From: Amycolatopsis granulosa
Lineage (GTDB): Bacteria; Actinomycetota; Actinomycetes; Mycobacteriales; Pseudonocardiaceae
Reading direction: 5' to 3'
Assembly: GCF_011758745.1 (NCBI RefSeq)
Contig: NZ_JAANOV010000001.1
Span: 2,542,001-2,606,000 of the forward strand
Length of the DNA stretch: 64,000 bases
The notes under the pieces are model-generated. The model was given only the letters and a program-made list of their open reading frames with translations, was not told the origin of the DNA and did not search any database. The translations under genes were made by a program, and so were the position numbers. Below, one piece after another: positions 1 through 64,000 of this stretch (positions within the stretch are counted from its first letter, which is position 1; each line of letters begins with the position of its first letter).

Positions 1-452
1 TGGGCCCGAAGAAGATCGCCGACCGGATGGGCGGCTTCGACGTCCGCAAGATCGCGGAGTCCGGCCTGGAGGAGTTCGTGGAGCTGTGCGTGACCCCGCC
101 GGCCATCCACCGCTACGGCGGGTCGATGGCCCGCCGTGTGCACGCCCTCGCCAACCACGTCGTCGAGCACTACGACGGCAAGGCCGACCGCATCTGGAAG
201 CGGGGCACCCCGGACGGCAAGGAGGTCCTGCGCCGTCTCAAGGAGCTGCCCGGCTACGGCGACCAGAAGGCCCGGATCTTCCTCGCGCTGCTCGGCAAGC
301 AGCGCGGCGTGCAGCCCGAGGGCTGGCGCGAGGCGGCGGGCGCCTACGGCGAGGAGGGCTCGCGCCGGTCGATCGCCGACGTCGTCAGCCCGGAGACCCT
401 CGCCGAGGTCCGCGCGTTCAAGAAAGCCGCGAAGGCCGCCGCGAAGAACTGA
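1..452 (+). CDS. HhH-GPD-type base-excision repair protein, 5'-truncated by window edge
   Basis: The reading frame is open from the first complete codon at base 3, so the true start lies outside the window. The visible C-terminal part of about 149 residues carries a helix-hairpin-helix of the form LKELPGYGDQKA followed by FLALLGKQ. This is typical of the small actinobacterial HhH-GPD proteins annotated as base-excision DNA repair enzymes. The Lys-rich tail (AFKKAAKAAAKN) is also usual for that family. The start at base 27 is only the first internal ATG. Substrate base specificity cannot be read from this fragment. It ends one base before the stop of the convergent small gene that follows. Confidence 0.8.
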   Translation, partial: GPKKIADRMGGFDVRKIAESGLEEFVELCVTPPAIHRYGGSMARRVHALANHVVEHYDGKADRIWKRGTPDGKEVLRRLKELPGYGDQKARIFLALLGKQRGVQPEGWREAAGAYGEEGSRRSIADVVSPETLAEVRAFKKAAKAAAKN

Positions 453-713
453 TCAGCCGGGATGGGCGCCGGCCGTGTCGCGGATTTCGGTGCCGAGGCC
501 AGACCCGCTCGCCCGCGCGCAGTGCGCGCAGCAGAAGAACCGGCCTTCGACCTCCACCCCGTGACCGAGGATCCGGCACCCGCAGTGCTCACACGACGGT
601 GCGATTTTCTGCGCCGCGCACTCGATGCTGTCGAACGTGTAGGTGTCCCCGCTGACCGTGCGGACCTCGAACGACATCCAGTAGTCGTTTCCGCACACCA
701 CGCAGCTCGCCAT
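453..713 (-). CDS. Small Cys-rich metallothionein-like protein
   Basis: This is an 86-residue protein with ATG preceded by AAGGAGG at ideal spacing. It has several Cys pairs: CVVC near the N-terminus, C-E-H-C-G-C in the middle and CCAHC near the end. The pattern suggests metal (probably zinc) binding. Similar short actinobacterial proteins are often labelled prokaryotic metallothionein or hypothetical. The alternation of CxxC motifs with aromatic residues looks more like a compact zinc-ribbon fold than an unstructured metallothionein. Function is unknown. It is convergent with the repair gene on its left, and the intergenic region on its right faces the DUF1918 gene. Confidence 0.75.
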   Translation of the reverse strand: MASCVVCGNDYWMSFEVRTVSGDTYTFDSIECAAQKIAPSCEHCGCRILGHGVEVEGRFFCCAHCARASGSGLGTEIRDTAGAHPG

Positions 714-846
714 CGTCGTCCTCCTTTTCCACCCGGACGAATCGAAGCGTGCTCGTCACCCGCGAGCGGGGCAACTCGATCAATTCGCCTCGGTGTGACA
801 ATCGGCGCCGGGCCGAATTACCCTGGTTCCCGCGGAGGTGGTTCTG

Positions 847-1047
847 ATGCACGCAGCCGTAGGAGACCGGATTCTCGTCCACGGTCGTACCGTCGGAGCG
901 GCCGAGCAGTCCGGGGAGATCGTCGAGGTCCGCGGGGAGAACGGCGGGCCGCCCTACCTCGTCCGGTTCGCCGACGGCCACGAGGGCCTGATCTTCCCCG
1001 GGTCCGACTGCGAGGTCACCCACGAGCGGCAGCAGAACAACGCTTGA
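847..1047 (+). CDS. DUF1918 domain protein
   Basis: This is a 66-residue protein of the DUF1918 family, a small SH3-like beta-barrel common in actinobacteria. Recognisable features are the N-terminal GDRILVHG segment and the PYLVRFADGHEGLIFPGSD stretch. I chose ATG 847 because GGAGG at 834-838 lies about eight bases upstream; an in-frame GTG at 838 overlaps that ribosome binding site and is less likely. The role of the family is not established. No operon partner is obvious, since the MFS gene follows after about 155 bases with its own ribosome binding site. Confidence 0.85.
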   Translation: MHAAVGDRILVHGRTVGAAEQSGEIVEVRGENGGPPYLVRFADGHEGLIFPGSDCEVTHERQQNNA

Positions 1048-1202
1048 GCGCGTGGGGCTTGTCACCCCGCGCCCGGGATGACACCGGCACCCCGGCCCGT
1101 TGAGACTGAACGAGGGCAGCTCGTGCCGCCATGGACGGCGATGGGCTGTCCTTCTTCATGCCGCTCGACTGTATCGATGCAGACCACCTGGAAAGGAGTA
1201 CC

Positions 1203-2378
1203 GTGCCCATCGCGCTCCTCGCGCTCGCCGTCGGTGCCTTCGGTATCGGCACCACGGAATTCGTCATGATGGGTGTCCTTCCGCAGACCGCCGCGACCTT
1301 CGGGGTGGACATCCCGGCCGCCGGCCACCTCATCTCCGCGTACGCGCTCGGCGTGGTCGTCGGCGCGCCACTGCTGACCGCGGTCGCCGTCCGGTTGCCG
1401 CGCAAGATCATGCTGCTGGCGATGATCGCGCTGTTCACCGCGGGCAACCTGCTCTTCGCGCTGGCACCGGACCAGCGGTTCGGCCTCGTGTTCCGCTTCC
1501 TCACCGGGCTGCCGCACGGCGCGTTCTTCGGCGCCGGTGCGGTCGTGGCCGCGAGTCTCGTCAAGCCGGGCGACCGCGCGAAGGCCGTGTCGATGATGTT
1601 CCTCGGCCTGACCCTGGCCAACGTCGTCGGCGTGCCGCTGGGCACGCTGCTCGGTCAGCAGGTCGGCTGGCGCTTCACCTTCGGCGTGGTGGCGATGATC
1701 GGCCTGCTCGCGGTCCTGGCCATCGCGAAGCTGGTGCCGCACCAGGGCCGCCCCGAGCAGCCGTCGCTGCGCGGTGAGCTGGGCGCGTTCCGCCGCCCGC
1801 AGGTGTGGCTGGCGCTGGGGATCGTCACGTTCGGGCTGGGCGGCGTGTTCGCCTGCCTGTCCTACGTGACGCCGCTGATGACCGACGTCGCCGGCTACCA
1901 GCCGGGAAGCGTGACCCTGCTGCTCGCCCTCGCCGGTGTCGGCATGACCATCGGCAACCTGCTCGGCGGCCGGCTGGCGGACAAGGCGCTGATGCCGAGC
2001 CTGTACGTGGCGCTGGTCTCGCTCGCGGCCGTGCTGGCGGTGCTCACCGCCACCGCGCACAGCAAGGTCGGCGCCGCGATCACGATCTTCCTGGTGGGCG
2101 TGGCCGGGTTCATGATCGGCCCGATGATGCAGACCCGCGTCATGCTCAAGGCCGGTGGCACGCCGTCGATGGTCTCGGCCGCGGTGCAGTCCGCGTTCAA
2201 CATCGCCAACTCGATCGGCGCCTACCTCGGCGGCCTGGTGATCGCCGGCGGGCTCGGCCTGGTCGCGCCGAGCTGGGTCGGCGCCGGGCTCGCCGTCGTG
2301 GGTCTGGCGATCGCCGTGGTGTCCGGTTCGCTGGACCGCCGCGAAGCCGCCCGGACCCCGGCGATGGCCGAGGCCTGA
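1203..2378 (+). CDS. MFS transporter, drug exporter type (DHA1, AraJ/Cmx-like)
   Basis: This encodes a 391-residue inner-membrane protein with the usual 12 hydrophobic segments of the major facilitator superfamily. The N-terminus (LALAVGAFGIGTTEFVMMG) and the motif around RLPRK between segments 2 and 3 are typical of the AraJ / chloramphenicol-export group of H+ antiporters. GTG 1203 is preferred because AAGGAG at 1193-1198 is correctly spaced. The upstream ATG at 1131 would add a non-conserved extension. Substrate is unknown; sugars and small hydrophobic drugs are both exported by relatives. It runs convergent to the DUF3017/folD pair with only four bases between stops. Confidence 0.85.
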   Translation: MPIALLALAVGAFGIGTTEFVMMGVLPQTAATFGVDIPAAGHLISAYALGVVVGAPLLTAVAVRLPRKIMLLAMIALFTAGNLLFALAPDQRFGLVFRFLTGLPHGAFFGAGAVVAASLVKPGDRAKAVSMMFLGLTLANVVGVPLGTLLGQQVGWRFTFGVVAMIGLLAVLAIAKLVPHQGRPEQPSLRGELGAFRRPQVWLALGIVTFGLGGVFACLSYVTPLMTDVAGYQPGSVTLLLALAGVGMTIGNLLGGRLADKALMPSLYVALVSLAAVLAVLTATAHSKVGAAITIFLVGVAGFMIGPMMQTRVMLKAGGTPSMVSAAVQSAFNIANSIGAYLGGLVIAGGLGLVAPSWVGAGLAVVGLAIAVVSGSLDRREAARTPAMAEA

Positions 2379-2382
2379 GGAG

Positions 2383-2679
2383 TCAGGAGCCGAACGGTCC
2401 GTCGGTGATCGTGAAGGCCAGGAAGAGGATGAGCACGCCGAGCCCGGCGTAGCTCAGGACGTCCACCGGGCGGCCGCGGATGGCCAGCAGGCCGGCCCGC
2501 ACGCCCGGCAGGACGGCCCGCAGGATCGCCGCCACGAGCAGGGCGCCACCGATGATCGCGGCGCCCTGCCGCCAGTGGTACTGCCAGATCCGCAGGCCGG
2601 CGATCGCCACCAGCAGCATCACCAGGGCGAACGGGACCTGCTCCAGGACGGCCGCGCGGTTACGCCGTGGCGAGTGCAC
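2383..2679 (-). CDS. DUF3017 membrane protein
   Basis: This is a 98-residue protein with three hydrophobic segments ([43 protein letters not shown]), matching the DUF3017 family. That family is nearly always placed directly downstream of folD in actinobacteria. The GTG start at 2679 lies inside the last codons of folD, giving a 20-base overlap, so translation is probably coupled to folD. The function of DUF3017 is not known. The constant pairing suggests a link to folate or one-carbon metabolism, but nothing in the sequence shows it. Confidence 0.8.
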
Positions 2680-3526
2680 GCTCGGCCGCCTCGACGACGT
2701 TGGTGACGAGCATCGCCCGGGTCATCGGGCCGACCCCGCCCGGGTTCGGCGACAGCCACCCGGCGACCTCCGCGACCGCCGGGTCGACGTCACCGGCGAG
2801 CTTGCCGTGCACGTGCGAAACGCCCACGTCGAGCACCGCCGCGCCGGGCTTGACCATGTCCGGCTTGATCAGGTGCGGCACCCCGGCGGCGGCGATCACG
2901 ATGTCCGCGCGGCGGACCTCGGCGGCCAGGTCCCGGGTACCGGTGTGGCACAGCGTGACGGTCGCGTTCTCGCTGCGGCGGGTCAGCAGCAGACCCATCG
3001 TCCGCCCCACGGTGACACCGCGGCCCACGACGGTGACGTTCGCGCCCGCGATCGGCACGTCGTGGCGCCTGAGCAGCTCGAGGATGCCGTACGGGGTGCA
3101 GGGCAGTGGCCCGGTCTCGTTGAGCACCAGGCGGCCGAGGCTGACCGGGGCGAGGCCGTCGGCGTCCTTCTCCGGCGCGATGCGCTCCAGGATCCGGCCG
3201 GCGTCGAGGTGCCCCGGCAGCGGGAGCTGGACGATGTAGCCGTGGCAGGCCGGGTCGGCGTTGAGCTCGTCGATGACGGCCTCGAGCTTGGCCTGGCTGA
3301 TGTCGCCGGGCAGGTCACGGCGGATGGAGTTGACGCCGATCTTCGCGCTGTCCGCGTGCTTCATCCGCACGTAGGAGTGCGAGCCGGGGTCGTCGCCGAC
3401 CAGGACGGTTCCCAGCCCGGGCGTCACGCCCCGCTCGGCCAGGGCGGCCACCCGCGGCTCGAGCTCTTCGAAGATGGCGTTCTTGGTCGCTTTGCCGTCG
3501 AGAACCGTCGCAGTCACGGCTCCCAT
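2660..3526 (-). CDS. folD: Bifunctional methylenetetrahydrofolate dehydrogenase / methenyl-THF cyclohydrolase
   Basis: FolD converts 5,10-methylene-THF to 10-formyl-THF through methenyl-THF using NADP+, supplying the formyl group used by PurN and PurH, which are also in this window. Visible signatures are the substrate-binding segment [14 protein letters not shown] with the catalytic Lys, the IVQLPLP motif, the NADP-binding loop [13 protein letters not shown] and the C-terminal [13 protein letters not shown] signature. Translation is placed at ATG 3526 (288 residues), which fits the family's length. The longer frame to 3631 adds residues unlike FolD. A GTG at 3517 is an alternative. No clear Shine-Dalgarno is present, so the mRNA may be leaderless. 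Confidence 0.95.
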
Positions 3527-3667
3527 TCTGGCAAAGGAATGAACGTGGCCTCCCGCGAGGACGCCCGAGGCCACTACGGGTAGTTCCGCTGAAACCCTTC
3601 GTACCCTAATCGATGTATCTGCACTGGTCATTGCCCCTATTGGTGCGGGTGGTGTGCAATCGGATCA

Positions 3668-6600
3668 GTGACCAGTCAAAATGGCCTGGTGGCGCAACCG
3701 ACGACCCAGCTGAACGCGACCGAGCAGGACACCCTGGTCAAGCAGATCGGACTGGCCCTGCTGCGGGCCGCTCCGCGGGACTGGCGGCGGGTGACCGCGC
3801 ACTACCGGGCGGTCGGCCGGTACCACGAGCTGACCGGTGAGGTCGTGCTCGAGGACGGGTCGGCCCAGGAGTGGATGGCCACCCACGACATCGCCACACT
3901 GTTCGGCCGGCTGCGAGCCGGGATGTACCGCGAAGGCCGCGGCACCTGGTTCAACGCGCGCTACCAGCTCGACCACCCGTCGAGCTACAACCTGGAGTAC
4001 GACCGCGACGAGCCGCGGTGGGACCTGATGCCGCCGCCGCAGGCGTACGCCGACGAGCTGCGGATGTTCCCCCGCTCCGAGGACAACGTCCCGGAGTGGC
4101 TGATGCGCCGCATGGCCGGCCTCGCCCCCGAGCAGCCCGGCCCGCGGTTCCGCATCGCGCGGATCTTCGACGGCCACGAGCCGAACGGCCGCCCGGTGCT
4201 CAACCGGCCGGAGCTGGATGCCGACGAGCAGCAGCGGGTGCTCGAATACCTGAACAACGCGCCGGTCGTGCATGCCGAACGCGGCTTCGACCTGGACCGG
4301 CTGGCGCAGCAGCCCGCGCCGACCGTGCCGGTGGCCTTCCACACCGACGGGTCGTGGATCTGGCCCGCGGCCATCAACTACTACCTACAGGAATACGGCG
4401 TCGCACCGGAGGCGGAGCTGGTCTCGCACATCGCCGGGACCGGGTACGCGCTGCCGGAGGTGCCGGAGCAGATGGTGCAGGCCGCCGCTGCGTACCTGGG
4501 CCGCGGCACGCAGCAGCCGCCGCGGCAGGCGCCGCCCGCCGAGCCCGTGTTCGAGGCGCGGCCGGAGCCTGCTCCGCCCGTCGACCAGCCGACGACGTTG
4601 ACCCCGGCGATCGAGGCGGACGCCGGGCCGCCGACGATGCTCGTGCCACCCGCCGTGCCCGGCGACGAGCCCCGCAACGGGCGGGAAGCGGTGCCGTCGG
4701 TGCCGGCGGTGCCCTCCGCGCCGGCCGGTGCCCCGGAGCCCGCGTCCGCCGTCGAGGAGACCCAGACCTGGGACGCCCGGGAGGCGTTCAGCGACGAGCC
4801 ACCTGGTGGGCCGGACGCCCGCGAGTGGACCGAGCCCGGAACCGGCGGCGCATCGGCGGCGCCCGGGGGACGTGGCGCGGAGGACACCCGCGGCTGGGAA
4901 GACGCGGAGAGCCACGGCGCCGGGGCGCACGCCGGACCGGAGGGTCACGGTGCGGAGCCCTGGACCGGGCCCGAGGGACACGACGCCGAAGGTGCCGCCT
5001 GGGGCGGGCCGGAGGGGCACGGCCAGGAGCCGCCCGGGTTCGTGGACGAGGAGCCCACGGCGTCCTGGGACGGCCGCGCGCCGGAACGCGGCCCGGATCC
5101 GGCGGGGCCGCGTGGTCTCGCCGGTCCGGCGGCCCAGGGCTGGGAGTCGCCGGAGCCCCGGGGCGCCGCGGAGCCGGACGCCCAGGGGCAGGAGGGCATC
5201 CCCGGACAGCACCGTCCGGAAGCCCAGGGCGACGCGACCGGACCGGAGCAGTTCGCGGAGGGCCGGGGCCGGCACGACTTCGCCGGCCAGGCCGGTGCCG
5301 CGGGCCTCGCCGCCGGAGGCCAGGAGCAGTTCGCGCAGGAAGCCCCGGACGCCGGGCGTGACCCGCGCCGCCAGGAGCGCGCCGAGGGCCCCGAGGGGCG
5401 CGGTGCGGAACCGTTCCGCCCGGAGGGGCGCGGCGGCCCCCAGGGGCTGGACCCGCGCGTCCAGGCCGCTTTCGGCCAGGAAGCCCCCGGGGAACGGGAG
5501 CCCGGCCGGGCCGAGTTCGCGCAGAACGGCGTTGCGCCGGGCGAAGTGGACCCCCGCGTCCAGGAACACGCGCCGGGTCAGGCGCCCGGGCTGGCTCCGC
5601 ACACCCCGGAAGCGCCGGGTCAGCAAGCGCTCGACCCCCGCCACCATGAGCGTCCCGAGGCTCCCGCGGCCAGCGGTCCGGAGCGCTTCGGCCAGGACGT
5701 GCCGCAGACCCGCGATCCGCGTGGCCTCGCCGCGCCGGACGCGCCCGAGTTCCGTGGTCCCCGTGGGTTCGCCGGGCCGGAAGGCTTCGCCGGGCCGGAA
5801 GGGCAGGAGCCGCGCGGCGGCTGGGAGAGCCCGGGAAGCGGCTTCGCCGGTCAGGAGGCTCCGCCGGAACCCCCGCGCGTGCGCGGTCCGGAGCGCGGCG
5901 CCCCGGCGGAACCCCGCGGCGGTTTCGCCGGGCCGGATCCGCGTGCCCTCGCCGGGCAGCAGCGGAGCGGCCGGCCGGCACCCGAGGGGCCCCCGACCGT
6001 GCTGGCCCGACCGGTGGCCCCACCGAGCGGCCCCACCGAGCCGGCGCTGGACAACCTGCGCGCGAAGCTGTCGGACCTCGGTGTGCCCGAGGGCGCCTAC
6101 CGCATCGGCGAGCCCGCCGAACACGGCTGGAGCCTGGAGAAGATCGAGGACGGCTGGCGGGTCGGCTGGTACGACGAGACCCTGACCAGCCCCGCGGTGT
6201 TCGGCGACGCCGACGACGCGGCCGCGTTCATGCTGGGCAAGCTCCTGCTCGGCCAGGGTGGCCGGCCCACGCCGCCGGCGCGCCCGGAGATGGACGTCAA
6301 CGAGATCCCGCGCACCCCGGCGCAGGAACCGGTGGAGCCCCAGCGGCACGACCTGCCCCCGCGGGCGTTGTCGGACCGCCTCGGCGAACCCGACCCGGCC
6401 GGCGCGCCCACGATGCTGGCCGCCCCGGTCGCACCACCTCCGCCCGCTCCGCCACGCCGGGAGCCGCCGCCCCGGCGGGTCGAAGCCGCGGCGCCCGCGG
6501 CCACCGCGTCCGCCGGGTCCGCGTCGTCCGGGGGCAACCAGCAGTGGCCGATCCAGCCGCTGCCCGGTGAGCCGCCGCTGACCCTGTTCCGCGGCAAGGA

Positions 6601-6895
6601 GATGCGGGAACTGCCGGCGGGCAGCGAGCTCGACCGGTTCGGCGGCCCGAACGGCAACCTGACCTACGCGGCCGGCACCCCGTTCGCGGAGCGGTCGCTG
6701 GTGCCGGAGTGGATCAACCGCCCCTACCACGTGTACCGGGTGCAGCGGCCGCTGGAGGCGCTGGCCGGGATCGCGATCCCGTGGTTCAACCAGCCCGGCG
6801 GTGGCGCGGCGTACCTGCTGCCCGCCTCCATCGAGGACCTGCTGGCCTCGGGTGACCTGATCGAACTCGACCCGGGCGAGCCGCCGATCGATTGA
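3668..6895 (+). CDS. Large TNT-domain (NAD+ glycohydrolase toxin) protein with immunity-like N-terminal region
   Basis: This is a 1075-residue protein with no signal peptide or membrane segment. Residues about 20-105 (DWRRVTAHYRAVG, WMATHDIATLFGRLR, GTWFNARYQLDHP) resemble YezG/DUF600-type folds found among immunity proteins. Residues about 155-275 form a second conserved segment (VAFHTDGSWIWPAAINYYLQ). Residues about 276-790 are a Gly/Pro/Glu-rich low-complexity linker. A small domain at about 793-865 (LRAKLSDLGVPEGAYRIGEP) precedes a second linker. The last about 105 residues are a TNT domain: LDRFGGPNG, AGTPFAERSL, NRPYHVYRV, FNQPGGG. His1021 and Gln1042 probably correspond to the catalytic His and Gln of the Mycobacterium tuberculosis TNT NADase. 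The GTG at 3668 lacks a strong ribosome binding site and GTG 3689 is an alternative. No separate immunity gene is visible. NADase activity and export are inferences. Confidence 0.8.
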   Translation: MTSQNGLVAQPTTQLNATEQDTLVKQIGLALLRAAPRDWRRVTAHYRAVGRYHELTGEVVLEDGSAQEWMATHDIATLFGRLRAGMYREGRGTWFNARYQLDHPSSYNLEYDRDEPRWDLMPPPQAYADELRMFPRSEDNVPEWLMRRMAGLAPEQPGPRFRIARIFDGHEPNGRPVLNRPELDADEQQRVLEYLNNAPVVHAERGFDLDRLAQQPAPTVPVAFHTDGSWIWPAAINYYLQEYGVAPEAELVSHIAGTGYALPEVPEQMVQAAAAYLGRGTQQPPRQAPPAEPVFEARPEPAPPVDQPTTLTPAIEADAGPPTMLVPPAVPGDEPRNGREAVPSVPAVPSAPAGAPEPASAVEETQTWDAREAFSDEPPGGPDAREWTEPGTGGASAAPGGRGAEDTRGWEDAESHGAGAHAGPEGHGAEPWTGPEGHDAEGAAWGGPEGHGQEPPGFVDEEPTASWDGRAPERGPDPAGPRGLAGPAAQGWESPEPRGAAEPDAQGQEGIPGQHRPEAQGDATGPEQFAEGRGRHDFAGQAGAAGLAAGGQEQFAQEAPDAGRDPRRQERAEGPEGRGAEPFRPEGRGGPQGLDPRVQAAFGQEAPGEREPGRAEFAQNGVAPGEVDPRVQEHAPGQAPGLAPHTPEAPGQQALDPRHHERPEAPAASGPERFGQDVPQTRDPRGLAAPDAPEFRGPRGFAGPEGFAGPEGQEPRGGWESPGSGFAGQEAPPEPPRVRGPERGAPAEPRGGFAGPDPRALAGQQRSGRPAPEGPPTVLARPVAPPSGPTEPALDNLRAKLSDLGVPEGAYRIGEPAEHGWSLEKIEDGWRVGWYDETLTSPAVFGDADDAAAFMLGKLLLGQGGRPTPPARPEMDVNEIPRTPAQEPVEPQRHDLPPRALSDRLGEPDPAGAPTMLAAPVAPPPPAPPRREPPPRRVEAAAPAATASAGSASSGGNQQWPIQPLPGEPPLTLFRGKEMRELPAGSELDRFGGPNGNLTYAAGTPFAERSLVPEWINRPYHVYRVQRPLEALAGIAIPWFNQPGGGAAYLLPASIEDLLASGDLIELDPGEPPID

Positions 6896-6916
6896 CGATC
6901 GCGCGCGGTCTGGCGG

Positions 6917-7548
6917 TCAGCGGACCACCAGGCCGTGCGCGGCGGCGAAGGCGACCGCGGTGTCAAGGTCCACCCGGGCGCCCCGCAGGTTCGCCTGCAC
7001 CAGCCCGTGCGCGTCGAGCTGGGCGCCACGCAGGTCGGCGCCCGTCAGGTCCGCGCCGTGCAGCCGCGCCCCGCGCAGGTCGCTGTCGCGCAGGTCGGCC
7101 CCGGCCAGGTTCGCTTCGGAGAAGTTGGCCTCCCGGAACCGCAACCCGGACAGCGCGCGGCGCCGCAGGTTCGCGCGGCTGAAGTTCGCCAGCGAGAAGT
7201 CGCTGTCCCGCGCGGACATCCCCGCAGCCCACTGTCGGCAAAGGACGAGCCGAGCAGCGAGCAGCCGTGGAACCCGCTGTCGGCGAGCACGGTCCGCTCG
7301 AACACGCACGACCGGAACGCCGACGCCCGGTGCCGGGACTGCCCGAGGTCCGCGCCGGAGAAGTCGCACCCGTCGAACGTGCAGCCGTGCGTGACCAGCC
7401 GGCGCAGGTCGGCCTCGCGGAAGTCACACCCGCTGAACTGGCGGTTCTCCCACGTGGTCCCGGGCAGCACGGCGTCACGGTAGTCCTCGGCTATCTCCAT
7501 CCGGCGAGCTAACCACACCCGGCGGACCCGGTCGTCCATCCCGAACAC
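6917..7548 (-). pseudogene. Pentapeptide-repeat protein, reading frame broken by a 1-base deletion
   Basis: Two overlapping frames join into one pentapeptide-repeat protein of about 210 residues. The first (from GTG 7548 or ATG 7539) reads CDFREADLRRL, CDFSGADLG and ends sensibly at SSFADSGLRG. The second continues with MSARDSDFSLANFSRANL and many A(D/N)L-type repeats (EANLAGADLRDSDLRGARL) to the stop at 6917. The switch is at the C-run 7220-7223 (a G-run on the coding strand), where one extra base would restore a single frame. This is either a real frameshift or a homopolymer sequencing error. Pentapeptide-repeat proteins form right-handed beta-helices; some protect DNA gyrase, but nothing here shows that role. 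The gene lies 28 bases downstream of dnaE2 on the same strand. Confidence 0.8.
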
Positions 7549-7576
7549 CGCGCGCGAACCGGGATCGGCAGGCCGG

Positions 7577-10500
7577 TCACCGGAAGTCCCGCGACTTCGA
7601 CGGCACCCGCATGGACAGGTGCTGCAACTTCTCCGCCCGCACGCTCACCACCCCGTCGGCCCGCTCGATCACCCCGCGGATCAGCATCGCCGCGCTGCCC
7701 CGCGCCACCCGGTGGTAGCGGCGCCACAACCCGGCCGAGCACACGACGTTGACCATGCCGGTCTCGTCCTCGATGTTGAGGAACGTGACCCCGCCCGCGG
7801 TCGCCGGGCGCTGCCGATGGGTCACCGCTCCCCCGATCAGCACCCGGGCGCCGTCGGCGAGGTCCGGCAGTTTTCCGGCGGGCACCACGCCCAGCGCGTC
7901 CAGGCGCTCGCGGATGAACTCGGTAGGGAAGCTGTCCGGCGACAACCCGGTCGCCCACACGTCGGCGATCGCCTCGTCGATCTCGTCCATCCCGGGCAGC
8001 GCCGGTGCGTGTGCCCCGGCCAGTGCGACCGGGAGTTTCTCCGGCCGTTCCTGCGCCACCGCACCGGCCGCCCACAGCGCGCGGCGGCGGTCGCCGGCGA
8101 TCTCGGCGAACCGGCCGAACGCGCCGGCCGTGGCGAGCGCCTCGATCTGCGGCGTGGTCAGCCGCACCCGCCGCGCCAGGTCCGCCATGTCCCGGAATTC
8201 TCCGCCCCGCTGCCGTTCCGCGACGATCTCCTCGGCGAGCTTCTGCCCGATCAACCGCACCCCGGCCAGCCCGATCCGCACCGCCAGGCCATCACCGTGG
8301 GGTTCGAGCGTGGCGTGCTGCAGGCTCGCGTTGACGTCCGGGCCGTGCACGGTGACGCCGTGCCGCCGGGCATCGGCGACCAGCGACTGCGGCGAGTAGA
8401 ACCCCATCGGCTGGGCACGCAGCAGCGCGGCGCAGAACGCCTCCGGGTGGTAGCGCTTGAAGAACGCGCTGGCGAACACGAGGTAGGCGAAGCTCAGCGC
8501 GTGGCTCTCCGGGAAACCGAAGTTGGCGAACGCCATGAGTTTGTGGAAGATCCGCCCGATCAGCTCGTCGTCGAGCCCGTTGCGCCGGGCGCCCGCGTAG
8601 AACCGTTCCCGCAGCCGCTCCATCTTCCGGGTGGACCGCTTCGACCCCATCGCGTGCCGCAGCTCGTCGGCCTCGGCGGCGGTGAAGTCCGCGACGTCGA
8701 GGGCGATCTGCATCATCTGTTCCTGGAACAGCGGCACCCCCAGGGTCTTGTCCAGCGCCCCGGCCAGCAGCGGGTGGTCGTGTGCCCACTTCTCCTTCTT
8801 CGTCGCCCGCCGGATGTAGGGGTGCACGGAGCCACCCTGGATCGGGCCGGGCCGGATCAGCGCGACCTCGATCGCCAGGTCGTAGAACGTCTTCGGTTTC
8901 AGCCGCGGCAAGGTCGCCATCTGCGCCCGGCTCTCCACCTGGAACACTCCGATCGCGTCCGCGCGTTGCAGCATCTCGTACACCTCGGTGTCCTCCAGAT
9001 CCAATCTGGACAGATCGACGTCGGTGCCCTGGAACTCACGCACCAGGTCCAGCATGTAGTGCAGCGCGGAGAGCATGCCGAGGCCGAGCAGATCGAACTT
9101 GACCAGCCCCACCGACGCGCAGTCGTCCTTCTCCCACTGCAGCACGCTGCGCTCGGCCATCCGCGCCCACTCGATCGGGCACACCTCGCTCACCGGCCGG
9201 TGGCAGATCACCATCCCGCCGGAGTGGATGCCCAGGTGCCGCGGGAAGTCCTCCAGTGCGGCGGCCACCTGCAGCACCGGCAGCGGGATGTCAGAAACGA
9301 CGGAGTCGGTGTCTCCTTGCACTTCCCTCAGCGGGCCCCAGCGGTCGATCTGCTTGCTCCACGCGTCCTGCTGGCCGGGTGAGTACCCGAAGGCGCGGGC
9401 GGCGTCCCGGATCGCGGACTTGGCGCGGTAGGTGATCACGTTCGCCACCTGCGCGGTGCGCAGCCGCCCGTACTTGCGGTAGACGTACTGGATCACCTCC
9501 TCGCGCCGGTCGGACTCGATGTCCAGGTCGATGTCCGGGTAGCCGTCGCGGTCCGGCGCGAGGAACCGTTCGAACAGCAGCTTCCAGCGCACCGAATCGA
9601 CCTTGGTGATGCCCAGCGCGTAGCAGACCGCGGAGTTCGCCGCCGAACCGCGGCCCTGGCACAGGATGTCGTTCTTGCGGCAGAACTCGACGATGTCCCA
9701 GACGATGAGGAAGTAGCCGGGGAAGCCCAGCTGCTCGATGATCCGCAGCTCGTGCTCGATCTGCCGCAACGCGTCCGGATCGTTGTCGTAGCGGTGCGCG
9801 GCGCCGCGGTAGACCTCCTCGCGCAGGAAGGACGCCTCGGTGTAGCCGGCCGGCACGTCGTAGGGCGGCAGCTCGGGGGCGACCAGCTTCAGGTCGAACG
9901 CGCACTCCAGCCCGAGCAGCGCCGCCCGCTGCACCGCGCCGGGGTACCGCGCGAACCGCTGCGCCATCTCCTCGCCGGAACGCAGGAACGCCATGCCGGA
10001 CGCGGGCAGCCAGCCCGCCATGTCGTCGAGGCCGCGGCGGCCGCGGATCGCGGCCATCGCACCGGCCAGCCGCCCCCGGTCCGGGGTGGCGTAGTGCGCG
10101 GCGGTGGTGGCGACGGTCGGCAGCCCCTGCTCGGCGGCCAGCGCGGCCAGGATGTCGTTGTGCACCCCGTCCTCGGGGTAGCCGTGGTCGGTCAGTTCGA
10201 CGTAGACCGCCCCGGCGCCGAACCGCTCGGTGAGCCGTCGCAGTTCCCGCCCGGCCGCGTCCGGGCCGCCGCGGGCCAGCGCCCGGCGCACCGCGCCCTT
10301 GCGGCAGCCGGTGAGCACCACGACCTGGCCGGCGACCTCGTGCACGACGGCGTCCAGGTCGTAGACCGGGCGGCCCTTCTCCGCCCGGTCGGTACCCACG
10401 GCGTGGTCGTGCCCGGCGAGCTGGCCGGCGGTGATCGCCCGGCACAGGGCGGCGTACCCGTCCTGCTGCTTGGCGAGCAGCAGCAGATGCTCGCCCTCCG

Positions 10501-10918
10501 GGTCGGCGACGCCGTTCTGCGGTGCGGGCAGGCCGAAGCTCAGCTCGGTGCCGAACACCGTGCGCACGCCGAGCTCGCGGGCCGCGTCGGCGAACCGCAC
10601 CACCCCGTACATGCCGTCGTGGTCGGTGAGCGCGATCGCGTCGAGCCCCAGCCGCGACGCCTCCTCGACCAGCTCCTCCGGGTGGCTCGCGCCGTCGAGG
10701 AAGCTGAAGTTGGAGTGGCAGTGCAGCTCCGCGTAGGGCACGCGGAGCCGGCCGCCCGAGTGGTCGTCCCCGCGTGGCGGGCCGACCGCGCTGGGCCGCA
10801 CGTAGCCCTCCCGTTTCCGGCTCCAGGCGGGGCTGTCCCCGCCGTCGGCCGACTCGGGTTTGCCGGACAGCCTGCGTTCCAGCTCCGGCCACGGAACGGG
10901 CGGGTTGTGGAAACCCAT
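7577..10918 (-). CDS. dnaE2: Error-prone DNA polymerase III alpha subunit
   Basis: This 1113-residue C-family polymerase is of the DnaE2 type, the catalytic subunit of the damage-induced mutasome. An N-terminal PHP domain begins with YAELHCHSNFSFLDGAS, and the polymerase active site includes PDIDLDIESDRREEV near residue 460. A C-terminal OB-fold segment (VLIGGAVTHRQRP, FLNIEDETGMVNVV) follows. Length and an N-terminal extension before the PHP domain separate it from the replicative DnaE1. Its ATG shares bases with the stop codon of the 43-codon ORF upstream (TGATG), so translation is coupled. With imuB and imuA' it forms one transcription unit expected to be LexA-repressed. It performs translesion synthesis and mutagenesis in relatives. 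Confidence 0.95.
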   Translation of the reverse strand: MGFHNPPVPWPELERRLSGKPESADGGDSPAWSRKREGYVRPSAVGPPRGDDHSGGRLRVPYAELHCHSNFSFLDGASHPEELVEEASRLGLDAIALTDHDGMYGVVRFADAARELGVRTVFGTELSFGLPAPQNGVADPEGEHLLLLAKQQDGYAALCRAITAGQLAGHDHAVGTDRAEKGRPVYDLDAVVHEVAGQVVVLTGCRKGAVRRALARGGPDAAGRELRRLTERFGAGAVYVELTDHGYPEDGVHNDILAALAAEQGLPTVATTAAHYATPDRGRLAGAMAAIRGRRGLDDMAGWLPASGMAFLRSGEEMAQRFARYPGAVQRAALLGLECAFDLKLVAPELPPYDVPAGYTEASFLREEVYRGAAHRYDNDPDALRQIEHELRIIEQLGFPGYFLIVWDIVEFCRKNDILCQGRGSAANSAVCYALGITKVDSVRWKLLFERFLAPDRDGYPDIDLDIESDRREEVIQYVYRKYGRLRTAQVANVITYRAKSAIRDAARAFGYSPGQQDAWSKQIDRWGPLREVQGDTDSVVSDIPLPVLQVAAALEDFPRHLGIHSGGMVICHRPVSEVCPIEWARMAERSVLQWEKDDCASVGLVKFDLLGLGMLSALHYMLDLVREFQGTDVDLSRLDLEDTEVYEMLQRADAIGVFQVESRAQMATLPRLKPKTFYDLAIEVALIRPGPIQGGSVHPYIRRATKKEKWAHDHPLLAGALDKTLGVPLFQEQMMQIALDVADFTAAEADELRHAMGSKRSTRKMERLRERFYAGARRNGLDDELIGRIFHKLMAFANFGFPESHALSFAYLVFASAFFKRYHPEAFCAALLRAQPMGFYSPQSLVADARRHGVTVHGPDVNASLQHATLEPHGDGLAVRIGLAGVRLIGQKLAEEIVAERQRGGEFRDMADLARRVRLTTPQIEALATAGAFGRFAEIAGDRRRALWAAGAVAQERPEKLPVALAGAHAPALPGMDEIDEAIADVWATGLSPDSFPTEFIRERLDALGVVPAGKLPDLADGARVLIGGAVTHRQRPATAGGVTFLNIEDETGMVNVVCSAGLWRRYHRVARGSAAMLIRGVIERADGVVSVRAEKLQHLSMRVPSKSRDFR

Positions 10919-11049
10919 CAGTCCGCCGGGCGGCGTGGCACCGGGATGGGCAGCAGCATCTGCTCGGCCCCGGCCGGGTCCAGCGACTCCACCACCTCGC
11001 GCGGCAGGGCCAGCCAGTGCTGCAGGTCCCGGAAGTACTCGTCGTCCAT
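10918..11049 (-). CDS. 43-residue ORF between imuB and dnaE2 with a clamp-motif-like sequence
   Basis: A 43-codon frame exactly fills the space between imuB and dnaE2. Its ATG overlaps the imuB stop and its stop overlaps the dnaE2 ATG, in both cases as TGATG. This arrangement is typical of translational coupling and hard to explain if the ORF were noise. The peptide starts MDDEYFRDLQHWLAL and ends LLPIPVPRRPAD. Residues 30-35, QMLLPI, resemble the hexapeptide beta-clamp-binding motif (QLxLPL type, as in Hda). I do not recognise a family. It could be a small mutasome accessory peptide, or only a coupling element that re-starts ribosomes at dnaE2. The clamp-binding idea is an inference. Confidence 0.65.
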   Translation of the reverse strand: MDDEYFRDLQHWLALPREVVESLDPAGAEQMLLPIPVPRRPAD

Positions 11050-12647
11050 CAGTCGTACACTCCCTCCACTGTCCATTGCGGACTCGATCCGCCCACTCTC
11101 GTCAGCAGGACCGCCGTTTCGCCTTCCCCGGCCAGCACGACCTGCACCCGGGTGCGCACACCGTCGCCACCCGGCGTCCACCAGTGCGCGTCGACCAGCC
11201 ACGGACCCGCCCAGTCGAGGACGTCCCGCAGCGGGCCGTCGCCCACCGCGACCCGGTGCGGCGGCGCGGACAGTTCCCGTCGCCGGGTGATCCGCACCTC
11301 GTGGCCCGCCGCGTCGAGGACCCGCGCGGGCAGCGGCTGGGCGTAGACCGTGGCCGGGGACGGCGCGGGCAGCCGCCCCGGCCACGGCAGGTCCGCCGGG
11401 TGCCGCGGTGTCCGCGGGTCGCCCCACGGCACCAGCCGGACACGTTCGGCCGGCCCGCGGCCGCCGTCGAGCACCGCGGTGACGACGCTGTCCGGGCCGA
11501 GCAGGCCCTGCACCCGGACCAGCGCGCGGCCGGCCCGCTCGGCGGCCGGCCCGTGTTCGTCCGCCAGGCCACGCACACCCTCCTGCCACAGGCCCAGCTG
11601 CAGCGAATGCCCTTCGACGGTTTCCTCGGGCGCCAGCCGGAGCTGCTCCACACCGGCGGTGGGGCGCTCGTCCGGCGCGGCACGCAGCCAGCCCTCGAAC
11701 TGCCAGCGCACCCGGTCCGCGATGCCTTGCGGCGTCAGCGGTTCGGCGCAACGCCACACCCGGCTGAGCTCCTGGCCGTGCTCGGTGATGGCGTAGATGC
11801 CCAGGCGGGTGCAGGCCAGGCCGTGCCGCGCGAGACCACCGTGGAACTGCTCGGCGAGGGTGCGTGCCATGAACGCGGCGGCGTCGACCCGGTCCAGCGG
11901 CGGGTCGAAGGTCTTGGTGACGGCGAGTTCGGGTGGCGGCCGCCTGCGGTGCGGTGGCCGTTCGTCCAGGCCGCGTGCGAGCCGGTGGGCGACCAGACCG
12001 GCGCGGCCGAACCGCGCGGCGACGTCCCGTTCGGCGAGTTCCGCGAACGCCCCGAGGGTGCGCAGTCCCAAGCGGCGCAACAGGTCCACCAGCTCGGTGC
12101 GGCCGGTGCCCGGCTGGTCCAGTTCGGTGACCGGCAGCGGCGCGAGGAATTCGCGGGTCCCGGCGCGCTCGACGATGGCCGAGCGGTGGGCGGCCAGGGT
12201 CGCGGCGAACAGTCCGCCGGCGATGCCGATCTGGCACTCCACCTGCCGGGAGACGTGCTCGACGAGCAGTTCCGCGAGGCGCAACTCGCCGCCGAAGTAG
12301 CCGGACGCGCCGTCGGCGGGCACCGCGACGAGACCGGGACGGACCACTTCGACCCCGACGACCAGCTCCTCCACCGCGGCGGCGACGGGTTCGAAGAGGC
12401 GTGCGTCGCGATCCTCGTCCGGGGCGGAGACGTGGAGATCGGGACAGCGGGACTGCGCGTCGCGGCGACGCATGCCCCGGCGGATGCCCGCCGCCCTGGC
12501 GACCGCGGTGCAGGAGACCACGCGGTTGGCGTGGAACACCGCGGCGGGCAGGTGCAGCGGCACGCCCTCGGCCAGGCACGCGGCCACCGCCGGCCAGTCC
12601 GGGCACCAGAGGACCAGCATGCGAGCCGGGCTGTCTACTGTGGACAT
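11049..12647 (-). CDS. imuB: ImuB, catalytically degenerate Y-family polymerase of the mutasome
   Basis: This is a 532-residue DNA polymerase Y-family protein. It starts MLVLWCPDWPAVAA instead of the catalytic D-x-DxFFASVE motif of active Pol IV. The second catalytic Asp-Glu pair is also not recognisable (VPADGASGYFGGE region). This is the known signature of ImuB, which acts as a scaffold rather than a polymerase. QLGLW at about residue 350 corresponds in place and form to the beta-clamp-binding motif of mycobacterial ImuB. The C-terminal region (HWWTPGGDG) would contact ImuA' and DnaE2. ATG 12647 follows GGAAG at suitable spacing. A longer frame to 12827 is non-conserved. It lies 223 bases downstream of imuA' and overlaps the next ORF by its stop. 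Confidence 0.9.
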   Translation of the reverse strand: MSTVDSPARMLVLWCPDWPAVAACLAEGVPLHLPAAVFHANRVVSCTAVARAAGIRRGMRRRDAQSRCPDLHVSAPDEDRDARLFEPVAAAVEELVVGVEVVRPGLVAVPADGASGYFGGELRLAELLVEHVSRQVECQIGIAGGLFAATLAAHRSAIVERAGTREFLAPLPVTELDQPGTGRTELVDLLRRLGLRTLGAFAELAERDVAARFGRAGLVAHRLARGLDERPPHRRRPPPELAVTKTFDPPLDRVDAAAFMARTLAEQFHGGLARHGLACTRLGIYAITEHGQELSRVWRCAEPLTPQGIADRVRWQFEGWLRAAPDERPTAGVEQLRLAPEETVEGHSLQLGLWQEGVRGLADEHGPAAERAGRALVRVQGLLGPDSVVTAVLDGGRGPAERVRLVPWGDPRTPRHPADLPWPGRLPAPSPATVYAQPLPARVLDAAGHEVRITRRRELSAPPHRVAVGDGPLRDVLDWAGPWLVDAHWWTPGGDGVRTRVQVVLAGEGETAVLLTRVGGSSPQWTVEGVYD

Positions 12648-12870
12648 GGAGCGCTCTTCCGCCCGGCCGCGCCGGGGTCCCGGGCCGGCACTGGCACATC
12701 CCCCACGGCCATCCCGGTGCACCTGGTTGGCGCGCTGCGCCGAACCGCAGCCCTGGCCCCGCCGGTAGCGCCGCGCCGCGCCACCGCCGGAACCTCGCTC
12801 GCCGCCGACGCCCCGCACATCCCGCACCGGGCCGCCGCCACTGTCCCCGACGTCGTTGGGGCCGGGTACA

Positions 12871-13560
12871 TCAGCCCGCCTCCCGCGCCAGGCTCAGCAC
12901 CGGCTCGGGGGGTGCTGCTGCCGGGGCCCCCGCAGACCCCGGCAGCAGCAGATCCGCCCGCCGGGGGCGCGTCGCCGCGCCCCGGCCGGCACCCTGGACA
13001 CGGACCCGCCGCTCACGCAGGTACCCGTGCCCGCCATCGAGGCCGGTCCACCGGCCGGCCTCACACCTCAGCTCCACCTCGGCGCCGGGCCACGGCCCGA
13101 GGGAGAGCAGCACGGCACCCCGATGCCGTGCCCGCGCCGACAGGCGCCGAGCCTCCGGCGGCGCCGCACCCCGCGCGGCGACCGCCACCACGTCCATCCC
13201 GTCCAGCAGCGCGCCGGTGACCGTGACGAACTCCGCCCCTGGTCGCGGCACCAGCGCGAGGCGGCTCACCTCGACGCCGAGCTCCGCCGCGGCCACCAGA
13301 CCGAGGTCCGGCATCCCCACCGCCGCCGCCCACGATCCGGTTGCTGTCGCCTCGGCCAGCAGCGCCAGCAGCAACGACACCGATCCGCGCACGGCGACCG
13401 TGCTCCCGCGGCGCAGGCCCGCCCACGGCAGCAGCGGGCGCAACTCCGGCCGCACCGGCAGCACCCGCCCGGTCAGCTGGGCGTGCTCCGCCGCGGCGGC
13501 CACCCCACTGGCCGTCTTCACGCCGGGCAGGGCGGCGAGTGTCGTGACCGGTGCCGTCAC
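12871..13560 (-). CDS. imuA': ImuA' (RecA-like mutasome component)
   Basis: This protein of about 229 residues belongs to the ImuA'/RecA-like group encoded beside ImuB in actinobacteria. Visible segments are LPVRPELRPLLPWAGLRRGSTVAV (degenerate P-loop area), SLLLALLAEATATGSWAAAVGMPDLG and a C-terminal basic region (RLSARARHRGAVLL, LRERRVRVQG). GTG 13560 is chosen because GGGAGG lies about nine bases upstream. An in-frame GTG at 13608 would extend the protein by 16 residues but has no good ribosome binding site. The tandem LexA-type boxes 70-116 bases upstream predict SOS induction. ImuA' links ImuB to RecA-dependent lesion bypass in mycobacteria; it is itself not a polymerase. Confidence 0.8.
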   Translation of the reverse strand: MTAPVTTLAALPGVKTASGVAAAAEHAQLTGRVLPVRPELRPLLPWAGLRRGSTVAVRGSVSLLLALLAEATATGSWAAAVGMPDLGLVAAAELGVEVSRLALVPRPGAEFVTVTGALLDGMDVVAVAARGAAPPEARRLSARARHRGAVLLSLGPWPGAEVELRCEAGRWTGLDGGHGYLRERRVRVQGAGRGAATRPRRADLLLPGSAGAPAAAPPEPVLSLAREAG

Positions 13561-13629
13561 CGCATGCCACCTCCCCACGACGCGCCTGGAAGACCCTGTC
13601 GACGTCACCGTGGGGAAGACGGCGACTTG

Positions 13630-13645
13630 TCGAACGCGTGTTCGA
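13630..13645. promoter_or_regulatory. LexA (SOS) box of the imuA' operon
   Basis: The sequence TCGAAC-GCGT-GTTCGA is a perfect 6-4-6 palindrome matching the actinobacterial SOS box. It lies 70 bases upstream of the preferred imuA' start and in the gap shared with the divergent phzF-like gene. LexA would repress imuA'-imuB-dnaE2 until DNA damage. Confidence 0.9.
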
Positions 13646-13660
13646 CAAACTCAGTGTGCC

Positions 13661-13676
13661 TCGAACACCTGTGCGA
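13661..13676. promoter_or_regulatory. Second, imperfect LexA-like box
   Basis: TCGAAC-ACCT-GTGCGA differs from the 6-4-6 SOS palindrome at one base in the right half. Its centre is 31 bases from the perfect box, close to three helical turns, so cooperative LexA binding is possible. It is nearer to the phzF-like gene. Confidence 0.45.
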
Positions 13677-13722
13677 TGTCAAGAGGGTGCCGAGCAGCCC
13701 CGCGAACGGCAGGATCGTTGCC

Positions 13723-14553
13723 ATGACCGAGGTTCTTCGCTACACCGCGTTCAGCACGGACCCCGCCGGCGGCAACCCGGCCGGCGTCGTACTGGATGCG
13801 CACGAGCTCACCGACACCGACATGCAGAAGATCGCGGCGGAGGTCGGCTACTCCGAGACCGCGTTCGCCACCAGCACCGCGGACCGCCACTACCGCGTCC
13901 GCTACTTCAGCCCGCTGGCCGAGGTCGCCTTCTGCGGGCACGCGACGATCGCCACGGCGGTCGCCCTCGCCCAGCGCACCGGCACCGGCGACCTGCGCTT
14001 CGAGACACCCGCCGGCCCCATCACGCTCCAGACCAGTGGCCAGGAGACGATCACCGCCGGGTTCACCAGCGTCCCCACCCGGTCCCGGCCGGCCACCGAC
14101 GACGAACTGCGCCGCACCCTCGATGCGCTCGGCTGGTCCGGCTCCGACCTCGACCCGGCCTGGCCGGCGCACGTCGCCTTCGCCGGCAACGATCACCTGG
14201 TGCTCGCCGCCGCCACCCGGGACCGGCTGGCGCGCCTGGACTACGACTTCGACCGGCTGGGCGACCTCATGCGCGAGTACGGCTGGACCACCGTGCACCT
14301 GTTCCGGCCGGAGAACGAAACCACCGTGCACGCCCGCGACCCGTTCCCGGTCGGCGGCGTGGTCGAGGACCCGGCCACGGGCGCGGCGGCCGCGGCTTTC
14401 GGCGGTTACCTGCGGGCCCTGGGCAAGGTCACCGAACCCCGGCGCATCACGATCATCCAGGGCGAGGACATGGGGCGGCGCAGCGAACTCCTGGTCGACG
14501 TCCGCCCGGACGACGAGCGGGTGACGATCACCGGGACCGCCACCCCGCTCTGA
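13723..14553 (+). CDS. PhzF-family isomerase-like protein
   Basis: This 276-residue protein has the PhzF / DapF-like fold made of two similar halves. Diagnostic segments are the N-terminal FSTDPAGGNPAGVVLDA, the SETAF stretch containing the probable catalytic Glu, VAFCGHATIATAVAL, and DPATGAAAAAFGGYL in the second half. PhzF isomerises trans-2,3-dihydro-3-hydroxyanthranilate in phenazine synthesis. No other phenazine genes are present, so this is more likely a general PhzF paralogue of unknown substrate. ATG 13723 has only a weak AGGA upstream. It is transcribed divergently from imuA', and both may read from promoters around the LexA boxes. Confidence 0.85.
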   Translation: MTEVLRYTAFSTDPAGGNPAGVVLDAHELTDTDMQKIAAEVGYSETAFATSTADRHYRVRYFSPLAEVAFCGHATIATAVALAQRTGTGDLRFETPAGPITLQTSGQETITAGFTSVPTRSRPATDDELRRTLDALGWSGSDLDPAWPAHVAFAGNDHLVLAAATRDRLARLDYDFDRLGDLMREYGWTTVHLFRPENETTVHARDPFPVGGVVEDPATGAAAAAFGGYLRALGKVTEPRRITIIQGEDMGRRSELLVDVRPDDERVTITGTATPL

Positions 14554-14557
14554 AGCG

Positions 14558-16126
14558 TCAGTGCGTGAAGTGCCGCGTCCCGGTCAGGTACATCGTCACG
14601 CCGGCCTCTTCGGCCGCGGCGATGACCTCCGGGTCGCGGATCGAGCCGCCCGGCTGGACCACCGCCCGCACACCGGCGTCGATCAGCACCTGCAGCCCGT
14701 CGGGGAACGGGAAGAACGCGTCCGACGCGGCCACCGAACCCTTGACCCGGTCGCCCGCACGCTGCACGGCCAGCCGCGCGGAGTCGACGCGGTTGACCTG
14801 GCCCATGCCCACGCCGACCGTCGCCTGCCCGCTGGCCAGCAGGATCGCGTTCGACTTCACCGCGCGGATCGCCCGCCACGCGAACACCAGGTCCGCGAGC
14901 GTGTCCGCGTCGACGGCCTCGCCGGTGGCCAGAGTCCAGTTCTCCGGCGAGTCACCCGGCGCGTCGATCCGGTCGGCCGTCTGGACGAGCATCCCGCCGG
15001 AGATCGGCCGGAACTCGATCGGGTCCGCATCGGTCAGCGCGGGCAGTGTCAGCAGGCGCACGTTCTTCTTGCGCTTGAGCACGTCCAGCGCCTCGTCCTC
15101 GAACCCGGGCGCGAGCACGACCTCGGTGAACACCTCGGCGATCTGCTCGGCGGCCTCACGGGTGATCGGCCGGTTCGCCGCGATCACGCCGCCGTAGGCC
15201 GACACCGGGTCGCAGGCGTGTGCCTTGCGGTGCGCCTCGGCGATGTCCGCGCCCACCGCGATGCCGCACGGGTTGGCGTGCTTGATGATCGCCACCGCGG
15301 GATCCGCGAAGTCGTAGGCGGCCCGGCGCGCGGCGTCGGTGTCGACGTAGTTGTTGTAGGACATGGCCTTGCCGTGCAGCTGCTCGGCGTGTGCCAGCCC
15401 ACCGCGCCAGTGCCGGTACACCGCCGCGCGCTGGTGCGGGTTCTCGCCGTAGCGCAGCACGTCGCCGCGTTCCCAGGTGCCGCCGGTGAAGTCCGGGAAG
15501 CCGGAGTCGGCCGCAGTGCTGTCCGGGGCGTAGACGCTGGCGAACCAGGAGGCCACCGCCATGTCGTAGCTCGCGGTGTGCGCATACGCCTGCGCCGCGA
15601 GCCGCTTGCGATCGGCGAGGTCGAAACCGCCGGCCCGAACCTGCTCCAGCACCCAGCCGTAGCGGGCCGGGTCGACCACGACGGCCACGTTGTTGTGGTT
15701 CTTCGCCGCGGCGCGGACCATCGCCGGGCCACCGATGTCGATGTTCTCCACGCAGTCCTCGGGGCTCGCGCCCGAGGCGACCGTCTCGCGGAACGGGTAG
15801 AGGTTGACCACCAGCAGGTCGAACGGCGCGATGTCGAGCTCGCGCAGCTGCTCGACGTGCTCGGGCCGGTCGCGGTCGGCCAGCAGGCCCGCGTGCACCC
15901 GCGGGTGCAGGGTCTTGACCCGGCCGTCGAACGACTCCGGGAAACCGGTGACCTGCTCGACCGGCGTGACCGGCACCCCGGCGTCCGCCAGCGTCTTCGC
16001 CGTGCCGCCGGTGGAGACGATCTCCACACCGGCCGCGTGCAGCGCGGTGCCCAGCTCCAGCAGGCCCGTCTTGTCCGAAACGCCGATCAGGGCGCGCTTG
16101 ACCGGACGCCGACCTTCCACCGTCAC
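14558..16126 (-). CDS. purH: Bifunctional AICAR formyltransferase / IMP cyclohydrolase
   Basis: PurH carries out the last two steps of IMP synthesis using 10-formyl-THF. The N-terminal MGS-like cyclohydrolase domain shows [15 protein letters not shown] and [19 protein letters not shown]. The C-terminal transformylase shows [23 protein letters not shown] and the invariant end [10 protein letters not shown]. The predicted 522 residues is the normal length. The GTG start at 16126 overlaps the purN stop (GTGA), so the pair is translationally coupled. A much longer upstream extension of the frame is antisense-like and not conserved. It ends four bases from the convergent phzF-like gene. Confidence 0.97.
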
Positions 16127-16755
16127 CGCAACCTCACCTTCCGTCCCTCGACCGTGGCACCGGCCCGGCCGAGTCGTTCCACCACGTCCACGAGCAGCCG
16201 TCGTTCCACGACCTTGATGCGCTCGTGCAGCCTGTCCTCGTCGTCGTCCGGTTCGACCGGCACCGCTTCCTGGGCGATGATCGGCCCGGTGTCCACCCCG
16301 CCGTCCACGAAGTGCACGGTGCACCCGGTCACCTTGACGCCCAGCTCCAGCGCATCGGCCACGGAGTGCATCCCCGGGAACGACGGCAGCAGGGCCGGGT
16401 GGGTGTTGATCACACGGTTCGGGAAGCGGGCGAGGAAGTTCGTCCCCAGGATCTTCAGGAACCCCGCCGACACCACGAGGTCGGGCTCGTAGGCGGCGAC
16501 CGCCTCGGTGAGCGCCTTGTCCCACGCGTTGCGGTCCGGGTGGTCGCCCAGGCGGACGGTGAAGTGCGGCACGCGCGCGCGTTCGGCACGCGCCAGCGCT
16601 TCCACCCCGGGCCGGTCCGTGCCCACGGCCACGACCTTCGCCGGGAAGCCCATGCGCTGGGTCGCGTCCAGGAGCGACTGCAGCAGCGTGCCCGACCCGG
16701 AGGCGAGCACCACCAGCTTGACCGGGACGGGCAGTTCCAACCGGCTGGAGTTCAA
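16123..16755 (-). CDS. purN: Phosphoribosylglycinamide formyltransferase
   Basis: PurN transfers a formyl group from 10-formyl-THF to GAR in purine synthesis. The 210-residue protein shows the N-terminal [17 protein letters not shown] phosphate-binding loop. The catalytic region is [18 protein letters not shown] (Asn-His) with the partner Asp in [15 protein letters not shown] start at 16755 is supported by AAGGAG six bases upstream. It forms an operon with purH, overlapping it by four bases, and is downstream of the DUF6350 gene start on the opposite side of an 80-base gap. This purN-purH order next to DUF6350 and DUF5336 genes is conserved in mycobacteria. Confidence 0.95.
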
Positions 16756-16834
16756 CGCCTCTCCTTCGCCCGTGCCAACGTCGGACCGAGTCTATGCTGC
16801 GCCGCCGAGCGGCTCCGTTGCGGGCGGGGGGTGG

Positions 16835-18385
16835 CTAGCTGGGCTCGTCCGGCTTCCCGTCGGTGGGCGGCGGTTCCTCTGCTTCCGGCTCGTCCGCGGG
16901 ATCCTCGTCCGGCTCGTCCTCGACGTCCGCTCCGGGGTCGGCGGTGCTAGCGGGGTCGGCGGTGTGGTCGGCATCTGCTTCCGTGGCCTCGGCCCGGACC
17001 TCCGCTTCGAGCTCCTCCAGCTCCGCATCGAGGTCCTCCAGTTCGGCCTCGATCTCGGCCGCCACCCCGAATTCCTCGGACCCCGCAGAGTCCTCGGTGT
17101 TCTCGGTGTTCTCGGTGGTCTCAACGTCCTCGGTGGATTCGGTGGATTCGGTGGATTCGGTGGATTCCGCGCTTTCCGCGGTCTCCGCCGGTTCCGGTCC
17201 GGGGCGGGCACGCGGACCGGCGAACCACGCCACCAGAGCACCGGGCACGGCGATCCACCCGAACGCGGCCACCGACAGCAGCCCGACCGGGATCGTCACC
17301 GGATCGAACGCGCCACCGCCGAGCCGCCCGCCGGCGAGCGTGCCGAGCACCACGCAACCGAACCCGACCAGCGCACCCGCGATGGCGACGATCCGCAGCC
17401 GCGCGAGCGGGTTGTCGTCCGCGCGGCGCAGCGTCCAGCCGAGCATCGCGCCGACCGCGGCCGGCAGGAACATCAGCACCGGCCACCAGGGCGCGAAGTG
17501 TTCCGGGACACCGGCGAGCACCGGCAGGCCCGGCACCGGGCCGCCCGTGAAGGAGAACGCGCCGATCGAGAACGAGCCGATCGAGAAGCCCGGACCGGTG
17601 GCGAAGGCCAGGCCACCGATCACCGCGTTCGGGAGGTAGCCCAGCGACAGCAGCAGCATCCCGGCACCACTGCCGAAGCCTGGCGCGTTCGACGCGAACA
17701 GCTCGCGGATCGTGCCCGACGCGAGCACCAGCGCCACCGTGTGCACGAGCGCGCCCGCCGCGAGCAGCCCGGCCAGGCCCAGCGCCCCGGCCCGCAGACC
17801 GCGCACCGCCTGGGGGTCCAGGTAGTTGCGCAGGGTCGCCACCAGCCCGGAACGCGACGCCGCTCCCGCCGCCGCGGCCACACCGGCGACGGCGGCGGGC
17901 ACCGTGAAGGCCGGCAACGGCTCGACCCGCACACCACCGCTGTCGTCGAACAACGCGATGCCCAGCCCGCCCAGGGCGTGCGCGCCGGCCATGGCGGCGA
18001 CCAACGGCACCGCCGCACCCGGCTCGCGATAGCCGAGACGGGCAGTGGCGTTCGCCGCCGCCCGGACGACCAGCGCGACAGCTCCGATCGTCGCCAGCAG
18101 CGGCAGCACGCCCAGCGGGCGCCCGGCGATCGTGACGGGCACCTGGTAGGCGGCGAGCCAGCCCGGCCCGGCCGCGCGCAGCACACCGCCGATCGAGAAC
18201 TGCGCCACCGAAGCCATGGCCGTGACCAGCCCGAACAGGGCGGCGACCACGACGTAACCGGTGACGACGGGGCCGAGGACCGCCGCGGCGAACACCCGCG
18301 CCCGGACCACCGGAGAGCGCTCGCCCCGGTGCTCCGGGTCCGTCACCCCATCCCCGGACCGGCCGTACGAGGTGAGCACCTGCAT
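16835..18385 (-). CDS. DUF6350 multi-pass membrane protein with acidic tail
   Basis: This is a protein of about 516 residues with roughly ten hydrophobic segments in its first 390 residues. They are rich in Ala, Gly and Leu and include LFGLVTAMASVAQFSIGG and GYLPNAVIGGLAFATGPGFSIG. It matches DUF6350, the family encoded next to purN in mycobacteria and relatives. The last about 120 residues are a highly acidic, cytoplasm-like tail beginning with Glu-Ser-Thr repeats and ending in Asp/Glu/Pro runs. ATG 18385 has GAGGG eight bases upstream; an ATG at 18445 would add 20 residues. Function is unknown. It is upstream of purN on the same strand with an 80-base gap. Confidence 0.8.
   Translation of the reverse strand: MQVLTSYGRSGDGVTDPEHRGERSPVVRARVFAAAVLGPVVTGYVVVAALFGLVTAMASVAQFSIGGVLRAAGPGWLAAYQVPVTIAGRPLGVLPLLATIGAVALVVRAAANATARLGYREPGAAVPLVAAMAGAHALGGLGIALFDDSGGVRVEPLPAFTVPAAVAGVAAAAGAASRSGLVATLRNYLDPQAVRGLRAGALGLAGLLAAGALVHTVALVLASGTIRELFASNAPGFGSGAGMLLLSLGYLPNAVIGGLAFATGPGFSIGSFSIGAFSFTGGPVPGLPVLAGVPEHFAPWWPVLMFLPAAVGAMLGWTLRRADDNPLARLRIVAIAGALVGFGCVVLGTLAGGRLGGGAFDPVTIPVGLLSVAAFGWIAVPGALVAWFAGPRARPGPEPAETAESAESTESTESTESTEDVETTENTENTEDSAGSEEFGVAAEIEAELEDLDAELEELEAEVRAEATEADADHTADPASTADPGADVEDEPDEDPADEPEAEEPPPTDGKPDEPS
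17132..17167. repeat. 9-bp tandem repeat, four copies, inside the DUF6350 gene
   Basis: Four perfect copies of GGTGGATTC (plus strand) follow one another; on the coding strand each encodes Glu-Ser-Thr. Flanking sequence holds decayed copies (GGTGGTCTC, GGTGTTCTC). Copy number can change without a frameshift because the unit is a multiple of three. Confidence 0.9.
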
Positions 18386-18483
18386 GCCTGGCACCCTCGC
18401 ACCAACACTGGGCCGACCGGGTGAGCCACGCCGTTCGTCCCTCATGCGGGTTAAGCCACAAGCGGCTGGTCCCGGAACACGAA

Positions 18484-18516
18484 GAACGCCCCTTCCCAGG
18501 CCGGGAAGGGGCGTTC
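18484..18516 (-). terminator. Hairpin terminator after the DUF5336 gene
   Basis: A perfect 14-bp stem, GAACGCCCCTTCCC paired with its complement, surrounds a 5-base loop. It sits 10 bases past the DUF5336 stop and before the DUF6350 start, so it should end the DUF5336 transcript. Confidence 0.75.
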
Positions 18517-18525
18517 GGCACGAAA

Positions 18526-19254
18526 TCAGCTCTGCGGGCTGCCGCCGGGCGGGGTACCCGGCTGCTGGCCCTGCCGGCCCTCGGACCCGGGCGGGCTGTA
18601 GAACTGGCCCTGCTGCGGGGCGTAGACCGTGGACTGCTGCTGCGGCGGGGACACCGGCGGACCGTACTGCGTGCCCGACGGGCCGCCCTTCGGCTCACCG
18701 TGACCCGGCTGACCCGGCTGACCGGGCTGGCCGAACTGCTGCCCCGGCTGACCGCCGTAGGGCTGACCGTACTGCGGCGCCTGCGGCTGCGGCATCTTCA
18801 GGACACCCGCGTCGAACAGCAGCGCCGCGATCGCGACCAGCATCTGCAGGATGCCCAGGATCAGGATCACCGTGTAGATACCCGGCGTCTCCGCCTGGGA
18901 CGGGACGTGCACGACCACCAGGATCGCGGTGAGTGCGCCGAGCACGCTGAACAGCACCGCGAACGGGAGCGTGCGCGGGCCCCGCGGCAGCACCGCCAGC
19001 GCCGCCAGCAGACCACCGACGAGCAGGAAGAGCACCGGCTGGTCGGCGCCCTGCGCCTCCTCGGAGAATCCGATGAAGTAGTTCACCAGGCCCAGCAGGC
19101 CGATGAACAGCGTCAGGATCATGCTCAGGTTCGCCGGCGACAGACCCGCCCCGGACTGCGCCGGAGGCTGCTGCTGCGGCAACCCGCCGGTCCCCGGGGG
19201 CTGGCCACCGCCGCCCTGCTGCGGGTATCCCGGTCCACCACTGGGGAACGTCAT
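18526..19254 (-). CDS. DUF5336 membrane protein (34-kDa antigen homologue)
   Basis: This 242-residue protein has three parts. There is a Gly/Pro/Gln-rich N-terminus (GGPGYPQQGGGGQ). Four hydrophobic segments follow in the middle, including SMILTLFIGLLGLVNYFIGF and VILILGILQMLVAIAALLF. A Pro/Gln/Gly-rich tail contains QPGQPGQPG. This is the architecture of DUF5336, which includes the mycobacterial 34-kDa antigenic protein. ATG 19254 has AGGAG upstream; the longer frame to 19449 runs into intergenic sequence. Function is unknown. It lies between sucD and DUF6350 as in mycobacteria, but is separated from both by hairpin terminators and so is probably transcribed alone. Confidence 0.85.
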   Translation of the reverse strand: MTFPSGGPGYPQQGGGGQPPGTGGLPQQQPPAQSGAGLSPANLSMILTLFIGLLGLVNYFIGFSEEAQGADQPVLFLLVGGLLAALAVLPRGPRTLPFAVLFSVLGALTAILVVVHVPSQAETPGIYTVILILGILQMLVAIAALLFDAGVLKMPQPQAPQYGQPYGGQPGQQFGQPGQPGQPGHGEPKGGPSGTQYGPPVSPPQQQSTVYAPQQGQFYSPPGSEGRQGQQPGTPPGGSPQS

Positions 19255-19403
19255 TACGCGTGCTCTCCTGTCTTCGCCCGAACCGGGGTGCCGTCGGGTC
19301 CGGGAACGGTTTAGCGCATTCCGGGGCTCCCGGCCACCCCATCCGGCTATCCGACGTGTCATCGCGGCGAACGGTTGCGTCGGATTTCGGAGGCCGGGTC
19401 GCA

Positions 19404-19439
19404 CACCGGCCGGGCACCGCGAACGGTGCCCGGCCGGTG
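19404..19439 (-). terminator. Terminator of the sucCD operon
   Basis: A 16-bp perfect stem, starting CACCGGCCGGGCACCG, closes on the tetraloop CGAA. It begins 16 bases after the sucD stop, in the right position to end the sucC-sucD message. Confidence 0.8.
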
Positions 19440-19455
19440 AGTGGACCATACGGGG

Positions 19456-20346
19456 TCAGTGCAGGTTCTCGTACAGCTCCCGGGCCAGCGCGGCGGTCTC
19501 GGACGGCGTCTTGCCGACCTTCACGCCCGCGGCCTCGAGGGCCTCCTTCTTCGCCTGCGCGGTGCCGGCCGAGCCGGACACGATCGCGCCCGCGTGCCCC
19601 ATGGTCTTGCCCTCGGGGGCGGTGAAGCCCGCGACGTAGCCGACGACCGGCTTGGTCACGTTCTCCTTGATGTAGGCCGCGGCCCGCTCCTCGGCGTCGC
19701 CACCGATCTCGCCGATCATGACGATGACCTCGGTCTCCGGGTCGGCCTGGAACGCCTCGAGCGCGTCGATGTGGGTGGTGCCGATGACCGGGTCACCACC
19801 GATGCCGACGGCCGTGGAGAAGCCGATGTCCCGCAGCTCGTACATCATCTGGTAGGTCAGCGTGCCCGACTTGGACACCAGGCCGATCTTGCCGGGGCCG
19901 GTGATGTTGGCCGGGATGATGCCCGCGTTGGACTTGCCCGGCGAGATGACGCCCGGGCAGTTCGGACCGATGATGCGGGTCTTGTTGCCCTTGGCGACGT
20001 TGTGCGCCCAGAAGTAGGCCGAGTCGTGCACCGGGATGCCCTCGGTGATCACCACGGCGAGCGGGATCTCCGCGTCGATGGCCTCGATCACGGCGTCCTT
20101 GGCGAACTTCGGCGGCACGAAGATGACCGACACGTCCGCGCCGGTCTCCTTCATCGCCTCTTCGACCGTGCCGAACACGGTCAGGTCCTTGCCGGCGATG
20201 GTGACCGTCTGGCCGGCCTTGCGCGCGTTCACGCCACCGACGATGTTCGAGCCGGCCTGCAGCATCTTGGTCGCGTGCTTGGTGCCCTCGGACCCGGTGA
20301 TGCCCTGAACGATGATCTTGCTGCTGGAATCGAGGAAGATCGACAT
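19456..20346 (-). CDS. sucD: Succinyl-CoA synthetase alpha subunit
   Basis: SucD is the alpha subunit of the ADP/GDP-forming succinyl-CoA ligase of the TCA cycle. It shows the CoA-binding Rossmann segment [28 protein letters not shown] and the phosphohistidine loop [13 protein letters not shown]. At 296 residues it is of normal length and complete. Its ATG is five bases after the sucC stop, so the two subunits form an operon and probably one heterotetrameric enzyme. The downstream hairpin ends the transcript. Confidence 0.97.
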
Positions 20347-20351
20347 GTCTC

Positions 20352-21521
20352 TTACGCTCCTGCCGCGGCCAGCTCGGCAGCCTTGTCCGCTGCGTTGTCC
20401 ATGGTGTCCACCTGCGTGACGAGCGGGTGGTTGGCCTCGTTGAGGATCCGGCGGCCTTCCTCGACGTTGTTGCCGTCGAGACGGACCACGAGCGGCTTGG
20501 AGGCCTCGTCGCCCAGGATCTTCAGCGCCTCGACGATGCCGGTGGCGACCGCGTCGCAGGCGGTGATGCCACCGAAGACGTTGACGAACACCGACTTGAC
20601 GGCCGGGTCGTTCAGGATGACGTCCAGGCCGGCGGCCATGACCTCGGCCGAAGCGCCACCACCGATGTCGAGGAAGTTCGCGGGCTTGACGCCGCCGTGC
20701 TTCTCACCGGCGTAGGCGACCACGTCCAGCGTGGACATGACCAGGCCCGCGCCGTTGCCGATGATGCCGACCTCGCCGTCGAGCTTGACGTAGTTGAGGT
20801 CCTTGGCCTTGGCCTTGGCCTCCAGCGGGTCCTCGGTCTGCTTGTCGACGAGCTCCGCCTGCTTGGGCTGCCGGAAGCCGGCGTTCTCGTCGAGGGTGAC
20901 CTTGCCGTCCAGCGCGACGATCTTGTCCTGCGGGTCGCGGACCAGCGGGTTGACCTCGACCAGCGTGGCGTCCTCGGCGACGAAGGTCTCCCACAGCTTG
21001 ACGACCACGTCGGCCGCCTGGTCGCGGATGGCCTCGGGGAAGTTGCCCGCGGTCAGGATCTCCAGCGCCTTGGCCTTGTCCACCCCGGCGATCGGGTCGA
21101 CCGGCACCTTGGCGAGCGCCTCGGGCCGCTCCACGGCCAGCTGCTCGATCTCCATGCCGCCCTCGGACGAGGCCATGGCGAGGAAGGTGCGGTTGGCGCG
21201 GTCCAGCAGGAAGGAGAAGTAGTACTCCTCCGCGATGTCGGACGCCTCGGTCACCAGCACGCGGTGCGTGATGTGGCCCTTGATGTCGAGGCCGAGGATG
21301 GCTTCAGCCTTCTCCTTGGCCTCGGCCGGGTCCTTGGCGAGCTTCACGCCGCCGGCCTTGCCGCGGCCACCGGTCTTGACCTGGGCCTTGACGACGACCT
21401 GGCCGCCGATCTTCTCGGCGGCGGCCTGGGCTTCTTCCGGGGTGCTCGCTACGGCGCCGGGCAGTACCGGCACGCCGTGGGCGGCGAAGAGGTCCTTCGC
21501 CTGGTATTCGTAGAGGTCCAC
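20352..21521 (-). CDS. sucC: Succinyl-CoA synthetase beta subunit
   Basis: SucC is the nucleotide-binding beta subunit of succinyl-CoA ligase. Signatures include the N-terminal [18 protein letters not shown], the ATP-grasp stretch [21 protein letters not shown], and the glycine-rich [15 protein letters not shown] with [13 protein letters not shown] 21521 is preferred, giving 389 residues, with AGGAG about nine bases upstream. The ATG at 21545 would add eight residues that relatives lack. It is the first gene of the sucC-sucD operon; the preceding 155 bases to the membrane-protein stop should hold the promoter. Confidence 0.97.
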
Positions 21522-21676
21522 TACTCCAGTCTCCTGACGACACACACCGCCTGAGTCACCGGTCGTCTCGCGAGGGGCGATCCGCAGGCGGGTGCTTGTT
21601 GCAAACCATGCTGCCGGACGGAGACGACCCTAGCGACCTGCGCTTTGGCTCGGGGCGGCGCATCTGGTGAACTCGG

Positions 21677-23983
21677 TCACCGTATGGATCCAGAGCGTGG
21701 TTTCGGAGTGTGAGTCGTCCCACGCGCGGCCAGCACGGCGGCGACGACGAGGGCCAGGGCAGCCGCCAGCGCCAGCCACCAGCCGGGTCCCGCGTGGGCG
21801 CCGGCGATCTCGTGGCGGGCGAGGGGCAGCTCGGCCGCCCGCAGCGCGGCGACGCAGGCGGCACCGGCGAGCAGCGCGGCGGCCCGGGCGGGGCGGCAGC
21901 GCGGGGCGAGGACGCACGCGCCGAGGACCGTGAGGAGCGCGACCAGCAGGCCCCACGAGGGTGTGCCGAAGCTGGTCCAGAGGGCGGGCTCGACGTAGTC
22001 GGTCGCGAGGATCGACGGGATGCCGAAGGCGGCGAGGGCGAGGATCCCGGCCGCGGCGAGCGGGGCGAGCAGGGCGGTGCCGGGGACGGCCGAGCCGTTG
22101 CCGAGCGCGGTGGCCGGGTCGGTGGTCTCGTCGCGTTCCACCATGCCCGCGACGACGGAACAGCAGGCGGTGATGGCCGAGCCGGCGATCGCGAGCGCGG
22201 TCCACAGCACACCCGGGCCGGGGGTGAGGCCGGCGCCGAGTTCGGTGGCGGTGACGGCCATGGTGAGGACCGCGGTGCCGGCGAGGGGGACGGTGACCCA
22301 GGCGACGGAGAGGACGGGACGGACGTAGGCGGCCGGGCCGGCGGTGAACAGGACGAGACCGAGGACGCCGACGAGCAGCCCGGCGGCGAGCAGGGCCCAC
22401 CGGGACGGGCTGGGCGGCCCGTCGAAGTTGCCGGTGACGACCACCTGCGGGGTGAGCGCACCGGCGACTGCGGCGGCCGCGGTGAGCACGGCGAGGGCAC
22501 CGGTGACGATGCGCAGCCGCCGGATGCCGGGCAGGGTGATCTCGCCGGCGCTGCCGTCCGGGCTGTCGTCCGGTGCGGCGTCCGCCGCGGCGGTGGGCAG
22601 GAAGGCGGCGGCGATCATCCCGGCGGCGCCGACGAGGACGAGGATCGGGCCCGCGGAGAGCCGCACCCCGGGCAGGCTGAGGCCGGCGACGAGGTTCGGC
22701 AGCCCGACGACGGCCGCGGTGACGCCGAGGCCGAGCAACCCGCCCCGCGCGACCGCGCTGCCGGACCCGGCGAGCAGCACGGTGGCGACGGGCAACGCGA
22801 ACGCGAGCAGGAGGCTGCCGGCGAGCACCAGACCGGGGCCCTCGAACGCGCCGGCCGCCGGCAGGAAGGCATCACTGGACGCGAAGGGCGCCATCATGAG
22901 CCCCACCGCCGCCACGACGGCCGCCGCGAGGCCGAGGATCAGTCCGGACCGCCGGGCCGGTGCGGGCTGCGCGGCCTCCGGCCAAGCCGGGGTACCGGGA
23001 CCGGGCTCCCCGGCGACGGTGGCCGCCGGGCCGCTGGACCCGGCGCGACTCCGGGCGCCGTCGCGCTCGGCGGGACCGTCGGTGGCCGCGCGCTCGCCGC
23101 CGTCAGCGTTGGTAGCCGCACGCCCGGCACCGCCGGCGGTGGGGGCCGCCGGGCCGCCATTGGTGCCGGTGGCTTCGCCGCGGCCGGCCGCCGTGGGCTC
23201 GCCACCGGCAGCTGACTCGGGACCGCCAGAGGTGGTGCGCTCGCTGCCGGCGGTACGGGGCTCGGTGGGGCTGCTCGAGGTCGCGGGTACGCCGGCGGAG
23301 GTTTCCGCGTCCGTCGCGTGCGCGAGGGACGCCGTGACACCGTGACGCGCCTTGCTCGCCGGCACTGCGCTGGCACCCGGCTCACCCAACACCTCGGCGG
23401 GAGCGGATCGGCCGGCCGCTGGTCGGTTCTCGTTCCACCGGGCCTTCGCGGCGACCGCCTCGGCGGCGGCGGACGGCGGCGGGGGCCACGAAGCGTCCGC
23501 GCTCGGGGCGACGGCGCGGATGGCCAGCACACCGGCCGCGATGGCGACCACGTGCCCTGCCAGCAGCAACCACAACCCGGCACCGGTGGCGGGCTCGGCC
23601 AGTGCGTGCAGGCGGAACAGCTCCGGGCGCGCCGCGCGCAGGGGGTCCGTGAGCAGGATCAGGTCGAGCACCAGCCGCCCGGGGGCGAGGGCCGCCACCG
23701 CTGCCAGCACGCCCGCGGCCGCCTGGTGGCGGCCCCGCACCGCGAGCACGGCCACCACGACCATCGGCGCCACGGCGAGCACCACCAGCAGCGGGACGCT
23801 GGCGTAACCCCGCGGCACGCCCTCCACCACCGGCGCCACGCCACCCGCGGCGAGCAGCACGGCCGACACCGCCCCGGCCACGTAGGCCGCCGGGGACGGC
23901 GACCGGCCGCCGGGGACGGTGTCGGCGTAGGAGGTGGCGTCGAGCTGCACGGCAGCCGCGCCACCGGTGCTGTCAGTGTCCAT
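21677..23983 (-). CDS. Large multi-pass membrane protein, family not recognised
   Basis: This is a 768-residue protein. Four hydrophobic segments fill residues about 30-165. A long Ala/Gly/Ser/Thr/Glu-rich, probably disordered stretch follows at about 170-335, and roughly ten more membrane segments run from about 340 to the end. No catalytic or transport motif is apparent. A short basic tail (TPKPRSGSIR) is probably cytoplasmic. The linker inside a membrane protein could be a surface for phosphorylation or protein contact, but this is a guess. It is on the same strand as sucC and 155 bases downstream in map terms, with the divergent M23 peptidase on its other side. The ATG is given at 23983; no strong ribosome binding site was identified. 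Confidence 0.65.
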   Translation of the reverse strand: MDTDSTGGAAAVQLDATSYADTVPGGRSPSPAAYVAGAVSAVLLAAGGVAPVVEGVPRGYASVPLLVVLAVAPMVVVAVLAVRGRHQAAAGVLAAVAALAPGRLVLDLILLTDPLRAARPELFRLHALAEPATGAGLWLLLAGHVVAIAAGVLAIRAVAPSADASWPPPPSAAAEAVAAKARWNENRPAAGRSAPAEVLGEPGASAVPASKARHGVTASLAHATDAETSAGVPATSSSPTEPRTAGSERTTSGGPESAAGGEPTAAGRGEATGTNGGPAAPTAGGAGRAATNADGGERAATDGPAERDGARSRAGSSGPAATVAGEPGPGTPAWPEAAQPAPARRSGLILGLAAAVVAAVGLMMAPFASSDAFLPAAGAFEGPGLVLAGSLLLAFALPVATVLLAGSGSAVARGGLLGLGVTAAVVGLPNLVAGLSLPGVRLSAGPILVLVGAAGMIAAAFLPTAAADAAPDDSPDGSAGEITLPGIRRLRIVTGALAVLTAAAAVAGALTPQVVVTGNFDGPPSPSRWALLAAGLLVGVLGLVLFTAGPAAYVRPVLSVAWVTVPLAGTAVLTMAVTATELGAGLTPGPGVLWTALAIAGSAITACCSVVAGMVERDETTDPATALGNGSAVPGTALLAPLAAAGILALAAFGIPSILATDYVEPALWTSFGTPSWGLLVALLTVLGACVLAPRCRPARAAALLAGAACVAALRAAELPLARHEIAGAHAGPGWWLALAAALALVVAAVLAARGTTHTPKPRSGSIR

Positions 23984-24486
23984 GTGATCTCACGTCGTCG
24001 AGGGTCGGAGGAGCGGTCAGGACAGCCGGCCTCGGCGTCCGGAGCCACGGGCCCAGAGCCGCTGACACAGAGCCGCTGGCTCAACAGACCCGTGCCTGGC
24101 ACCGGCGCCCGGCGCGGACCGCCTCACCCAGGTGATCACGTCCCGCGCGGCGTCGCCACCCACACCGGCGCCCGACGCTAGCAAGCCGGGAAGGTTGCCC
24201 TGGAAACCCCACGATCTAACAAACCGTGTCGCACATCACACAAATGGCGGAATATCGCGTCTACCCAGTGTCATCGACACTGATCGGCCGCGAGCTCCCG
24301 CGCCACGTTCGGCCCAGCGGGCGTCCGCTCCTTGCCGCCGACCACATCCCTTCGTTACTGTCCCCCGGGTCCCCATCACGGTCAGGTCACGATGTGGGCG
24401 GCGGGCAGCCACCCCGAACGGTTGCCCTCCGGGATCCCCCGCCCGGAACCCGCCCGCTGACCCCCTGAGTAACGGAAGGCCCCGAC
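23984..24486. other. 503-base divergent intergenic region
   Basis: This gap separates the large membrane-protein gene from the M23 peptidase gene. It holds no convincing ORF. Around 24210-24290 it is less GC-rich than its surroundings and contains a 7-bp inverted repeat with a 3-base spacer, CAGTGTC-atc-GACACTG at 24266-24282, which looks like an operator. The peptidase should have its promoter and a leader here. Confidence 0.5.
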
Positions 24487-25302
24487 TTGGCTCGATACCG
24501 CTCCCCCGGCGGCCAAGCTCCTTCCCCGGTACTCGATGACGACGCTGCGGACGGCGGCGTCGTCCGGGTCCGGGGCGCTCACCGGCTCCCCGCGCCTTCC
24601 TCGGCGCTGCGTGGCCGGGTCGTGGTCGCCGCCGTTGCGGCCGGCGCGTTCGCCGCTGCCGCCGCCGGGCAGACCCTCCAGTCCACGCAGACTTCCGACG
24701 CCGACATGACTCCCCTGGCCGACACCGGAGACGCGAGCGCGTCGTTCGCCTTCGGTGGTGACGCCCCCACCGGCGCGCCCGAGATCCTTCCCGCGGCCAA
24801 CTTCACCGACGCGTCGGCTGAGGTGCAGCGCCTCACCGACAGCGAGAACGTCACGATGGCCCGGCAGGCCCACGACGCCGAAGCCGCCCGCGCCGCGGCC
24901 CGTGAGGCTGCCCGGCCCAAGACCTGCCTGCCCGCGAAGGGCACGTTCACCTCCGGCTTCGGCGCCCGCTGGGGAACCAGCCACCTCGGCGTCGACATCG
25001 CCAACTCGATCGGCACCCCGATCTACGCCGCGACCGACGGCGTGGTGATCGAGGCCGGCCCGGCGAGCGGCTTCGGCCTGTGGGTGCGGATCCAGATGGA
25101 CGACGGCACCATCCAGGTCTACGGCCACGTCAACACCTACTCCGTGCGCGAGGGCCAGAAGGTCAAGTGCGGTCAGCAGATCGCCGAGATCGGCAACCGC
25201 GGCCAGAGCACCGGGCCACACCTGCATTTCGAGATCTGGCAGAACGGCACCCGCAAGATCGACCCGCGGCCCTGGCTCGCCGCCCGCGGCATCAACCTCT
25301 GA
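24487..25302 (+). CDS. M23 (LytM) family cell-wall peptidase
   Basis: This 271-residue secreted or membrane-anchored protein has a hydrophobic segment at about residues 43-62. A linker with a helical Ala/Arg/Glu-rich part precedes a LytM domain at about 150-265. Zinc ligands of the family are visible in SHLGVDIAN and GPHLHFEIW. Such enzymes cut peptidoglycan cross-bridges; some are inactive activators, but here the HxH and the HxxxD pair are intact. The TTG start is supported by GGAAGG at suitable spacing. The orthologue sits between pcrA/uvrD1 and sucC in mycobacteria, the same neighbourhood as here. It is convergent with the small SOS-box gene. Confidence 0.85.
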   Translation: MARYRSPGGQAPSPVLDDDAADGGVVRVRGAHRLPAPSSALRGRVVVAAVAAGAFAAAAAGQTLQSTQTSDADMTPLADTGDASASFAFGGDAPTGAPEILPAANFTDASAEVQRLTDSENVTMARQAHDAEAARAAAREAARPKTCLPAKGTFTSGFGARWGTSHLGVDIANSIGTPIYAATDGVVIEAGPASGFGLWVRIQMDDGTIQVYGHVNTYSVREGQKVKCGQQIAEIGNRGQSTGPHLHFEIWQNGTRKIDPRPWLAARGINL

Positions 25303-25321
25303 CGGCCCTTCCCGGGCCCGG

Positions 25322-25573
25322 TCACGGATCCGGCCGCCGCAGGAAGTAGGCCACCGCGACCTGCCAGACCCCGCACAGCCGTCGCGACGTGCCCCGGCAC
25401 CGCAGGCACCGGCCGTCCGGCCCGCCGTGCCGCTCCAGGAGAGCCTGCCAGGCGGCGAGGACCACGAGCGCCTCGCCGGCCGGTAATGCCCCATCGCGGA
25501 CCGCACGCGCGACCATGCGCTCGGTCCGCTCCAGGACGCCTGCCCGCACGTACGGGAACCACTGCCTGCCCAC
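25322..25573 (-). CDS. Small Cys-containing protein behind a LexA box
   Basis: This is an 83-residue protein. The GTG start has GGGGGAGG seven bases upstream, a strong ribosome binding site. The N-terminal half is predicted helical (VLERTERMVARAV, EALVVLAAWQALLERH). The C-terminal part carries Cys56, Cys59 and Cys67 in CLRCRGTSRRLC followed by VWQVAVAYFLRR. The pattern suggests a small metal-binding or redox site, with only three Cys and His49 as a possible fourth ligand. A perfect SOS box lies 19 bases upstream of the start codon, so LexA control is likely. It is downstream of pcrA on the same strand after a 161-base gap. I do not recognise a characterised family. Confidence 0.7.
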   Translation of the reverse strand: MGRQWFPYVRAGVLERTERMVARAVRDGALPAGEALVVLAAWQALLERHGGPDGRCLRCRGTSRRLCGVWQVAVAYFLRRPDP

Positions 25574-25591
25574 ACCACGACCTCCCCCGGT

Positions 25592-25607
25592 TCGAACTTC
25601 CGTTCGA
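25592..25607 (-). promoter_or_regulatory. LexA (SOS) box before the 83-residue gene
   Basis: TCGAAC-TTCC-GTTCGA is a perfect 6-4-6 palindrome of the same type as the box before imuA'. It lies 19 bases upstream of the GTG at 25573. A TATACC hexamer on the minus strand at 25612-25617 could be the -10 element, placing LexA over the transcription start. Confidence 0.85.
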
Positions 25608-25734
25608 GACAGGTATAGCGGAGGGGTCCGACAATTCCGGGGCGGCCGGTGAGCCGGGCCCGCTGATCACCCGATCGGACCAGGCAGCGAGAGCCGGGCC
25701 GCCGGCGCGAGGACATAGCGGCCCGGGCCGGGAC

Positions 25735-28140
25735 CTACAGCTTCACCATGGGGACGCTGCCGATCAGCATCAGCTTCACCTTGCCGGCGCTGCCGAAATC
25801 GATGGTGGCCGTGGCACGCGGACCCTCACCGGAAGCTTCGACCACCGTGCCGAGACCGTACTTGTCGTGGTTGACGCGGTCACCCACCTCGAGCTTCAGC
25901 GCCACGGTGTTCTGCCAGCCCTTGAACGGCGTCGACCGCATGCCGCGGGCCGCGATGCCGGCCTGCGCGGAGTCCTCGCCGAAGCGGGAGCGCCGCCCCC
26001 AGGTGGTCGCCGCCCGGGGCGAGCCGAACGACGGCTCCGCGGCCGACGACGGCTCCTCCCGGCGCCAGTCGAGCAGCTCGGACGGCACCTCGTCGAAGAA
26101 CCGGGACGCCGGGTTCGTCATCGGCTGTCCCCACGCGGAGCGCGTGATCGCCCGGCTCAGGTACAGCCGCTTGCGCGCCCGCGTGATGGCCACGTACGCC
26201 AGCCGCCGCTCCTCGGCCAGCTCGGCGGGCTCGCCCAGGGCCCGCAGGTGCGGGAAGACGCCGTCCTCCCAGCCCGTGCAGAACACCACCGGGTACTCCA
26301 GCCCCTTGGCGGTGTGCACGGTCATCAGCGTGACCACCCCGGAGTCCTCTTCCTCACCATCGGAGTCCGGTGTGGGCACCGAGTCCGCGTCGGCCACCAG
26401 CGAGACCCGCTCGAGGAACGCCGCCAGCGAGCCCGGCTCGGGCACGCCCGCGTCGTCCTCGGCGAGCGGCGGCATCTCGGCAGCCTGCTCGGCGAACTCC
26501 CGCGCTACGGTGACGAGCTCGGTCAGGTTGTCCACCCGGGAGGCGTCCTGCGGGTCGTCGGACTCCTCCAGCTCGGCCCGGTAACCCGTGCGCTCCAGCA
26601 CGGCCTCGAGCACGTCGGCGACCTCCGCGCCCTCCTCGACCAGCGCGATCAGCCCGTCGAGCAGCTCGACGAAACCGGCGATCGCCTTCTGCGAACGCGG
26701 GTTGAGCAGCGGCACCTTGCCGGCCACCGCGTCCCGCAGCGCGGCCGCGAACGAGATCCGCTCCCGCTCGGCGTGGGTGGCCACGCACGCCTCCGCCCGC
26801 TCACCGATGCCCCGCTTGGGCACGTTGAGGATGCGCCGCAGGCTGACCGTGTCCTCCGGGTTGGCCAGCACCCGCAGGTAGGCCAGCGCGTCCCGCACCT
26901 CGCGGCGCTCGTAGAAGCGGACGCCGCCGACCACGCGGTAGGGCAGCCCGAGCCGGATGAAGATCTCCTCGAACACCCGCGACTGGTTGTTGGTGCGGTA
27001 GAACACCGCCACGTCGGAGTACTTCGCCTCGCCCTGGTCGACCAGCGCGTCGATCTCGCCCGCGACGAAGGCCGCCTCGTCGTGCTCGTTGTCGGCGACG
27101 TAGACGCCGATCTTCTCGCCGTCGCCGGAGTCGGTCCACAGCCGCTTGTCCCGCCGGTTCGGGTTGCGCGAGATGACCGCGTTGGCGGCGGACAGGATGG
27201 TCTGGGTGGAGCGGTAGTTCTGCTCCAGCAGGATGGTGCGGGCGTCCGGGAAGTCCCGCTCGAACTCCTCGATGTTGCGGATGGTGGCGCCGCGGAACGC
27301 GTAGATCGACTGGTCGGCGTCACCGACCACGCACAGCTCCGCCGGCTCGACACCGCCCTCGGTCCGAGTGGTCCCCACCAGCTCCCGGACCAGCGTGTAC
27401 TGGGCGTGGTTGGTGTCCTGGTACTCGTCGACCAGGACGTGCCGGAACCGGCGGCGGTAGTGCTCGGCCACGTCGGGGAAGGCCTGGAACAGCTCGACCG
27501 TGCGCATGATCAGGTCGTCGAAGTCGAACGCGTTCGCCAGCCGCAGCCGCCGCTGGTACTCGGTGTAGACCTCGGCGACCCGGCGCTCCAGGTCGTTGGA
27601 CGCCTTCGCCGTGGCGTCCTCCGGGTCGGTCAGCTCGTTCTTGTGGTTGGAGATGTGCACCGCGAGCGCGCGGGCCGGGTAGCGCTTGGGGTCGATGTCC
27701 AGGTCCCGCGCGACGAGGGTGACCAGGCGGCGCGTGTCGTCGGCGTCGTAGATCGAGAAGTTCGACGACATGTCGAGCGTCTTCGCCTCGCGCCGCAGCA
27801 GCCGCACGCACATCGAGTGGAACGTGGACACCCACATGGCGTTCGCGCGCCTGCCCACCAGCTCACCGACGCGCTCCCGCATCTCGGCCGCGGCCTTGTT
27901 GGTGAACGTGATCGCCATGATCTCGCCGGGGTGCACACCGCGCTCGGCCAGCAGGTAGGCGATGCGCCGGGTCAGCACCCGGGTCTTGCCGGAGCCCGCG
28001 CCGGCGACCACCAGCAGCGGCGCCCCGGTGTGCGTGACCGCTTCCCGCTGCGCGGGGTTGAGGTCGGCGAGCAGATCGGCGTGGCGGCCCGGCGCGGGAC
28101 GCGCGGGCGGCTCGGCGGGGAGGTCGAACAGGGTGCTCAT
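25735..28140 (-). CDS. pcrA: ATP-dependent DNA helicase of the UvrD/PcrA type
   Basis: This 801-residue SF1A 3'-5' helicase acts in repair and replication restart. It shows Walker A AGAGSGKTRVL near residue 48, the ITFTNKAAAEM motif, DEYQDTNHAQY (Walker B / motif II), VVGDADQSIYAFRGA, the LEQNYRST motif and VTLMTVHTAKGLEYPVVF. The C-terminal about 80 residues include a Tudor-like segment (LEVGDRVNHDKYGLGTVVEASG) typical of PcrA/UvrD1 that contacts RNA polymerase or Ku. Length and motifs are complete. Its mycobacterial orthologue (uvrD1) is likewise next to the M23 peptidase and chorismate mutase genes. Confidence 0.96.
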   Translation of the reverse strand: MSTLFDLPAEPPARPAPGRHADLLADLNPAQREAVTHTGAPLLVVAGAGSGKTRVLTRRIAYLLAERGVHPGEIMAITFTNKAAAEMRERVGELVGRRANAMWVSTFHSMCVRLLRREAKTLDMSSNFSIYDADDTRRLVTLVARDLDIDPKRYPARALAVHISNHKNELTDPEDATAKASNDLERRVAEVYTEYQRRLRLANAFDFDDLIMRTVELFQAFPDVAEHYRRRFRHVLVDEYQDTNHAQYTLVRELVGTTRTEGGVEPAELCVVGDADQSIYAFRGATIRNIEEFERDFPDARTILLEQNYRSTQTILSAANAVISRNPNRRDKRLWTDSGDGEKIGVYVADNEHDEAAFVAGEIDALVDQGEAKYSDVAVFYRTNNQSRVFEEIFIRLGLPYRVVGGVRFYERREVRDALAYLRVLANPEDTVSLRRILNVPKRGIGERAEACVATHAERERISFAAALRDAVAGKVPLLNPRSQKAIAGFVELLDGLIALVEEGAEVADVLEAVLERTGYRAELEESDDPQDASRVDNLTELVTVAREFAEQAAEMPPLAEDDAGVPEPGSLAAFLERVSLVADADSVPTPDSDGEEEDSGVVTLMTVHTAKGLEYPVVFCTGWEDGVFPHLRALGEPAELAEERRLAYVAITRARKRLYLSRAITRSAWGQPMTNPASRFFDEVPSELLDWRREEPSSAAEPSFGSPRAATTWGRRSRFGEDSAQAGIAARGMRSTPFKGWQNTVALKLEVGDRVNHDKYGLGTVVEASGEGPRATATIDFGSAGKVKLMLIGSVPMVKL

Positions 28141-28250
28141 CGGTTGTCCACGCTACTCGGGGGCTCCGACGGTTTACCGCGGTGGACGTACGGCGAGGTG
28201 TCGTCACCGGATGGACGCGCGGCGCGCCGCCGGGGCGGACCATCGACGGC

Positions 28251-28646
28251 ATGAACACACCATCGAAACGGATGCGGGCCGGTGACCAGGACCGGGAGCG
28301 CGTGGCGGGCCGGCTGCAGCAGGCCGGCGGCGAGGGCAGGCTCTCGCTCGCCGAAACCGAAGACCGGATGGGTGCCGCGTACGCGGCGACCTACCTCGAC
28401 GAACTGGCCGCGCTCACGCAGGACCTGCCGCGGCCGGCGCCGCCGGAACCACCGAGGCCGCCGCGCTTCCCCGTGCCGCTGCGGGTGCACGCCGCGGTCG
28501 TGGCCGTGTTGTCGGCGCTGCTCATCGTCCGGTTCGTCGCGTCGGGCGCGCCGTTCTTCTGGCCGGCGGTGCCGTTGTTCTGGCTGGGTGTGAGCCTGCT
28601 CGCGCACGCGGCGATCCGTTACCGGCGGCGAGCTGTGCCATACTGA
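28251..28646 (+). CDS. DUF1707 (SHOCT-like) membrane protein
   Basis: This is a 131-residue protein. The DUF1707 domain at residues about 8-60 reads MRAGDQDRERVAGRLQQA and GRLSLAETEDRMGAAYAA. The family is a small N-terminal domain found ahead of membrane segments in actinobacteria. Two hydrophobic segments follow (AVVAVLSALLIVRFVAS, PAVPLFWLGVSLLAHAA) with a basic end. ATG 28251 is chosen because the domain begins directly after it; an ATG at 28182 would add an unlike extension. Function is unknown. Its 3' end overlaps the probable promoter of the chorismate mutase leader. Confidence 0.8.
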   Translation: MNTPSKRMRAGDQDRERVAGRLQQAGGEGRLSLAETEDRMGAAYAATYLDELAALTQDLPRPAPPEPPRPPRFPVPLRVHAAVVAVLSALLIVRFVASGAPFFWPAVPLFWLGVSLLAHAAIRYRRRAVPY

Positions 28647-28650
28647 TCCC

Positions 28651-28713
28651 GTGCAGCACCACGCGTACCGATTTTTCTACGGGATCCGGACTCCGGCTCC
28701 CGTGATCGCGTAG
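28651..28713 (+). CDS. Leader peptide of the chorismate mutase gene (Phe/Tyr-rich)
   Basis: A 20-residue frame starts at GTG 28651 and stops at TAG 28711-28713. It contains AYRFFYGIR, with Phe-Phe-Tyr codons in a row and an earlier Tyr. A CATACT hexamer at 28639-28644 sits six bases before the GTG, the spacing of a leaderless mRNA whose first base is the start codon. The codons for aromatic amino acids lie just before the antiterminator arm, so ribosome stalling for lack of Phe- or Tyr-tRNA would favour antitermination. Regulatory role is inferred from the arrangement. Confidence 0.75.
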   Translation: MQHHAYRFFYGIRTPAPVIA

Positions 28714-28765
28714 GTGCCCACACCACCGTCACTGCAAGCCCCGGAGTCCGCGGACCCGGGGCTTT
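28687..28765 (+). promoter_or_regulatory. Transcription attenuator (antiterminator and terminator)
   Basis: The terminator stem is AGCCCCGG (28737-28744) with CCGGGGCT (28756-28763), followed by TTTCG. CGGACTCCGG (28687-28696), inside the leader-peptide frame right after the FFY codons, is the exact reverse complement of CCGGAGTCCG (28741-28750). The 28741-28750 segment includes half of the terminator's left arm. The two structures are therefore mutually exclusive, as in ribosome-mediated attenuation of amino-acid operons. Confidence 0.8.
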
Positions 28766-28810
28766 CGTCGGCTTCGGGGCCGCGCGGTCCGGAACCGACC
28801 GGAGGGCCCG

Positions 28811-29116
28811 ATGAACGCACAGACACATGAGAAGGACACCTCGCCGGAGTCCTCGGGGGAACCCGTGGCGACGGCCGAGGAGATCGCCGAGCTGCGCAAG
28901 GAGATCGACTGGCTGGACGCGGAGATCCTGCGGCTCGTCAAGCGCCGCGTCGAGGTCTCCCGCCGCATCGGTGCCGCGCGGATGGCCGCGGGCGGCACCC
29001 GCATCGTCTACAACCGCGAAATGGACGTGCTCGCCCGCTACCGCGAGCTCGGCCCGGACGGCCGTCAGCTCGCCATGGCCCTGCTGAATCTGGGGCGTGG
29101 ACGGCTCGGCCGCTGA
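28811..29116 (+). CDS. Chorismate mutase, AroQ type
   Basis: This 101-residue cytoplasmic AroQ-class chorismate mutase converts chorismate to prephenate, the first step specific to Phe and Tyr. The characteristic first helix is EIAELRKEIDWLDAEILRLVKRRVEVSRRIG, with the active-site Arg and Lys residues; later come AARMAAGG and REMDVLARYREL. Size and sequence resemble the M. tuberculosis enzyme Rv0948c, which is weakly active until it binds DAHP synthase. The leader peptide and attenuator upstream suggest control by Phe/Tyr supply. The gene follows the terminator after about 45 bases, and a good ribosome binding site (CGGAGGG) precedes the ATG. Confidence 0.9.
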   Translation: MNAQTHEKDTSPESSGEPVATAEEIAELRKEIDWLDAEILRLVKRRVEVSRRIGAARMAAGGTRIVYNREMDVLARYRELGPDGRQLAMALLNLGRGRLGR

Positions 29117-29155
29117 AAACATTGGAATCCGGGGGTTTCCCGGAGGCCGGACAGC

Positions 29156-29485
29156 GTGGCGGACGGGCACACTGGAGACATGATTAACGTCATCGCGGTG
29201 ATCATCGCGATCGCCAGTGTGCTCGCCTCGCTGGCCCACGTGGGCTACCTGGCGCTGCTGAACAACGCGGCGAACAAGCGCGCCGGCGGTGCACCGGTGG
29301 CGCAGTACGTGCGCAGCCGGTGGGCGCTCGCCGGCGGCACCACCGCCGCGTCGCTCCTCGCGTGGCTGTTCACCTCGGGCAACACCGGGATGGACATTCT
29401 CGCGATCATCGTCGCCGCGGGTAGCGGCGCGGTCGCCACCAAAGCCCTGCAGTCCACCCAGGCGCGCTACCGAAACGGTGGCTGA
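29156..29485 (+). CDS. Small membrane protein, unknown function
   Basis: This is a protein of about 109 residues with two to three hydrophobic segments (VIAVIIAIASVLASLAHVGYLALL, TTAASLLAWLF, ILAIIVAAGSGAVATKAL). GTG 29156 is taken as the start because GGAGG lies about nine bases upstream; ATG 29180 is an alternative with a GGAG that is too close. No family or motif is recognised. It follows the chorismate mutase gene by 39 bases on the same strand and may be read through from it. Confidence 0.65.
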   Translation: MADGHTGDMINVIAVIIAIASVLASLAHVGYLALLNNAANKRAGGAPVAQYVRSRWALAGGTTAASLLAWLFTSGNTGMDILAIIVAAGSGAVATKALQSTQARYRNGG

Positions 29486-29712
29486 CGAAGCGCGAAAGCC
29501 CCGACTGAGTGAACTTGCGGGCTCACGCTTTGACAACTGCCGCCTGCTCTTACCCTGGATGGCGTGGAACGGCCTGGATTCGCCTCCACGCGCCCGGCGC
29601 AATGCCGCGCGCGTGCAGGTGAACGTGCACCAGCACTTGCACCGGCTGCTCCATCCGGTCGAATTGGCTCGGGTCCGGCGTCAGAGCGCGCGCAGGGCGG
29701 TGTCCACACGGC

Positions 29713-30882
29713 ATGACGCGCGGGGCCGAATTCACGGACAGTTCTCGTTCCGGGACCGGCCGGCACCGACGTGGTGCCGGAACCTGGACCCCGGTCGTTC
29801 CGGCACACCGGGCGGGCGCCGGGCGCGCGCCCGAGCCGGCCGACCCGCCCGCCCACGGCTCGCTCGCGCTCACCGGTCTGATCCCGGACACCCGCCCCGC
29901 GACCGAGGTGTTCCCGCCCGCGCACGGTGAGCTGCCCGTCGCCGGGCCCGCGGCACCGTCCCGGCAAACGCCGGAGCAGCCGCCCCGGCGCACAAAGGTC
30001 AAGCTGACGCCGCCGCGCTGCCGGAACGACCCCGACCGCGTCGAGGACACGGATGTGCGGGTCTACGAGGTCGCCCCGGCGACCGGCCTCGGTTCGTTCG
30101 ACCTCGGTAACGTGCCCGCGTCGGTGACCCCGCCGCGCAGCTGGCGCAAGGCCGCCTGGTTCGCCACCGCCTCGTCCGGTGGCGTGGTCGTGGCGCTGAT
30201 GTTCGCCGGCTCGGCGTTCGTCGCCAAACCGGCGCCCGACCAGGCCGGCGGGGGCTGGATCCCCGGCCTCGGTGGCGGCGTGCCGACCCTCTCCGGCGAG
30301 CAGATCGCGCCGCCCGGCCCCGGCGGCGACGAGAGCCGCACCACGGCGAGCACACCCCACGGCGAAGCGACGTCCCCGGATCCCGAGCCGGTCTCCGCGG
30401 ATGCCGGGCCGACCGGGAGCGCCGGCGTGCGCGCACCCGGCCGGAGCACGGTCGAGAGCACCTCGTCCACCGGCCCGGCGACCGAACCGGCCACCGCGCC
30501 GCCCGCTGCCACCACCCCGGCCGTCCCGCGCAAGCCGCCGCCGTCGCCCGCGCCCTACGACGCGGACCCGACCCGGTTCACGTTCACCCAGGAGGACCCG
30601 AAGAAGCTGGCGAGCACATCGCAGAGCTACCTCGACACGGTCACCGAGAACGCCGAGGCAGCGCAGGAGATGACCGGCGGTGAGCTGCGGCAGGAGGGCG
30701 CCGAGGGCCTCCAGCGCAAGTACGCGCAGGTGGCCTACTTCGAGGTCAAGCACATCCGGGTGCACCAGTACGACGGCAAGACGGTGTGCACCGTGCAGAC
30801 CGTCTACAAGGACGGCCGGCAGGTCACCGAGGAACGCACGCTCGAGTTCGCCGGTGGCAAGATCACCAGCGACGATGCCTGA
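29713..30882 (+). CDS. Single-pass membrane protein with disordered regions
   Basis: This 389-residue protein has a Pro/Arg-rich cytoplasmic N-terminus of about 145 residues and one membrane segment (ATASSGGVVVALMFAGSAFVA). A Pro/Thr/Ser/Gly-rich extracytoplasmic linker follows, and the compact C-terminal domain is at about 285-385 (FTFTQEDPKKLASTSQSYL, YAQVAYFEVKHIRVHQYDGKTVCTVQTVYKDG). The last domain has the alternating pattern of an NTF2-like or lipoprotein-type sensor fold. No enzyme motif is seen. It has the same layout as the next gene and lies upstream of a receptor-type Ser/Thr kinase. The start at ATG 29713 lacks a clear ribosome binding site. Confidence 0.55.
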   Translation: MTRGAEFTDSSRSGTGRHRRGAGTWTPVVPAHRAGAGRAPEPADPPAHGSLALTGLIPDTRPATEVFPPAHGELPVAGPAAPSRQTPEQPPRRTKVKLTPPRCRNDPDRVEDTDVRVYEVAPATGLGSFDLGNVPASVTPPRSWRKAAWFATASSGGVVVALMFAGSAFVAKPAPDQAGGGWIPGLGGGVPTLSGEQIAPPGPGGDESRTTASTPHGEATSPDPEPVSADAGPTGSAGVRAPGRSTVESTSSTGPATEPATAPPAATTPAVPRKPPPSPAPYDADPTRFTFTQEDPKKLASTSQSYLDTVTENAEAAQEMTGGELRQEGAEGLQRKYAQVAYFEVKHIRVHQYDGKTVCTVQTVYKDGRQVTEERTLEFAGGKITSDDA

Positions 30883-31045
30883 AGCCCGACTGCGCCAGGT
30901 GGGTGACGACCGCTACCGTTCGTCGTGCCGTGACTGCCCTCCACCGATCGTGGGTGGCCGGTAACGCGCGGCCGGGGTTCGCTGATGAACAGCACGACAA
31001 ACCCCGGCCAGTCCCCGCGACACGGAAGATCCAGACGACAGGTCC

Positions 31046-31888
31046 ATGAGAGTCGCACACGAACGGCGGCGCGAAACCCGCGCGCCGGAGGCCCTCCGCG
31101 TCGAGGAGCTGATCTCCCCCGAGATCCTCGACAACGAGATGGTCGACCGCGAGTACCTCACCCAGGTGTTCCGCGAACCGCGGAAGTACCTGCCGCCCCC
31201 GCGCGTCCGGAACAGGACCGAGCCGCAGCGGGAGCCGGAGAGCCGGGGCGCGAAGCTCGCCAAGCTCACCGGGCTGACCATGGCAGGCACGTTGCTCGTC
31301 GGCGCCGTCGTCGCGTCGTCGGTCCTCAGCCGCGGACGGGACCAGTCGGCGGCACCAGCCGCACCGGTTCCGCCGCAGATCACCGGAGTCGCAGCGCTGG
31401 GCGGGTTCGTGTCGACCGGGACGCCGCAGGCGCGCCGCGGCGGTAACGCCGCCGGTCACGCACCGGTCGGGACCAGCTCGGCCGCTCCGGCGCCGGTGGC
31501 CCAGACGCAGACACCGGCGGCCGGTGCCCTGGCCGCACCGGGTGACTCCGCCGCGCCGACGACCACGGCACCCGCGCCGACCGCGGGGCAGAAGCTCGCG
31601 GTGGTCCGCGAGTTCTACCGGCGGGTGGACAACGCGCCGGAGAAGGCGCTGGACCTGCTCAGCCCGGCACTGGCCGGGGAGGAGGCCGGGGACCTCGTGC
31701 GGGCGTGGAGCACCATGCGCCAGGTCGAGGTGACCGACGCGCACGTGCAGCCCGACGGGTCGGTGCTCGCGGTGGTGCTGATGCGCCGCGACGACGGCAC
31801 CCGGCTGCGGGTGACGCAGCAATTCGGCCTGGACCGGACCGGCCGCAGCATCTCGGAGGCGGTCCTGCTGGCCGCCGAGGAGCTGTAG
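31046..31888 (+). CDS. Single-pass membrane protein with NTF2-like C-terminal region
   Basis: This 280-residue protein has an N-terminal cytoplasmic part of about 75 residues rich in charged residues (ALRVEELISPEILDNEMVDREYLTQVF) and a membrane helix (KLTGLTMAGTLLVGAVVASSVL). An Ala/Pro/Thr linker follows. The C-terminal domain at about 185-280 contains KLAVVREFYRRVDNAPEKALDLLSPAL and VLAVVLMRRDDGTRLRVTQQF, which suggests an NTF2-like fold. Function is unknown. It shares topology with the preceding gene and is followed after 183 bases by the kinase gene. The cytoplasmic part could be a kinase substrate, but this is speculation. Confidence 0.6.
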   Translation: MRVAHERRRETRAPEALRVEELISPEILDNEMVDREYLTQVFREPRKYLPPPRVRNRTEPQREPESRGAKLAKLTGLTMAGTLLVGAVVASSVLSRGRDQSAAPAAPVPPQITGVAALGGFVSTGTPQARRGGNAAGHAPVGTSSAAPAPVAQTQTPAAGALAAPGDSAAPTTTAPAPTAGQKLAVVREFYRRVDNAPEKALDLLSPALAGEEAGDLVRAWSTMRQVEVTDAHVQPDGSVLAVVLMRRDDGTRLRVTQQFGLDRTGRSISEAVLLAAEEL

Positions 31889-32071
31889 CGGCTGCTATAC
31901 CAGGCGTGGTCTTCCCACGCCAGACAGTGCCGGATGCATGTGCGCAGAGTGAGCACCCTAGCCTTGACCGAAACGGATCTGGCCAAACCGGCCTACGGGC
32001 CGAGCTACGTGCAGAGGCTCCCAGGCGTGCGGCACTGCGTCACGCCCTGAAACAGCCCCGAAGGAGGTCGC

Positions 32072-33601
32072 GTGAGCGACGAGGGTCGCCTGGTCGCCGG
32101 CCGGTACCGGATCGAACGGCGAATCGGCACCGGCGCCATGGGTACGGTGTGGCAGGCGCACGACGAGCTGCTCGGACGAGCGGTCGCGATCAAGCAGCTG
32201 CTCCTGCAGCCGGGGCTGGACCCGCACGAGGCCGAGGACGCCAAGCAGCGCACCATGCGCGAGGGCCGGATCGCCGCGCGGTTGCACCACCCCAACGCGA
32301 TCTCCGTGTTCGACGTGGTCACCGACGACAACGGCCACCCGTGCCTGGTCATGGAGTACCTGCCGTCGACCAGCCTCGCCGAGCTGCTGCGGGAGCGGAA
32401 GACCCTGCCGCCGCGTGAGGTCGCGCGCGTCGGCGCCCAGATCGCCGCAGCGCTCAAGGAGGCGCACGCCGTCGGCATCGTGCACCGCGACATCAAGCCG
32501 GGCAACATCCTGCTCGCCGACAACGGCGTGGTGAAGATCACCGACTTCGGTATCTCGCGGGCCAAGGACGACGTCACGGTCACCAAGACCGGGATGATCG
32601 CCGGCACCCCGGCCTACCTGGCGCCGGAGGTCGCGATCGGTGGCGACCCCGGCCCGGAGGCGGACGTCTTCTCGCTCGGCTCGACGCTGTACGCGGCGTG
32701 CGAGGGCCAGCCCCCGTTCGGGCTGAGCGAGAACACCCTGAGCCTGCTGCACGCGGTCGCCGCGGGGCAGATCAACCCCCCGCGGCAGTCCGGCCCGCTG
32801 GCGAGCGTGCTGGCCGTGCTGCTGCACCCCGAGACCCGGCACCGGCCGACCGCCGCGGAGGCGGAGGAGCTGCTCGCCGCGGTGGCCCGCGGTGAGACCC
32901 CGCTGGGCGGTCCGGCGGGCGAGACCCGGTTCGCGCCCTCGGGCGGGGCGCTGGCGGGCGGTGCGCTGGCCGCCGGAGCGCTCGGCGCGGCGGCGGGTGC
33001 CGGTACCACGCGAGCGTTTCGTGGTGACAACTTCGGCCAGCAGGCAGGCACTCTGGGTGCGGCGGGCAACCAGTTCTACGACGAGTACGACGACTACGCC
33101 CCCACCTCGGCCTACCCCGAGGAGGACTACGACCGCCAGGGCGCGACCCGTGCGGCCCCGGCCGGCTACGACGACGAGCCCGCTCCTGCCACGGACGAGG
33201 ACGACGAGGCCAAGCCGGGCAAGTGGAAGGTCCCGGCGGCCATCGGTGCCGTGGTGGTGGCCGGGCTGGTGGCCCTCGGATTCTGGTTGTTCGGCGACTC
33301 GCACGGCAACACCGCCAACACCACCGGGACCCACCAGCCGGAGGTCCCGGCGCCCCTGACCAGCTCGTCGACGTGGAAGACGGAGGACTGGACGCCGACC
33401 GCGGGCAGGCCGAGCCAGTTCGATGACGTGCCGACGAAGTCCCCCGGTTCGCGCCGCAGCAGCTCGGAGGGGAGCGTCGAGGAGCGGCCCACCTCGCCGC
33501 CCAAGTCGAGCGCGTCGAAGACGGTGGTCCAGACCTCGACGCCGGAGAAGTCGTCGATCGAAGACGTGCCGGCGCCGTCGTCGTCGAACGGCAACCCGTA
33601 A
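32072..33601 (+). CDS. Transmembrane Ser/Thr protein kinase
   Basis: This 509-residue receptor-like Hanks-type kinase has a Gly-rich loop IGTGAMGTVWQAHDE, the VAIK lysine (AVAIKQLLL) and the catalytic loop HRDIKPGN with Asp140 and Lys142. The DFG motif is intact in ITDFGISRAKDD and the APE motif in YLAPEVAIGG, so activity is expected. A linker rich in Gly, Ala, Tyr and Asp precedes one membrane helix at about residues 388-408 (VPAAIGAVVVAGLVALGFWLF). The extracellular part is short, Ser/Thr/Pro-rich and has no PASTA repeats. GTG 32072 has AAGGAGG upstream. It is followed 81 bases later by a related pseudokinase gene. Confidence 0.92.
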   Translation: MSDEGRLVAGRYRIERRIGTGAMGTVWQAHDELLGRAVAIKQLLLQPGLDPHEAEDAKQRTMREGRIAARLHHPNAISVFDVVTDDNGHPCLVMEYLPSTSLAELLRERKTLPPREVARVGAQIAAALKEAHAVGIVHRDIKPGNILLADNGVVKITDFGISRAKDDVTVTKTGMIAGTPAYLAPEVAIGGDPGPEADVFSLGSTLYAACEGQPPFGLSENTLSLLHAVAAGQINPPRQSGPLASVLAVLLHPETRHRPTAAEAEELLAAVARGETPLGGPAGETRFAPSGGALAGGALAAGALGAAAGAGTTRAFRGDNFGQQAGTLGAAGNQFYDEYDDYAPTSAYPEEDYDRQGATRAAPAGYDDEPAPATDEDDEAKPGKWKVPAAIGAVVVAGLVALGFWLFGDSHGNTANTTGTHQPEVPAPLTSSSTWKTEDWTPTAGRPSQFDDVPTKSPGSRRSSSEGSVEERPTSPPKSSASKTVVQTSTPEKSSIEDVPAPSSSNGNP

Positions 33602-33682
33602 CAACGACCGCCGGAAACCTTCAGGGTCAGTCAGTAGGGTGGTGGGGAACCATCCGACACGCCGGGACGACGAGAGGGTGTA

Positions 33683-34624
33683 GTGGGTACTGAGGACGCA
33701 CTCGTCGGCGGCCGGTACCGGCTGGATCAGCCGATCGGTCGCGGGCGGGCCGGGATTGTCTGGCTGGCGTACGACACACAGCTGAACCGCACCGTCGCCG
33801 CGAAGAAGATGTCCGTCGCGCCGGGGCACAGCGAGCAGGCCGTCGCCACCGCGATGGACGAGGGCCGCGCGGCGATGCGGATCCAGCACAATTGCGCGAT
33901 CGGTGTCTACGACGTGTTCCGGGACGGGCCGGACCCGTGGCTGGTCATGGAGTACGTGCCGTCCCGCAACATGGCGGATTTCCTCACCGAGTACGGCACC
34001 CTGACCCCGGAGCAGACCGCGTTCCTGGGTATCCAGCTGGCGTCCGCGCTGGCCGCGGCCCACCAGGCCGGCGTCGTGCACCGCGGTCTCGAGCCGGGCA
34101 ACGTGCTGCTCGCCGACGACGGCGGCGTCAAGGTCACCGACATCGGGTTCACCGGCGCGGGGTTCAACCCGGCCTACCGGGCGCCGGAGCTGTCCCGCGG
34201 AGCGACCGCGGCACCGGCCACCGACGTGTTCTCCCTGGGCGCGACGCTGTACACCGCTGTCGAGGGCGTGCCGCCGTACGGCGAGCACGGCAACGGGCCG
34301 CTGCGGCAACCCGAGAAGGCCGGTGTACTCGCCCCGGCCCTGATGAAGCTGCTGCGCGAGGACCCGCTGAGCCGCCCGACGCTGGGCGACAGCATCACCT
34401 CGTTCCAGGCCATCACCCAGGGACGGCAGACGGCCTTCATCCCGCCGACCGCGCCCGCGTTGCCTACGGTGCCCGCGTTCCGGGCCCAGCCGCCGCCCCC
34501 GCCGCCGCGGCAGCCGGTGGTCAACCTGTCCCCGGCGCGGGTGCGCCAGCTGATCCTCGCGACCATGGCGGTGCTGGCCGCCGCCGCGATCGGGATCGGG
34601 GTCACCCAGCTGCTGTTCCTCTAG
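33683..34624 (+). CDS. Membrane-anchored pseudokinase
   Basis: This 313-residue protein has the Hanks kinase fold. The Gly loop (IGRGRAGIVWLAYD), Lys41 in VAAKKM and the alpha-F segment ATDVFSLGATLYTA are present. The catalytic loop reads HRGLEPGN instead of HRDxKPxN, so the catalytic Asp is Gly135 and the Lys is Glu137. The DFG motif is DIG (Asp153), and the activation segment is about ten residues shorter than in the neighbour kinase. Phosphotransfer is therefore unlikely, though ATP binding may remain. A C-terminal membrane helix (ILATMAVLAAAAIGIGVTQLLFL) anchors it. GTG 33683 has GAGGG upstream. It probably acts as a scaffold or allosteric partner of the upstream kinase. Its last 23 bases overlap the convergent LysR gene. 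Confidence 0.85.
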   Translation: MGTEDALVGGRYRLDQPIGRGRAGIVWLAYDTQLNRTVAAKKMSVAPGHSEQAVATAMDEGRAAMRIQHNCAIGVYDVFRDGPDPWLVMEYVPSRNMADFLTEYGTLTPEQTAFLGIQLASALAAAHQAGVVHRGLEPGNVLLADDGGVKVTDIGFTGAGFNPAYRAPELSRGATAAPATDVFSLGATLYTAVEGVPPYGEHGNGPLRQPEKAGVLAPALMKLLREDPLSRPTLGDSITSFQAITQGRQTAFIPPTAPALPTVPAFRAQPPPPPPRQPVVNLSPARVRQLILATMAVLAAAAIGIGVTQLLFL

Positions 34625-35513
34625 GGGCCCCGCGGGTTTTGAGCACCTCGATGAGGTGCCGGACGGCCGGTTGGTCGCGCGACCGGGTCGCGACGACGGC
34701 GTGGATCGGGCGGATCGGTTCCGGGTTGCGGATCCGGCGGACCACCGCGCCCGGTTGCGGCGCGCCCAGGCCGAGCACGGGAACCAGGCTGATTCCCAGC
34801 CCGGCCGCGACGAAGCCCTGCGCCGTGGCGTAGTCCTCGCACTCCATCGCGAAGTTCGGCACGAAACCGGCGGCTCCGCAGGCCGCCATGAGCACGTCCC
34901 GGCAGGGGCCGGGGGTGACTTCGTTGTTGATCCACGGCTCGTCCGCCAGGTCGGTGAGGTCCACCACCTTCTTGCGCGCGAGCGGGTGCGTCTTCGGCAG
35001 CGTCACCCGGTACGGGTCGTCGAGCAGGTGGTACTGCTCGACCCCGGCCTTGCGGTACTCACCGTGGAACACCACGATCGCCACGTCGGCGTCACCGTTT
35101 TCCACCTGCGACAACGCCTCCCCGGGTTCGAGGAGCCGCAGGTCCAGCTGCACACCGGGATACTCGCTGCGCAGCGCCGCCACCGCCGGGGGCACCAGCG
35201 ACGCACCGGCGGTCGCGAAGTAGCGGATCGCCAGGCGACCGGTGCGGCCCGCCTTCAGATCGGCCAGCTCCGCCTCGGCCTTGGACAGCTGGACGGACAA
35301 CGCCTCGGCGTGCGCGGACAGCAACGCGCCCGCGGGCGTGGGTCGCACACCGCGGCCGACCCGTTCCAGCAGGAGCGCGCCCGCCTCGCGCTCCAAAGTG
35401 GACAGCTGCTGGCTGATCGCGGACGGGGTGTAGCCGAGGTTCCGGGCGGCGGCACTGATCGAGCCGCCCGCTATCACGGCCCGCAGCACCTGGAGTCGCC
35501 GGACGTCGAGCAT
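34602..35513 (-). CDS. LysR-family transcriptional regulator
   Basis: This 303-residue regulator has the N-terminal winged helix of the LysR family (AGGSISAAARNLGYTPSAISQQLSTLEREAG) at residues about 15-50. A periplasmic-binding-like effector domain covers residues about 90-295 (ATAGASLVPPAVAALRSEYPGVQLDL). It is transcribed away from the EamA transporter gene with an 83-base shared intergenic region, the classic arrangement in which a LysR protein controls itself and its divergent neighbour. The effector is unknown. The 3' end overlaps the pseudokinase gene by 23 bases on the opposite strand. Confidence 0.92.
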   Translation of the reverse strand: MLDVRRLQVLRAVIAGGSISAAARNLGYTPSAISQQLSTLEREAGALLLERVGRGVRPTPAGALLSAHAEALSVQLSKAEAELADLKAGRTGRLAIRYFATAGASLVPPAVAALRSEYPGVQLDLRLLEPGEALSQVENGDADVAIVVFHGEYRKAGVEQYHLLDDPYRVTLPKTHPLARKKVVDLTDLADEPWINNEVTPGPCRDVLMAACGAAGFVPNFAMECEDYATAQGFVAAGLGISLVPVLGLGAPQPGAVVRRIRNPEPIRPIHAVVATRSRDQPAVRHLIEVLKTRGAPRGTAAG

Positions 35514-35596
35514 GACCCGATCCTACAGTTTTGCTAACGCCGACGTGTAGCAATTTTCGCTTGTCCTTACGGGTCCCCGCCCGCGATGGTGGAGTC

Positions 35597-36517
35597 GTGG
35601 GTGAACTGAAGACTCTGCTGCGCCTGGGTGCGCTGGCGCTGATGTGGGGATCGAGCTTCCTCTGGATCAAGATCGGGCTGACCGCGTTCACGCCGGTGCA
35701 GCTCGTGCTCATCCGCACGGCGCTGGGCAGCGCGGTCCTGGTCGGGCTCTGCTACGGCGCGGGCGACCGGCTCCCGGCCGGCCGCCGGATCTGGCGGCAC
35801 CTGCTCGTCGCGGCGTTGTTCCACAACGCGCTGCCGTTCCTGCTGATCGCGGTCGGCGAGCGGACCGTCAGCTCCGGCATCACCGGTGTGCTGAACGCGA
35901 CCGTCCCGCTGTGGACGCTGGTCATGGCGCTGTTGGTGGGCACCGAGCGCCGGCTCGGCCCACCGAAGCTCGCCGGGCTGCTCGTCGGCCTGGCCGGCAG
36001 CGTGCTGATCTTCGCGCCGTGGCAGGAGTCCGGCCTGCTCAGCTGGGGCGCTCTGGCCTGCGTCGCCGCCGCGGTGAGCTACGGTTTCGTGAACGTCTAC
36101 GAGGGCAAGTACCTGTCCGCCACGGGCTCGTCGCCGGTCGCGGTCGCGGGAGCCCAGATGAGCGCCGCCACCGGACTCACGGTGCTCACGATGCCGGTCG
36201 GCGGGACGGCACCGGTCCACTTGTCCCCCGCGCCGGTGATCGCCGTGGTCGTCCTCGGGGTGTTCTCGACCGGGGTCGCGTTCGCGCTGAACTACCGGCT
36301 GCTGGCGACCGAGAGCGCGGTCACGGTGTCCGTCGTCGGCTACCTGCTGCCCGTGGTGTCCCTGGTCCTCGGCACGCTCGTCCTCGGCGAATCCCTCAAC
36401 CCGCGTGTGCTGACCGGAGTGGCCGTCGTGCTGGCCGGTGTCGCGCTCACCCGCGTGCGGCGCCGGGTCGTGGTTCAGACCAGCCTGCGGTCGGAGGCCC
36501 AGCGGGAGAGCTCGTAG
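35597..36517 (+). CDS. EamA/DMT-family transporter
   Basis: This 306-residue membrane protein has ten predicted helices in two EamA repeats. The first contains LMWGSSFLWIKIGL and the second GVFSTGVAFALNYRLL. The family exports metabolites and amino-acid-like compounds; substrate here is unknown. GTG 35597 is taken as the start, since the conserved N-terminus (ELKTLLRLGALALMWGSSF) begins there; a longer frame to 35531 would overlap the intergenic region. The divergent LysR gene probably regulates it. Its last 43 bases overlap the 3' end of the convergent response regulator gene. Confidence 0.88.
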   Translation: MGELKTLLRLGALALMWGSSFLWIKIGLTAFTPVQLVLIRTALGSAVLVGLCYGAGDRLPAGRRIWRHLLVAALFHNALPFLLIAVGERTVSSGITGVLNATVPLWTLVMALLVGTERRLGPPKLAGLLVGLAGSVLIFAPWQESGLLSWGALACVAAAVSYGFVNVYEGKYLSATGSSPVAVAGAQMSAATGLTVLTMPVGGTAPVHLSPAPVIAVVVLGVFSTGVAFALNYRLLATESAVTVSVVGYLLPVVSLVLGTLVLGESLNPRVLTGVAVVLAGVALTRVRRRVVVQTSLRSEAQRESS

Positions 36518-37149
36518 CGGTTCGACATCTGGGTCTTGCGCAGGACGCTGGAGACGTGCGTTTCGACGGTCTTCACGGAGATGAACAGCTCCGAGGCGAT
36601 CTCCTTGTAGGCGTAGCCGCGCGCGAGCAGGCGCAGGACGTCCCGCTCGCGCGGGGTCAGCAGATCCAGCTCCGGGTCGCTGATCGGCGCGGAACCCGGC
36701 CGGTCGGCGAACGCGTCCAGCACGAACCCGGCGAGCCGCGGCGAGAACACCGCGTCGCCCTCCGCGACGCGGGCGATCGCGCGGACCAGCTCCTTCGAGG
36801 AGATCGTCTTGGTGACGTACCCGCGCGCTCCGGCACGGATGACCGCGATGACGTCCTCGGCCGCGTCGGACACCGACAGCGCCAGGAACACGACGTCCGG
36901 CAGCTCTTTGCGCACCCGGCGGAGCACCTCGGCGCCGCCGCCCTCGGGCATGTGCACATCGAGCAGCACGACCTGCGGCTTCGTGCGGACGATGCCGGCG
37001 ACCGCCTCGGCGACCGAACCGGCCTCACCCACCACCCGCACCTCGTCGGTGATCGAGTCCAGTTCGGTGCGCACCCCGGCCCGGAACAGCGCGTGGTCGT
37101 CCACCAGGAACACGCTGATAGGGGCTTTCGGCTGCGGTGTCTCGCTCAA
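36475..37149 (-). CDS. NarL/LuxR-family response regulator
   Basis: This 224-residue two-component regulator has a receiver domain with the acidic pair in FLVDDHALFR, the phosphoacceptor Asp in VVLLDVHMPEGGG and the Lys in GYVTKTIS. The C-terminal LuxR-type helix-turn-helix (LTPRERDVLRLLARGYAYKEIASELFISVKTVETHVSSVLRK) follows. Its ATG overlaps the histidine kinase stop by four bases, so the two are co-translated and should form a cognate pair. Targets may include the divergent PspC gene. Its 3' end overlaps the EamA gene by 43 bases. Confidence 0.93.
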   Translation of the reverse strand: MSETPQPKAPISVFLVDDHALFRAGVRTELDSITDEVRVVGEAGSVAEAVAGIVRTKPQVVLLDVHMPEGGGAEVLRRVRKELPDVVFLALSVSDAAEDVIAVIRAGARGYVTKTISSKELVRAIARVAEGDAVFSPRLAGFVLDAFADRPGSAPISDPELDLLTPRERDVLRLLARGYAYKEIASELFISVKTVETHVSSVLRKTQMSNRYELSRWASDRRLV

Positions 37150-38486
37150 CGCGTCCCTCCGGATTCGGCTTTGATCGGCATTTCCAGCTGCACCTCTGTC
37201 CCGTCCCCCGGCGCCGTGCGCAGCCGTACCGTGCCGCCGTTGCGCTCCATCCTGCCCCGGATCGAATCGGCCAGGCCATGCCGGTCCTCCGACACGCTGT
37301 CCGGGTCGAAGCCCTTGCCCCGGTCGCGCACGAACACGGTCACCGCGGTGGGCTCCACCTCCGCGTACACGCTCACCTCGTCGACGCCCGCGTGCTTGGC
37401 CGCGTTGACCATCGCCTCGCGAGCGGCCAGCACCAGCGCGACGAGGCGGTCGTCCAGCTCGGCGTCACCCACCACGACCTGCGAAACCGAGATCGCGAAG
37501 GTGTCCTCGACCTCGCCGCACGCGGTCGCGACGGCCTCCGACAGGCGGCCGCCGCCGACGTTCTTCGGCGCGCCGTAGCCGGCCGGGCCGTACAGCCAGC
37601 CGCGCAGCTCGCGTTCCTGGCTGCGCGCCAGCCGGGCCACCTCCTTCGGCGCCTCGGCCTGCTTCTGGATCAGCGCGAGGGTTTGCAGCACCGAGTCGTG
37701 CAGGTGCGCCGCGATCTCCGCGCGCTCCTCGGTGCGGATCCGGGCGCGCCGCTCCTCCCCCAGGTCCCGCACCATCCGCAGCCAGAACGGCACGGTCAGC
37801 ACGGCCACCCCGACCAGGGTCGCGAGCACCGAGATCAGTGCGAACTGCACCTGGCCGAGCGTGCCGCTGCGCAGCACCACGACGGCGATGCCGGCGATCA
37901 CCAGCGCCACGCCGGCCAGGACGCGGATCGCGGCCGACCACCCGCCGCCACCCAGGACCACGCCCGCGACGCTGGAGCGCGCGCCTTCCCGCCAGCGGCG
38001 GCGCTGGGACTCGTCCGCCTCTCGCCAGACGACGGCGGCACCGACGAGGGCGAGCGCCAGCGGCACCGCGACCCACCCGTTGATCGCGCCGGTGATCGCA
38101 CCACCGGCGACCAGCAGGCCGATGCCCAGGACGAGCAGGCCGATCGCCTGCTGCTTCTCCTTGGGCGTGGACGGCGCGTCGGCCTCCTCGCGGCGCTGCT
38201 GCGGCACGAACACCCACAGCAACCCGTAGGCCACCAGGCTGGCCCCGCCGAAGGCGGCCAGCACCGCGAAGACCGCGCGCACCCACAGCACCTTCACGCC
38301 GAGGTGGTCGGCGAGGCCGGAGGCCACGCCCGCGACGATGCGGCTCGACCGGCGGCGGTACAGCTTGGGCCGCTCGTCGGCCTCCGCCAGCTCCGTCCCG
38401 GCAGCCGCCGTCACGGCCGTCTCACCCGCGGGACGCGGTAGCGGCATGACGGTCTCGGTCCGGGACTCTTCCTGCACGTGATCCAT
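37146..38486 (-). CDS. PspC-domain sensor histidine kinase
   Basis: This is a protein of about 446 residues with a PspC domain at the N-terminus (RSSRIVAGVASGLADHLGVKVLWVRAVFAVLA). About five further membrane segments follow, then a HisKA_3 dimerisation helix with the phospho-His in AAHLHDSVLQTLALI. The HATPase domain shows the N-box VNAAKHAG and DRGKGFD. This architecture (PspC plus NarL-type kinase) is common in actinobacteria and is linked to envelope stress. ATG 38486 is given; ATG 38513, nine codons upstream, has a better purine-rich stretch and is an alternative. It is divergent from another PspC gene and overlaps its response regulator gene by four bases. Confidence 0.9.
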   Translation of the reverse strand: MDHVQEESRTETVMPLPRPAGETAVTAAAGTELAEADERPKLYRRRSSRIVAGVASGLADHLGVKVLWVRAVFAVLAAFGGASLVAYGLLWVFVPQQRREEADAPSTPKEKQQAIGLLVLGIGLLVAGGAITGAINGWVAVPLALALVGAAVVWREADESQRRRWREGARSSVAGVVLGGGGWSAAIRVLAGVALVIAGIAVVVLRSGTLGQVQFALISVLATLVGVAVLTVPFWLRMVRDLGEERRARIRTEERAEIAAHLHDSVLQTLALIQKQAEAPKEVARLARSQERELRGWLYGPAGYGAPKNVGGGRLSEAVATACGEVEDTFAISVSQVVVGDAELDDRLVALVLAAREAMVNAAKHAGVDEVSVYAEVEPTAVTVFVRDRGKGFDPDSVSEDRHGLADSIRGRMERNGGTVRLRTAPGDGTEVQLEMPIKAESGGTR

Positions 38487-38601
38487 GGTGGCACGGCGGC
38501 GAACACGATCCATCGGGGAATTCCCCCGGGATCGCCACCCGCGAAATCTCAGGGTCGTTCCCCGATGTGCGCGGGCGGCCCGCTGCACCATCCTCGTCAC
38601 C

Positions 38602-39834
38602 ATGAACGACACGGCAGAGGCTCCGAAACCGCACGGCCTGAGCGGTTTCGAGGAGACCGTGAAGGACTTCTGGGCCAGCCGCCCGCGCCGTCCCGCGCGG
38701 GGCGGCAAGATCGGCGGTGTGGCGGCGGCCATCGGCAACCGGTACGGCATCGACCCGGTGATCGTGCGGGTGGCGTTCGTGACGGCGACCGTCTTCGGCG
38801 GTGTCGGCGCCTCGCTCTACCTGCTGTGCTGGCTGCTGTTCCCGGCCGAGGGCGACGAGGTGTCGCCGGTCGAGTCGTTGTTCGGCCAGGGCCGCAGCTC
38901 GATGAGCAAGGCACTGACGATCGTGCTGGCGGTCCTGTTCTTCCCGCTGTCCAGCTGGGCGTTCGCCGGGGGCTGGTTCGACGGGGGCGGCATCATCGGG
39001 GCGGCGATGATGGTCACGGCGCTGTACCTGCTGCACCGCGGGCGCGGGCACCTCTACCGGCCGGTGCCGGTGACCCGCTCGGCCACGGCGGCGTTCTCGA
39101 TGTCCGGCCCGGGCGCCACCCGGACGAGTGACTCAGGCTGGGATCCGCTGGCCGCGGACCCGATGGCCTGGGACCTCCCGGATCCCATCCCGGCGCCGGC
39201 CCCGCCGCCACCGCCGCGCGTGCCGCATCGGCGGAGCAAGATCGGCGTGACCGCGTTCGCGCTGGCTTTGCTGGTGGCCGGTGCGGGAACGGCGCTCGGC
39301 TCGACCGGCGCCACGTGGTTCTCCGCGCCGCACGTCATCGGCCTGGTGCTCGGTGTGCTGGGTGTCGGAATGGTGGCCGGCGCGTTCGCCGGCGCCGGGC
39401 GCAAGCTGGTGCTCCTGGCGGTGCCGCTGTCGATCGTGGGTGTCGTGCTGACGTCGACGTCGCTGAGCGGCTACTCGGGCGGGATGGGCGGCCTGACGGC
39501 CCGGCCCGCGACCGCGGCGCAGGTGCTGCCGAGCTACCAGCACACGGCCGGGACGATCGACCTGGACCTGACCGGCCTGCCCGCGGACGTGCCGGTGGCG
39601 ACCGAGGTGCACCTCGGTGCGGGCGACACGACGGTCCGGGTGCCCGCCACGGCCGATGTGACCTACACGTGCCAGTCGCAGGCCGGGACCGTGGACTGCT
39701 TCGGCCGCGAGAGCTCCGGCCTCGGGGTCAGGTCGCTGACCGGCGTCGACTACGGCCCGGACGGCCCGGGCGGGTTGCAGCTCACCCTGAAGGTGGACCA
39801 GGGTGCGGGAACAGCGGAGGTGCGTCGTGGCTGA
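38602..39834 (+). CDS. PspC-domain membrane protein
   Basis: This is a 410-residue protein. Residues about 33-90 form a PspC domain (ARGGKIGGVAAAIGNRYGIDPVIVRVAFVTATVFGG). More membrane segments follow at about 105-145 and 213-300. The C-terminal about 90 residues are extracytoplasmic and contain two Cys (VTYTCQSQAGTVDCFG). That last region resembles the LiaF-type beta-helical domain that often follows PspC. The gene is divergent from the sensor kinase, with 115 bases between them, and is probably a target or modulator of that system. The downstream small membrane protein overlaps its stop by eight bases. Confidence 0.85.
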   Translation: MNDTAEAPKPHGLSGFEETVKDFWASRPRRPARGGKIGGVAAAIGNRYGIDPVIVRVAFVTATVFGGVGASLYLLCWLLFPAEGDEVSPVESLFGQGRSSMSKALTIVLAVLFFPLSSWAFAGGWFDGGGIIGAAMMVTALYLLHRGRGHLYRPVPVTRSATAAFSMSGPGATRTSDSGWDPLAADPMAWDLPDPIPAPAPPPPPRVPHRRSKIGVTAFALALLVAGAGTALGSTGATWFSAPHVIGLVLGVLGVGMVAGAFAGAGRKLVLLAVPLSIVGVVLTSTSLSGYSGGMGGLTARPATAAQVLPSYQHTAGTIDLDLTGLPADVPVATEVHLGAGDTTVRVPATADVTYTCQSQAGTVDCFGRESSGLGVRSLTGVDYGPDGPGGLQLTLKVDQGAGTAEVRRG

Positions 39835-40066
39835 CCAGGAAAACCCGTACTCCTACAGCACGGAGACCGCACCGGAGCGGCGGCGCGGCGTGGATGTGTT
39901 CACGCTGATCCTCGGCGTCGCGACGCTGCTGGTCTCGGCCTACGTCCTGTCCGACGGCGCGGGGTGGCTGCCGTCGTTCGACCTGAAGTGGGTGCTGGCC
40001 GGCGGCGCGGTGTTCGTCGGGGTAGTGATGCTGGCCGCCTCGATGCGCGGCGGCCGGCGCAAGTGA
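39827..40066 (+). CDS. Small two-helix membrane protein of the PspC locus
   Basis: This 79-residue protein has a polar N-terminus (ADQENPYSYS) and two membrane segments (VFTLILGVATLLVSAYVL, WVLAGGAVFVGVVMLAASM) ending in a basic stretch (RGGRRK). GTG 39827 is preferred because GGAGG lies six bases upstream; it overlaps the PspC stop by eight bases, so expression is coupled. Function is unknown. It ends just before a strong bidirectional terminator. Confidence 0.75.
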   Translation: MADQENPYSYSTETAPERRRGVDVFTLILGVATLLVSAYVLSDGAGWLPSFDLKWVLAGGAVFVGVVMLAASMRGGRRK

Positions 40067-40073
40067 CCAGAAA

Positions 40074-40109
40074 CGGAAAAGGCGGGAGCCGCGGCTCCCG
40101 CCTTTTCCG
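40074..40109. terminator. Bidirectional terminator between the PspC locus and guaA
   Basis: A 17-bp perfect stem (CGGAAAAGGCGGGAGCC and its complement) with a 2-base loop is flanked by A and T runs inside the stem. It serves both convergent transcripts. Confidence 0.9.
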
Positions 40110-40110
40110 G

Positions 40111-41670
<1,560 letters not shown>

Positions 41671-41680
41671 CGGACCTCCA

Positions 41681-41836
41681 TCAGGACGACGTGTGTCTTC
41701 CATCGTCCCAGGTGGGCTGAGTCACGTGCACCCCGGGACGGGGCCGGGGCGGCTTCCGCGCCAGCCAGAAGAACACCGGCGGCAGCCCGACCTCGATCCC
41801 GGTCAGGACCAGCCTCCAGGCCGGCGGCTGTAGCAG
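41681..41836 (-). other. Possible short coding frame just upstream of guaA
   Basis: A frame ending at TGA 41681-41683, ten bases before the guaA start, keeps high GC at third positions and reads WRLVLTGIEVGLPPVFFWLARKPPRP, like one membrane helix with a basic flank. It has no ATG, GTG or TTG near its front; CTG 41836 or GTG 41776 are the only options. It may be a degraded gene, a CTG-started small protein, or chance. Confidence 0.25.
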
Positions 41837-41843
41837 GCACGAC

Positions 41844-41874
41844 GAAGGCCCCGGACGCGTGGTCCGGGGCCTTC
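41844..41874. terminator. Orphan hairpin in the guaA/aldehyde-dehydrogenase gap
   Basis: A 13-bp perfect stem (GAAGGCCCCGGAC) with a 5-base loop looks like the other bidirectional terminators here, but no recognised gene ends next to it. The rest of the 461-base divergent gap (41671-42131) shows no convincing gene and should contain the promoters of guaA and the dehydrogenase. Confidence 0.6.
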
Positions 41875-42131
41875 GCGGCTTGGGTGGCCGGCACGGCGGT
41901 CGCCTCTCGGCGAAAGGTCCGAACAGGGCTCCGGCCGAACCGGTATTCCCTGACGGCTGAAATGGTGAGGCCCGGGGGACACGGACCGCACCGACCGCTC
42001 TGTACAACGGACCTGCCACCGAAGTTGTTCCCGGCTCCGCCGGTGCGGGCATCCCGGGCGCCGATTCACCCGATGCGGTGGACGCGGCGAGACCCGAACC
42101 ACGCTCCGTCAGGCGTTCTAAGTTGTTCGGC

Positions 42132-43577
42132 ATGGACACCATCACGCCGGAACCGCGGCCGGCCTGGATCGCCGGCCGGCCGGAGCAGGGCACGAGCACC
42201 TTGACCGTCCATCACCCGTTCGACGGGAGCGAGGTGGCGACCGTCGCGGTGCCCGGGGCGGACCAGGTCGAGCGCGCGGTGGCCGCGGCCGTCGCCGTCG
42301 CGCCGAAGCTCCGCGCGGCGCCCGCCCACCAGCGGGCCGCCGCGCTGGACCACACGTCGCGGCAGCTCGCCGAGCGCGCCGAGGAACTCGCCGAGCTGAT
42401 CACCGCCGAGAACGGCAAGCCCCTGAAGTGGGCCGAGGCCGAGGTGCGCCGTGCGGTGTCGGTGTTCCGCATCGCCGCCGAGGAGGCCCGCCGCTTCTCC
42501 GGGGACCTGCAGCGGCTGGACACCGACAGCGCGGGCGAGGGGCGCCTCGCGCTGGTCCGCCGGGTGCCCCGCGGCCCGGTCCTGGGCATCGCGCCGTTCA
42601 ACTTCCCGCTCAACCTCGTCGCCCACAAGGTCGCCCCCGCGCTCGCGGCCGGCGCACCGATCATCGTGAAGCCCGCGCCGCGCACGCCGCTGTCCGCGCT
42701 GGTCCTGGGCGAGATCCTGGCCGAGACGGGGCTGCCCGAGGGTGCCTTCTCGGTCCTCCCCCTCGGCAACGACGACACCGCGAAGCTCGTCACCGACCCC
42801 CGCCTGCCGGTCGTGTCGTTCACCGGTTCCGGCCCGGTCGGCTGGTCGCTGGCCGACGCCGCGCCACGCAAGCACGTCGTCCTCGAACTGGGCGGCAACG
42901 CCGCCGCGGTGGTGCTCGCCGACTGGCCGGATCTCGCCGGCGCGGCGCAGCGCATCGCGACCTTCGGCAACTACCAGGCCGGCCAGTCGTGCATCGCGGT
43001 GCAGCGCGTCATCGTCGAGCGGTCCATCGCCGGCGAGTTCGTCCCGGCGCTCACCGACGCCGTCCAGGCCCAGCGCACCGGCGACCCGTACGACTCCACA
43101 GTGGACGTCGGGCCGGTCGTCGACGAGGCCGCCGCGGCGCGGATCACGGCCTGGATCGACGAGGCCGTCACGGCCGGCGCCAAGCTCCTGACCGGCGGCG
43201 GCCGTGACGGCGCGACCGTCGAGCCGACCGTGCTCACCGACGTCCCAGCCGACGCGAAAGTCTGGTCGGAGGAGATCTTCGGGCCGGTCCTGGCCGTCTC
43301 GGTGGTCGACGACGCCGACGCGGCGTTCGCCGCGGTCAACGCCTCCGCCTACGGCTTGCAGGCCGGCGTCTTCACCCGCGACGTGCGGCTCGCCTTCCGC
43401 GCCTCCGCCGAGCTGGTGGTCGGCGGGGTGATCATCGGCGACGTGCCGTCCTACCGGGCCGACCAGATGCCCTACGGCGGGGTGAAGGGTTCCGGGGTGG
43501 GCCGCGAAGGCGTGCTCGCCGCCATGCACGACCTCACCGAGGAGCAGGTCACCGTGTTCGCCGGGATCGACTTGTAG
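42132..43577 (+). CDS. NAD(P)-dependent aldehyde dehydrogenase
   Basis: This 481-residue ALDH-superfamily enzyme oxidises aldehydes to acids. The Asn of IAPFNFPLNLVAHK, the catalytic Glu of VVLELGGNAA and the catalytic Cys of YQAGQSCIAVQR are all in place. The cofactor contact segment IIVKPAPRTPLSAL and the C-terminal MPYGGVKGSGVGREG are also typical. Substrate is unknown; relatives annotated as succinate-semialdehyde-like or phosphonoacetaldehyde-like dehydrogenases share these features. It is divergent from guaA, and its final 29 bases overlap the convergent GMC oxidoreductase gene. Confidence 0.92.
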   Translation: MDTITPEPRPAWIAGRPEQGTSTLTVHHPFDGSEVATVAVPGADQVERAVAAAVAVAPKLRAAPAHQRAAALDHTSRQLAERAEELAELITAENGKPLKWAEAEVRRAVSVFRIAAEEARRFSGDLQRLDTDSAGEGRLALVRRVPRGPVLGIAPFNFPLNLVAHKVAPALAAGAPIIVKPAPRTPLSALVLGEILAETGLPEGAFSVLPLGNDDTAKLVTDPRLPVVSFTGSGPVGWSLADAAPRKHVVLELGGNAAAVVLADWPDLAGAAQRIATFGNYQAGQSCIAVQRVIVERSIAGEFVPALTDAVQAQRTGDPYDSTVDVGPVVDEAAAARITAWIDEAVTAGAKLLTGGGRDGATVEPTVLTDVPADAKVWSEEIFGPVLAVSVVDDADAAFAAVNASAYGLQAGVFTRDVRLAFRASAELVVGGVIIGDVPSYRADQMPYGGVKGSGVGREGVLAAMHDLTEEQVTVFAGIDL

Positions 43578-45282
43578 CGGTCAGCGGCAGCCGCAGGGCG
43601 GCCGGGGCTCCGGCCGGCACCGCCGCGTGCTCCGGCGGGACCGGCTGGATCCGCCGGTAGCCCTGCGACTGGCCGGGCCGCGCGTCCGGCTCGCCCTTGT
43701 TCGGCCAGAACGAGAACGCGCGCTCGGCCTGCGCGGCGATCGTCAGCGACGGGTTGACGCCGAGGTTCGCGGTGATCGCCGTGCCGTCCACGATGGACAG
43801 TCCGGGGTAGCCGAACACCCGGTGGTAGGGGTCGATCACGCCGTCCTCGGCGCTGGTGCCGATCGGGGCGCCGCCGATGAAGTGCGCGGTGAGCGGGATG
43901 TCGAAGATCTCGCCCCAGGTGCCACCCGCGATGCCGTCGATGTGCTTCGCGGTCAGCTCGTTGGCCCGGTGCCCGGCCGGGATGAACGTCGGGTTCGGCT
44001 CGCCGTGCCCCTGCTTGGACGTGTACTTGCGCTGGCCGAACAGGCCGCGCCTGGTGTACGTGGTGATCGAGTTGTCCAGGCTCTGCATCACGAGCAGGAT
44101 CACGGTCCGTTCGCTCCACCGGTACCCGTTGAGCAGCTTCGCGCTCTGCACGGGGTGCTTGGCGATGAACCGCACGGCCTGCAGCCACCGCGGCGCCGGC
44201 GCGGACCCGTCGGTGGCGATCGTCTGCAGCAGGCTCATCGCGTTGCTGCCCTTGCCGTAGCGCACCGGCTCGATGTGGGTGGACTCGTCAGGATGGAACG
44301 ACGAGGTGATCGCGACACCCTTGCTGAAGTCGCGTGCCGGGTCCACCGCGGGACGGCCGGCGCCGATGATGGCCTCGGAGTTGGTGCGGGTCAGCTCGCC
44401 GAGGCGGGGCGAGAGGCGGGGCAGCACGCCGCGGTCGCGCATGTCGTGCAGCAGCCGCTGGGTGCCCCAGGTGCCCGCGGCGAGCACGACCTGCCCGGCG
44501 GTGAGGGTCGTCCGGAACCTCTTCGACCGCGTGCCGGTCTTGTGCACGTCGACCTCGAACGACCCGTCCCCGCGCGGGCGCACCGCGGTGACGGTGGTGA
44601 GCGGGATGACCTTCGCGCCGCCCTGCTCGGCGAGGTACAGGTAGTTCTTGACCAGCGTGTTCTTCGCGCCGACGCGGCACCCGGTCATGCACGAGCCGCA
44701 TTCGGTGCAGCCCGTCCGCTCCGGCCCGGCGCCGCCGAAGAACGGATCGGGCACCCGCTCGCCCGGCTTGTCGAAGAACACCCCGACCGGTGTCGGGTGA
44801 TAGCTGTCCGCGACTCCCATGTCGGCGGCGACCTTCTGGATGACCTCGTCGGACGGGGTCACGCTCGGGTTGGTGACCACCCCGAGCATCCGGCTCGCCT
44901 GGTCGTAGTACGGCGCGAGCTCGGACTCCCAGTCGGTGATGTGGGCCCACTGCTTGTCCTGGTAGAACGGCTTGAGCGGCCGGTACAGGGTGTTGGCGTA
45001 GACCAGCGACCCGCCGCCGACCCCGGCGCCGGCGAGGATCATCACGTCCCGCAGCAGGTGGATCCGCTGGATGCCGAAGCAGCCCAGCGCGGGCGCCCAC
45101 AGGTAGCGCTTGAGGTCCCAGGACGTCTTGGCGAACTCGTCGTCGGCGAACCGGCGGCCCGCCTCGACGACGGCCACCCGGTAGCCCTTCTCGGTCAGCC
45201 GGAGCGCGGCGACGCTGCCGCCGAACCCCGATCCGACCACGATGACGTCATAGTCAGCCGCATTGCTGTTACGCGTGGTCAC
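43549..45282 (-). CDS. GMC-family FAD oxidoreductase, ChoD-like
   Basis: This 577-residue flavoprotein has an N-terminal FAD fold (DVIVVGSGFGGSVAALRLTEKG), the AGAGVGGGSLVYAN stretch and a C-terminal GMC segment (IGGAPIGTSAEDGVIDPYHRVFG). An inserted Cys cluster, GCTECGSCMTGCRVGAKNTL, marks the ChoD-like group. It could bind an iron-sulfur cluster or be structural. M. tuberculosis ChoD (Rv3409c) is next to guaB3, matching this neighbourhood, and is annotated as a cholesterol oxidase, though sterol activity in this group is uncertain. The ATG at 45282 leaves a 140-base gap to the divergent HAD gene. Confidence 0.88.
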   Translation of the reverse strand: MTTRNSNAADYDVIVVGSGFGGSVAALRLTEKGYRVAVVEAGRRFADDEFAKTSWDLKRYLWAPALGCFGIQRIHLLRDVMILAGAGVGGGSLVYANTLYRPLKPFYQDKQWAHITDWESELAPYYDQASRMLGVVTNPSVTPSDEVIQKVAADMGVADSYHPTPVGVFFDKPGERVPDPFFGGAGPERTGCTECGSCMTGCRVGAKNTLVKNYLYLAEQGGAKVIPLTTVTAVRPRGDGSFEVDVHKTGTRSKRFRTTLTAGQVVLAAGTWGTQRLLHDMRDRGVLPRLSPRLGELTRTNSEAIIGAGRPAVDPARDFSKGVAITSSFHPDESTHIEPVRYGKGSNAMSLLQTIATDGSAPAPRWLQAVRFIAKHPVQSAKLLNGYRWSERTVILLVMQSLDNSITTYTRRGLFGQRKYTSKQGHGEPNPTFIPAGHRANELTAKHIDGIAGGTWGEIFDIPLTAHFIGGAPIGTSAEDGVIDPYHRVFGYPGLSIVDGTAITANLGVNPSLTIAAQAERAFSFWPNKGEPDARPGQSQGYRRIQPVPPEHAAVPAGAPAALRLPLTATSRSRRTR

Positions 45283-45422
45283 AGGTAAAGCGTAACCACG
45301 ACCGGGCGGATGTGACCAGTAGTAAGTTACCGATCAGTTGGGGCAACCTCCGGGTGATTTGTGACGTCTCGTACGGGCTAGTGGTTATCGTGCAATGGCC
45401 ACACCACCCTGGGGAGTCCCAC

Positions 45423-48035
45423 TTGTCGCCACCGCCATCCCTCGAGCGGGTCCGCCGGCTGATCACCGACGGCTCGTGCGCGGCGCTCTCGCTCGATGTT
45501 TTCGACACCATCCTGTGGCGGCGGACGCCCCGCCCCACGGACGTGTTCGCCGTGCTCGGCGCCCGGCTCGTGCGCGACGGCCGCTGCCCGGAGTGGGTCA
45601 CGCCCGCCGCGTTCCGGCGCATGCGGATCACCGCCGAACAGGACGCGCGGCGCAGTGACACGGCCCTGGGGCCCGAGGTGTCGTTGGCCGACATCTGGCA
45701 GCACATGCCGCTGGCGATCTTCGATGCCGGCCTGCCCGAGCTGGTGCGCGCCGAGGTGTCCTGCGAACGGGACTTCACCGTGCCCGACGCCGACATCGCC
45801 GAACTGGTCGAGCTGGCCGCGAAGCACCACGTGCCGACAGTGCTGGTGTCCGACACCTACTTCACCGAGGAGCACCTCGCCGAACTGCTGGACCGGCCCG
45901 GCCTGGGTGCCCTGCGCGACGCGCGGATCTTCCGCTCCCACCAGCACGGCCTCGACAAGGCGTCCGGGCTGTGGAAGATCGTGCTGGACAACTTGGGCGT
46001 GCGCCCCGAGCAGGTCGTGCACATCGGGGACAACGTGGTCGCCGACATCGAGGTGCCCGGGAAGCTGGGCATCCGGACCGTGCACTACGAGCGGCTCGAC
46101 GAGCAGTTCCACGCGGTGCTCGAGCGGGAACGCGAACCACTCGGCCTGGAGGACCCGCTCGGCGAGCACCTGGACCTCGGCCACGGCGACTTCGGCCTGA
46201 CGAGCCTGCGCGCGAAGGCGCTCCTGCGTGCGGATCCGGCAGCGCACACGCCGATCCGCACCGCGTGGCGCTACGGCGCATCCGTGCTCGGCCCGGTGCT
46301 GACCGGGTTCGCGGAATGGGTGGCGCGGCGTGCACACGAGTCCGGCATGCCGGTGGTGTGGTGCCCGATGCGCGAGGGCACGATGCTCTCCGCCCTGATC
46401 AACAACGCCGCGCAGGCCCGCGGATGGCAGGTGGAGGCCCGGCCGGTCTGGCTGTCCCGGCACGTCACCTCGCTGGCCGCGCTCGACCCGGCCGACCCGG
46501 GCTCGCTGCGCGAATTCATCCGGCCGCGGCACGCGTTCACCGTCCGCCACCTGCTCCAGGCCCTGCACCTGCGGCCGGGCGACGTGCCGCCGCTGGCCGA
46601 GATGCTGGACGCCGTCCTGGACAACGACCCGGCCATCGGCCTGGTCTGCGGCGTGCTCACCGAGACCGCCCACCTGCGGAACCGGCTGACCGTGACGGTG
46701 ACCCGGATCCGCGAGCGCGTGCTGGCCGAGCTGCGCCGCGCCGGGATGCTGGACGCGCGGGAACCGGCGCTGGTCGACCTGGGCTGGGGCGGGACGATCC
46801 AGTACTTCCTCGGCCGGGTGCTCGACGTGTCCGGTACCGGCGTCCAGCCCGCCGGCTTCTACCTCGCCACCGACGACCGCTCCACCCGCGTGTTCCGGGC
46901 GGGGCTGCGCATCGAGGGCTATCTCAGCCAGGGCGGGCACCCACCGGAGATCGCGCGCACCATCAGCCGCAGCCCGGAGGTGCTGGAGCAGTCGGTGAAC
47001 GACTTCTGCGGGTCCCTGCTGGACTTCACCGCCGACGGCTCACCCGTGCTCGGCCCGGCCTCGGACGGCGAGGCCCAGCTGGCGCAGCGGCGCGCGGTCC
47101 AGGACGGCATCCGCGAGTTCCAGGCCCAGTGGTACCGCTACGCCGACGACGGCCGGCCGGACCTGACCGGTACCGCCCGGCACCGGCTGGCGAACATCCT
47201 GGTGTCCGCGCTCAAGGCGCCGACCGCCGAGGAGGCCGCGGTGTTCGGCAACTGGGCGCACGAGGACAACTTCGGTTCCGCGCTGGTCACGCGGGTCGTC
47301 CCGGAGGACCTCGTGCCCGCGATCCCCTACCTGTCCCCCGCCGATCTGGGCGACCTGGCGATGCGCGACGCGTTCTGGCCGGCCCTGCTGGCCGCCTCGG
47401 ACACGCGCCTGGCCGCCGGGGCGCGGGCGCTGGCTGAGCGGCGGGTGGACCCGGACCTCTTCGAGCCGTCCACTGCTCCGGCGCAGACGCGGCTGACCTT
47501 CCGCACGCGCGACGGGGAATGGCACGAGGGGCCGCGGCGGCCGGTGCGGATCAACCACAACGGACTCTCGTTCGCCAGGCTGGACTTCCGCTCGGCCGAC
47601 ATCACCGACCTCGCGGTCGCGATCCCCGGCCGGCCGGCGCTGGTGCGCATCGACTGGGTCGAGGTGCGGGCGCTCGTGCCCGGCCAGAGCGTGCCACGTG
47701 TCGAGCGATGGGAGCGACCCGAGGACTTCGCCGGGCTGATCCACGCGGCCTGCCGCTGGCTGGGCGGCACGCTGTTCGAGTTCGAGGCCGACGAGTCGGC
47801 GATCTGGTTCCCGGTCGCCGCGCGGATGGGCGCGCCGGTGACGTCCGGGCAGGTGAGCGTGGCGTTCGCGACGTTGCCGAAGTCGCGAACCGGGCTCGGC
47901 GGGCACCCGCCGTCGGCCTCGCGCGTGGCGCGGGTGACCAGCCGGGTGCGTGAGGAGATCCGGGTGCGTGGGACGGTCGGCCTGGCCACCTCGGCGGCCC
48001 GCATCGCCGTGCGGCAGTTGCGGAGCGGCAAGTGA
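45423..48035 (+). CDS. Large HAD-superfamily protein (COG5610-like)
   Basis: This is an 870-residue protein. Residues about 15-240 are a HAD hydrolase domain: motif I ALSLDVFDTILWRR, motif II around VPTVLVSDTYF, a Lys in QHGLDKASGLW and motif IV HIGDNVVADIEVP. The middle region (about 265-560) has the features of COG5610 proteins, such as PMREGTMLSALINNA, WLSRHVTSLAAL and ALVDLGWGGTIQYFLGR. The last 150 residues look beta-rich. Relatives occur in surface-polysaccharide clusters, but no glycosyltransferase is next to this one. TTG 45423 follows GGGGAG six bases upstream. Its stop overlaps the next gene's GTG by four bases, so the two form an operon. Confidence 0.75.
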   Translation: MSPPPSLERVRRLITDGSCAALSLDVFDTILWRRTPRPTDVFAVLGARLVRDGRCPEWVTPAAFRRMRITAEQDARRSDTALGPEVSLADIWQHMPLAIFDAGLPELVRAEVSCERDFTVPDADIAELVELAAKHHVPTVLVSDTYFTEEHLAELLDRPGLGALRDARIFRSHQHGLDKASGLWKIVLDNLGVRPEQVVHIGDNVVADIEVPGKLGIRTVHYERLDEQFHAVLEREREPLGLEDPLGEHLDLGHGDFGLTSLRAKALLRADPAAHTPIRTAWRYGASVLGPVLTGFAEWVARRAHESGMPVVWCPMREGTMLSALINNAAQARGWQVEARPVWLSRHVTSLAALDPADPGSLREFIRPRHAFTVRHLLQALHLRPGDVPPLAEMLDAVLDNDPAIGLVCGVLTETAHLRNRLTVTVTRIRERVLAELRRAGMLDAREPALVDLGWGGTIQYFLGRVLDVSGTGVQPAGFYLATDDRSTRVFRAGLRIEGYLSQGGHPPEIARTISRSPEVLEQSVNDFCGSLLDFTADGSPVLGPASDGEAQLAQRRAVQDGIREFQAQWYRYADDGRPDLTGTARHRLANILVSALKAPTAEEAAVFGNWAHEDNFGSALVTRVVPEDLVPAIPYLSPADLGDLAMRDAFWPALLAASDTRLAAGARALAERRVDPDLFEPSTAPAQTRLTFRTRDGEWHEGPRRPVRINHNGLSFARLDFRSADITDLAVAIPGRPALVRIDWVEVRALVPGQSVPRVERWERPEDFAGLIHAACRWLGGTLFEFEADESAIWFPVAARMGAPVTSGQVSVAFATLPKSRTGLGGHPPSASRVARVTSRVREEIRVRGTVGLATSAARIAVRQLRSGK

Positions 48036-49030
48036 ACTACGGCACCCGCACCGACCCGCACGCCCAGGCCCGCGCCGCCCGGCAGGGGCCCCTGCTGCTG
48101 CATTCGCTGTCCTGTTTCCGGGAGATCTTCGAGATCGTCTACGCGAGCCGTCCAATCAGGACGGTAGTCGAGGTCGGTGTGGAATCCGGGCAGGTCAGCG
48201 GCATCTACACGGAGCTCGGCGCGACCGCGGTGTACTGCGTCGACCCGGAACCGACGGACCGCCTCCGCGCCGCGCTCGCTGGGAACCCGGCCCTGCACCT
48301 GGTCGAAGCACACTCCCCGGACGTGCTGCCGGAGCTGCCGGTCGCCGATCTGTACGTGCTCGACGGCGACCACAACTACGCCACCGTGCGCGCCGAGCTG
48401 GACTGGGTGCTGGCGAACGCGCCGGACGCCGTGGTCGTGCTGCACGACCTGCTGTGGCCGTGCTCGCGGCGGGACCAGTACTACCTGCCGTCCCGGCTCG
48501 CGCCCGAGGACCGCCATCCCTCCAGTGCGGACGGTCCGACGGTGTGGCACGACGAGCTGACGCCCGCCGGGTTCGTCGGCCTGGGCGCGTTCACCGCCGC
48601 CCAGGAGGCCGGTGGCGAGCGCAACGGCGTGCTCACCGCGGTCGAGGACGCGCTGACCGCGAACGACGGCTGGCACCTCGCGATGATCCCGGCGATCTTC
48701 GGCGTCGGTGTGGTGACCCGGCACGAGGCGCTGCTCGGCGCGCTGGCGCCGTACCGCGACTCGCGGTTGCTGTACACCATGGAGAACAACCGTCTCGCGC
48801 TCTACACGCGCCTGCTGCAACTCCAGTTCGAGGCCGTCGCGCACGCGGAGGACGCCGACACCATGGCGGAGACCGTCAACCGGCAGCGGCAGGAGATCGA
48901 GCGGCTCACGGCCGAAACCGCGGACCTGCGCGCCCAGGCCGACGACCTGCGCCGGCAGAACGAACGGCTGCGCGCGATGGTCGACGCGCGTTCCCCCTCG
49001 CTCGCCGACCGCGTCCTGCGGCGGCAGTGA
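48032..49030 (+). CDS. Class I SAM-dependent methyltransferase with C-terminal coiled coil
   Basis: This is a 332-residue protein. The N-terminal part has a Rossmann methyltransferase signature: VVEVGVESGQVSGIYTELG (motif I), VYCVDPEP, and LYVLDGDHNYATVRAELDW with the acidic pocket, as in the Methyltransf_24-like group. Residues about 270-320 form a heptad-rich coiled coil (ETVNRQRQEIERLTAETADLRAQ). The coiled coil suggests oligomerisation or docking, as in polysaccharide-capping methyltransferases. GTG 48032 overlaps the HAD stop (GTGA). Substrate is unknown. The terminator after it separates it from guaB3, which is convergent. Confidence 0.78.
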   Translation: MNYGTRTDPHAQARAARQGPLLLHSLSCFREIFEIVYASRPIRTVVEVGVESGQVSGIYTELGATAVYCVDPEPTDRLRAALAGNPALHLVEAHSPDVLPELPVADLYVLDGDHNYATVRAELDWVLANAPDAVVVLHDLLWPCSRRDQYYLPSRLAPEDRHPSSADGPTVWHDELTPAGFVGLGAFTAAQEAGGERNGVLTAVEDALTANDGWHLAMIPAIFGVGVVTRHEALLGALAPYRDSRLLYTMENNRLALYTRLLQLQFEAVAHAEDADTMAETVNRQRQEIERLTAETADLRAQADDLRRQNERLRAMVDARSPSLADRVLRRQ

Positions 49031-49047
49031 GCCGGCCCCGCTGACGA

Positions 49048-49085
49048 CCCGGGTGGTGGCGCGCCTCGTACGGCCACCGCCCGGG
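49048..49085. terminator. Terminator between the methyltransferase and guaB3 genes
   Basis: CCCGGGTGGTGGC pairs with GCCACCGCCCGGG (one mismatch) around a 12-base loop. It lies between two convergent genes. Confidence 0.7.
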
Positions 49086-49098
49086 TACAGCCGTGGCC

Positions 49099-50232
49099 CT
49101 AACCGCGCACCGAGAGGCCGACGCGCTGGAACTCCTTCAGATCGGAGTACCCGGTCTTGGCCATCGCCCGCCGCAGCGCGCCGAACAGGTTCACCGCTCC
49201 CTCGGCATCCGACGACGGGCCGAACAGCAGCGTCCTGAGATCCACTTCGATGTCCGGGCCCGCGGCGACCCGCGAACGCGGCAGCGACGGGTGCGCGGCG
49301 GCCGCCGTCCAGTACAGGCCGTGGCCCGGGGCCTCGGTGGCCGCGGCCAGGGGCGAGCCGAGCACCACGGCGTCCGCACCGCAGGCGATCGCCTTCGCGA
49401 TGTCACCCGAGCTGGTGATCCCGCCATCGGCGAGGACGTGCACGTACCGGCCGCCGGTCTCGTCCAGGTAGTCGCGGCGCGCGGCGGCGGCGTCGATGAT
49501 CGCCGTCGCCATCGGCACGCCGATGCCCAGCACGCGGTCGGTGCTCGTGACGCCCGGCGTGTAGCCGTGGCCGACGATCACGCCGGCCGCGCCGGTGCGC
49601 ATCAGGTGCATCGCCGTGCGGTAGTCGGACACGCCACCGGCGATCACCGGCACGTCCAGGCCACCGATGAAGTCCTTGAGGTCCAGCGGGTCGGCGTCGT
49701 CGTGGGCGACGTGCTCCGCGGAGATGATCGTGCCCTGCACGACGAGGATCTCGACGCCGGCGGCGATCAGGTGCGGGGTCAGCTCGGCCGCGCGCTGGGG
49801 GCTCACCCGCGCCGCGACCGTCACACCCGACTCGCGGACGCGGCCGATGGCCTCGGCCAGCAGCTCCGGCCGCACGGGTGCGGAGTGCAGCTCCTGCAAC
49901 GTCCGGGTCAGCGCGGTGCGGTCCTCGTCCTTCGCGGCGTCCAGCAGGCGGAGCAGCGCCTGCTCCGTGTTCGCGTGACGGGCCCACAGACCCTCGGCGT
50001 TGAGCACGCCGAGGCCGCCCAGCTTGCCGACCTCGACCGCCGTGTCCGGCGACACCACCGCATCCGTCGGATGGGTGACCATCGGGATGTCGAACCGGTA
50101 GGCGTCGATCTGCCACGCGGTGGACACGACCGCCGAGGAGCGGGTCCGCCGGGACGGGACGATCTCCACGTCATCGAGGTCGTACGCCCGTCGCGCGGTG
50201 CGTCCCATGCCGATCTCGACCAGATCGCGCAC
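49099..50232 (-). CDS. guaB3: GuaB3 family IMP dehydrogenase-related protein
   Basis: This 377-residue TIM-barrel protein belongs to the actinobacterial GuaB3 group. It begins RDLVEIGMGRTARRAYDLDDVEIVPSRRTR and lacks the CBS domains of true IMPDH. The barrel carries VIAGGVSDYRTAMHLMRTGAAGVIVG and [31 protein letters not shown]. Where IMPDH has its GSxC loop Cys, this protein has a different sequence (GHGYTPGVTST). Reductase-type activity (GMP to IMP) has been proposed for GuaB3 members; I cannot decide it here. It is downstream of guaB by 73 bases on the same strand, so they probably share a transcript. Confidence 0.93.
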   Translation of the reverse strand: MRDLVEIGMGRTARRAYDLDDVEIVPSRRTRSSAVVSTAWQIDAYRFDIPMVTHPTDAVVSPDTAVEVGKLGGLGVLNAEGLWARHANTEQALLRLLDAAKDEDRTALTRTLQELHSAPVRPELLAEAIGRVRESGVTVAARVSPQRAAELTPHLIAAGVEILVVQGTIISAEHVAHDDADPLDLKDFIGGLDVPVIAGGVSDYRTAMHLMRTGAAGVIVGHGYTPGVTSTDRVLGIGVPMATAIIDAAAARRDYLDETGGRYVHVLADGGITSSGDIAKAIACGADAVVLGSPLAAATEAPGHGLYWTAAAAHPSLPRSRVAAGPDIEVDLRTLLFGPSSDAEGAVNLFGALRRAMAKTGYSDLKEFQRVGLSVRG

Positions 50233-50305
50233 GTCAGGTCCCTTCTCGCCGCCAGTAGTTGACGGCCCATTGTCGCTAGGCCACGAGTGTGACCTGCGCG
50301 CAGGG

Positions 50306-52371
<2,066 letters not shown>

Positions 52372-52384
52372 GCCTACTGACCAC

Positions 52385-52424
52385 ACGACGAAGGCCCGGC
52401 CGGAAGCGGCCGGGCCTTCGTCGT
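52385..52424. terminator. Bidirectional terminator, DUF5319 / rsdA
   Basis: An 18-bp perfect stem (ACGACGAAGGCCCGGCCG) with the loop GAAG lies 13 bases past the DUF5319 stop and 24 bases from the rsdA stop, serving both convergent genes. Confidence 0.9.
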
Positions 52425-52448
52425 ACGAGCCTGTTCTCGCGGATCCGG

Positions 52449-53396
52449 TCAGTTCGAGCTGGTGCTCGAGCCGGTGCCGGTGCCCACCCCGGAGGACTTC
52501 TGACCGGTGCCGTTCGTGGTGTCGGGCGGGTCGTACCGCACGCCGCCGGAGGTGCCGTCAGTCGCCGGCGGAGTTGTGCTGCTCGGTGACGTGGTGCTCG
52601 GCGGAGGCGTGCTGCTCTCCGACGGGGTCGTCGTCGTGGTGGGCAGCGGCGTGGTCGTGGTGGACGAGGCCGCCGGCTTGGTCGAGCTCGGCGGCGGCAG
52701 CGCGGCCGACGTGGGCAACGACACCGACGAGCCCGGCGTGGTCGTGGTGGAGCTCGGCAGCATCGAGGCGAGCTGCTGGTGCTCGGCCATCAGCTGGCTG
52801 AGGTTCTCCTCCTCGGTGACCTGGCTCAGCTTCGCGGCGGCCTGGGCAAGCGCCTGCTGCGCCTCGGCGATGCGGCCCTGCGACAAGGCGATGCTGGCCT
52901 GCTGCAGCTCGATCCGGGCCGCGGAGGCGGCCTCGACCGACCGCGCGTGGTCGGCGTAGAGGACCTTGGTGAGGCCCCAGAGCGTGTCACCGGGCTGCGC
53001 GTCGCGCGCGGCGACGCTGGTGCCGGTGAAGCCGATGGCGAGGACCGCGGCGGCCGCGGCGACCGGCACGAGCAGGCGGCGACGGCGCGCCTGCTGCCCG
53101 TGGCGGCGAGCCAGCGCGGCCGTCCTGATCGTGGTGACCGCGGTGTCGGTGTCGATGAGCTCGGCGAGCGGTTCGCTGTCGATGTCCCGCCGCCAGGACA
53201 GCAGCAGCGCGTTGAGTTCCTGGTCGCCCAGGTCGTCGGCGATGCCGGGGTCGGACCCGCCCAGCGCGTCGAGCAGAGCGTCGTCCGCCCGGATCGCCGT
53301 GAGGTCCGCCTCGAACTCCGCCTGTGACGAACTCAGCATGGTCGAGTCGAACTCGAGCTCGTCGAGCTCACGTCTACCGTCTTCGCGATCGGTCAC
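52449..53396 (-). CDS. rsdA: Anti-sigma-D factor RsdA
   Basis: This 315-residue membrane protein has a cytoplasmic N-terminal sigma-binding region (about 25-75: AEFEADLTAIRADDALLDALGG). One membrane helix follows (LVPVAAAAAVLAIGFTGTSVAA), then a predicted helical extracytoplasmic part (IELQQASIALSQGRIAEAQQALAQAAAKLSQ). A Ser/Thr/Pro-rich tail of about 100 residues completes it. This is the layout of mycobacterial RsdA. The GTG start directly follows the sigD stop with no gap, so the two are co-translated. RsdA holds SigD inactive until degraded; the signal here is unknown. Confidence 0.88.
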   Translation of the reverse strand: MTDREDGRRELDELEFDSTMLSSSQAEFEADLTAIRADDALLDALGGSDPGIADDLGDQELNALLLSWRRDIDSEPLAELIDTDTAVTTIRTAALARRHGQQARRRRLLVPVAAAAAVLAIGFTGTSVAARDAQPGDTLWGLTKVLYADHARSVEAASAARIELQQASIALSQGRIAEAQQALAQAAAKLSQVTEEENLSQLMAEHQQLASMLPSSTTTTPGSSVSLPTSAALPPPSSTKPAASSTTTTPLPTTTTTPSESSTPPPSTTSPSSTTPPATDGTSGGVRYDPPDTTNGTGQKSSGVGTGTGSSTSSN

Positions 53397-53969
53397 TCAG
53401 GCCACCTCCTCGGACGCCAGCGCCTTGCGGAGCCGGGCCAGCGCACGGTGCTGGGCGACGCGGACGGCACCCGGCGTCGAGCCGACCGCGTCCGCGGTCT
53501 CCTCGGCCGACAGGCCGACCACCACGCGCAGCACCACGATCTCGCGCTGCTTGTCGGGCAGGACCCGCAGCAGTTGTGCCATGCGCTCGTTCAACTCCCC
53601 CTGCAGAGCACGCTGTTCCGGCCCGATGTCGCCCTCGATCTCGTCGGGGAGCTCGGCGACGGGCTCGGCTCGGTTGCGCGCGGCGGCCCGATGCGCGTCG
53701 GCCACCTTGTGCTGGGCGATGCCGTACACGAAGGCCAGGAACGGGCGCCCTTGGTCACGGTACGAAGGCAACGCCGTGAGCACCGCTAAACACACCTCCT
53801 GGGCCACATCGTCTGCCGAGGCGAACGACCGCTCCTGTCGTCCGACCCGGGCGCGGCAATACCGCACCACCAGGGGACGGATAGCGGCCAGCAGCCGCTC
53901 GACCGCCTGGGGATCCCCCTCGACAGCGGCGGCGACTGGCTCGTCCAGCCCGTCCCCCACATTGGCCAT
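53397..53969 (-). CDS. sigD: ECF RNA polymerase sigma factor SigD
   Basis: This extracytoplasmic-function sigma factor of about 190 residues has region 2 segments DDVAQEVCLAVLTALPSYRDQGRPFLAFVYGIAQHKVADAHR. Region 4 reads LLRVLPDKQREIVVLRVVVGLSAEETADAVGSTPGAVRVAQHRALARLRKAL. It pairs with the adjacent RsdA anti-sigma factor. In mycobacteria SigD controls ribosomal and stationary-phase genes. ATG 53969 is preferred; a TTG three codons upstream (53978) is in frame. The 250-base gap upstream to the BldM-like gene should contain its promoter. Confidence 0.92.
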   Translation of the reverse strand: MANVGDGLDEPVAAAVEGDPQAVERLLAAIRPLVVRYCRARVGRQERSFASADDVAQEVCLAVLTALPSYRDQGRPFLAFVYGIAQHKVADAHRAAARNRAEPVAELPDEIEGDIGPEQRALQGELNERMAQLLRVLPDKQREIVVLRVVVGLSAEETADAVGSTPGAVRVAQHRALARLRKALASEEVA

Positions 53970-54220
53970 CGCAGACAACAGTCCCAGCGTTACGTGTAGG
54001 CGTGCAGAATCAACGGCGCGGCAACCCCCATATCGCTCACGCCGGTGATGCCTACCGTACCTGCCGACGCCGGCGCCGCGTGTGCGCGGTCGGCTATGAC
54101 CCGTCGCGGCCCCGGAACGCCGAGGGCGCCCAGTATCGCACGAAGACGGCCTCTCGGAGTGCCCATGAGCGAAGCAACGCGCGGATTCGCGAAGAATTTT
54201 CGCTGGATCCGCGCGTCGCG

Positions 54221-54817
54221 TCAGGAGACCAGGCCGCGACGGAAGCCGTGGGCGACGGCCTGCGCACGGTCACGCACACCCAGCTTGCGGAACAGCCGGC
54301 GGGCGTGGGTCTTGACGGTGTCCTCGGACAGGTAGAGCTCACGGCCGATCTGACCGTTGCTCTTGCCCTGGCTCATGCCGCGCAGCACCTGCAGCTCGCG
54401 CTCGGTGAGCTGGACGCCCGGGTCGGCCGGCTGGCGCGGCGCGGGCACGGAGGTGCTGGCGAGGGTGTGCGCGAGGGCGGCGACCAGTTCCGGGCGGGAC
54501 GCGTCCCAGCGCAGGTAGCCGCGAGCGCCGCCGGCGATGGCGGCGGCGATGCTGCCGGCGTCGTCCGGCGCGCCGAAGACGATCACGTTGGCCTGAGGGT
54601 TGGCGGACACCAGCCGCCGAGTCGCCTCCACCCCGGCCGGCATCGCGCGCTGGGTGCCGACGAGCACGACGTCGACCGGCTGCCGCGAGTACCGGGCCAG
54701 CAACTCGTCACCGTGCGCTACACAGTCGATGCGACTGACACCGGGGACAGCAGACATCACGCGGGTGAGCCCTTCGCGGACACTGCGTCGGTCGTCGCAG
54801 ATCAAGACCGTCGTCAC
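54221..54817 (-). CDS. bldM: BldM-type atypical LuxR-family response regulator
   Basis: This is a 198-residue regulator. The C-terminal half (LTERELQVLRGMSQGKSNGQIGRELYLSEDTVKTHARRLFRKLGVRDRAQAV) is very close in form to Streptomyces BldM. The gene lies between sigD and a WhiB gene, as bldM does next to whiD. The receiver keeps the acidic pair (LICDDRRS). However, the normal phosphoacceptor is Gly54 (VDVVLVGTQRAM), so regular phosphorylation is not possible there. BldM controls development genes as a homodimer or as a heterodimer with WhiI. The ATG is preceded by AAGGAA. The name is by similarity and position, with moderate certainty. Confidence 0.8.
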   Translation of the reverse strand: MTTVLICDDRRSVREGLTRVMSAVPGVSRIDCVAHGDELLARYSRQPVDVVLVGTQRAMPAGVEATRRLVSANPQANVIVFGAPDDAGSIAAAIAGGARGYLRWDASRPELVAALAHTLASTSVPAPRQPADPGVQLTERELQVLRGMSQGKSNGQIGRELYLSEDTVKTHARRLFRKLGVRDRAQAVAHGFRRGLVS

Positions 54818-54958
54818 GGGTGTTCCTTCCTGCAGCCGGGTGACATTCCATATCCCCTATCGGACGCTTGAGGCCGTACCTTGACACGATCCGGTGGCTT
54901 TTTTTGGGAACTTCTTCGCCCGGATGTCGGTATGGCCGGCTGATGGCCGCGCCGGGGA

Positions 54959-55798
54959 TCAGACAGGCACCCACGGTGATTCACGGGCGAGCCGCCTCCC
55001 CTCCGGATCGGACCCTAGTAACACTGCGTGTAACACCGCGGCGGTGCGCGATCGGTGGCGGTCCGCCTCGGCGGGCCACAGATCGGCCGCGATCAGCCCC
55101 GCGGGCCAGGACAACGAGGACAAATCATAGGCGTCCGCGTCCGCCTGCGCGCCGGAGACGAGCTCCCGGGCTCTTCGCTTCTGCCCGATGGTGCCGAGCG
55201 CGGCAGCGAGCACGAGCCGGGACTTGACGGTGTGCCGGACCGAGCCGGCGGCGATGGCCTCGGCCAGGGCCGCCTCGGCGGGCTCGACGGCCGCCGGGCC
55301 GTCACCCGAGGCGAGCGCGAGCTCGGCGGTGACCCAGCCGAGCCGGGTCCGGGTGCGCCAGCTCGCCGCGGCGGCGGCCGCCCGGCGAAGCACGCGCCGC
55401 GAGGCGGTGAGCCGACCGGTGCCGAGGTGATCGGCCGCCAGACCCAGCAGCGCATCGGCGAGCGCGCCGGGCGCGTCGAGGCCGTCCGGATCGGTGTCGG
55501 TGCCCAGCCCCTCCGCCGCGCAGGCGTGGCGGAGGGCGGTGCCGTCGAGGGCGCGCGCGGCGGTGTGCCCGCCGAGCTGCCGGCGGTGCGATGCGAGGGT
55601 GGTCAACGCGAGTGCGGCGATCACCGGGTCGCGGTCACGGGTGAGCGGGTCCAGCAGGGTGGCCGCGGCGGCGTAGCGGGCCCGTGCGCCGAGCACGATG
55701 GCGGCCAGCAGGCGGTGCACCGGTGGCCCGTCGGCCGGGAGCAGGCCCGGCGGCGGCCGGTCGCCGAAGGCCGCTTTTCGCAGTTCGATCTCGTGCAC
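54959..55798 (-). CDS. Helical (TPR-like) protein, Rv3415c-type
   Basis: This is an Ala-rich, mostly helical protein of about 279 residues with repeat-like pairs of helices (ALGLAADHLGTGRLTASRRVLRRAAAAAASW, ALASGDGPAAVEPAEAALAEAIAAG). The pattern is that of a TPR-like scaffold. A gene of this kind lies between sigD and whiB3 in mycobacteria (Rv3415c). No catalytic motif is present. GTG 55798 starts one base after the MerR stop and GGGGAAG precedes it, so the two genes are coupled. Function is unknown. Confidence 0.7.
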   Translation of the reverse strand: MHEIELRKAAFGDRPPPGLLPADGPPVHRLLAAIVLGARARYAAAATLLDPLTRDRDPVIAALALTTLASHRRQLGGHTAARALDGTALRHACAAEGLGTDTDPDGLDAPGALADALLGLAADHLGTGRLTASRRVLRRAAAAAASWRTRTRLGWVTAELALASGDGPAAVEPAEAALAEAIAAGSVRHTVKSRLVLAAALGTIGQKRRARELVSGAQADADAYDLSSLSWPAGLIAADLWPAEADRHRSRTAAVLHAVLLGSDPEGRRLARESPWVPV

Positions 55799-55799
55799 G

Positions 55800-56744
55800 T
55801 CACTTCCCCACCAGAACGTACTCGATGCGGTCCGCGGCGGTGCGCAGGCCGGGCAGCAGTTCGACCCGGTCCGGCAGTTGCACGTCCGCCCAGCCCGGCC
55901 CGGCCGCGAACAGGCGGCTGCGCAGCCCGCCGCGGGACACCTCGGGGAACAGCCCGGCGTCGGCCTCGGCGGGACGGCTCGCCCAGAGCACGACCGCCGC
56001 GGGCGAGCTGCGCCGCACGGCCGCGGCCAGCGCGGGCGCGGGCAGCGGCAGGCCGAACAGCTGCGTGCCGATGCGGCGGCCGGCCAGGCCGGCACCGAGC
56101 ACGTGCAGCGGGAGCGGGTCCGGCTCGTCCGGCACCCGGACGAGCAGGACCGGGCGCTGGTTGCGCGGATGGCCGAGGACCGGGGTGGCCCGCACGACGG
56201 CGGCGAGCACGCACTCCGTCAGCAGCGCCTGCACCTCGACCCCGGCCGGAGTGCCGGGCCAGCCGTTGCCGCACGCGTCGAGGACCGGGGCGATCACGCC
56301 CTCCCAGGCCTCGAGCACCCCCGCGGCGCCGATCGCGTCCCCGAGCGTCTGCTGCACGGCCCGCCCGTCGAGCGCGACCGCCGCCGCCCGGAGCCGCCGC
56401 GCCGCGGCGCCGTTCCGCGCGGCCGCCGTGTGCTCGGCGGGCGGCGGCAGCGGCTGCGCCGGGGTCTGCGGAACCGCGGAGTACGACTTCGGCATCTGCT
56501 GGAGCGCGTAGCGGGCGGCTTCCGCCGTCGACGCCCCGCGCAGCAGCGCGCGTTGCATCAGTTCGAGGCGGCCGATGTCGGCCGCGCAGTAGCGGCGGTG
56601 CTTGCCGCCGGTGTGCCGGCTCGGGCCGAGCCCGTAGCGGCGGTCCCAGGTGCGCAGCGTCGAAGGCGCGACCCCGAGCCGCCGGGCGACGGCGGCCACG
56701 GGCATCGTCGGCTCGGTCTGACCGGCACCCCTCGGACGGCTCAC
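55800..56744 (-). CDS. MerR-family regulator with B12-binding-like C-terminal region
   Basis: This is a protein of about 314 residues. Residues about 14-80 are a MerR helix-turn-helix (MPVAAVARRLGVAPSTLRTWDRRYGLGPSRHTGGKHRRY). The C-terminal 190 residues resemble the helical cap plus Rossmann layout of LitR/CarH photoreceptors: WEGVIAPVLDACGNGWPG, then PLPLHVLGAGLAGRRIG and SSPAAVVLWAS. The cap motif that places the upper-ligand His (E-H) reads VEVQALLTE here, so the usual cobalamin contacts are at least partly lost. GTG 56744 is chosen; ATG 56705 or TTG 56780 are alternatives. It is coupled to the downstream helical-protein gene, and divergent from the WhiB gene. Confidence 0.75.
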   Translation of the reverse strand: MSRPRGAGQTEPTMPVAAVARRLGVAPSTLRTWDRRYGLGPSRHTGGKHRRYCAADIGRLELMQRALLRGASTAEAARYALQQMPKSYSAVPQTPAQPLPPPAEHTAAARNGAAARRLRAAAVALDGRAVQQTLGDAIGAAGVLEAWEGVIAPVLDACGNGWPGTPAGVEVQALLTECVLAAVVRATPVLGHPRNQRPVLLVRVPDEPDPLPLHVLGAGLAGRRIGTQLFGLPLPAPALAAAVRRSSPAAVVLWASRPAEADAGLFPEVSRGGLRSRLFAAGPGWADVQLPDRVELLPGLRTAADRIEYVLVGK

Positions 56745-56972
56745 CCGGTCCAATATCCCGGCGCCACTCGAACGGGGCAACTTGAATCGGTTTCGTTATT
56801 TTGCCTGTTTACGGCCCTGATCTCACGCATCCGGGGGAACCTGACGGCTGAATCACCCGGATTCCCTTGAACAACTATTGGCGCGCTTCTAACGTTACCG
56901 CCGTTGCGCCATTCGGAGTAATCGCCGGGCAACACAGCAGGGGTGGCACGACCGAATCGGAGGGCGGTCACG

Positions 56973-57275
56973 ATGGCAGACACGCGCAGGCTCCCGGGCC
57001 CGAACGCCGATATCTGGGATTGGCAGCTACGGGGGTCGTGCAGGGGGATGGACAGCGGCGCGTTTTTCCACCCGGATGGGGAGCGGGGGCCGGCGAGAGC
57101 ACGGCGGGAGGCCCGTGCGAAGGCGATCTGCCAATCCTGTCCGGTGCTGCGGCTGTGCCGGGAGCACGCGCTCGCGGTGCACGAACCGTACGGGATCTGG
57201 GGTGGGCTCTCGGAGGCCGAGCGGGAAACCATCATCCGCACCGGAAAACCACAGTTGACCCTTTCCGGGCACTAG
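56973..57275 (+). CDS. WhiB-family iron-sulfur regulator (WhiB3/WhiD-like)
   Basis: This 100-residue WhiB protein has the four [4Fe-4S]-ligand Cys at 23, 53, 56 and 62 (GSCRGMD and CQSCPVLRLC). The G-I-W-G-G turn follows, then a basic C-terminus. Such proteins bind sigma-A region 4 and act as redox- or NO-responsive transcription factors. Position next to the BldM-like and sigD genes matches whiD of Streptomyces and whiB3 of Mycobacterium. ATG 56973 is preceded by GGAGGG at eight bases; an ATG at 56943 is less likely. A strong T-run terminator follows, so it is monocistronic. Confidence 0.92.
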   Translation: MADTRRLPGPNADIWDWQLRGSCRGMDSGAFFHPDGERGPARARREARAKAICQSCPVLRLCREHALAVHEPYGIWGGLSEAERETIIRTGKPQLTLSGH

Positions 57276-57292
57276 CCGGACGGGAAAAACCG

Positions 57293-57336
57293 GACGGCAC
57301 CCGGGGCGCACGCGTCAGCCGGGTGCCGTCTTTTTT
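57293..57336 (+). terminator. Rho-independent terminator of the WhiB gene
   Basis: A 12-bp perfect stem (GACGGCACCCGG / CCGGGTGCCGTC) and a 14-base loop are followed by six T residues. The right arm lies inside the last codons of the convergent TetR gene. Confidence 0.92.
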
Positions 57337-57923
57337 CCGGCGAATCGCGGCCACAGCGACATCGCGGTGTCGATGACCGCCTCGAGGTCCGCGAGTTCCG
57401 CGCCATCGCGGGCCTGAATCGACATTCCGTGCAAAATCGTTCCGTAGAACCGGACGATCCCCGCGATGTCGGCATCCCCGGGCAGATCACCCTCGGCGAC
57501 CGCATGGCGCAGCCGCTCCTCCAGCTCAGCCAGATTGCCCCGGCGCTTCTCCGCGAGGAAATCCTGCACCGGCCGGTTCTGCTCGGTGCAGTTGACCGCG
57601 GCGAGCACGACCATGCATCCGCGTGGATGGTCACTCGCCACGAACTCCCGCGCACTGTCCCGCAGCCACGTCTCCAGCGCCTCGCGCACCGCCGTTCCCT
57701 CCGGCAGGTGGTGGGCGAACCGCTCGCGGTACCGCTCGACCGCCTCCCGGAACAGGGGCTCCTTCCCGCGGAATGCCGCGTACAGGCTCGGCGACCCGAT
57801 ACCCATCGCGGCGGTCAGATCGGACAGCGAGGTGCCCTCGTAACCGCGCTCCCAGAAGACGTACATCGCCTGGTCCAGAGCCGCGTCCCGATCGAAGGCG
57901 CGTGGACGGCCGCGTGGTGACAT
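57315..57923 (-). CDS. TetR-family transcriptional regulator
   Basis: This 202-residue repressor has an N-terminal helix-turn-helix (ALDQAMYVFWERGYEGTSLSDLTAAMGIGSPSLYAAFRGKEPLFREAVERY) of the TetR class. The ligand-binding half contains DHPRGCMVVLAAVNCTEQNRPVQDF, as in the group that controls short-chain dehydrogenases. ATG 57923 is 15 bases from the start of the divergent SDR gene, so its operator must overlap both starts. The SDR partner is broken, so the regulator may now act only on itself. Confidence 0.92.
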   Translation of the reverse strand: MSPRGRPRAFDRDAALDQAMYVFWERGYEGTSLSDLTAAMGIGSPSLYAAFRGKEPLFREAVERYRERFAHHLPEGTAVREALETWLRDSAREFVASDHPRGCMVVLAAVNCTEQNRPVQDFLAEKRRGNLAELEERLRHAVAEGDLPGDADIAGIVRFYGTILHGMSIQARDGAELADLEAVIDTAMSLWPRFAGKKTAPG

Positions 57924-57938
57924 GCTTCGCAACGGCGC

Positions 57939-58678
57939 ATGGGTTCGCTGGACGGCAAGGTGGCACTGGTGACCGGGGGCAGCCGCGGCATCGGCGCCGC
58001 GATCGCGCGGAAGCTGGCCGCGGAACGGGCGGACATCGCGCTCACCTAGGAACGGGCGGCGTCGCCGGCCGCCGAGGTGGTGGCCTCGGTCGAGGGGCTG
58101 GGCCGGAAGACGCTCGCGATCCAGGCGGACGGCGCCGACGCGGACGCGCTCACCGCCGCCGTCGACCAGGCCGCCGAGGCGCTGGGCGGACTGGATGTGC
58201 TGGTCAACAACGCCGGCATCTTCCCGCTCGGCACGGTCGAAGACCTCAGCCTGGCCGACTTCGACCGCGCGCTCGCGGTGAACGTCCGGGCGGTGTTCGT
58301 GGCGACCCAGGCGGCGGTACGGCACCTCCCGGCCGGCGGCCGGATCATCACGATCGGCAGCACCCTGGGCGAGCGGGTGACCCGGCCGGGGCTGAGCGCG
58401 AACTCCGCGTCGAAGGCGGCCGTGGTCGGGATGAGCCGCGCGTTCGCACGGGACCTCGCTCCGCGGGGGATCACTTCGGTGGTGGTGCAGCCGGGACCGA
58501 CGGACACGGACATGAACCCAGCCGACGGGCCGCACGCCGCGAGCATCCTCGCGTTGTCGGCCGCCGGGCGGCACGCGACGCCGGACGACATCGCGGCGAC
58601 CGTCGCCCAGTCGCGGGGCCAGCGGGGGCGTTCATCACCGGGTCGACGATCACCGTGGACGGTGGCGTGAACGCGTGA
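57939..58678 (+). pseudogene. Broken short-chain dehydrogenase/reductase gene
   Basis: The frame begins MGSLDGKVALVTGGSRGIGAAIARKL, an SDR NAD(P) fold. It is interrupted by TAG at 58047-58049, where relatives usually have a Tyr (LTYERA), and then resumes AEVVASVEGLG. It continues through LVNNAGIFP, the Ser/Lys region of NSASKAAVVGMSRAFARDL and PGPTDTDMNPAD. Near 58610-58620 a one-base loss shifts the frame; the expected end AGAFITGSTITVDGGVNA is in the next frame and stops at 58678. Two separate lesions make a real pseudogene more likely than a sequencing error. The catalytic Tyr position is not well formed either (SANSASK rather than YxxxK). Confidence 0.88.
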
Positions 58679-58729
58679 CACGCCACAACTGAACCGGAGC
58701 GGCACCGGCGGTTCCGCTCCGGGAAAAGA

Positions 58730-58760
58730 AGAAGGCCCCCGCTGGTGGCGGGGGCCTTCT
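58730..58760. terminator. Terminator after groEL
   Basis: A 13-bp perfect stem (AGAAGGCCCCCGC) with a five-base loop sits between the groEL stop and the SDR pseudogene end and can serve both directions. Confidence 0.85.
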
Positions 58761-58767
58761 GCCGTGG

Positions 58768-60449
<1,682 letters not shown>

Positions 60450-60464
60450 ACCGCAGCGCCGATG

Positions 60465-60758
60465 TCAGTTGACGACAGCCAGCACGTCGCGAGCGGACAG
60501 GATCAGGTAGTCCTCACCGTTGTACTTGACCTCGGTGCCGCCGTACTTCGAGTAGATGACGACGTCCCCGACGTTCACGTCGACGGGGATGCGGTTGCCC
60601 TTGTCGTCGACACGGCCCGGGCCCACGGCCAGAACCTTGCCCTCCTGGGGCTTCTCCTTGGCGGTGTCGGGGATGACGAGGCCGGAGGCGGTCGTCTCCT
60701 CGGCCTCGCTCGTCTGGACAACGATCTTGTCCTCGAGCGGTTTGATGTTCACGCTCAC
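60465..60758 (-). CDS. groES: 10-kDa co-chaperonin GroES
   Basis: This 97-residue GroES caps the GroEL ring. It shows the start [13 protein letters not shown], the mobile loop [20 protein letters not shown]-like region, and [41 protein letters not shown] 60758 has GGAGG eight bases upstream. The CIRCE operator 107 bases upstream predicts HrcA repression and heat induction of groES-groEL. Confidence 0.96.
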
Positions 60759-60864
60759 CGGGTTGACCTCCACGGGTCGTCGAAAGCGTTGGCAGGTACT
60801 TACTTGGTTTCGGCGCCTACCACCCCCGCCGTCGCGGGTGCCGGGGCGTGTGCGGTGCCTTCGA

Positions 60865-60891
60865 TTAGCACTCTAGCCACGGGAGTGCTAG
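60865..60891 (-). promoter_or_regulatory. CIRCE element (HrcA operator) of groESL
   Basis: TTAGCACTC and GAGTGCTAG surround a 9-base spacer, matching the CIRCE consensus TTAGCACTC-N9-GAGTGCTAA at all but the last base. It lies in the promoter region of groES. Confidence 0.95.
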
Positions 60892-61070
60892 CCGCGCAAG
60901 GAGGGTCCCCCGGTACGGCACGGACCGTCGGGCGAGGCGCCTGACCGGCGACTTTACCGGCGTGGTCACGGAGCGGGGTCACCATCTCACTCGTTGAGCG
61001 GTGTCGGCGTTCCGGGCCGCTCCCTACCGTGGGAACCGGCCCGGACGCGACTGGAAGGGATGGTGTTCCG

Positions 61071-61136
61071 ATGGGTGGTTGCAGCTGTTGCAGCTCGTGC
61101 AGTGGCTCCGGATGCGGGTGCTGCGGAAGCTGCTAG
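61071..61136 (+). CDS. Cys-rich micro-ORF (21 residues, 8 Cys)
   Basis: A 21-codon frame from ATG 61071 to TAG 61134-61136 encodes a peptide made only of Met, Gly, Ser and Cys. Eight Cys are at positions 4, 6, 7, 10, 15, 17, 18 and 21. A GGAAGGGA stretch about 11 bases upstream may be its ribosome binding site. A strong hairpin follows 15 bases after the stop. The composition suggests metal binding, but the frame is very short and could be chance in Gly/Cys-rich code. It is divergent from groES and convergent with the quinone reductase gene. Confidence 0.45.
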   Translation: MGGCSCCSSCSGSGCGCCGSC

Positions 61137-61151
61137 CGCCGGCCTCGACCT

Positions 61152-61189
61152 GAGCGGCCCGGGAACCACGGTGTGGTCCCGGGCCGCTC
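61152..61189. terminator. Terminator between the micro-ORF and the quinone reductase gene
   Basis: GAGCGGCCCGGGAACCAC pairs with GTGGTCCCGGGCCGCTC, with one bulged base and a 3-base loop. It starts 15 bases after the micro-ORF and ends 5 bases before the reductase stop. Confidence 0.85.
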
Positions 61190-61194
61190 GCCGT

Positions 61195-62049
61195 CTACAC
61201 GGTCAGCACGATCTTCCCCCGCACCCGGCCGCTCTCGCTCAGCTCGTGGGCCTTCGCCGCGTCCTCCAGCGGCAGCACCTGCGACACGTGCACCCGGACG
61301 CCCTCCACCGCGCTCGCCAGCTCCGCGCCGGAGGGCTGCACGTAGAACCGCCGGTAGCGCGGGTCCTCCGTCGCGTCGTTGCCCTGCGCGTCGATGAGCA
61401 CGCCGTCCGGCGTGAGGACCTCGAGCGAGCGTGACCCGTAGGAACCGCCCACCAGGTCGTACACCACGTCCACCCCGGCGACCGCCGTCGTGAAGTCCAC
61501 CGCCGTGTGGTCGATCAGTTCGTCCGCCCCGAGCGCGCGCAGGAAGTCGTGGTTAGCCGACCGCGCCGTGCCGATCACGTACGCGCCCCGCGCCTTCGCC
61601 ACCTGCACCGCGACGTGCCCGACCCCGCCGGCCGCCGCGTGGATCAGCACCCGTTGTCCCGGCCGCACGCCGGCAAGCGCTTGGGTCGCCGTCAGCACCG
61701 CTGTTGGCGACGCGGCGGCCGCGACGTGGTCCAGCTCAGCCGGCTTGGGCGCCAACGCCGACGACGGCACCGCCACGTACTCGGCGTACGCGCCCCACTG
61801 CGACATCACCAGCCCGAACACCTCCTCCCCCGTCTCCTCGACCACACCGGAGAAGTCCAGCCCGAGCCGGAACGGCGGCGCGAACGGCCACTGCTCGATG
61901 AGTCCACGGCGCAGCATCCAGTCCGCCGGGTTCACCCCCGCCGCGTGCACCCGCACCAGTACCTCGCCCGGTCCCGGCACCGGACGCGGCGCGTCCACGA
62001 CCTCCAGCACCTCGGGCCCGCCCAGGGCCCGCACATCGACAGCTCTCAT
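61195..62049 (-). CDS. Zinc-less NADP-dependent alcohol dehydrogenase / quinone reductase
   Basis: This 284-residue medium-chain dehydrogenase/reductase is of the quinone oxidoreductase type. The GroES-like start is EVLVRVHAAGVNPADWMLR. The cofactor domain shows RVLIHAAAGGVGHVAVQVAKARG and a zinc-ligand Cys is absent. It probably reduces quinones or enones with NADPH. ATG 62049 begins the usual MRAVDVRALGGPEVLEV. It is divergent from a HxlR regulator with a 67-base gap, and HxlR proteins often control such reductases in response to electrophiles or quinones. Confidence 0.9.
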   Translation of the reverse strand: MRAVDVRALGGPEVLEVVDAPRPVPGPGEVLVRVHAAGVNPADWMLRRGLIEQWPFAPPFRLGLDFSGVVEETGEEVFGLVMSQWGAYAEYVAVPSSALAPKPAELDHVAAAASPTAVLTATQALAGVRPGQRVLIHAAAGGVGHVAVQVAKARGAYVIGTARSANHDFLRALGADELIDHTAVDFTTAVAGVDVVYDLVGGSYGSRSLEVLTPDGVLIDAQGNDATEDPRYRRFYVQPSGAELASAVEGVRVHVSQVLPLEDAAKAHELSESGRVRGKIVLTV

Positions 62050-62069
62050 GCCGAAGATCGTCGACTCGC

Positions 62070-62127
62070 ACGGTATCCGTTGTAAAGAAGGCACCTTCCT
62101 GATATCCAGGTACCTCATGGATACCGT
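62070..62127. promoter_or_regulatory. Probable HxlR operator region
   Basis: ACGGTATCC (62070-62078) and GGATACCGT (62119-62127) are perfect inverted copies that enclose a second palindrome, GAAGG-ca-CCTTC (62087-62098). Lying between divergent reductase and HxlR genes, these are the likely binding sites. Confidence 0.55.
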
Positions 62128-62500
62128 CCAGTCCTACCTGAAGGCCTGCCCGGCCCGCACCGTGCTCGACACGCTCGCCAACAAGTGGAGCCTGCTGGTA
62201 CTCAGCTCACTGCGCCGCCACGACGGCCCGATGCGGTTCAACGAGCTGCGCCGCCTGCTCGAGGGCATTACGCAGAAATCGCTCACCCAGACGCTGCGCG
62301 TCCTGGAGCGCGACGGCCTGGTCGACCGGGCCGTCTACCCGACCGTGCCGCCGCGGGTCGAATACGCGGTGACGGACCTGGGCGCGCAGGTCGGGGACAT
62401 GTTCTCCGTCCTCGGCGACTGGGCCCAGGAGCACGTGGACGAGATCCTGGCGGCCCGGGAGGCGTTCGACAACCGGCCGACACCCGGACCGGTCCGGTAG
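62117..62500 (+). CDS. HxlR-family transcriptional regulator
   Basis: This 127-residue winged-helix regulator reads VLDTLANKWSLLVLSSLRRHDGPMRFNELRRLLEGITQKSLTQTLRVLERDGLVDR, typical of HxlR. One Cys near the N-terminus (ACPARTVLD) could sense reactive electrophiles, as in QorR/YodB-type members. It is followed by a short tail. The divergent quinone reductase gene and the palindromes between them suggest local control. The ATG at 62117 overlaps the right arm of the outer operator. Confidence 0.9.
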   Translation: MDTVQSYLKACPARTVLDTLANKWSLLVLSSLRRHDGPMRFNELRRLLEGITQKSLTQTLRVLERDGLVDRAVYPTVPPRVEYAVTDLGAQVGDMFSVLGDWAQEHVDEILAAREAFDNRPTPGPVR

Positions 62501-62555
62501 TTCCCAACCGGGTTGACCGTCGGTAGTTTCCTCGCTACAGGACGAGGGAGGCTGC

Positions 62556-64000
62556 ATGACGTCGATCACCCGCCGCCACGCGCTGCGCGCGTTCGCCGCC
62601 GGAACCGCGGGGGCCACCGTGGTCTCCGGCGCGTCGCTCAGCACGCCGCCCGGTGCGTTGGCCGCCACGGGCGGGGCGCGGCAGCGCGCCTTCGCCGCCG
62701 CGGCCGCGGAGTTCGGCGTCCCGGAACCCGTGCTGCTCGCCGTGTCGTACCTGAAGTCCCGCTGGGACTCGCACGGCGGCGCGCCGAGCACCGGTGCCGG
62801 TTTCGGCCCGCTGCACCTGACCGACCTGCGTGCCGTCGCCGCCGGCGGCAGCCATCACGACCACGGCGCCGAGGACCCGCGCGGGGACAGCGCGCGCCGG
62901 GTGCTCGCGCCGCACACGTCGCCGGCGTTGCAGACGGTCGACCTCGCCGCGTCGCTGACCGGGGTGGACGCCGAGACGCTGCGGACCGACCCGGTGCAGA
63001 ACATCCGGGGCGGCGCCGCGGTGCTGGCCCACTACCAGCGCGAGCTGGGTGTGCGGGCGGACGGGCCGGACGGCTGGTACGGCGCGGTCGCCCGTTACAG
63101 CGGGGCGCCGGACACCGGGACAGCGACGTTCTTCGCCGACGAGGTGTACGCGACGATCATCTCCGGCGCGAGCCGCACCACCGACGACGGCCAGGTCGTC
63201 ACGCTCCCCGCGACGCCGGTGTCGCCGCGCCGCGAGCAGGTGCTCACACTCGGGTTGACCACCATCGCCGAGGGTGCTCCGGAAGCGCCACCCGGGCTGC
63301 CCGTCGAGTGGATCCCGGCCCCGTACCAGGACCTCGGCAACGGCGACCACGGCAACTACGACCAGGCCGACCGGCCGAACTCCCAGCGCATCACGCACAT
63401 CGTCATCCACGACACCGAATGCACCTACGACGAGGCGATCGGCCTGGTGCAGGACCCGACGTACGTGTCCTGGCACTACACGCTGCGCTCGACCGACGGG
63501 CACGTCGCGCAGCACGTGCTGACCAAGGACGTCGGCTGGCACGCAGGGAACTGGTACCTCAACGCGAAGTCGATCGGCATCGAGCACGAGGGGTTCGCCG
63601 CGCAGGGCACCTGGTTCACCGAGGCGATGTACCGGACCTCGGCCACGCTGGTGCGGTACCTGGCCGAGACGTACCAGATCCCGCTGGACCGCGAGCACAT
63701 CGTGGGCCACGACAACGTGCCCGGCCCGACGCCGTCGAACGTGGCGGGGATGCACTGGGACCCGGCGCCGTACTGGGACTGGGCGCACTACTTCGACCTG
63801 CTCGGCGCACCGCTGAACCGGCGGCCGCTGCGGCAGCCGACCGGGATGGTCATGATCAAGCCGGACTTCGCGTCGAACACCACGGGCTACACGGGATGCG
63901 ACACGTCGGCGCCCGCCGCCGCGTGCCCCGCACGCGGGTCCTCGGCGCTGTTCCTGCGCACCGAGCCGCGCGACGATGCACCGCTGTTGCCCGACCCCGG
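62556..64000 (+). CDS. Tat-exported N-acetylmuramoyl-L-alanine amidase, 3' end outside window
   Basis: The frame is open to the window end (481 codons visible). ATG 62556 has GGGAGG upstream. The N-terminus has a twin-arginine signal (TRRHALRAFAAGTAG, cleavage near LAATGG). Residues about 45-190 form a lysozyme/transglycosylase-like domain (FGVPEPVLLAVSYLKSRWDSH, VLAHYQRELGV). Residues about 275-410 are an amidase_2/PGRP domain with zinc-ligand candidates in HIVIHDTE, DVGWHAGNWYLN, SIGIEHEGF and EHIVGHDNVPGPTPS. It should cleave the muramoyl-L-alanine bond of peptidoglycan outside the cell. The continuation after residue about 430 is only partly seen. Confidence 0.88.
   Translation, partial: MTSITRRHALRAFAAGTAGATVVSGASLSTPPGALAATGGARQRAFAAAAAEFGVPEPVLLAVSYLKSRWDSHGGAPSTGAGFGPLHLTDLRAVAAGGSHHDHGAEDPRGDSARRVLAPHTSPALQTVDLAASLTGVDAETLRTDPVQNIRGGAAVLAHYQRELGVRADGPDGWYGAVARYSGAPDTGTATFFADEVYATIISGASRTTDDGQVVTLPATPVSPRREQVLTLGLTTIAEGAPEAPPGLPVEWIPAPYQDLGNGDHGNYDQADRPNSQRITHIVIHDTECTYDEAIGLVQDPTYVSWHYTLRSTDGHVAQHVLTKDVGWHAGNWYLNAKSIGIEHEGFAAQGTWFTEAMYRTSATLVRYLAETYQIPLDREHIVGHDNVPGPTPSNVAGMHWDPAPYWDWAHYFDLLGAPLNRRPLRQPTGMVMIKPDFASNTTGYTGCDTSAPAAACPARGSSALFLRTEPRDDAPLLPDP

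Follow-up and report, generated by a model that had tools for sequence, protein, structure and literature searches.

In Corynebacterium glutamicum, a Phe-Tyr-Phe leader peptide precedes aroF in the aroR-aroF attenuator (accessible text of PMC11802643 and PMC4046766), which is reported to answer Phe and not Tyr (PMC11802643, same portion). The leader peptide of Escherichia coli pheL-pheA senses charged tRNA-Phe ahead of the gene for chorismate mutase-prephenate dehydratase (PMC11802643, same portion). Leaderless leader peptides before amino-acid genes are found in Streptomyces lividans (trpL, leuL and ilvL), for which eight attenuators are given, answering Leu (2), Trp (2), Ala, Ile, Met and Thr and none of them Phe or Tyr, as far as the accessible part of PMC8079986 goes. 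A 2005 survey found no conserved RNA structures upstream of phenylalanine/tyrosine operons of Actinobacteria, according to the available part of PMC1262725. Four further papers on actinobacterial uORFs, attenuators or transcriptomes (PMC4633059, PMC13236596, PMC4128351, PMC5784534) do not use the word chorismate in their main texts as available. We found no leader or attenuator of chorismate mutase (CM) described in the literature listings and partial texts that the search covered.

The locus described here lies in a stretch of 64,000 nucleotides (the window, 64 kb) from a genome that is a single contig of 5.62 Mb. A leader open reading frame (ORF) with aromatic codons is followed by a short spacer, a GC-rich hairpin at 28736–28764, a GGAGG site and a CM gene, all on the plus strand. 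The arrangement resembles C. glutamicum aroR-aroF in that an actinobacterial aromatic leader peptide precedes an aromatic-pathway gene; the two are likened by description, and the target is DAHP synthase (aroF) there but CM here. It shares with E. coli pheL-pheA a leader before a CM function, whereas the E. coli system belongs to another phylum and has a fused enzyme. With S. lividans trpL, leuL and ilvL it has in common an actinomycete leader peptide that is leaderless (here probably so).

Leader ORF, promoter-like element and CM gene

The leader ORF (28651–28713) starts with GTG, has 20 codons and reads MQHHAYRFFYGIRTPAPVIA, the same 20-residue peptide as in the preliminary description of this DNA. 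Its putative control codons TTT TTC TAC (Phe-Phe-Tyr) are located at 28672–28680, and an extra Tyr codon at 28666–28668. A candidate promoter, an extended -10-like element (TGTGC + CATACT), occupies 28634–28644. The element shares its last base with the stop codon that closes the upstream ORF (28182–28646), being the first base of that codon, and CATACT ends 6 nt before the GTG. If transcription starts where the element predicts, the element is too close to leave room for a Shine-Dalgarno sequence of the leader ORF. A sigma-70 consensus scan found no promoter at the leader. Among 100 distinct leader sequences, 91 have a loose xANNNT pattern upstream of the start codon, ending 6 nt (71 sequences) or 7 nt (20) from it; the remaining nine comprise five that lack the pattern and four in which no start was found. 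The earlier claim that the peptide is apparently leaderless draws its one line of support from this spacing, by which we consider a leaderless ORF probable. E. coli pheL is a leadered ORF.

The CM gene (28811–29116) encodes 101 aa, matches Pfam PF01817 (40.2 bits, over the cut-off) and is preceded by a Shine-Dalgarno-like CCGGAGGG at 28799–28806. Its product also matches PDB 2qbv, the intracellular chorismate mutase Rv0948c of Mycobacterium tuberculosis, with E 1.4e-29. CM supplies Phe and Tyr synthesis (PMC11802643, accessible text). As a PF01817 gene and Rv0948c homologue, the downstream gene acts in the biosynthesis of the amino acids that the leader is predicted to sense.

Mutually exclusive RNA structures

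Folding and covariation place a first hairpin, the 1:2 hairpin or anti-antiterminator, at 28678–28704, with the helices TACGGGA/TCCCGTG and CCGG/CCGG and the loop ACT. The control codons sit at its 5' foot, which a ribosome on the Phe codons would cover under the assumed footprint. Segment 2, CGGACTCCGG (28687–28696), is the 5' side of the antiterminator. The preliminary description put the FFY codons directly before this segment; the codons are there, but GGG ATC intervene and the two are not adjacent. Segment 2 is the exact reverse complement of CCGGAGTCCG (28741–28750), as had been noticed before, and this partner lies inside the left arm of a terminator-like hairpin at 28736–28764 (segments 3:4), for which folding and covariation are the basis; with its short U-tract (CTTTCG) the feature extends to 28766. 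Segment 3 (28737–28750, from sequence and folding) can pair with segment 2 or segment 4. An inner helix B is nested in the antiterminator (28702–28705 with 28729–28732, and 28701 with 28734; 28701–28734 overall) and encloses the leader stop codon. Helix B and the 1:2 hairpin were absent from the preliminary description.

The antiterminator (28684–28751) folds at -32.6 kcal/mol (z -4.67), the 1:2 hairpin folded alone (28678–28705) at -17.3 kcal/mol (z -4.13) and the terminator folded alone (28738–28766) at -20.7 kcal/mol (z -3.84); 0 of 200 shuffles were as good in each case. The longer stretch 28684–28766 prefers the terminator fold (z -2.74; 5 of 200 shuffles as good). Bases 28741–28750 are common to antiterminator and terminator, so that the two folds exclude each other, as originally proposed, and each folds better than shuffled sequence. 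The hairpin at 28736–28764 was not listed in a consensus terminator scan. No Rfam family, leader families included, matches the 64 kb window at gathering score; an Rfam riboswitch or T-box was rejected on these zero matches. A frameshift at the T-run was discounted as well, since the slippery heptamer there does not lie in frame.

Conservation within the family

A CM match is present in 120 of 120 sampled genomes of the window's family (f1). We read 110 CM loci, i.e. 30 from family genomes (the window's own included) and 80 on named contigs, the best 80 of at least 101. The leader motif of the layout that the preliminary description suggested looking for upstream of orthologues was present at all 110 (100 distinct sequences). 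Named loci come from Amycolatopsis, Prauserella, Saccharopolyspora, Lentzea, Saccharothrix, Actinokineospora and Kibdelosporangium, and one of the 80 is labelled Candidatus Melainabacteria. L001, a second copy of the window locus, was dropped. The 110 loci were reduced to 50 by similarity, and after removal of L017, L020 and L111 (indels) the remaining 47 sequences made up alignment A2, from which the covariance model R1 was built.

R1 finds the leader in 119 of the 120 family genomes at E 0.001; the sole genome missed (G087) has merely a distant CM homologue. More than one R1 match was obtained in 26 genomes, where the second matches are antisense of the same locus or have E 8e-4 or weaker; G070 has a second R1 place at E 6e-5. 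With the segments located by pattern, the core antiterminator keeps nine of nine pairs in 94 and eight of nine in six of the 100 distinct sequences. The leader of L033 (Amycolatopsis bartoniae) is shorter by one base after FFYG, so that its end is read in another frame (FFYGTGLRLP), and the RNA helices are intact; this is either a natural test of peptide versus RNA or a sequencing error.

In the window's own genome, R1 gives one strong full-length match and six more at E 0.057 or weaker, two of which are antisense of the same place; a second strong copy of the leader was rejected on these values. A similar leader attenuating the class II DAHP synthase gene of this genome was rejected too, as no clustered Phe/Tyr codons in a short ORF were found in the 600 nt upstream. 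Upstream of this class II DAHP synthase gene (L235, approximately 1080–1300), repeated direct and inverted units GGTGAACACGCC / GGCGCCGTGTTCACC were seen by eye.

Conservation beyond the family

At E 0.01, R1 matches 186 of 249 genomes of the order, 42 of which belong to the window's family, and 43 of 296 genomes of the class, 20 of them from the order. Among 40 picked order loci (three from the family), 38 have a CM by tblastn within about 900 bases downstream. Typical leaders are RFFYGYR.AVPVV in f8, FFYGYR.PVPVSG in f4, [YF]FYYGTGSPAAVGRA in f15, FFYGYRSSVPVVSG in f2, F[FYS]YGHRDPVSV in f16 and RFFYGSGHPAAV in f13, with variants in most of these families. The CM of L150, from the mycobacterium-like f8, aligns closely with Rv0948c. 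Most of these sequences were found with R1, whose seed holds the motif, and conservation outside the family is therefore partly selected for. Among R1-negative order genomes, 26 of 63 were looked at and 19 have a CM homologue. Phe and Tyr are kept despite changing codons and neighbouring bases, also at these loci, about 9 of 19 of which show an aromatic leader by eye. CM matches were also obtained in 39 sampled genomes outside the order. Twelve of the 13 highest-scoring CM loci there show an upstream aromatic short ORF by eye (examples are FFFTYG, FLFTYG, FFYG and FFYAL), and one is unclear.

Weak matches of R1 need not mark a CM gene. In G180 the order match is on a different contig from the CM, and in G555 the locus of the first match contains no CM. 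Nine of 28 loci from the class search (L148–L175), with E 7.7e-6 or weaker, have no CM, and two of the 11 from outside the order have one (L151, L163). In the f8 genera g65, g80 and g83 (L217, L219, L220–L223, L247), the CM gene has no FFY leader in the 420–450 nt read, and the attenuator seems to have been lost or replaced. Four R1-negative order loci of f3 (L226, L228, L229 and L230) have CM leaders with FFYG or FFYR and another end (e.g., TPATAPGEEV); their bases are unlike R1 and their control residues are the same, probably in a different RNA layout. Two loci of f28, from another order of the same class (L260 and L262), have CM genes preceded by the leaders RFFYALTGVRSGLGC and DFFYALTGVRSGLGC, which look like a separate variant.

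Control codons and covariation

Across 151 sequences, control position 1 is Phe in all, position 2 is Phe in 132, Tyr in 15 and another residue in four, and position 3 is Tyr in 149, Phe in one and Val in one; Gly follows in 151 of 151. Phe and Tyr account for 97 of the 619 residues that precede FFY (98 sequences), and Trp is absent from them. The stop codon lies 33–45 nt from the first base of the first Phe codon in at least 147 of the 151 sequences. TTT serves as the first Phe codon in 96 of the 97 distinct sequences from the family, and is found among the first two control codons in 149 of 151. In 30 long, GC-rich ORFs of the window (at least 600 nt, third-position G+C above 0.85), 3 of the 371 Phe codons are TTT; this choice of ORFs lowers TTT somewhat. 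The near-invariant TTT could reflect tuned sensing or a T-run used as an RNA feature.

Covariation is seen for the 1:2 hairpin and only weakly for the 2:3 helix. In A2, the structure made up of 1:2 hairpin and terminator has five pairs that vary on both sides, a count that averages 0.9 in shuffles and was reached by 0 of 500. Fifty distinct 25-mers of the 1:2 hairpin from ten families (three of the 53 distinct ones, with indels, were left out) are 91.1% paired against a maximum of 86.7 in 1000 shuffles, and have 21 cells changed on both sides against a maximum of 13. By the number of pairs with a both-side change, four, there is no excess, as 326 of 1000 shuffles reach it. The arm of helix B matches its own partner more closely than it matches the partners of other classes (12 arm classes, permutation p 0.017). 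Within the family (A2), the 2:3 helix shows one-sided G-U changes, no both-side changes and no excess over shuffles, which may be expected because the segment must pair twice. In a swap test of this helix (up to 15 distinct members per family, 59 used), the own pairing is 3.4–4.3 kcal/mol better in f1, f8, f15 and f16 and no better in f2 and f4, nor in f7 and f12, each represented by one or two sequences; over all ten families, p is 0.059.

Folding of complete and nascent RNA

Folding the RNA in both states, a check suggested in the preliminary description, was applied to complete and to nascent RNA. When the terminator is complete, a ribosome-dependent switch emerges at equilibrium in only 1 of the 151 sequences, and the family means of terminator probability stay at 0.82–0.96 even when the ribosome is stalled. 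It follows that the decision has to be a kinetic one, as it is in known attenuators. In nascent RNA that lacks the right arm, with a ribosome on the first Phe codon, the left arm mostly pairs with segment 2 in 149 of 151 sequences. The antiterminator probability of this window is 0.74 in the stalled and 0.74 in the free RNA; family means are 0.74 stalled vs 0.71 free in f1 and 0.72 vs 0.11 in f8, and a gain above 0.2 from free to stalled RNA is seen in only 41 of the 151 sequences. The antiterminator value of the stop state is zero by construction in this calculation. With the ribosome on the Tyr codon of this window the probability is 0.63 vs 0.74 on Phe, the same direction as the report that aroR answers Phe and not Tyr.

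Proposed mechanism and alternative explanations

We conclude that the leader is very probably a ribosome-mediated transcription attenuator of the trp/phe type, by which CM expression would be set by charged tRNA-Phe and probably also tRNA-Tyr. This reading is built on the anatomy of the locus, its conservation, covarying pairs in the 1:2 hairpin, the terminator and the inner helix, and the fold preferences of nascent RNA. Conserved aromatic codons, exclusive structures, compensatory changes in the first two of these structures, a near-fixed distance to the stop codon and a downstream CM gene were all found, so that the attenuator first proposed from this sequence has mostly held in its sequence-level predictions, its function being a prediction. 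It is tempered by the nascent RNA of this window being alike in the stalled and free states, by the equilibrium switch in 1 of 151 and by the uneven 2:3 covariation.

The promoter and start site, translation, termination, folding order and amino-acid response are inferred as follows. Transcription would begin at or beside the GTG, and this leaderless end would be where a ribosome initiates. With ample Phe and Tyr, the ribosome should reach the stop codon at 28711 and cover segment 2; the 3:4 terminator is then proposed to form and transcription to stop before CM. When Phe is short, the ribosome would halt at TTT/TTC (28672–28677) and cover the 5' foot of the 1:2 hairpin, leaving segment 2 free. 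Helix 2:3 and the inner helix would then be in place by the time segment 4 is transcribed, and the polymerase would continue into CM. Stalling at Tyr should work less well than at Phe because the ribosome then covers part of segment 2. With no ribosome, the 1:2 hairpin would be made first and should favour termination.

It is improbable that the switch acts on translation, with RNA folds that hide or expose the CM ribosome-binding site and transcription not stopped. The site, about 35 nt past the hairpin, is unpaired with a probability of 0.15 when the antiterminator is forced vs 0.31 in free RNA; sequestration of the site was rejected since it is not freed in the antiterminator state. The CM start codon, on the other hand, is somewhat more exposed in the antiterminator state (0.80 vs 0.61). 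Translational control would also agree with the short U-tracts of f1 and f8, which average 3.5 and 3.1 T in 8 nt, but a mean of 4.4–5.0 T in 8 nt stands after the homologous hairpin in f2, f4, f13, f15 and f16. Cysteine genes of Mycobacterium smegmatis are said to be under translation attenuation (cited in PMC13236596, accessible part).

Arrest by the nascent peptide, in which FFYGxRxPxPV itself would stall the ribosome, perhaps as a metabolite sensor, and codons and tRNA charging would not be the sensor, is less probable still. It would account for the strong conservation of the peptide end RTPAPV in the family, but the residues after FFYG vary between families (YRSAVPVV, GTGSPAAV, HRDPVSV, GSGHPAAV). 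They vary along with the hairpin bases, as expected of an RNA constraint, and in L033 the frame is shifted after FFYG with the RNA helices kept. Least probable of all is a hairpin that simply terminates the upstream ORF, or a leader that is constitutive and contains the short ORF by accident, because the end of the upstream ORF at 28646 lets one expect some terminator after it but not the aromatic codons, promoter spacing, competing helices and widely conserved rare TTT.

Implications

This putative attenuator is of a known kind, and its leader is unusually widespread and nearly universal in one large family. R1 is a ready covariance model for its annotation. With a probable leaderless start and a near-invariant rare UUU, the leader is a clean system for asking why control codons use a rare synonym. 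As a tentative proposal, rather doubtful at present, the CM leader may be one ancestral attenuator of the actinomycete class that was inherited with the gene, with the rare UUU sharpening the sensing of tRNA-Phe and CM acting as a flux valve. CM supply would be the valve of the Phe/Tyr branch, because CM has an attenuator and the one DAHP synthase gene examined has none. In mycobacteria, CM and DAHP synthase form a complex. If the proposal is true, CM supply would, via this complex, also set the feedback on the whole pathway. The leader is a candidate control of the chorismate branch point in actinomycetes.
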